This document shows positions 1 through 20,273 of a DNA stretch of 20,273 nt, piece by piece. Every line of letters begins with the position of its first letter. Positions within the stretch are counted from its first letter, which is position 1. This stretch comes from a virus. The notes beneath the pieces were generated by a model. It searched no databases and had not been told where the DNA came from. It saw only the letters and a program-made list of their open reading frames with translations. Position numbers and translations under genes: made by a program. The stretch covers positions 1 to 20,273 of IMG/VR virus record IMGVR_UViG_3300042467_001997; one strand, 5' to 3'.

Positions 1-1
1 T

Positions 2-97
2 CCAGGAGTAGAACAAATTCTTGATTCAATTTCTGAATGCATTATGAGTGAATTCCATGAACGTTTTTATTTTGATCAAAAGGAGTACCAGGAATGA
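2..97 (+). CDS. C-terminal end of an unidentified gene (5' partial)
   Basis: The frame is open from base 2 and ends with TGA at 95-97, giving 31 residues that end in FDQKEYQE. The stop overlaps the ATG of the next gene (94-96) as ATGA, the same junction used by the following four genes, which argues that this is the real end of the preceding operon gene. The stretch is AT-rich compared with what follows. Too little is visible to assign a function. Confidence 0.55.
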   Translation, partial: PGVEQILDSISECIMSEFHERFYFDQKEYQE

Positions 98-438
98 CTA
101 ACCAACACCCAATCACCCCACCGCCTGAGCTGGTGCAGCAGTGGGTGGGCAACGCCTACCTATCAGATGTGCACCACAACGAAGAAGACTGGGCGTACGA
201 ACAACACATCGCCACCCGCGCCGCCCAATGGGGCGCCGACCAGGAGCTGGAGGCGTGCGTTGGATGGCTCGACCGAAATGATTACTTCGACTCTGCAGGT
301 GAACTCCGCGCCGTCAGACGCCCCAAGCCGCCGAGCTTGAAGGAGCAGGCGCTGGAAATCTTGCAAAGGCTTTCTAAATATCAAGAAGATTCTGATTGGG
401 ACACTATCCGCCGCGCACTGGAGGCGCTACCTGAATGA
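94..438 (+). CDS. Hypothetical phage protein, 114 aa
   Basis: The start ATG follows a good ribosome binding site (AAGGAG, about 8 bases upstream) and overlaps the stop of the preceding frame. The product is acidic, with no signal peptide or membrane segment. It opens with NQHPITPPPE, has a central ATRAAQWGADQELEAC stretch, then RRPKPPSLKEQALEIL and a Trp-containing C-terminus. I recall similar small unassigned proteins in cyanobacterial phage and prophage operons, but cannot name a family. It leads a run of translationally coupled small genes, probably early or accessory functions. No catalytic motif is seen. Confidence 0.8.
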   Translation: MTNQHPITPPPELVQQWVGNAYLSDVHHNEEDWAYEQHIATRAAQWGADQELEACVGWLDRNDYFDSAGELRAVRRPKPPSLKEQALEILQRLSKYQEDSDWDTIRRALEALPE

Positions 439-635
439 CTGAACTATCACCACAAGCGCAGGCGGTACTAGATGGATTTCGTGCTGTGCCAACTCTTATG
501 GATAGACCGTCTATTGCCGGTGCCCTGAAAGCTGCTGCGGATCAGGTAGTGCCGGCCAACGGAAGCCGTAAGAACAACGAGATCCGCGCCGAACTCCTCG
601 CCATCGCCGCCGAGCTGGAGGGTGGCAATGACTGA
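435..635 (+). CDS. Hypothetical phage protein, 66 aa
   Basis: The ATG at 435 overlaps the previous stop (ATGA), so it is probably translated by coupling. The product starts MTELSPQAQAVLDGF and ends RAELLAIAAELEGGND. It is almost entirely predicted helix, with no cysteine, membrane segment or known motif. The last codons overlap the start of the next gene. Coupling and codon use support a real gene. Function is unknown. Confidence 0.75.
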   Translation: MTELSPQAQAVLDGFRAVPTLMDRPSIAGALKAAADQVVPANGSRKNNEIRAELLAIAAELEGGND

Positions 636-960
636 CTTTCGTGCGCTGTGCGTCGAGCTGCTCCAATTTGGAGATCAAGCAGGAGAAATTGCAGCAAATG
701 AAGGACTGTGGCCGGATTGCGACCCAGGCCCTGATTGGCTGCTAGACCGAGCCCGCGCCGCCCTGGCCCAGCCTGAGCCGCAGGGGCCGACGGATGAGGA
801 ACTGTGTAAGTTTTTCCGTGCAAATGATGATCTAATGCGACACTGTGAGGCGGGGACTGATTGGGATGAGCCCTTGATGACGGAGCATGAGTTTCCGGCG
901 GTTGCCCGCGCCGTCCTCGCCCTCTGGGGCCGCACCGCCACTACCGGAGAACAACAATGA
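628..960 (+). CDS. Hypothetical protein with AQPEPQG cassette, 110 aa
   Basis: I chose the ATG at 628 (ATGACTGA overlap with the previous stop) over an in-frame GTG at 622. The protein has an N-terminal segment, MTDFRALCVELLQF, a Pro/Glu linker, ALAQPEPQGPTDEEL (residues about 46-60), a variable acidic middle and the ending ARAVLALWGR. All three conserved pieces recur in the next gene, so the two are paralogues or share an exchanged cassette. There is no known domain or membrane segment. It sits in the coupled early-type cluster upstream of packaging genes, and its function is unknown. Confidence 0.8.
   Translation: MTDFRALCVELLQFGDQAGEIAANEGLWPDCDPGPDWLLDRARAALAQPEPQGPTDEELCKFFRANDDLMRHCEAGTDWDEPLMTEHEFPAVARAVLALWGRTATTGEQQ
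763..933 (+). repeat. Cassette copy 1 (linker plus ARAVLA-WGR end)
   Basis: Bases 763-804 match 1362-1403 at 39 of 42 positions, and 904-933 match 1491-1520 at 29 of 30. The bases between these boundaries differ in length and sequence. Shorter linker copies lie at about 1071-1096 and 1227-1243. The boundaries are conserved and the middle has diverged, as expected for recombination between linker sequences. Confidence 0.75.
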
Positions 961-1730
961 CTGAATCCAATTTCCGTTCGCTGTGCCAAGAGCTGATGGA
1001 TGCCATCGACTCTGGTATTCCTCGTGGACGTATCAAACAATCGCCACTTGCTGTTCGTGTTGACGCCGCGCTGGCCCAGCCCGAGCCGCAGGGGCTAATG
1101 CCCGAAGTAGATGACATTCTGCGTTTGGCTGCAATCATCCGTAGGGTTGACGGCAACCACGACAAAGGCGCTGCTGCGTTGGCGGAGGCAATCTTGAGCC
1201 ATCCCGACAGCCGCTGGCAACACGCCAAGCCCGAGCCGCAGGCCGATGGGGAAGTAGCTGAGCTGGTGGCGTGGTTGAGATACAACGCTGACTACGCATT
1301 GCAGAAGGCCGCTACTGCGACTTTTAAGCGTTTCCATCTCGCCGCCGATCTGCTGGAGTGCCTGGCCCAGCCCGAGCCGCAGGGGCCGACGGATGCGGAG
1401 CTGGACGAGTTCGCTATCTACTGGTGGGGGTCTGAAACCGACGAGCGTTCAGTCTCCGATGTGATCGAATGCGGAAGCATGGCCGCCTTCGCCCGCGCCG
1501 TCCTCGCCCGCTGGGGCCGCCCCGCCATCGAGCCGGTGACGGTGAGCGAGCGCCTGCCGAGGCCGGAGGATTGCGATGCGGAGGGGAGGTGTTGGTGGTT
1601 TTCACCTCCAGCCTGTGGGCCTCACACGATCCGTCCGTGCTGGACTTTTGACTCGGAAACCCTGGAAGGGGACACCCACTGGCTCCCCCGCTGGGCGCTG
1701 CCGGTGCCTGGGGTGGAGGGTGAGCCATGA
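957..1730 (+). CDS. Modular hypothetical protein with DUF551-like C-terminus
   Basis: The 257-residue product starts at an ATGA overlap. Its N-terminus, FRSLCQELMDAIDSG, matches the preceding gene. It contains three PEPQ linkers (near residues 40, 92 and 140). The last is followed by GPTDAELDEF and ARAVLARWGR, as in the preceding gene. Residues about 190-255 (PVTVSERLPRPEDC, then a Trp-rich stretch and HWLPRWALPVP) resemble the DUF551 family, a short domain common in phage proteins of unknown role. The protein therefore looks like stitched modules. There is no membrane segment. It is coupled to the next gene by another ATGA overlap. Confidence 0.8.
   Translation: MTESNFRSLCQELMDAIDSGIPRGRIKQSPLAVRVDAALAQPEPQGLMPEVDDILRLAAIIRRVDGNHDKGAAALAEAILSHPDSRWQHAKPEPQADGEVAELVAWLRYNADYALQKAATATFKRFHLAADLLECLAQPEPQGPTDAELDEFAIYWWGSETDERSVSDVIECGSMAAFARAVLARWGRPAIEPVTVSERLPRPEDCDAEGRCWWFSPPACGPHTIRPCWTFDSETLEGDTHWLPRWALPVPGVEGEP
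1362..1520 (+). repeat. Cassette copy 2 (linker plus ARAVLA-WGR end)
   Basis: This is the partner of 763-933. The two outer blocks are nearly identical to that copy, while the roughly 85 bases between them are unrelated by eye. It encodes LAQPEPQGPTDAEL through ARAVLARWGR. Confidence 0.75.
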
Positions 1731-1903
1731 AGCCACTCCAGCTGTACCGCGTGACCTTCAGCCACGCCACACCGCTCCACCTGATGGCCCGTGACCTTGC
1801 GCACGCCATCACCAGCGCCCAGGAACTATGCCCCGATACCCAGTTCCTGAGCGCCACGCTGGTGCCTGAATGGGACGAAGCCAATGACACTCAAAAGCGG
1901 TAA
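1727..1903 (+). CDS. Small hypothetical protein, 58 aa
   Basis: The ATG at 1727 overlaps the preceding stop (ATGA) and the frame ends with TAA at 1901-1903. The product starts MKPLQLYRVTFSHATPLHL and ends VPEWDEANDTQKR. It is small and soluble, with no known motif. Translational coupling is the main evidence that it is real. Its stop codon is also the first three bases of the tandem decamer array at 1901-1930. It is the last gene of the early-type cluster. Confidence 0.65.
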   Translation: MKPLQLYRVTFSHATPLHLMARDLAHAITSAQELCPDTQFLSATLVPEWDEANDTQKR

Positions 1904-1930
1904 TCTTCGGTAACCATCAGTAAGCATCGG
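1901..1930 (+). repeat. Three tandem 10-bp repeats before the terminase genes
   Basis: The bases read taatcttcgg, taaccatcag and taagcatcgg back to back, with consensus TAANCATCGG. The period of exactly one helical turn would place repeated contacts on one DNA face. The array lies in the 30-base gap between the last small gene and the small terminase. It may bind the small terminase (pac/cos-type recognition) or a regulator. No function is shown. Confidence 0.6.
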
Positions 1931-1933
1931 GCT

Positions 1934-2395
1934 GTGGTCCACCGCAACGCCTCCATCGTCGACGGCCTCCGCGAGGGCGAACGAATGGCCGCCGAACTTC
2001 TCGCCCGCGGCAAAACCTGCAGAGAAGTATCGCGCGCCTTAGGTATAGCAGAAAAGACCCTCTATAACTGGCGCAAACGCCCCGCCGTTCAACGTGCTAT
2101 CTACGCCCTCCAGCAAGAGCTGATCGACATCTCCGAGTCCAAAGGACTCGCCCTGATGCCAGACGCCATCGCCACGCTGACCTCGATCATGCACGACGAG
2201 AACGCCCGCGCCAGTGACCGCATCGCCGCCTCCCGCGCCTTGCTGAACGGTGCCGCCGCCTACCAGGAGCGCAAGCTGCTGGAGCGCACCGTGTCGGACC
2301 TGGAGTCGCAGATCTACGGCCTGATGCAGATCCCCGAGGAGGACGGCCCCGAGCTCCTGCCCTCCGCAGATCCCGCCGACCCCGAGGACGCCTAA
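1934..2395 (+). CDS. terS: Terminase small subunit (putative)
   Basis: The 153-residue protein probably recognises phage DNA and hands it to the large terminase. Residues about 20-50 (ELLARGKTCREVSRALGI, then EKTLYNWRKR) form a clear helix-turn-helix of the kind found at the N-terminus of small terminases. A helical middle, probably for oligomerisation, and an acidic C-terminus follow. It lies directly upstream of the large subunit. The long form starts at GTG 1934 without a visible Shine-Dalgarno sequence. An ATG at 1985 has GAGGG 7 bases upstream, keeps the whole helix-turn-helix and could be the real start. Confidence 0.75.
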   Translation: MVHRNASIVDGLREGERMAAELLARGKTCREVSRALGIAEKTLYNWRKRPAVQRAIYALQQELIDISESKGLALMPDAIATLTSIMHDENARASDRIAASRALLNGAAAYQERKLLERTVSDLESQIYGLMQIPEEDGPELLPSADPADPEDA

Positions 2396-2407
2396 GGCCC
2401 CGCGCCG

Positions 2408-3889
2408 ATGACCTCCTCCCTCTCGCAGCTCCAGCGGCGCGCCGACCGCCTCCGCCTCGAGCTGGCCCGCCGCGCTGCCCGCGCCGCGAATTTCGACCCG
2501 GCCGTACCGCCAACCAAGCTCCCCGGCGTCGATGACTGGCCGTCGTTCGCACGACGCACCTGGATCCGCACGGCCGGCACGGTGGCTCCCTTCGACCCGT
2601 ACCCCTACCAGGAGGCCCTGGTCGAGAGCATCAACGCCCACCCCAACACGATCATCAACAAGTCGCGCCAGATGGGCGCCTCGGAGACGGTCTGCTCCTA
2701 CCTGCTGTGCCGCGCCCTCACCGAGCGCGGCTTCGCCGCCGTGGTCTTCTCCAAGACGCAGCAGGACGCCTCCGAGCTTGGCCGCCGAGTGCGCGCCATG
2801 GCCAACAGCATCGAGGGCGAATCGATCCGCTATCTGACGGACAGCAACACGCAGATCGCCATCGAGGGGCGCGGCACGCTGTACTTCCTGCCGGCGTCGC
2901 CCCGCGCGGCCCGCGGCATCCCCAGCTGCTCCGTCCTGTTCATGGACGAAGGTGCGTTCCTTGACGGCGCTGCCGAGATCTACCGAGGCGCCATGCCGAC
3001 CCTGTCGATGGTGGGCGAGGCCGCCAAGGTGATCGTCACGTCAACCCCCGACACCGAGCTCGACTGGTTCGGCCAGCTGTGGCACCAGGGCACGCCGGTC
3101 GACTGGTACGACTACGTGCGCCGCCACGAGATCGCCGCGCTGAACACAGCCCTGGCCGAAGTCCAGGACTCCTGGAACCGGGTCGCGATCCACTACAGCC
3201 AGCATCCGATCTACGGCGCCGACCCGCAGTGGGCGCAGCGGACCCGCGAGTCCCGCCGCATGACCCAGGCCGCATGGGACAGCGAATACGAGCTGGCCTT
3301 CGGTGCGACCGACACCCAGATCTACCCAACAGACCTGATCCGCCGTGCCACCCGCGGCCACTGGCGCGAGTGCGGCTCGATCGGCCGCACCTACGTGATC
3401 GGCATCGACCCGAACGCCGGGGGCAACGACTACTTCACCGCTCTGGTGCTGGACATCACCACCACTCCCTACGAAGTGGTGGCCATGTACCACGAGAACG
3501 GCAAGAGCACTGATTACAGCTTGCGCCATGTGAAGTCCCTCATTGAGGATTACCTACCCGAGCGGGTAATCGTGGAGAAGCAGGCGATGGGAGCTGTGAT
3601 CGCAGAGGCGCTCGCCAACATCCTGCCCAACTATGCTATCGAGACGTTCAGCACTAGCCGCCCCAGCAAGGTAGTAGCAACCGACCGCATCCTTTACTAC
3701 CTCGAGCGCGACGAGCTGATCTTCCCGAACGGCGCCATCCCCAACGAGCTCCGCGCCTTCCAGCAGAAGGAATCCGGAGCCCGCGAAGCAGCCTCAGGCG
3801 CGCATGACGATACTGTGATGGCGTTGGCCTTCGCCTGCAGCGCCGTCCCCGAGACCCCGAATACTGCGGGGTTCTTCGCACATATTTAA
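2408..3889 (+). CDS. terL: Terminase large subunit (ATPase/nuclease)
   Basis: This is the packaging motor, which hydrolyses ATP to drive DNA through the portal and cuts the concatemer. Visible motifs are a Walker A-type loop NKSRQMGASE (about residues 84-93), Walker B VLFMDE (176-181, Asp180 and Glu181) and coupling motif TSTPD (211-215). The RNase H-like nuclease has YVIGIDPNAGG (Asp334), IVEKQ (Glu390) and HDDTVMALAF (Asp467/468). The length of 493 aa is normal and all key acidic residues are present. The start ATG lies 12 bases after the small subunit stop. Confidence 0.95.
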   Translation: MTSSLSQLQRRADRLRLELARRAARAANFDPAVPPTKLPGVDDWPSFARRTWIRTAGTVAPFDPYPYQEALVESINAHPNTIINKSRQMGASETVCSYLLCRALTERGFAAVVFSKTQQDASELGRRVRAMANSIEGESIRYLTDSNTQIAIEGRGTLYFLPASPRAARGIPSCSVLFMDEGAFLDGAAEIYRGAMPTLSMVGEAAKVIVTSTPDTELDWFGQLWHQGTPVDWYDYVRRHEIAALNTALAEVQDSWNRVAIHYSQHPIYGADPQWAQRTRESRRMTQAAWDSEYELAFGATDTQIYPTDLIRRATRGHWRECGSIGRTYVIGIDPNAGGNDYFTALVLDITTTPYEVVAMYHENGKSTDYSLRHVKSLIEDYLPERVIVEKQAMGAVIAEALANILPNYAIETFSTSRPSKVVATDRILYYLERDELIFPNGAIPNELRAFQQKESGAREAASGAHDDTVMALAFACSAVPETPNTAGFFAHI

Positions 3890-3898
3890 TTGTATAAT
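3870..3898 (+). promoter_or_regulatory. Possible sigma70-type promoter for the tRNA
   Basis: A perfect TATAAT at 3893-3898 lies in an AT-rich pocket directly after the large terminase stop. It would start transcription about 17 bases before the tRNA. The matching -35 region (around 3870-3877, gttctt) is poor, so the call rests on the -10 box and its position. Confidence 0.4.
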
Positions 3899-3921
3899 CA
3901 ACCCGACCAAGTCCAACACCA

Positions 3922-3994
3922 GGGGGTCTAGCTATCTGGTGAAAGCAGCCGACTCATAATCGGCCTCAGGCGAGTTCGATCCTCGCGACCCCCA
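3922..3994 (+). tRNA. tRNA with anticodon CAT (elongator Met or Ile2)
   Basis: A full 73-base cloverleaf can be folded by hand. The acceptor is GGGGGTC/GACCCCC (3922-3928 with 3987-3993, all 7 paired), with discriminator A3994. The D arm starts GCT and has GG in its loop. The anticodon stem GCCGA/TCGGC flanks loop CTCATAA (anticodon CAT at 3955-3957). The variable loop has 5 bases, and the T arm is GCGAG-TTCGATC-CTCGC. CCA is not encoded. The G-C first pair and the anticodon stem without three G-C pairs exclude an initiator. Whether it is elongator Met or the Ile tRNA modified with lysidine to read AUA cannot be settled by eye. Confidence 0.92.
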
Positions 3995-3999
3995 TGTCA

Positions 4000-4491
4000 C
4001 TACGCCGCTCGGGGAGAGTGGAGCCACAGCCAGATGTCCGCCTCCCGCTCCGGATCCCAGAACGCCTGAGCGCGAAACCAGCGAACCCAGTCGATCTCCG
4101 AGCCCTTGGCCCGGTTGCAATCCGCGCAGGCCGCGATCAGGTTCTGCGCGACCGTGTGCCCACCTTTGCACCGAGGGCGGACGTGATCGAGCGTGCCCGC
4201 CGGCCTACCGCAGTAGGCGCATAGGCACTTCCAGGAGTCGAGAATCCCCTGCCGGAACCGCAGCTTGGCGAGACGCTTCGAAAGGAGGACGGATCCATCG
4301 ATGTGATGGTCCACCATGCGCCGAATGCCGCTTACCCAGCGTATGGACCCCCCGAGCACGCGTAGAACCGACTCTAAGTTTTTGTATGTAGAGGCTAAGT
4401 TCTTGCGCCTAGACTCTAAGTTTTTGTGCCTTAAAGCTGAGTTTCTCTCGATTTTTCCCGACTTCTGCGACTGACAAGAATTCAGCCTCAA
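4000..4491 (-). CDS. HNH endonuclease, possibly a free-standing homing enzyme
   Basis: The 163-residue protein has the zinc-supported HNH core CAYCG (Cys91, Cys94), LDHVRPRCKGG (Asp102-His103), Asn117 and CADCNRAKG (Cys122, Cys125), so it is a metal-dependent DNA nuclease. The N-terminus contains a heptad-like repeat KNLESRR/KNLASTY/KNLES. It ends 5 bases from the tRNA and is the only leftward gene between packaging and portal, as expected for an inserted homing-type gene or moron. The TTG start at 4491 is uncertain. A shorter form beginning near residue 45 or 59 would keep the HNH domain but lose the repeat. Confidence 0.85.
   Translation of the reverse strand: MRLNSCQSQKSGKIERNSALRHKNLESRRKNLASTYKNLESVLRVLGGSIRWVSGIRRMVDHHIDGSVLLSKRLAKLRFRQGILDSWKCLCAYCGRPAGTLDHVRPRCKGGHTVAQNLIAACADCNRAKGSEIDWVRWFRAQAFWDPEREADIWLWLHSPRAA
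4374..4450 (-). repeat. 21-bp tandem repeat in the HNH gene
   Basis: On the + strand the element CTAAGTT recurs at 4374, 4395 and 4416, with a diverged CTGAGTT at 4437, a strict 21-base period. On the coding strand this gives seven-residue units KNLESxx, which suits a short coiled coil. Base composition is AT-rich relative to the flanks. Confidence 0.8.
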
Positions 4492-4530
4492 CTCGTAGAC
4501 TGTGCGTATTGCCCCCCGCCCACCCCTGCC

Positions 4531-6372
4531 GTGGAGCTGCTTGAGTCCGATAAATTCCGGAACGATATAAGTACTAACAGGAATGACGGCGCACTTGTTA
4601 ACGTCCTCACCGGCATGGGTGTGAGCGGAAAAGACAAGACAACAGCAACCTCCGTCGGCTCCAGCTACCTCCTAACGCAAGGCGAACTCGAAGCCCTCTA
4701 CAGCCACGGTGTCCCACGTCGTTACGTCGACGCCATCGCCGATGAGATCCTTCGCCACCGAGCCACAATCACGATCGGTGGCGCCGACCCCAACGCCCAG
4801 GACGTCATCACCAGCTTCGAGGAGTACCTGAAGGTCACGCAGTTCCACGCGTCCCTGTCTGAGGTGATCAAGCTGCAGCGCCTCTACGGCGGCGCCGGCC
4901 TCGTGCTGCTCATCGACGACGGCCTCCCCGAGGACGAACCCGTCGATGCCACCCGCATCCGCTCGGTCCGCGGCTACGTCCCCCTGTCCCGCCACGAGCT
5001 GATCCCCGAGGACTTCACGATCACCGACTGGTCCAAGCCCAGTCACTACCGGATCACAACAAGTCAGCGCATCACCCCGGAGCAGGACGGCCCGTACGTC
5101 AACGTCCGCATCCACAGCTCACGCGTCGCCCGGTTCGACGGCCTGTACCTGCCCTGGCGTGTCCGAGCGCGGAACACCGGCTGGGGCCACAGCGTTCTGC
5201 AGCTGATCTGGGAGTCGTTCAAGCGCTACGAGTCGGCCATGTCGGGCCTGGAGTCGATGACCTCCGACGCCGACCTGTTCGTCCACAAGATCCCCGGCCT
5301 GTTCCAGCGGATCGCCTCCGGCAACGAGAGCGACCTGCGCAAGCGCCTGGAGGCCAACAACCTCAGCCGCTCGGTGTACGGCGGCATGGTGGTCGACGTC
5401 GAGGAGGACCTGCAGTTCCTCAACCGCGCCCTGGCCAACATCGCGAGCGCAACCGACCCGTTCGTCAAGGATCTGCAGGCCGCCACCGGCTGGCCCGCCT
5501 CCATCCTGATGGGCGACTCCCCCGGCGGACTCGGCAAGGAGGGTCGCTTCGAGGAGCGCGTCTGGGCCTCGCTGGTCGAGCAGTGGCAGGAGGTGTACTG
5601 CCGCACCCCGGTCACCGAGGTGTTCTCCTACATCCTCGCCGCCCGCGAGGGCCCGCTTCGCGGCAGGCCGCCGGCGTCCTGGGCGACCCACTTCCCCTCG
5701 GTGTTCACCGAGACCAACAGCGAAAAAGCCGCCCTGCGCCTGCAAATGGCCCAGGTCGACGCCCAGTACGTGAACCTCGGCGTCCTCAACGCTATCGAAG
5801 TACGTGAATCCCGTTTTGCCGGAACGGAGTACAGCATCGAGACCACGCTGAACGAAGTCGTCTCGGAGCAGCTCGTCGCGCAAGCCGAAGCGTCGTTCCA
5901 GAGCCAGATGATGGGCTACGAAGCGCAGGCCCAGGCGCTGCAGAACCCGCCGGCGCAGGAAGAGCAACCACCCGAGGCCGGAGCTCCCCCCGAGGCCGAC
6001 CCGGCCGCGAAGCGCCGCGACGTCTTCGACAACTACGAGGCGCACGGCCTGCGGATCCGCGTCACGCACACGGCCGGTGAGATCCGCGCCGGCCACCTTG
6101 TCGGGCCCGACGGGCAGCGCACGGACTCCAGCGCCAACGCCCCGCTGATGGTCTTCGGGCCCAACCGCGCACGTAGCTACAAGCTGTACCGCGCTCGGTT
6201 CGATGCGGTGGATGGCGCCCTGCTCGAGGGCCCCTATGTGACAGGCTTCGCCTCACTGCGCACAGCCAAGCAAGGCGTGGCCGCTCTATTCCCTCGGCAG
6301 AATGTGGCAGGGCTGTCCCCCGTCCCCGAGGGCGAACTTGAAGCCCTCCGCGCCGGATGGGAGGTGTACTGA
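4531..6372 (+). CDS. Portal protein (DUF1073-like) with extra C-terminal domain
   Basis: The 613-residue protein follows the large terminase and precedes the MuF block, the usual place of the portal, the 12-subunit ring through which DNA passes. The N-terminal part (RNDGALVNVLTGMG, then YVDAIADEILR) and the core SDADLFVHKIPGL, LNRALANIAS and ASILMGDSPGGLGKEG resemble DUF1073-type portals. After a Pro/Glu linker (about residues 465-490) there is a separate domain of about 120 residues, beginning near HGLRIRVTHTAGEIRAG and ending GFASLRTAKQGVAALFP. The GTG start at 4531 has no clear Shine-Dalgarno sequence. An ATG at 4615 would cut into the conserved N-terminus. Confidence 0.88.
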   Translation: MELLESDKFRNDISTNRNDGALVNVLTGMGVSGKDKTTATSVGSSYLLTQGELEALYSHGVPRRYVDAIADEILRHRATITIGGADPNAQDVITSFEEYLKVTQFHASLSEVIKLQRLYGGAGLVLLIDDGLPEDEPVDATRIRSVRGYVPLSRHELIPEDFTITDWSKPSHYRITTSQRITPEQDGPYVNVRIHSSRVARFDGLYLPWRVRARNTGWGHSVLQLIWESFKRYESAMSGLESMTSDADLFVHKIPGLFQRIASGNESDLRKRLEANNLSRSVYGGMVVDVEEDLQFLNRALANIASATDPFVKDLQAATGWPASILMGDSPGGLGKEGRFEERVWASLVEQWQEVYCRTPVTEVFSYILAAREGPLRGRPPASWATHFPSVFTETNSEKAALRLQMAQVDAQYVNLGVLNAIEVRESRFAGTEYSIETTLNEVVSEQLVAQAEASFQSQMMGYEAQAQALQNPPAQEEQPPEAGAPPEADPAAKRRDVFDNYEAHGLRIRVTHTAGEIRAGHLVGPDGQRTDSSANAPLMVFGPNRARSYKLYRARFDAVDGALLEGPYVTGFASLRTAKQGVAALFPRQNVAGLSPVPEGELEALRAGWEVY

Positions 6373-9170
6373 TGGAGAACCAGCACCCCTTGACGCCCGA
6401 AGGCTTCCGCACCGCGGCGTACCTGGCCGCCCGAGAGCGGTTGGACGCACGCAAGACCACGCGCAACGTGCAGTGCAACCCACCCAACGTGCGCTGCGGC
6501 AATCGCTGCCAATCGCCGACGTGGGACTGCCGACTCAAAGGTCAAGGCGCTGATCCACATCTGCGTGCGGTCAAAACCGATCCGCTCGGTGGACTTGCCA
6601 ACATCCAACGCGGCTTTGGTCGCATCAGCAAAGGCATTGTAAAAGGCAACTTCTCAGAAGTTGAAGGTGGTAAGCGTGCGATCATCCGAGGCTCGGTCAA
6701 GATCGTCCCAGGCAATATCCAGCAGAAGAAAGAACTGCAGAAAAAGCTAGAAGATCGCACACGCGCAATCGGCATCGGCCTCGCGGTAGTAACTGGTGGC
6801 TTAGGCATCCACGCGTTGCTGATGAAGAGCGACACTTTTGGTTACCGCGATGGTGTCGGCGCCAACATTAACAATGCCACGCGGCTTGGTGTTAGCCGTG
6901 TGCTGGACGCCATTCCCGGTATTGGCTCCAAGCGAGCGCGGGTACGCGCAGCTGTCTCTGCCGGCGTTCAAGAGCAGCTCACCCGCCAGGCCAACCCCGC
7001 CTCAGCGGTTCTGACCGGCCAGCTTGCGCGGACTCAGGTCACCGGCGCTGATGCAGACGCCCGAACCAACCTCGTGAAGGCGCTGCAGACCGTCAACGGC
7101 AAGCATGGCGGCGCAAACTCCGACTTCGACGCCTGGAACCGGGAACATCAGAGCGCTTTCTGGGGTGTGACGCGTATCGAGAACGGTGTAGGGCTTACTG
7201 GTGACAAACGTGCAAGCGTCTTTGCTCGCCCTGCTACTGATGAGTTCCTTGCGCGGCAGTTCGGCCTCCAGGGGGACGATGTACTCACAAGTGGTGCGAT
7301 TAAAGACGCAGTAGAGCGCCGCCTCGGTGAGTACAAGTCCGATCTCCTCGATCTGGCGCAACAGCAGGGCTACCGAGTGACGAGTGTACGAGGTGGTGCT
7401 CGCACGCTTGCCCCCGCTGATCAACGTACCTTCATCCAGGGAGTAGTACGAGGCACACTGCCTACAGGTCAGAGCAATAATCGTGTGCGCACACAGCTCA
7501 CACAAAGCCTAGAAGAGACACTAACAAATAGCCCCAAGACCCGAGCCAGAGCTGTCTACAACGAAACATTTGGTACTTTCAATGATTTCTACACGTCAAG
7601 AGCATCCGCCATCGAGAATGCCTCTTCCTCCTCATTTTTCTCGCGTGAAATGCGGCGCGCGGGGGTGGAACAGACGATGATCGACGGGCGTCAGTCGCGC
7701 GCGCAGTATGTCCTCGGGCTGGTGCGCCCCGGCAGCCAGGTCCAGGGACCATCTCACGCCGAACTCGCGTTGCGCGAGTACCACGCTCGTGAAGTGGCGC
7801 GCACGCCCCGCAGCATGTACACCATCAGTGATCGCCTCGCGGTCTCCGCCGCCTCCGAGATCGAGGGGCGCACTGTCGGCCGAAGCGAGGCATTTCAGAT
7901 CCTGGAGCGGGAGGGTTTCACCGGCGCGGTCCCCCGCACCCAGCCGGCGCGCCAACGCCAACGCCCCTCCACCGAGGGCGAGGCCGCCTACCAACTGATG
8001 CGGCAGAACCCCGGTATGACGTTGGAGGCGGCCAAGCGCGAAGTGAAGCGCAACCGCGGTGATGCCGAGCTCGTCCGCACGGCCACGTACCTGGCCGCCC
8101 GCGCCGATTTCAAGGAGGACCCCCGCCTGGGAAAGCCCTGCGGCGCCTCGCACATCCCGAAGGCGCATGAGTGTCGGAAGGGGCGAGGTGCGGACGCCCC
8201 CGATGCCCCCGAGCGCGCTAAACCCGCCCACATGGGGCGCAAGATCGCCCTGGCCACTGTTGTCGCTGCTGTCGGTGCGATTGGTGTGACGGTCGCTCTC
8301 GACGCGCACCGTTTCTACAAAGCCGAGGGGTTACCGAATCCGCCTGGATACCGCGAAGCCGTCCGTGCAGCGCAGGCCGGTGACCCCAAAGTCAGTTACG
8401 ACGTGGCCATTGGTCTTCACTACGACAAAGTCACCGCAAAGGAGGGTTGGAAGCCGGGGGATCTGGTTTACACCCGCTTTGGGTCAGGCAGCGCCAAGCA
8501 AGACCCCACGGCCCACTTCGCCGTGTACATGGGCAAGCAGGGGGCGCGGCATCAGTTCGCTGACTTCGGTGTCGCCGACAGCGCGCTTCGCGAGGGCCAC
8601 ATCAATCTGTACGAGTACGGACCGGGCGCAAAGGGTGTTGCTCCCTTCGTGTTCGCCAAAGCCCCTGCGCTGAAAGGAACTACGGCGTTCAGCTCATCCG
8701 AGATCGAGCAGCGTGTCTTCGCCAGCCTCGGTGCCCGCCTGAAGTACGACGCGCTCGACAACAACTGCGAGACCTGGGCCCGGATGATCACCACGGGTCA
8801 GGCACGCTCCGCTCAGGCGGAACGGCTCAGCGTCCTCACCCGCTCGCTGTACCGCTACTACGACCGCAAGACCGCAGGCGCCCCACCGAAGGACATCCCA
8901 TCGGTGAAGCAGCAGGCGCGCGTCCTGGACATGCAAGCCCGCATGGCCGCCGGCGACAAGAGCGCTCGCGCCGATCTCCGCGCGTTTCAAGCGCTAATCA
9001 AGCAGGGCAAGCGCACCGACGAGATGCAGCAGGACACCGAGGGCGAACTGCCTACACCGGCGCAGCTGCTCGCGGGATCTACTTCCGACGCCGACGCCGT
9101 CGTTCGCACGAAGCTCTACCTCATGTTGCTGATCCGCCTCGGCGAAGCCCGCGTTTATGGACCTGCTTGA
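6372..9170 (+). CDS. Large modular protein: two Cys motifs, two membrane segments, LRAT-like domain
   Basis: The 932-residue product starts at ATG 6372, inside the portal stop, with GGGAGG about 8 bases upstream (an in-frame ATG at 6357 is less likely). In order it has Cys35/42/46/53, a hydrophobic stretch at about 133-151 (IGIGLAVVTGGLGIHALL), a long helical middle, Cys590/601 (CGASHIPKAHEC), a second hydrophobic stretch at 624-645 and an LRAT-like domain at about 665-815. That domain shows PGDLVYTRFG, His715 (HFAVYMG), His727 (HQFADF) and Cys799 (NNCETWA), matching the His-His-Cys order and the 12-residue His spacing of LRAT/HRASLS proteins. Such enzymes are thiol acyltransferases or phospholipases of the NlpC/P60 superfamily. 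It is probably virion-associated. Parts of bases 6540-7660 are lower in GC. Confidence 0.8.
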   Translation: MENQHPLTPEGFRTAAYLAARERLDARKTTRNVQCNPPNVRCGNRCQSPTWDCRLKGQGADPHLRAVKTDPLGGLANIQRGFGRISKGIVKGNFSEVEGGKRAIIRGSVKIVPGNIQQKKELQKKLEDRTRAIGIGLAVVTGGLGIHALLMKSDTFGYRDGVGANINNATRLGVSRVLDAIPGIGSKRARVRAAVSAGVQEQLTRQANPASAVLTGQLARTQVTGADADARTNLVKALQTVNGKHGGANSDFDAWNREHQSAFWGVTRIENGVGLTGDKRASVFARPATDEFLARQFGLQGDDVLTSGAIKDAVERRLGEYKSDLLDLAQQQGYRVTSVRGGARTLAPADQRTFIQGVVRGTLPTGQSNNRVRTQLTQSLEETLTNSPKTRARAVYNETFGTFNDFYTSRASAIENASSSSFFSREMRRAGVEQTMIDGRQSRAQYVLGLVRPGSQVQGPSHAELALREYHAREVARTPRSMYTISDRLAVSAASEIEGRTVGRSEAFQILEREGFTGAVPRTQPARQRQRPSTEGEAAYQLMRQNPGMTLEAAKREVKRNRGDAELVRTATYLAARADFKEDPRLGKPCGASHIPKAHECRKGRGADAPDAPERAKPAHMGRKIALATVVAAVGAIGVTVALDAHRFYKAEGLPNPPGYREAVRAAQAGDPKVSYDVAIGLHYDKVTAKEGWKPGDLVYTRFGSGSAKQDPTAHFAVYMGKQGARHQFADFGVADSALREGHINLYEYGPGAKGVAPFVFAKAPALKGTTAFSSSEIEQRVFASLGARLKYDALDNNCETWARMITTGQARSAQAERLSVLTRSLYRYYDRKTAGAPPKDIPSVKQQARVLDMQARMAAGDKSARADLRAFQALIKQGKRTDEMQQDTEGELPTPAQLLAGSTSDADAVVRTKLYLMLLIRLGEARVYGPA

Positions 9171-10029
9171 GCGCTACAACCGCCTCCTCCACACCTCCGA
9201 GAGCGGCACCATCACCATGCTCAACCGCGTCCTCGACGCGAGTTTCAACCGCCTGGTCCACCGCGCTCGGGTGCACATGCAGGCGGGCTACAACGACCCC
9301 GCCCAACGCAACCTGGCCCTGTTGCAGGAGTTCCGGATGCTGGTGCCGTCGTTCAACCCCAACGCCGTGGACGGCTACGACCGCATCCTGCGCAACCTCG
9401 TGGGCACCGCCGGGCGCTTCGGTATCACCGTCGCCGATGAGCTCACCGGTCAGGTGAAGACCGGCCCGCGGGTCGACGTCTCCATACCGCTGGAAGCGAC
9501 GATCGCCGCCGCCGGCCAGGCCAAGGGCTACCTGCGCCGCCACGGCGAGAAGTTCGCCGAGACCGCTGCCGAGACCGTCGCCCAAGGCATCGCCGAAGGC
9601 CGCCCCACCGACGCCATGGTGCAGGACATGCGCGCTCGGCTCGGTGTGGTGAAGTCCCGCGCTGAAGCGATTGTGCGCACCGAGTCACTGCGCGCCTACA
9701 ACGACGCTTCGAACACGTACTACGCCGCGCAGGGCATCGAGCTGGTGATGTACTACGCCACTGCTGACGACCGGCTCTGCCCGTTCTGCGCCCCGAGAGC
9801 GGCCCAGATCTACCGCCGCGCCGAGATCAAGGTGCCGCTGCACCCGCGTTGCCGGTGCTACCTCGCCCCGTGGGACGCCGACGTGGCCTCGATGGACCCG
9901 GACTACGCATCTATGCGGAAAACGCATAAGTCCGACGTCGCCAAAGCATTCGCCAGCGCCGGCACCGAGCCTGTTTCTCTCAACAAGGCCGCGGTGTTCG
10001 AGCAACTCGCACCAACGCCGCTGTCCTAG
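9157..10029 (+). CDS. MuF-type head morphogenesis / minor capsid protein
   Basis: The 290-residue protein has the Mu gpF signature. Helical residues 1-150 are followed by RAEAIVRTESLRAYNDAS, TADDRLCPFC (Cys208, Cys211) and PLHPRCRCYLAPW (His229, Cys232, Cys234). This minor head protein is usually encoded just after the portal and binds near it inside the capsid. The four cysteines and the histidine probably bind metal. The ATG overlaps the end of the preceding gene by 14 bases, so the two are coupled. A gap of 57 bases without visible signals follows. Confidence 0.92.
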   Translation: MDLLERYNRLLHTSESGTITMLNRVLDASFNRLVHRARVHMQAGYNDPAQRNLALLQEFRMLVPSFNPNAVDGYDRILRNLVGTAGRFGITVADELTGQVKTGPRVDVSIPLEATIAAAGQAKGYLRRHGEKFAETAAETVAQGIAEGRPTDAMVQDMRARLGVVKSRAEAIVRTESLRAYNDASNTYYAAQGIELVMYYATADDRLCPFCAPRAAQIYRRAEIKVPLHPRCRCYLAPWDADVASMDPDYASMRKTHKSDVAKAFASAGTEPVSLNKAAVFEQLAPTPLS

Positions 10030-10086
10030 GCCGGAACTGGTTCTTACACTGGCCTATCACATCCTGGGCAGCGTCGCCCTACTGCT

Positions 10087-10971
10087 ATGCCCGCTGCCAC
10101 CAAGAAGCGTCCACCGATGGAGATGGAGCCCGGCGAGGGCAAAGCCCACGAGAGCGCCGAATCCGCCGCTGAAGAGACCCGCGAAGGCGCCGAGCCCGAC
10201 GACGCCCCGAAGGCCAAGACAAACCGCAAGCGCAGCGCGAAGAACGCCAAGGCCACCAAGGCTCCGATGGACGGTGGCATGTACGGCAAAAAGCCGATGG
10301 ACGGTGAGGGTTGCAACTGTGGCAAGCGCAAGGCTAAGTGCGACGGAAGCTGCGGTAAGAAGATGGACCGCAACGACGCCCTGACCCCTCAGGAGTACCT
10401 CGCCGCTTGCGATCTCGGCATCCAAGGCCGCAGCCGCTCCTACATCCGCGCCCGCCTCGACGCCGCCGCGCGCCTGGACCTCAAGTGCGGCAACAGCTCC
10501 ATCTCCGAGGGCGAAAAGTGCACTAAGGGGCAAGCACAAAAGGTGGTGGGCTATGCCAATCCTTCTGGTAGACCGCTGTCCGGAAAACAGATCAGGCAGA
10601 TTGAGCGCAGCATCACAGCAGAAGAAGCTGCAACGGGTAAAAAAGTAAACATTTCACCAGAGCAAGCAGCCTTGCTCATCCAGACGAGAGGAACACAAAG
10701 TCGCAGGTTCGTAGCATCCCAGTTGCGTGGAGCCTCTAACAAGGATCTCAGGAGCGCAATCCAGGCGAGCGCTAGCTCTACAGATCCCATGCGACAAGCT
10801 GTGCGCAAAGTCGCAAAACGTGAAGTATTCAACCGCCGTGTTACTCGTGGGGCCACGCTACTTGGTGCCGGCCTTGCTTTGGGTGCAGTAGCGGCTAGTT
10901 CAGCGCCGCCTCGCCGCGACTCCGTCTACGCTGCCGGCTTCTCCCCCGAGCTCGACCAACTCGCGATCTGA
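10087..10971 (+). CDS. Cys-motif putative membrane protein with C-terminal tag, 294 aa
   Basis: No named family is recognised. Residues 1-75 are charged, Lys/Glu-rich and low complexity. A compact Cys cluster follows (GCNCGKRKAKCDGSCGKK, Cys76, 78, 85, 89), possibly a small metal-binding knuckle. Next are a helical segment (ALTPQEYLAACDLGIQGRS), the CG-x3-I-x5-C motif CGNSSISEGEKC (Cys134 and Cys145), a lower-GC helical stretch, a Gly/Ala-rich hydrophobic segment at about 255-275 and the tag RRDSVYAAGF close to the C-terminus. Motif and tag are shared with the neighbouring genes, suggesting a common origin and location, probably in the virion or host membrane. Confidence 0.75.
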   Translation: MPAATKKRPPMEMEPGEGKAHESAESAAEETREGAEPDDAPKAKTNRKRSAKNAKATKAPMDGGMYGKKPMDGEGCNCGKRKAKCDGSCGKKMDRNDALTPQEYLAACDLGIQGRSRSYIRARLDAAARLDLKCGNSSISEGEKCTKGQAQKVVGYANPSGRPLSGKQIRQIERSITAEEAATGKKVNISPEQAALLIQTRGTQSRRFVASQLRGASNKDLRSAIQASASSTDPMRQAVRKVAKREVFNRRVTRGATLLGAGLALGAVAASSAPPRRDSVYAAGFSPELDQLAI

Positions 10972-10974
10972 GCC

Positions 10975-11469
10975 GTGGTACTTACTCCGACTTTAGTACG
11001 CAGCGATGTTTTCATTGGCAATAAAAAGCTGAACTGCGGTCCTGGCTCCAAGCCCTGTGGCAACGCCTGTATCCCCAAAGACCACAAGTGCAGGGCTTCG
11101 TGGAACAAGCCGGTCAAGCTGGCCGCCGGCGCAGCGGCTCTTACCGGGGCCGCAATCGTTGGCACTGCGTTTCTCCACCCGAGAGCGAACATGCGCAGCG
11201 CTGCTCGTGCTGTGATCGACCCGACCCTGCAGACCGGCTTCGGCATAGGCAATGTGGCCCGCGGCAATTGGGCCGGGGCTGCAAAGAACGCCGCCAACGT
11301 GGCAGCTACAGGCCAGGATCTCGGTAAGAACCTCGGCACCCTCGCTAAGGGCTACGGCACCGACATCAAGGGGGCGGTCAACCGAGGGCGTAACGCTGCG
11401 TTCAAGTGGCGCAATCACCGCCCCGCAAAGCGTCGCGACTCCGTCTGGGCCGAGGGCTTCGCACCATGA
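10975..11469 (+). CDS. Cys-motif putative membrane protein with C-terminal tag, 164 aa
   Basis: The GTG start lies 3 bases after the previous stop, with no strong Shine-Dalgarno sequence. The N-terminus MVLTPTLVRSD resembles that of the next gene (MTLTPSTLRLD). The fullest version of the motif is here, CGPGSKPCGNACIPKDHKC (Cys21, 28, 32, 39), followed by a Gly/Ala membrane-like helix at about 47-67. The rest is amphipathic and Gly/Ala-rich and ends KRRDSVWAEGFAP, matching the tag of the preceding protein. I know of no function for this arrangement. It could be a small virion or ejection-associated membrane protein with disulfides or a bound metal. Confidence 0.75.
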   Translation: MVLTPTLVRSDVFIGNKKLNCGPGSKPCGNACIPKDHKCRASWNKPVKLAAGAAALTGAAIVGTAFLHPRANMRSAARAVIDPTLQTGFGIGNVARGNWAGAAKNAANVAATGQDLGKNLGTLAKGYGTDIKGAVNRGRNAAFKWRNHRPAKRRDSVWAEGFAP

Positions 11470-12317
11470 CGCTCACCCCGTCCACGCTCCGCCTCGACGC
11501 CCCCGGCCGCGCCTGCGGCCAGGGCTTCATCTCCGCTGGCAAGACCTGCCACCAGCGCGGCGCCTTCCCCAAAGGCAAGGCCATCGCCGCAGGACTCACC
11601 GCTGGCGTTGTCGGCGCCGCTCTCCTGCACAAAGGCAGCCGCAAAGCCATCCTCGGTGCACCCGGTGCTGCACAACGCAGCGCGCAGCGTGCCGTCACCG
11701 AGGTCGTCCACCGGGCCACAGCGCGCAAGCCATCAATGCGGCTGACCCCCGGCGCCTTGGAGGGCATCCGCCCCCAATCCAAGACCCAGCGACTCCACAA
11801 CGAAGCGCGTAGCGCCAACCAAGCCGCCGAGCGCGCCATTGGCCGCGCAGCACAGGCTGAGGTCGAACGAGGAATGGCCGTCGGCAAGGCCATGCACGCC
11901 GCCGGCAAGGCCACCCGCGCTTCCCTACGCAGCGGCATGCGGACCCACAACCTCACCGTGGAGAAACTGCGCCGCCGGTACGAGCCCAACTACCGCAAGA
12001 CCGGCCGCCGGGACAACTTCATCCAGCACTACGCCCCAGTCCTGCTGCAGCCGCCGACACGCCGCGACGCTGAGGACGGCAAGAAGTACGCCAAGACCGT
12101 CACCAACCCCGAGACCGGACGCAAGAACACCGTCCGCTACGGCGCCAAGGGCTACAAGATCGCCCCCGGCACGGACAAAGGCGACCGCTACTGCGCTCGC
12201 AGCTTCGGCGACATGAAATCCGAGGGCTACGACTGCTCCGGCGCTGAGCGCAACACGCCGCTCTGCCTCTCGAGGGCGAAGTGGAAGTGCTCGGGCAAAG
12301 CCAGTCGCCGCTCCTGA
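11466..12317 (+). CDS. Cys-motif putative membrane protein with basic Cys-rich C-terminus, 283 aa
   Basis: The ATG at 11466 overlaps the previous stop (ATGA) and is preferred over an in-frame GTG at 11406. Residues 1-54 have MTLTPSTLRLD, CGQGFISAGKTC (Cys17 and Cys28, same 11-residue spacing as the neighbours) and a hydrophobic Gly/Ala helix at 38-54. A long, basic, Ala-rich helical region follows. The last 80 residues differ: NPETGRKNTVRYGAKG, APGTDKGDRYCARS and CLSRAKWKCSGKASRRS. This tail recalls short motifs of the type 'vrFGakg...R.sfrARh...' seen in other phage structural genes, a comparison made from memory. It lacks the RRDSV tag. Confidence 0.75.
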   Translation: MTLTPSTLRLDAPGRACGQGFISAGKTCHQRGAFPKGKAIAAGLTAGVVGAALLHKGSRKAILGAPGAAQRSAQRAVTEVVHRATARKPSMRLTPGALEGIRPQSKTQRLHNEARSANQAAERAIGRAAQAEVERGMAVGKAMHAAGKATRASLRSGMRTHNLTVEKLRRRYEPNYRKTGRRDNFIQHYAPVLLQPPTRRDAEDGKKYAKTVTNPETGRKNTVRYGAKGYKIAPGTDKGDRYCARSFGDMKSEGYDCSGAERNTPLCLSRAKWKCSGKASRRS

Positions 12318-12327
12318 GCAGACTGAG

Positions 12328-12492
12328 GTGAAACCCGCCCATCCCCCCGAGCACGCCTTCACCCGCCTGTGGTTCTGGAACAGCGCCGGCGCTCAGACTC
12401 TGCTATGCCCAGTGCACGAAGCTGCAGACATCAAGCGCCGCCTAATTGCCGAAGGTGCCGTTGTCTGGCACACAGAAGTGTATAACGCCTAG
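12328..12492 (+). CDS. Very small hypothetical protein, 54 aa
   Basis: A GTG-initiated frame begins 10 bases after the previous stop and ends with TAG at 12490-12492. The product starts with KPAHPPEHAFTRLWFW after the initiator and ends GAVVWHTEVYNA. Codon use is GC-rich at third positions like the neighbours. Its end overlaps by 4 bases the end of the leftward regulator gene. No motif is recognised, and the call rests on position and codon use only. Confidence 0.45.
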   Translation: MKPAHPPEHAFTRLWFWNSAGAQTLLCPVHEAADIKRRLIAEGAVVWHTEVYNA

Positions 12493-12704
12493 ATCCCTAC
12501 AATCAATTGCTCCAGAGTAATCCTGTACAACTCAGCCAAAGCAAACAACTTACTAAGCGATACCTCAATCTCACCATGTTCCAACCTGCTGTAAGCAGCT
12601 TGGCTGACTCTTAGCACCTCTGCAACTTGCATTTGAGTCAGTCCAGCAGCAATACGCAAGCCACGAATTCTGCGACATAGCTCTAGCTGCCTGTGAATGG
12701 CCAC
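12489..12704 (-). CDS. XRE/Cro-family helix-turn-helix regulator, 71 aa
   Basis: The small protein is a single Cro/C1-type DNA-binding domain. It has LCRRIRGLRIAAGLTQMQVA, then EVLRVSQAAYSRLEHGEIE (recognition helix around SQAAYSRLE), then SLSKLFALAELY and a short end. The start is GTG at 12704. It is leftward inside an otherwise rightward structural operon and lower in GC, so it looks inserted. It could repress the adjacent rightward promoter region, act as a phage regulator, or be an antitoxin-like moron. No toxin partner is evident. Confidence 0.8.
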   Translation of the reverse strand: MAIHRQLELCRRIRGLRIAAGLTQMQVAEVLRVSQAAYSRLEHGEIEVSLSKLFALAELYRITLEQLIVGI

Positions 12705-12765
12705 ACCGCTGACTCGCTCACCGTTTAAGGCTACTCACTACACCGAAATCACGTAATCTGACGCC

Positions 12766-14061
12766 ATGGAAACGTCTGTTTCTCGTTACGACTTCGCGCC
12801 CATCACGGGAAGCGAAACCACCGAGGAGGGTTACCTCCGCGTCTGGTGTCGTGCGGCGCGCACGGGGACCCAGCTCTACCGACGTGCAGACGGCTCTCAA
12901 GTTCGGGAATACCGTCCGCCGGAGGAGGTCAGCAACCCTGACTCCCTCACGACGTTCGGCATGAAACCCGCGACCTGGGGCCACCCCCCGGTCCTGCTCG
13001 ATTCGGCGAACACCAAGCAGTTCCAGATCGGCTACTCCGGTAGCCAGGTCCGGTACAACGACGGTTTTGTCGAAGTCGCCCTGGTTGTTACCGACCAAGA
13101 CGCCATCGAGAAGATCAAGCGCAAGGACGCCACCGAGGTCTCCGCCGGCTACAAAGTCGACTTCGACCCCACCCCCGGTCTCACCCCCGAGGGCGAGGAG
13201 TACGCCGGCGTCCAGCGCAACATCCGGGTCAACCACATCGCCATCGTTCCCCGCGGCCGGGCTGGCCCGGAGGTTCGACTCCTAATGGATCGCATGGATG
13301 CGGCCGACGCTGTCTCCTTCGATCCCGAGTGGATCCGCGACAGCGGATCGGCGCTCCAGCCCTGTCAACCTGCATCTCCCGTTATGGCCACCGTCAAACT
13401 CGACGGCCTGGAGATCGATCTGCCCGCAGAAGCAGCCACCGCGGTCCAGTCCTTCGCACGGGACATGGGGCGCCAACTCAAAGCTGTGACTGACGAGCGC
13501 GACGAGCTTTCTTCCAAGCTCGACGCCCTCCAAGCAGACCTCGACTCCGTCTCCTTCGAGAAAGAAACCGCTGAAGGCCGCGCCGACGCCCTCGAAGAGC
13601 GCCTGGCCGAAATCGACGCCGGCGCAAGCCGCATCGACACCGCCGAGCTCGATCAACTCGTCGCCGCCCGCCTCGCCACCCTGCAGAAGCTGGCTCCCGC
13701 ATTCGCCGAAGACTTCCACTTCGACGGCATCGACGACGCCGCTCTGTACACCCAAGCCTTCGAGAACCTCACCGGCTCCGCCCCCCGCGAAGACGCTGAG
13801 CCCGCCTACATCCAGGGCGTCGTGGAGGGCATCCTTGTCGCTCGCGCCGACTCCGAGGACGACAGCAACGAAGAGGAAGGCGATGACACCGAGGACGCCG
13901 GCGACGGCGAAGCCAAGGAAGACTCTGCCGACCGCGCTGACAGCACCGCCAACCTGCGCGATGCCCTCAAGGGCGCCGGCCGCAGCCCCGCTTCCCCGGT
14001 GGACACCTACCGCGCGAAGCAGGCGGATGCCTGGAAGCGTCCCCTCACTGCCACCAAGTAA
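12766..14061 (+). CDS. DUF2213-type prohead protease/scaffold protein
   Basis: Residues about 1-175 match the DUF2213 pattern: RYDFAPITGSE, GMKPATWGHPPVLLD, KRKDATEVSAGYKVDF, TPEGEEYAGVQRNI and NHIAIVPRGRAGPEVRLL. Such proteins are thought to be serine proteases of the capsid assembly core. Ser126 in EVSAGY and His157 in NHIAIV are candidate catalytic residues. Residues about 215-300 are a charged helical, coiled-coil-like region, and the Asp/Glu-rich C-terminus is typical of scaffolds. The gene directly precedes cement and capsid genes. Capsid cleavage itself is not visible from sequence. No clear Shine-Dalgarno sequence precedes the ATG. Confidence 0.88.
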   Translation: METSVSRYDFAPITGSETTEEGYLRVWCRAARTGTQLYRRADGSQVREYRPPEEVSNPDSLTTFGMKPATWGHPPVLLDSANTKQFQIGYSGSQVRYNDGFVEVALVVTDQDAIEKIKRKDATEVSAGYKVDFDPTPGLTPEGEEYAGVQRNIRVNHIAIVPRGRAGPEVRLLMDRMDAADAVSFDPEWIRDSGSALQPCQPASPVMATVKLDGLEIDLPAEAATAVQSFARDMGRQLKAVTDERDELSSKLDALQADLDSVSFEKETAEGRADALEERLAEIDAGASRIDTAELDQLVAARLATLQKLAPAFAEDFHFDGIDDAALYTQAFENLTGSAPREDAEPAYIQGVVEGILVARADSEDDSNEEEGDDTEDAGDGEAKEDSADRADSTANLRDALKGAGRSPASPVDTYRAKQADAWKRPLTATK

Positions 14062-14073
14062 GGAGCTCTTTCC

Positions 14074-14685
14074 ATGGCCGTAGCATTCACCGCCACTACT
14101 GTTTCCAACCCCACCGGTGCTCAGGGCAGCTACCCGCTGCGCGAAGTCGCCGGTCACGAGGGCATGCTTGCTGACCTGCAGGCTTACGTCTGCCGCAGCT
14201 ACCGCAACCAGTCCGGCGCCGCCATTCCCTTTGGTGTACTGGTCGCCACCGACAACACCCCGACCAGCAACGACGCCTACGCCGTCGAGATCGCTACTGG
14301 CACGACCAACGTCCAGGGCATTGCAGTCAGCTCGCTCGTCACCGAGGGCGCCGAACTGGGGATGTCGTACACCCCCGTCCCGACGCCGGTGTACTCCGAC
14401 GGACGCATCGGTTATCCCGACAAGGAGACCATCAACGTGGTCTCCAAGGGCGTGATCTGGGTGCGATCCACCGCCGCCATCGCCCTCGGTGATGCCGTGC
14501 GCTTCTTCAACGCCGACCACTCCGGCACCGTCAGCGGCGCCTTCCTGGGTCGCTTCACCAAGACCGGCGTCGCTACCAAGACCACTCAGATCACCGCCGG
14601 CGCTCGCTGGGTGTCTGAGACCTCGGCCGCTGGTCTGGCCCTGCTGGAGATTGACATCCCCGGTATGACCTTCACCGCCGACTGA
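14074..14685 (+). CDS. Structural cement / head decoration protein (Gp24-like)
   Basis: The 203-residue beta-rich protein starts after AGGAG (14061-14065). It contains CRSYRNQSGAAIPFGVLV, an internal YSDGRIGYPDKETI stretch and KGVIWVRSTAAIALGDAV, followed by a GRFT segment and LALLEIDIPG. This 'escape from baseline, constant value, RRG-x-IWVR' layout matches phage cement proteins placed between scaffold and major capsid genes. It probably binds the outside of the capsid lattice and stabilises it. The assignment is by pattern and position. Confidence 0.75.
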   Translation: MAVAFTATTVSNPTGAQGSYPLREVAGHEGMLADLQAYVCRSYRNQSGAAIPFGVLVATDNTPTSNDAYAVEIATGTTNVQGIAVSSLVTEGAELGMSYTPVPTPVYSDGRIGYPDKETINVVSKGVIWVRSTAAIALGDAVRFFNADHSGTVSGAFLGRFTKTGVATKTTQITAGARWVSETSAAGLALLEIDIPGMTFTAD

Positions 14686-14702
14686 TCCCGGAGCTTCCTC
14701 CC

Positions 14703-15620
14703 ATGACCACCGAAATTCGCAACGACGAGGTCGGCGTCTTTCTCGCCCGTGAGCTCGAGACCATTCTCAGCCGCACGTTCGAGGTCGAGTACGCCGACAT
14801 CAAGTACAGCCAGCTGATCCCTATCTCCACCGAGGTCGGTCCCGGCGCCGACTCCTTCACCTATCGCGTCTTCGACAAGCAAGGCTCGATGAAGGTGATC
14901 AGCGACAAGGCCCAAGACCTGCCCCGCGCTGACGTGCTCCGCAAGGAAGTCACCTTGCCGGTTCGCAGCATCGGCGGCTCCTTCGCCTACACCATCCAGG
15001 AAACCCGTGCCGCCGCCATGGTGCCCGGCATGAACCTGGAGCAGCGCCGCGCCAACGCGGTGCGCCGGGCCTACGAGGAGAAGATGCAGGAGATCGCCTA
15101 CTTCGGCGACGCTGCCTCCGGCATGAAGGGCTTCTTCAACAACGACCAAGTCGACAAGCTTGTCCCCGACAAGTGGTTCGATGGTGCTAGCACCACCACC
15201 GACGAGATGCTGTCGTTGCTGAACGAGGTGCCCACCCGCCTCGTACAGAACTCCAACATGAAGGAGATGCCCAACACGATGCTGGTGCCCTACAACGTGT
15301 ACCGCATCATCTCCACCACCCCGAGGTCGACCACCTCGGACACCACCGTGATGGAGTTCTACCTGCGCACCAACCCGATGATCACGGCGATCGAGCCCAT
15401 CAACGAGCTCGAAGCCTCCAAGTCGGGTGGCGTCCTGTCCAAGGACCGCATCCTGGTGTACGACCGCAGCCCGGACAAGCTGCAGCTGCACGTCCCGCAG
15501 CCGCTGGAGTTCCTGCCTCCCCTGCGTCAGGCCCTCGAGTTCACGGTGGCCGCCCACGCCCGCGTTGGTGGTCTCTCGCTCTACTACCCCAAGAGCGCGA
15601 TGGTGCTGGAAAAGGCTTGA
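14703..15620 (+). CDS. Major capsid protein (DUF2184-like)
   Basis: The 305-residue protein follows the cement gene with GGAG 9 bases before the ATG. It has the HK97-fold capsid layout of the DUF2184 family: an N-terminal helix FLARELETILSRTFEVEYA, the extended E-loop region (SFTYRVFDKQGSMKVI, SFAYTIQETRAA), a long helix NLEQRRANAVRRAYEEKMQE, GMKGFFNN, and a C-terminal domain ending VAAHARVGGLSLYYP. Very strong C/G at third positions fits high expression. No internal protease site is obvious. Confidence 0.9.
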   Translation: MTTEIRNDEVGVFLARELETILSRTFEVEYADIKYSQLIPISTEVGPGADSFTYRVFDKQGSMKVISDKAQDLPRADVLRKEVTLPVRSIGGSFAYTIQETRAAAMVPGMNLEQRRANAVRRAYEEKMQEIAYFGDAASGMKGFFNNDQVDKLVPDKWFDGASTTTDEMLSLLNEVPTRLVQNSNMKEMPNTMLVPYNVYRIISTTPRSTTSDTTVMEFYLRTNPMITAIEPINELEASKSGGVLSKDRILVYDRSPDKLQLHVPQPLEFLPPLRQALEFTVAAHARVGGLSLYYPKSAMVLEKA

Positions 15621-15678
15621 TTTTTCTCGCCTTTTCCCACCTACCCTGAATGGGTTGCACTGTTCTTCACACCTAGTC

Positions 15679-16092
15679 ATGATCATCGTTTACCGCCCTG
15701 AACTTGAAAACCCTCCGATGGACAAGGAGTGCACCATCGGCTTCTCGTTCGTCGATGGCGGCGGCCTTCCTGATCACATCCAAGTCACCTCGGGCGTCAC
15801 CCGTGACTTCCCCGAGGACACCTGGAACAGGATCAAGGACTACGACGTGGTCAAGAACCTCCTCTCCCTCGGCGCCCTGCGCATCCAGGACGAGGAGCCC
15901 GCGGCCGAGGCCACGACGACCCCAGTCGCGCACGACTCCATCGCCGACCTGCCCCTCACCGAGGCCATGAACCTCGTGGAGGCCAGCTTCGACCTGGACC
16001 AACTGCGCCGCTGGGACGCCAAGGACTCCCGCATCCGGTTGAAGAACGCCATCGCCAAGCGCATCAGCGCCATCACTGAAGGGAACGGCTGA
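15679..16092 (+). CDS. Hypothetical head protein after the capsid gene, 137 aa
   Basis: The ATG at 15679 was chosen because upstream in-frame sequence lies in the capsid gene. An ATG at 15718 is possible, and neither has a good Shine-Dalgarno sequence. The N-terminus is MIIVYRPELENPPMDKE, then IGFSFVDGGGLPDHI. The C-terminal 40 residues (LVEASFDLDQLRRWDAKD, then IRLKNAIAKRI) form a small helical module often seen at the end of phage head proteins. It lies between the capsid and adaptor genes and is coupled to the next gene (TGATG). The role is unknown, perhaps in capsid-portal joining. Confidence 0.7.
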   Translation: MIIVYRPELENPPMDKECTIGFSFVDGGGLPDHIQVTSGVTRDFPEDTWNRIKDYDVVKNLLSLGALRIQDEEPAAEATTTPVAHDSIADLPLTEAMNLVEASFDLDQLRRWDAKDSRIRLKNAIAKRISAITEGNG

Positions 16093-16400
16093 TGGCAGTC
16101 CCCACGTCCAGCGCCTTTCTCCTCCGCTTCCCCGAGTTCGGCGAGCAATTGCTCTCGGTGGTCGAAGGGGCGCTGACCGAGGCCGGGCGTTCCGCTCCGG
16201 CCACTACGTGGGGAACTGTTCACACCGAAGCCGTCAGCTACCTGGCGGCTCATCTGCTCGCCACTCGGACGATGCAGATCGGCCAACAGGTTGGCACACC
16301 CTCCGGCACCCCCATGGGCATTGGTTTCGCCACCACGCTCTACGGCCAGGAGTACAAGCGGCTGCTCGACAGCCTCCCTCTCAGCGGCTTCGCCCTCTGA
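16092..16400 (+). CDS. Head-tail adaptor (DUF4054-like)
   Basis: The 102-residue protein has the family layout: LLRFPEFGE at the start, a helical WGTVHTEAVSYLAAHLLATR, a Gly/Ser-rich turn with GTPSGTPMGIGFATTLYG, then QEYKRLLDSLPLSGF. DUF4054 proteins form the first connector ring under the portal. Length and position after the capsid gene agree. Its ATG overlaps the previous stop, and the next gene begins 2 bases after its stop. Confidence 0.82.
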   Translation: MAVPTSSAFLLRFPEFGEQLLSVVEGALTEAGRSAPATTWGTVHTEAVSYLAAHLLATRTMQIGQQVGTPSGTPMGIGFATTLYGQEYKRLLDSLPLSGFAL

Positions 16401-16402
16401 CC

Positions 16403-16801
16403 ATGGCAATCCCGGCAAGCACGGTTTCCGCTTACGCGCCTTGGGGTAACGCCCAGCTGGCGTTTGAAGTGGGCACCGGTTACGCCGCCACGGATGCCGC
16501 CACGGGCAACGCGGTCCAGGCCACTGAGGTGATCGAGTACCTCGCCGCCCTCAGCCTCCAATCCCCGAATTGGAAGCCCGAGAGCGGCGTCGATGGCACG
16601 ACCTACGCCTGCCGTGGTCGCCTACTGAGCCCGGCAACCCTCGACCCGCGGATCACGAACGGCGCGCAAGCCGAAGCCGTGGTCAACGGCTACCGCGGGC
16701 GCTTCGAACTGGTCTTCGACCTGGCCATGGACGCAGCTCACCGCCGCGACCTGCGCCAGTCGATCGAAGGCACGTTCCGCGTCGTCGGAGGTCCAACCTG
16801 A
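16403..16801 (+). CDS. Putative head completion / stopper protein, 132 aa
   Basis: The ATG at 16403 lies 2 bases after the previous stop. The protein is probably beta-rich with WKPESGVDGTTYACRGRLLS, DPRITNGAQAEAVVNGYRG and RFELVFDLAMDAAHRRDL. No named family is recognised. Genes at this position, between the adaptor and a gp10-like neck protein, usually encode the head stopper, and the size fits. The assignment is positional. Its stop overlaps the next ATG. Confidence 0.7.
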   Translation: MAIPASTVSAYAPWGNAQLAFEVGTGYAATDAATGNAVQATEVIEYLAALSLQSPNWKPESGVDGTTYACRGRLLSPATLDPRITNGAQAEAVVNGYRGRFELVFDLAMDAAHRRDLRQSIEGTFRVVGGPT

Positions 16802-17175
16802 TGCCCGCCCCCAAGCGCCAACTCAGCCAGGCCCTCGAGAACGCCACCGCGCAGGCGGTGCGCCAACTCGGCACCTGGCTCGACGCCCGCTTCACCCAGG
16901 AGATCTCCGAGGTGAAGTGGCCCTACCCGACACCCCCCAAGGTGCGGGACATCGTGGACACCGGCCGCCTGCGCGCCAGTCAGACACGCGTCGTCAACTC
17001 TGACGGCTCCGTGACTTTCACCTGGCCCGTGGAGTACGCCAACCAAGTCCACGAGGGCGGAGTCTCCACCGAGGGGCTTCGCTTTCCCGGCCGACCCTGG
17101 ACGAAGGCCCCTCTCGAGGAGGCCCCGGCCAAGTTCGGCCAGCTGTTGCGCTCCGCCCTGGAGGCACAGCAATGA
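16801..17175 (+). CDS. Neck / tail completion protein (HK97 gp10-like)
   Basis: The 124-residue protein has an N-terminal helix (SQALENATAQAVRQLGTWLD) and a beta part typical of HK97 gp10-like proteins: RDIVDTGRLRASQ, FTWPVEYANQVHEGG and GRPWTKAPLEEAPAKFG. In related phages this protein joins head to tail. The family label rests on the 'DTGrLraS...YA..vHeG...RPw' pattern. It is coupled on both sides by stop/start overlaps. Confidence 0.8.
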   Translation: MPAPKRQLSQALENATAQAVRQLGTWLDARFTQEISEVKWPYPTPPKVRDIVDTGRLRASQTRVVNSDGSVTFTWPVEYANQVHEGGVSTEGLRFPGRPWTKAPLEEAPAKFGQLLRSALEAQQ

Positions 17176-17645
17176 CGATCTCGACGGCCTACCCACCGGT
17201 CACGCTGCTGCGCAGCAACCTTGAGCGCTACGTCCTCGACCTGTTCGAGGCCAATGGCTCCACTCTCAAGGCGTACACGGCATGGCCCGGCTACTACACG
17301 CTGCCTGACCGCAGCCGCATCCCCGCGGTCTACGTCACCGGTGCCTCGATGGTCCCCTCGAACTGGACCATCACCGGCATCGAATGCGTCATCGAGGACG
17401 TCCCCACGATCACAAGCCCAGGTTCCTACAGCGGAGTCATTTCCATCGAAAGCTGGAACGTCCGCTTCACGAATTACGGCACCAAGCAAGGTACGCGCAT
17501 GCCGGTCTCGATGCTCGACATCAGTCGGCGCATGGCACGCACCTTCCCACGGGACCCAGTCACGTACATGGCCCGGACCGAGGTCACCTTCGAGGCCCTC
17601 ACGGCCCGCATCCGCGGGGCCGTTCTGAACCCCCCGATCCCCTAA
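17172..17645 (+). CDS. Putative tail terminator protein, 157 aa
   Basis: It starts at an ATGA overlap and ends 12 bases before the tail tube gene. The product (TLLRSNLERYVLDLFEANG, PAVYVTGASMVPSNW, IESWNVRFTNYGTKQ, ISRRMARTFPRDPVTY) has the mixed alpha/beta look and size of tail terminators, which cap the tube and contact the neck. No named family is recognised. Position directly before the tube gene is the main argument. Confidence 0.7.
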   Translation: MTISTAYPPVTLLRSNLERYVLDLFEANGSTLKAYTAWPGYYTLPDRSRIPAVYVTGASMVPSNWTITGIECVIEDVPTITSPGSYSGVISIESWNVRFTNYGTKQGTRMPVSMLDISRRMARTFPRDPVTYMARTEVTFEALTARIRGAVLNPPIP

Positions 17646-17657
17646 GGAGTCACCACC

Positions 17658-18665
17658 ATGGCCGACTACGCCATCGGGCTGTCGTTCCACAAGGCTCACC
17701 GGACCCTGGTCCGCGCCGTGGAACTGACCGCTCCCCGCCGCTACTTCGCAACGCGTGCCAGCGACGGTTTCGTCACGCTGCCGACGTTGGACGCCGGCCA
17801 GTCTTACGTGGAACTGCAGGCCATTACGCAGTCCAACTTTCAGATCAACGACAACGACCAGGAGTTCCGCATCCTAGGTGATGACGGCTGGGCTGACAGC
17901 CTGATCACTGGTTCTCGTGTGCAGGCGTCGAACACCGCCTACTTCATGAAGGACACCGAGGTCCAGGCGAGCGGAGTACCCCTGTTCCGCGGCAACTACG
18001 ACGAGGGCTTCGCCCTGATCGAGAAGTGCCGTTACAACAAGGACTTCGAAATCTACGTCGAATTCCTCAAGGAAATGGGCCAGTCACAGGGGTCCAGCGG
18101 TGACTACATCTATGACTTCACCGGCTTCAACTGTGTTCTCATGAACTTCAATGAGAGCAAGTCAGCAGAGGGCTTGACTGAAGTCACCTTCGACATGATG
18201 TCCCGAGGACGCCCGGTCTTCGGTCGCTACAACGCCGGCGGTGCACCGCTGTCGTTCGGCGGTATTCAATCCGGCATGCTGCAGATCAACGCGGGCAGCC
18301 GGTGGGCCACACTGTCGCCCGCGGACAACTCGTTGTCAGTGAGCGTCAGCAGCGACCTCACTGTCACCTATGTGACAACGTCAGGTGGCAGCACAGCAGT
18401 CCAGGGCTTGAACCTGAACCCGGCCGATGGCGCAGGCTACCGCCTCGAGGTTGCCTCGACCGGCGCGCTGGTGCCGGCAACTGTGAGCCTGGCGAGCAAC
18501 GTGGTGACCATCAACCCCAGTGCCAACCTCACGGCCGGAACGATTTACCGCCTGCGCGTCGCCGACGGAGCCGTCACGCAGACCGTTGACGGCACCGGTG
18601 CCTATTCCGTAAGTGGAGTACGGCGCCCAGTGGAGGGGCTCGTTGCCACGTTTCGCACAGCTTGA
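17658..18665 (+). CDS. Major tail tube protein with Ig-like C-terminal domain
   Basis: The 335-residue protein starts after a strong site (AAGGAG, 9 bases upstream). Residues 1-215 form the tube domain (NFQINDNDQEFRILGDDGW, ALIEKCRYNKDFEIYVEF, FDMMSRGRPVFGRYN). Residues about 225-335 are a beta-sandwich of the bacterial Ig-like type (LSPADNSLSVSVSSDL, INPSANLTAGTIYRLRV, VEGLVATFRTA), similar in pattern to SbsA/Big_5 domains. Such optional Ig domains decorate the tail surface and may help adsorb to host or environmental glycans. A second frame overlaps the last 53 bases. Confidence 0.85.
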   Translation: MADYAIGLSFHKAHRTLVRAVELTAPRRYFATRASDGFVTLPTLDAGQSYVELQAITQSNFQINDNDQEFRILGDDGWADSLITGSRVQASNTAYFMKDTEVQASGVPLFRGNYDEGFALIEKCRYNKDFEIYVEFLKEMGQSQGSSGDYIYDFTGFNCVLMNFNESKSAEGLTEVTFDMMSRGRPVFGRYNAGGAPLSFGGIQSGMLQINAGSRWATLSPADNSLSVSVSSDLTVTYVTTSGGSTAVQGLNLNPADGAGYRLEVASTGALVPATVSLASNVVTINPSANLTAGTIYRLRVADGAVTQTVDGTGAYSVSGVRRPVEGLVATFRTA

Positions 18666-18756
18666 TTCGGGCCCGCCCCCGGCAAGCGCGTTCTTCCTGT
18701 TCAACAACTGGTCGGACAGCCCACCGGGCGACACCGGCGACTTTCTGTTCAACTGA
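18613..18756 (+). CDS. Small overlapping frame, 47 aa, or tube extension
   Basis: A GTG frame at +1 to the tail tube gene runs from within its last 53 bases to TGA at 18754-18756, 17 bases before the terminator stem. It encodes MEYGAQWRGSLPRFAQLDSG, then a Pro/Ala stretch, SAFFLFNNWSDS and a GDTGDFLFN end. Third positions after the tube stop are overwhelmingly C or G, as in real genes here, so the stretch is probably translated. It could be an independent small protein or the C-terminal extension of the tube made by +1 frameshifting, as known for SPP1 gp17.1*. No good slippery site or Shine-Dalgarno sequence is visible. Confidence 0.45.
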   Translation: MEYGAQWRGSLPRFAQLDSGPPPASAFFLFNNWSDSPPGDTGDFLFN

Positions 18757-18773
18757 GTCAAGCACCCCCTCAT

Positions 18774-18796
18774 GCCCCGCTAACGCGGGGCTTTTT
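18774..18796 (+). terminator. Rho-independent terminator after the tail tube gene
   Basis: A perfect 7-bp stem GCCCCGC/GCGGGGC (18774-18780 with 18785-18791) closes a TAAC loop and runs into five T (18792-18796). It lies between the tail tube region and the next gene, whose ATG is only 6 bases downstream. Confidence 0.9.
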
Positions 18797-18802
18797 CATC
18801 AC

Positions 18803-19075
18803 ATGACGACCCACCCCGAGCACGAGCTCCTCATCGACCCATTCCGGTCTGTGTATGCAGTGAACTGCCGGGTGGAGGGCGAGACCTTGCATTGCGGGGC
18901 CCTCTACGTCGAGCCTCAGAATCCCTTCGACCGTATACGCTTAGCGTATGGCGACGCTAGTATTGAAGTTGAACTTCCGCCTGAGCTGATCAACCAGCCA
19001 CTCCCACACAGGGCTTGGCAGGTTGCTCTACCTATCTCCGATGAGCAAGTACGCCAGCCTTCTGTTCCCCGTTGA
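18803..19075 (+). CDS. Hypothetical tail-region protein, 90 aa
   Basis: I chose the ATG at 18803, just after the terminator T-run. The longer in-frame extension from TTG 18662 would run through the terminator. The product (HPEHELLIDPFRSVYAVNCR, TLHCGALYVEPQNPFDRIR, SIEVELPPELINQPL) is probably a small beta-rich protein with two cysteines. No family is recognised. The last 35 bases overlap the chaperone gene. No strong Shine-Dalgarno sequence precedes it. Confidence 0.6.
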   Translation: MTTHPEHELLIDPFRSVYAVNCRVEGETLHCGALYVEPQNPFDRIRLAYGDASIEVELPPELINQPLPHRAWQVALPISDEQVRQPSVPR

Positions 19076-19589
19076 GAGATACCACGAGATCGGACCTTTC
19101 CGTTTTCCTGTGTACAACGACCTCGTCCCTGGTGAGGCCAAACAGATCGAGGTTATTTCGCGTAAACAGTCCAGCTCGACATTTGCGTCAATCAAACTGG
19201 CGCAGCGTATTGCTAAAGACAAGAGCATCAGCACGAAAGAAGCTATCGATCTGCTTAGCAACACCAGCGAAGAGAATCAAGACCTCCTCTACGACTACGC
19301 CGCCGAGCTCGAGGAGCTCCAGAAGAACAGTGTCGGCGCCGTCGAGCAGCAGGTTGCCTTCGTGACCCTGTTCATGCAGTACCGGGCCGAGGTCAAGCTC
19401 CCCAAGGCCAAGGACTGGCAGCGCCTGGAGGACTGGACCGAAGCCGACACCGAAGCCATGCCCTCAAAGCTGATGGAGGACGTGTTCCGCATGATCGGCT
19501 GGGAGCGTGACGGCTGGCCGAAGCCCGAAGCCGAGGGAAAGCCCGAGGACGAGGAGCAGGAGTTCAGCCCTCCCCCGACGAGATCCTGA
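19041..19589 (+). CDS. Tail assembly chaperone, short form (G-like)
   Basis: The ATG at 19041 (MSKYASLLFPVERYHEIG) is preferred over a TTG at 19023. The 182-residue product is helical with an acidic C-terminus (EAEGKPEDEEQEFSPPPTRS). It lies directly before a second overlapping frame and the tape measure gene, the standard place for gpG-type chaperones, which coat the tape measure during tail assembly. A G GGA AAG heptamer at 19535-19541 is in the correct frame for -1 slippage, so a fraction of ribosomes should make a longer form. No sequence identity to lambda gpG is claimed. Confidence 0.8.
   Translation: MSKYASLLFPVERYHEIGPFRFPVYNDLVPGEAKQIEVISRKQSSSTFASIKLAQRIAKDKSISTKEAIDLLSNTSEENQDLLYDYAAELEELQKNSVGAVEQQVAFVTLFMQYRAEVKLPKAKDWQRLEDWTEADTEAMPSKLMEDVFRMIGWERDGWPKPEAEGKPEDEEQEFSPPPTRS
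19535..19541 (+). promoter_or_regulatory. -1 programmed frameshift site GGGAAAG
   Basis: The heptamer is read GAG GGA AAG in the G-like frame, that is X XXY YYZ in register, and is identical to the lambda G/GT slippery sequence. Slippage puts the ribosome at 19541 in a frame open to 20023. Confidence 0.85.
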
Positions 19590-20023
19590 AGGACTGCGAA
19601 GCAGTTCTACGCACAGCGCCGACGGACTGGGACGCGATCTACATCCGCCTGCGCACGTCTGCGCTGAGTGACGACTTCCCCCGAGAGCGGTTCCTACGCA
19701 CTCCGGTGAGCACGATCCGCATGGTGTTGCGCGAGCTCGAGCAGCGGGAACAGGCCGAGGCGAACATGAACGCGCTGGCGACGGCGCGGCTGACACAGCT
19801 GGTGCTGCAGGTCGCGCACGGGTTCTCGGGCTCGAAGCGCCCCGCGCCGAAAGTCGCGGTCAAGGACTTCTTGCCCTACCCGGACTGGCGGCCGTCTTCA
19901 ACCGCGGAGGCCCAGGGTCCGGACCAGCCGACGAAGTTCATTCTCAGCGAGCTCGGAAGAAAGCACCTGATTCCGATCCATGTGCTCGCCGCGCTGATGA
20001 CCCCGCCAGATCAACGGCCGTAA
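19541..20023 (+). CDS. Tail assembly chaperone extension (T-like), made by -1 frameshift
   Basis: After slippage at 19535-19541 the reading frame continues from 19541 without a stop to TAA at 20021-20023, adding 160 residues. The full fusion, join(19041..19541, 19541..20023), is about 327 residues. The added part contains PDEILKDCEAVLRTAPTDWD, AIYIRLRTSALSDDFPRERF and VSTIRMVLRELEQREQAEAN. A GTG at 19706 in this frame exists but would lose a clearly coding 5' stretch, so independent initiation is less likely. In lambda the T part binds tail tube subunits and the G part binds the tape measure. Confidence 0.8.
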   Translation, partial: ARGRGAGVQPSPDEILKDCEAVLRTAPTDWDAIYIRLRTSALSDDFPRERFLRTPVSTIRMVLRELEQREQAEANMNALATARLTQLVLQVAHGFSGSKRPAPKVAVKDFLPYPDWRPSSTAEAQGPDQPTKFILSELGRKHLIPIHVLAALMTPPDQRP

Positions 20024-20050
20024 CATACGGCTAGCGCATAGGGAAGGTCA

Positions 20051-20273
20051 GTGGCTGATTTTCAGCTCAAAGTAACGGCTGAGACTCAGAACGCTGAGAA
20101 GGACATTAAGCGACTAGACAAAACAGTAAACGAGGCGACTAAGGCCCGAAAAATAAGTATTGATTTCGCTGAATTAAACAAAAGCTTCAGAGACGTAAAT
20201 AAGAACGTAAAAGAAGCCGGAAACACAATAAAGACGTTCTACAACGTCAGCAAGAGCATCCCCGGTATAGGTG
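20051..20273 (+). CDS. Tape measure protein, N-terminal end (3' partial)
   Basis: A GTG at 20051 follows GGGAAGG (20041-20047) and opens a frame that runs off the window. The first 74 residues (ADFQLKVTAETQNAEKDIKR, LDKTVNEATKARKISIDFAE, LNKSFRDVNKNVKEAG) are helical and heptad-like, as at the N-termini of tape measure proteins, which set tail length and are ejected ahead of the DNA. Position after the frameshifted chaperones is diagnostic. The stretch is AT-rich, and 3 of its 6 Ile codons are ATA, unlike the GC-rich head genes. Confidence 0.85.
   Translation, partial: MADFQLKVTAETQNAEKDIKRLDKTVNEATKARKISIDFAELNKSFRDVNKNVKEAGNTIKTFYNVSKSIPGIG

Follow-up and report, generated by a model that had tools for sequence, protein, structure and literature searches.

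The choice of head cargo in tailed phages outside the T4 group is little known, as cargo rarely bears a sequence signal. In phage T4, according to the available part of PMC9026906, the internal proteins IPI, IPII and IPIII are basic, carry N-terminal capsid-targeting sequences with about 10 conserved residues that are cleaved by gp21, and have been proposed to be a changeable head cargo. For phage P1, the available text of PMC9024508 places the signal of DarB at the N-terminus, within 30 residues, and gives no consensus among the Dar proteins. Polyvalent proteins and MuF polymorphic toxins form a third group, in whose descriptions (available parts of PMC5512222 and PMC5576092) no shared C-terminal peptide is mentioned; domain sets of the LRAT, kinase-like and NlpC kind have been proposed there to be packaged and injected (PMC5512222).

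The stretch of DNA analyzed here as a whole (hereafter the window; an IMG/VR virus record of 20,273 bases) contains a head module, in which two adjacent proteins, A and B, end in nearly the same ten-residue peptide, hereafter the tag (Table 1). As in the T4 sequences known from PMC9026906, a short conserved end is found on divergent basic proteins, but the tag is C-terminal (85 of 86 scan matches, see below), differs in sequence and, as judged from the protease linker, shows no sign of cleavage, and its loading function is one that we infer. The tag also resembles the P1 DarB signal, both being short terminal signals for internal head proteins (a putative role for the tag), yet its consensus is plain, while none was found among the Dar proteins in the available text of PMC9024508. 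With the polyvalent proteins and MuF toxins, as far as these are covered by the available parts of PMC5512222 and PMC5576092, the block encoding A and B shares the portal/MuF neighbourhood, a constant part combined with exchangeable domains, kinase-like and peptidase-type domains (in P4 and C), and portal fusions; however, those systems consist of single large proteins or MuF fusions, whereas A and B are small, separate and tagged. The MuF protein of the window has no extra Pfam domain.

Table 1. Coordinates of the features of the window
Feature	Position	Strand	Remarks
TerL	2408-3889		
Portal protein	4531-6372	+	Pfam PF06381, E 4.3e-50
P4, 937 aa	6357-9170	+	cysteine motif resembling the N-module present twice; C-terminal domain exchangeable
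LRAT-like domain of P4	8511-8804	+	match below Pfam cut-off
MuF-type minor head protein	9157-10029	+	Pfam PF04233, E 4.4e-12
Gene A, 294 aa	10087-10971	+	disordered N-tail, LTP helix, cysteine module, exchangeable body, tag
Constant N-terminal part of A	10375-10530	+	LTPQEYLAACDLGIQ helix region and cysteine module, residues 97-148
Tag of A, long (Y) type	10912-10968	+	RRDSVYAAGF and tail SPELDQLAI; stop 10969-10971
Gene B, 164 aa, GTG start	10975-11469	+	LTP peptide, cysteine-rich hairpin, hydrophobic helix, helices, tag
N-terminal module of B	10975-11094	+	LTPTLVRSD ... C..GSKPCGNACIPKDHKC
Tag of B, short (W) type	11431-11466	+	RRDSVWAEGF and AP; stop 11467-11469
Overlap of B stop and C start	11466-11469		stop of B and ATG of C as ATGA
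Gene C, 283 aa, no tag	11466-12317	+	N-module LTPSTLRLD and cysteine motif; C-terminal PLCLSRAKWKCSG domain
Conserved 54-aa protein (MKPAHPPEHAFTRLWFWN...)	12328-12492		also 3' of C in several relatives
Small helix-turn-helix-like gene	12489-12704	-	next after the 54-aa protein in the window
DUF2213 head protease with scaffold-like C-terminal part	12766-14061	+	ends AWKRPLTATK
MCP	14703-15620		

When recomputed, the two copies of the tag (10912-10941 and 11431-11460) were identical at 24 of 30 bases, and both are in frame with their genes, as the original prediction had read them; the stop follows after 9 residues in A and after 2 in B. Neither strand of the window has a further 30-mer that agrees with the first copy at 21 or more positions, and with a tag profile A and B scored 39 bits, the next-best of 5,857 positions in the window proteins being a chain end with 2 bits. 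The consensus is mostly RRDS[VI][YW]AxGF, followed by 2 residues (W type) or by 9 (mostly Y type, SPELDQLAI). A degenerate DNA pattern for the ten tag residues (serine = TCN) was run over 2.9 million viral contigs and yielded 76 stretches with 86 matches (counts before dereplication), of which 85 were C-terminal, with a distance to the stop of 2 (n = 30), 4 (n = 1) or 9 residues (n = 54); the frame of the lone internal match (L121) continues into another domain. The serine-AGY form of the pattern, used as background control, had 3 matches and none of them was C-terminal. A shorter pattern, applied to ten long records totalling 640,014 bases, had 14 matches spread over 9 of them (reversed control: 0), and there the tag was confined to one gene block. 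No tag was found in the INPHARED isolates, where two Gordonia matches at E 2 were judged to be chance, nor did a PDB sequence search return anything for it, and no account of it was found in the open-licence literature. From GTDB at least 119 stretches were retrieved, and the 80 listed were nearly all one frame of a conserved gene in Burkholderiales and relatives; the matches listed have L or F at position 6 and no fixed stop distance and are off-target, and as this gene dominates them the scan is uninformative on cyanobacterial prophages.

In order to follow the tag through related phages, 180 loci and the window were reduced to 85 distinct sequences (89 after a later scan). A broad end-anchored pattern fixing [YWF]AxGF retrieved 112 tagged proteins in 67 of the 89 dereplicated loci, many of which are fragments that do not span the region. 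Because this pattern fixes A, G and F, proteins were also selected without regard to the tag. An N-terminal signature served to recognize A-family members, and of the 57 that have a stop, 55 carry the tag at their end; in one exception (L010) it is internal, 61 residues before the end, and in the other (L181) the frame lacks it and a tagged frame lies nearby, so that this gene may be broken. Likewise, 42 of 49 N-module proteins without a C-type domain are tagged, the remaining seven being four proteins like a shortened C, one P4, one with YVDGF and one short B remnant (IAEGFAP), while the tag is present in none of the 23 C-type proteins. At the positions left free in the pattern, the 109 unique tags have D in 100, S in 98 and V, I or M in 106 cases. 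Y with a 9-residue tail is the commonest type (57), followed by W with 2 residues (39), W with 9 (11) and others (5); Y with 2 residues was not seen. In each of the 30 loci that include both MuF and protease, family A lies between these two. The tag is strictly C-terminal and restricted to the portal-to-protease block of one clade. The tag is neither missing from the homologues of A nor scattered over random internal sites, and its expected recurrence at C-termini in related phages was thus confirmed by both the 55 of 57 A proteins and the 85 of 86 scan matches.

The tagged proteins follow a common plan, a constant LTPxTLRxD peptide with a cysteine module (together the N-module), then a variable body, then the tag, the version in A being longer. 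The similarity between LTPTLVRSD of B and LTPSTLRLD of C, already pointed out in the original prediction, is real and belongs to this shared module, which continues into a cysteine motif and is present in A and P4 as well. The cysteine module itself (CG.x.I.....C or C.....CGNxCI.....C) is present in at least four adjacent genes of the window, e.g., at 10477-10530, and twice in P4. Among 22 A proteins the mean pairwise identity was 84.5% for the LTP helix, 81% for the cysteine module, 63% for the tag and 14% for the body, i.e., the tag is more conserved than the bodies, as had been anticipated; only 22 of 231 pairs of A bodies were related by BLAST, and 209 were unrelated. The 110 bodies of all tagged proteins fell into 21 groups, 15 with several members, of which 6 occur on both an A carrier and a short carrier and 10 with more than one tag type, i.e., the tag is portable. 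Of 44 proteins picked for diversity from the 112, six have a DnaJ domain (best E 2.1e-10), which in four proteins read singly stands directly before the tag; other Pfam matches in this set were five single weak ones, PHROGs gave 14 mostly unnamed families and PADLOC one match (E 0.00036). A small NRARNG-type domain, standalone and untagged in three cyanophages outside the clade as Syn5 gp50, S-CRES1 gp96 and S-CBS2 gp45, ends in the tag or a close variant in all five standalone copies of the tag-bearing clade, a sixth copy without tag lying within a fusion protein (L302). From the NRARNG-type and DnaJ cases it follows that one end has been attached to unrelated domains. The original observation is real and broader than first seen, and it extends far beyond a local duplication; a recent duplication of A into B was rejected, as the bodies are unrelated and the codons no closer within a phage than between phages.

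Neither A nor B belongs to a Pfam or PHROG family. NCBIfam had nothing for A and for B only a match at E 0.017, far below its cut-off, while a PDB sequence search with B gave only E 0.4 or worse and a fold search with the B model nothing below E 0.28. The AlphaFold model of A was weak (pLDDT 58.6), and in both models the tag is placed in low-confidence tails (residues 150-163 of B, 265-283 of A), although the low confidence may also stem from the thin alignments (11 and 22 sequences). The tail with the tag is perhaps flexible, as expected of a docking peptide.

Several characteristics of the tagged proteins and their neighbours would suit head cargo. Every one of the 103 bodies examined has a net positive charge (mean +0.11 per residue, all > +0.05), as the T4 internal proteins are basic too (PMC9026906), and the value of +0.05 is also exceeded by 59 of 67 P4 and 57 of 58 C proteins, by 7 of 68 MuF proteins, and by none of the TerL, portal, scaffold, decoration and major capsid proteins. 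Strong hydrophobic segments are found in 28 of the 110 tagged proteins, in 57 of 67 P4 and in 18 of 58 C proteins, as against 5 among 259 sequences of TerL and the other head proteins. The portal of Synechococcus phage S-CBS4 contains, as a fusion, a domain known from C-type proteins (38.8% over 85 aa, best E 7e-8; DUF5872 in L083), and P4 and C-type proteins have exchangeable LRAT, kinase-like and NlpC matches, several of them below the Pfam cut-off. C and P4, encoded in the same block, lack the tag, which is thus not needed by every protein encoded there, and the N-module, which these two also carry, is the more widely shared element.

The closest named portal among those listed is that of S-CBS4 (39.9% identical), and because of this the host of the window phage is likely cyanobacterial; the uncultured phages of the tag-bearing clade are probably cyanobacterial as well. 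S-CBS4 and its IMG/VR relatives share with the window a related portal (40%), the protease/scaffold and the MCP, but in contrast to it no A, B, C, P4, N-module or tag was found in them. Of 61 S-CBS4-like loci (697,410 bases, many partial) 59 have a portal, 24 a protease, 17 an MCP and 19 a decoration protein, and none has the tag, the N-module, A, B, C, P4 or this MuF; INPHARED contained no A and no N-module either. As the sister clade has portal, scaffold and MCP but no tag, these three alone create no need for it, and the partner of the tag, judged from this distribution, should be clade-specific, or a clade-specific part of the portal, scaffold or MCP.

In our view the tag is best explained, with a probability of about one half, as a C-terminal signal by which a swappable set of head proteins, basic and in part hydrophobic, is docked or loaded; packaging into the prohead would be its likeliest role, to judge from where the genes lie, from the fusions and from analogy. 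A, B and their relatives would be one family of modular head-region proteins, the C-terminal peptide serving as a flexible docking tag that is bound during head assembly by a clade-specific partner; any body placed before it would be recruited to the prohead or portal vertex and would later leave with the DNA. More tentatively, the tag could be a C-terminal virion-loading code, in which an exchangeable arsenal, some of it with hydrophobic segments or J-domains, is marked in two dialects (W + 2 and Y + 9) that may send cargo to two different sites. If true, this would be, to our knowledge, the first family of capsid-targeting signals at the C-terminus whose consensus can be read, candidate cargo could be listed from sequence alone in an uncultured phage clade, and the ten-residue peptide could be used to try loading chosen proteins into phage heads.

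The tag could instead be a functionless relic or a recombination joint, with cassette junctions looking alike because new bodies recombine in there. This would fit with the shuffling of bodies between carriers and tag types and with the regular layout of the junctions, as the next start follows a long tag after 6-7 bases in 62 of 68 cases and overlaps a short tag as ATGA in 34 of 39. It is nevertheless improbable, as the residues are kept while the synonymous codons of the tags are equally diverged within one phage (identity 0.58, 61 pairs) and between phages (0.60, 5,825 pairs), which recent copying would not give, and a small protein outside the usual array is also tagged. As synonymous codons are no closer within a phage than between phages, the tag, by this codon comparison, is kept as a peptide and not as DNA, i.e., there is selection on the protein and no recent copying; the 40 residues upstream of the tags are only 9-11% identical without gaps. 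The serine of the tag is almost always encoded by TCN (95 of 109 fourth codons), which argues for one origin rather than convergence.

More probable than a relic, though less so than loading by the tag, is that the N-module with its LTPxTLRxD peptide and cysteines is the virion-loading signal, the tag acting otherwise, e.g., by attaching to a host factor or membrane once delivered, or by setting the order of ejection. The N-module is common to P4, A, B, the accessory proteins and C, the tag being found only on A, B, the accessory and the small NRARNG-type proteins, and the T4 and P1 signals are N-terminal (available parts of PMC9026906 and PMC9024508); on the other hand, at least two standalone small tagged proteins (L008 and L171) have no LTP peptide, and the confinement of the tag to one gene block also speaks against loading by the N-module. 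Protease processing, one of the roles originally suggested, was not supported, although the broader idea of a conserved terminal signal was, the tag being strictly C-terminal, attached to unrelated bodies and better conserved than those of A. A cleavage site of the DUF2213 head protease would agree with the gene neighbourhood and with the linker after the protease domain, which reads RMDAADAVSFDP and ranks fifth of 5,857 positions in the tag-profile scan, but this sole resemblance is not conserved past DAADAV in the 34 relatives listed and a cut would take off a short tail only, making such a role very improbable. Least probable of all is that the tag works within the cell, as a C-terminal degron or as a peptide recognized by chaperones: the position of the tag and the J-domains directly before it in some proteins are in its favour, but C-terminal degrons are read from the last residues, the extreme C-termini here are of two unlike kinds (xP and mostly xLAI), and the tag occurs only within the block of head genes. 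Mimicry of the scaffold end (AWKRPLTATK) was rejected, as windows with the scaffold tryptophan all scored negative and reached at best rank 294 of 5,857, and so was the C-terminus of MuF (LNKAAVFEQLAP) as a tag variant, as it is conserved in its own right and dissimilar to the tag by profile.

Some further observations concern individual proteins of the region. The C-terminal half of P4 is exchangeable, being LRAT-like in the window and giving LRAT, RIO/ABC1-like kinase or NlpC matches in relatives, and by its domains P4 is a candidate polymorphic injected protein without MuF fusion. In the protein encoded at 12766-14061, an invariant ASPVMATVKLDGLE opens the scaffold part after a variable linker (around residue 205) and may be a candidate internal start for a separate scaffold product. 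Several C-type proteins (L068, L083, L091, L040 and L168) have another repeated C-terminal end, RRDxxLTPGKSSA, which is possibly a second tag or reads into the start-like LTP peptide. The tagged ORF of L171 (469 aa) consists of two tandem body-tag units, with tags at residue 235 and at the C-terminus, like fused cassettes. Finally, in the fusion protein of L302 (frame 1939-3495) the NRARNG-type domain is combined with a cysteine module, and a further stretch contains HELGH and DEAFAEYF, which we take to resemble a zinc peptidase motif.
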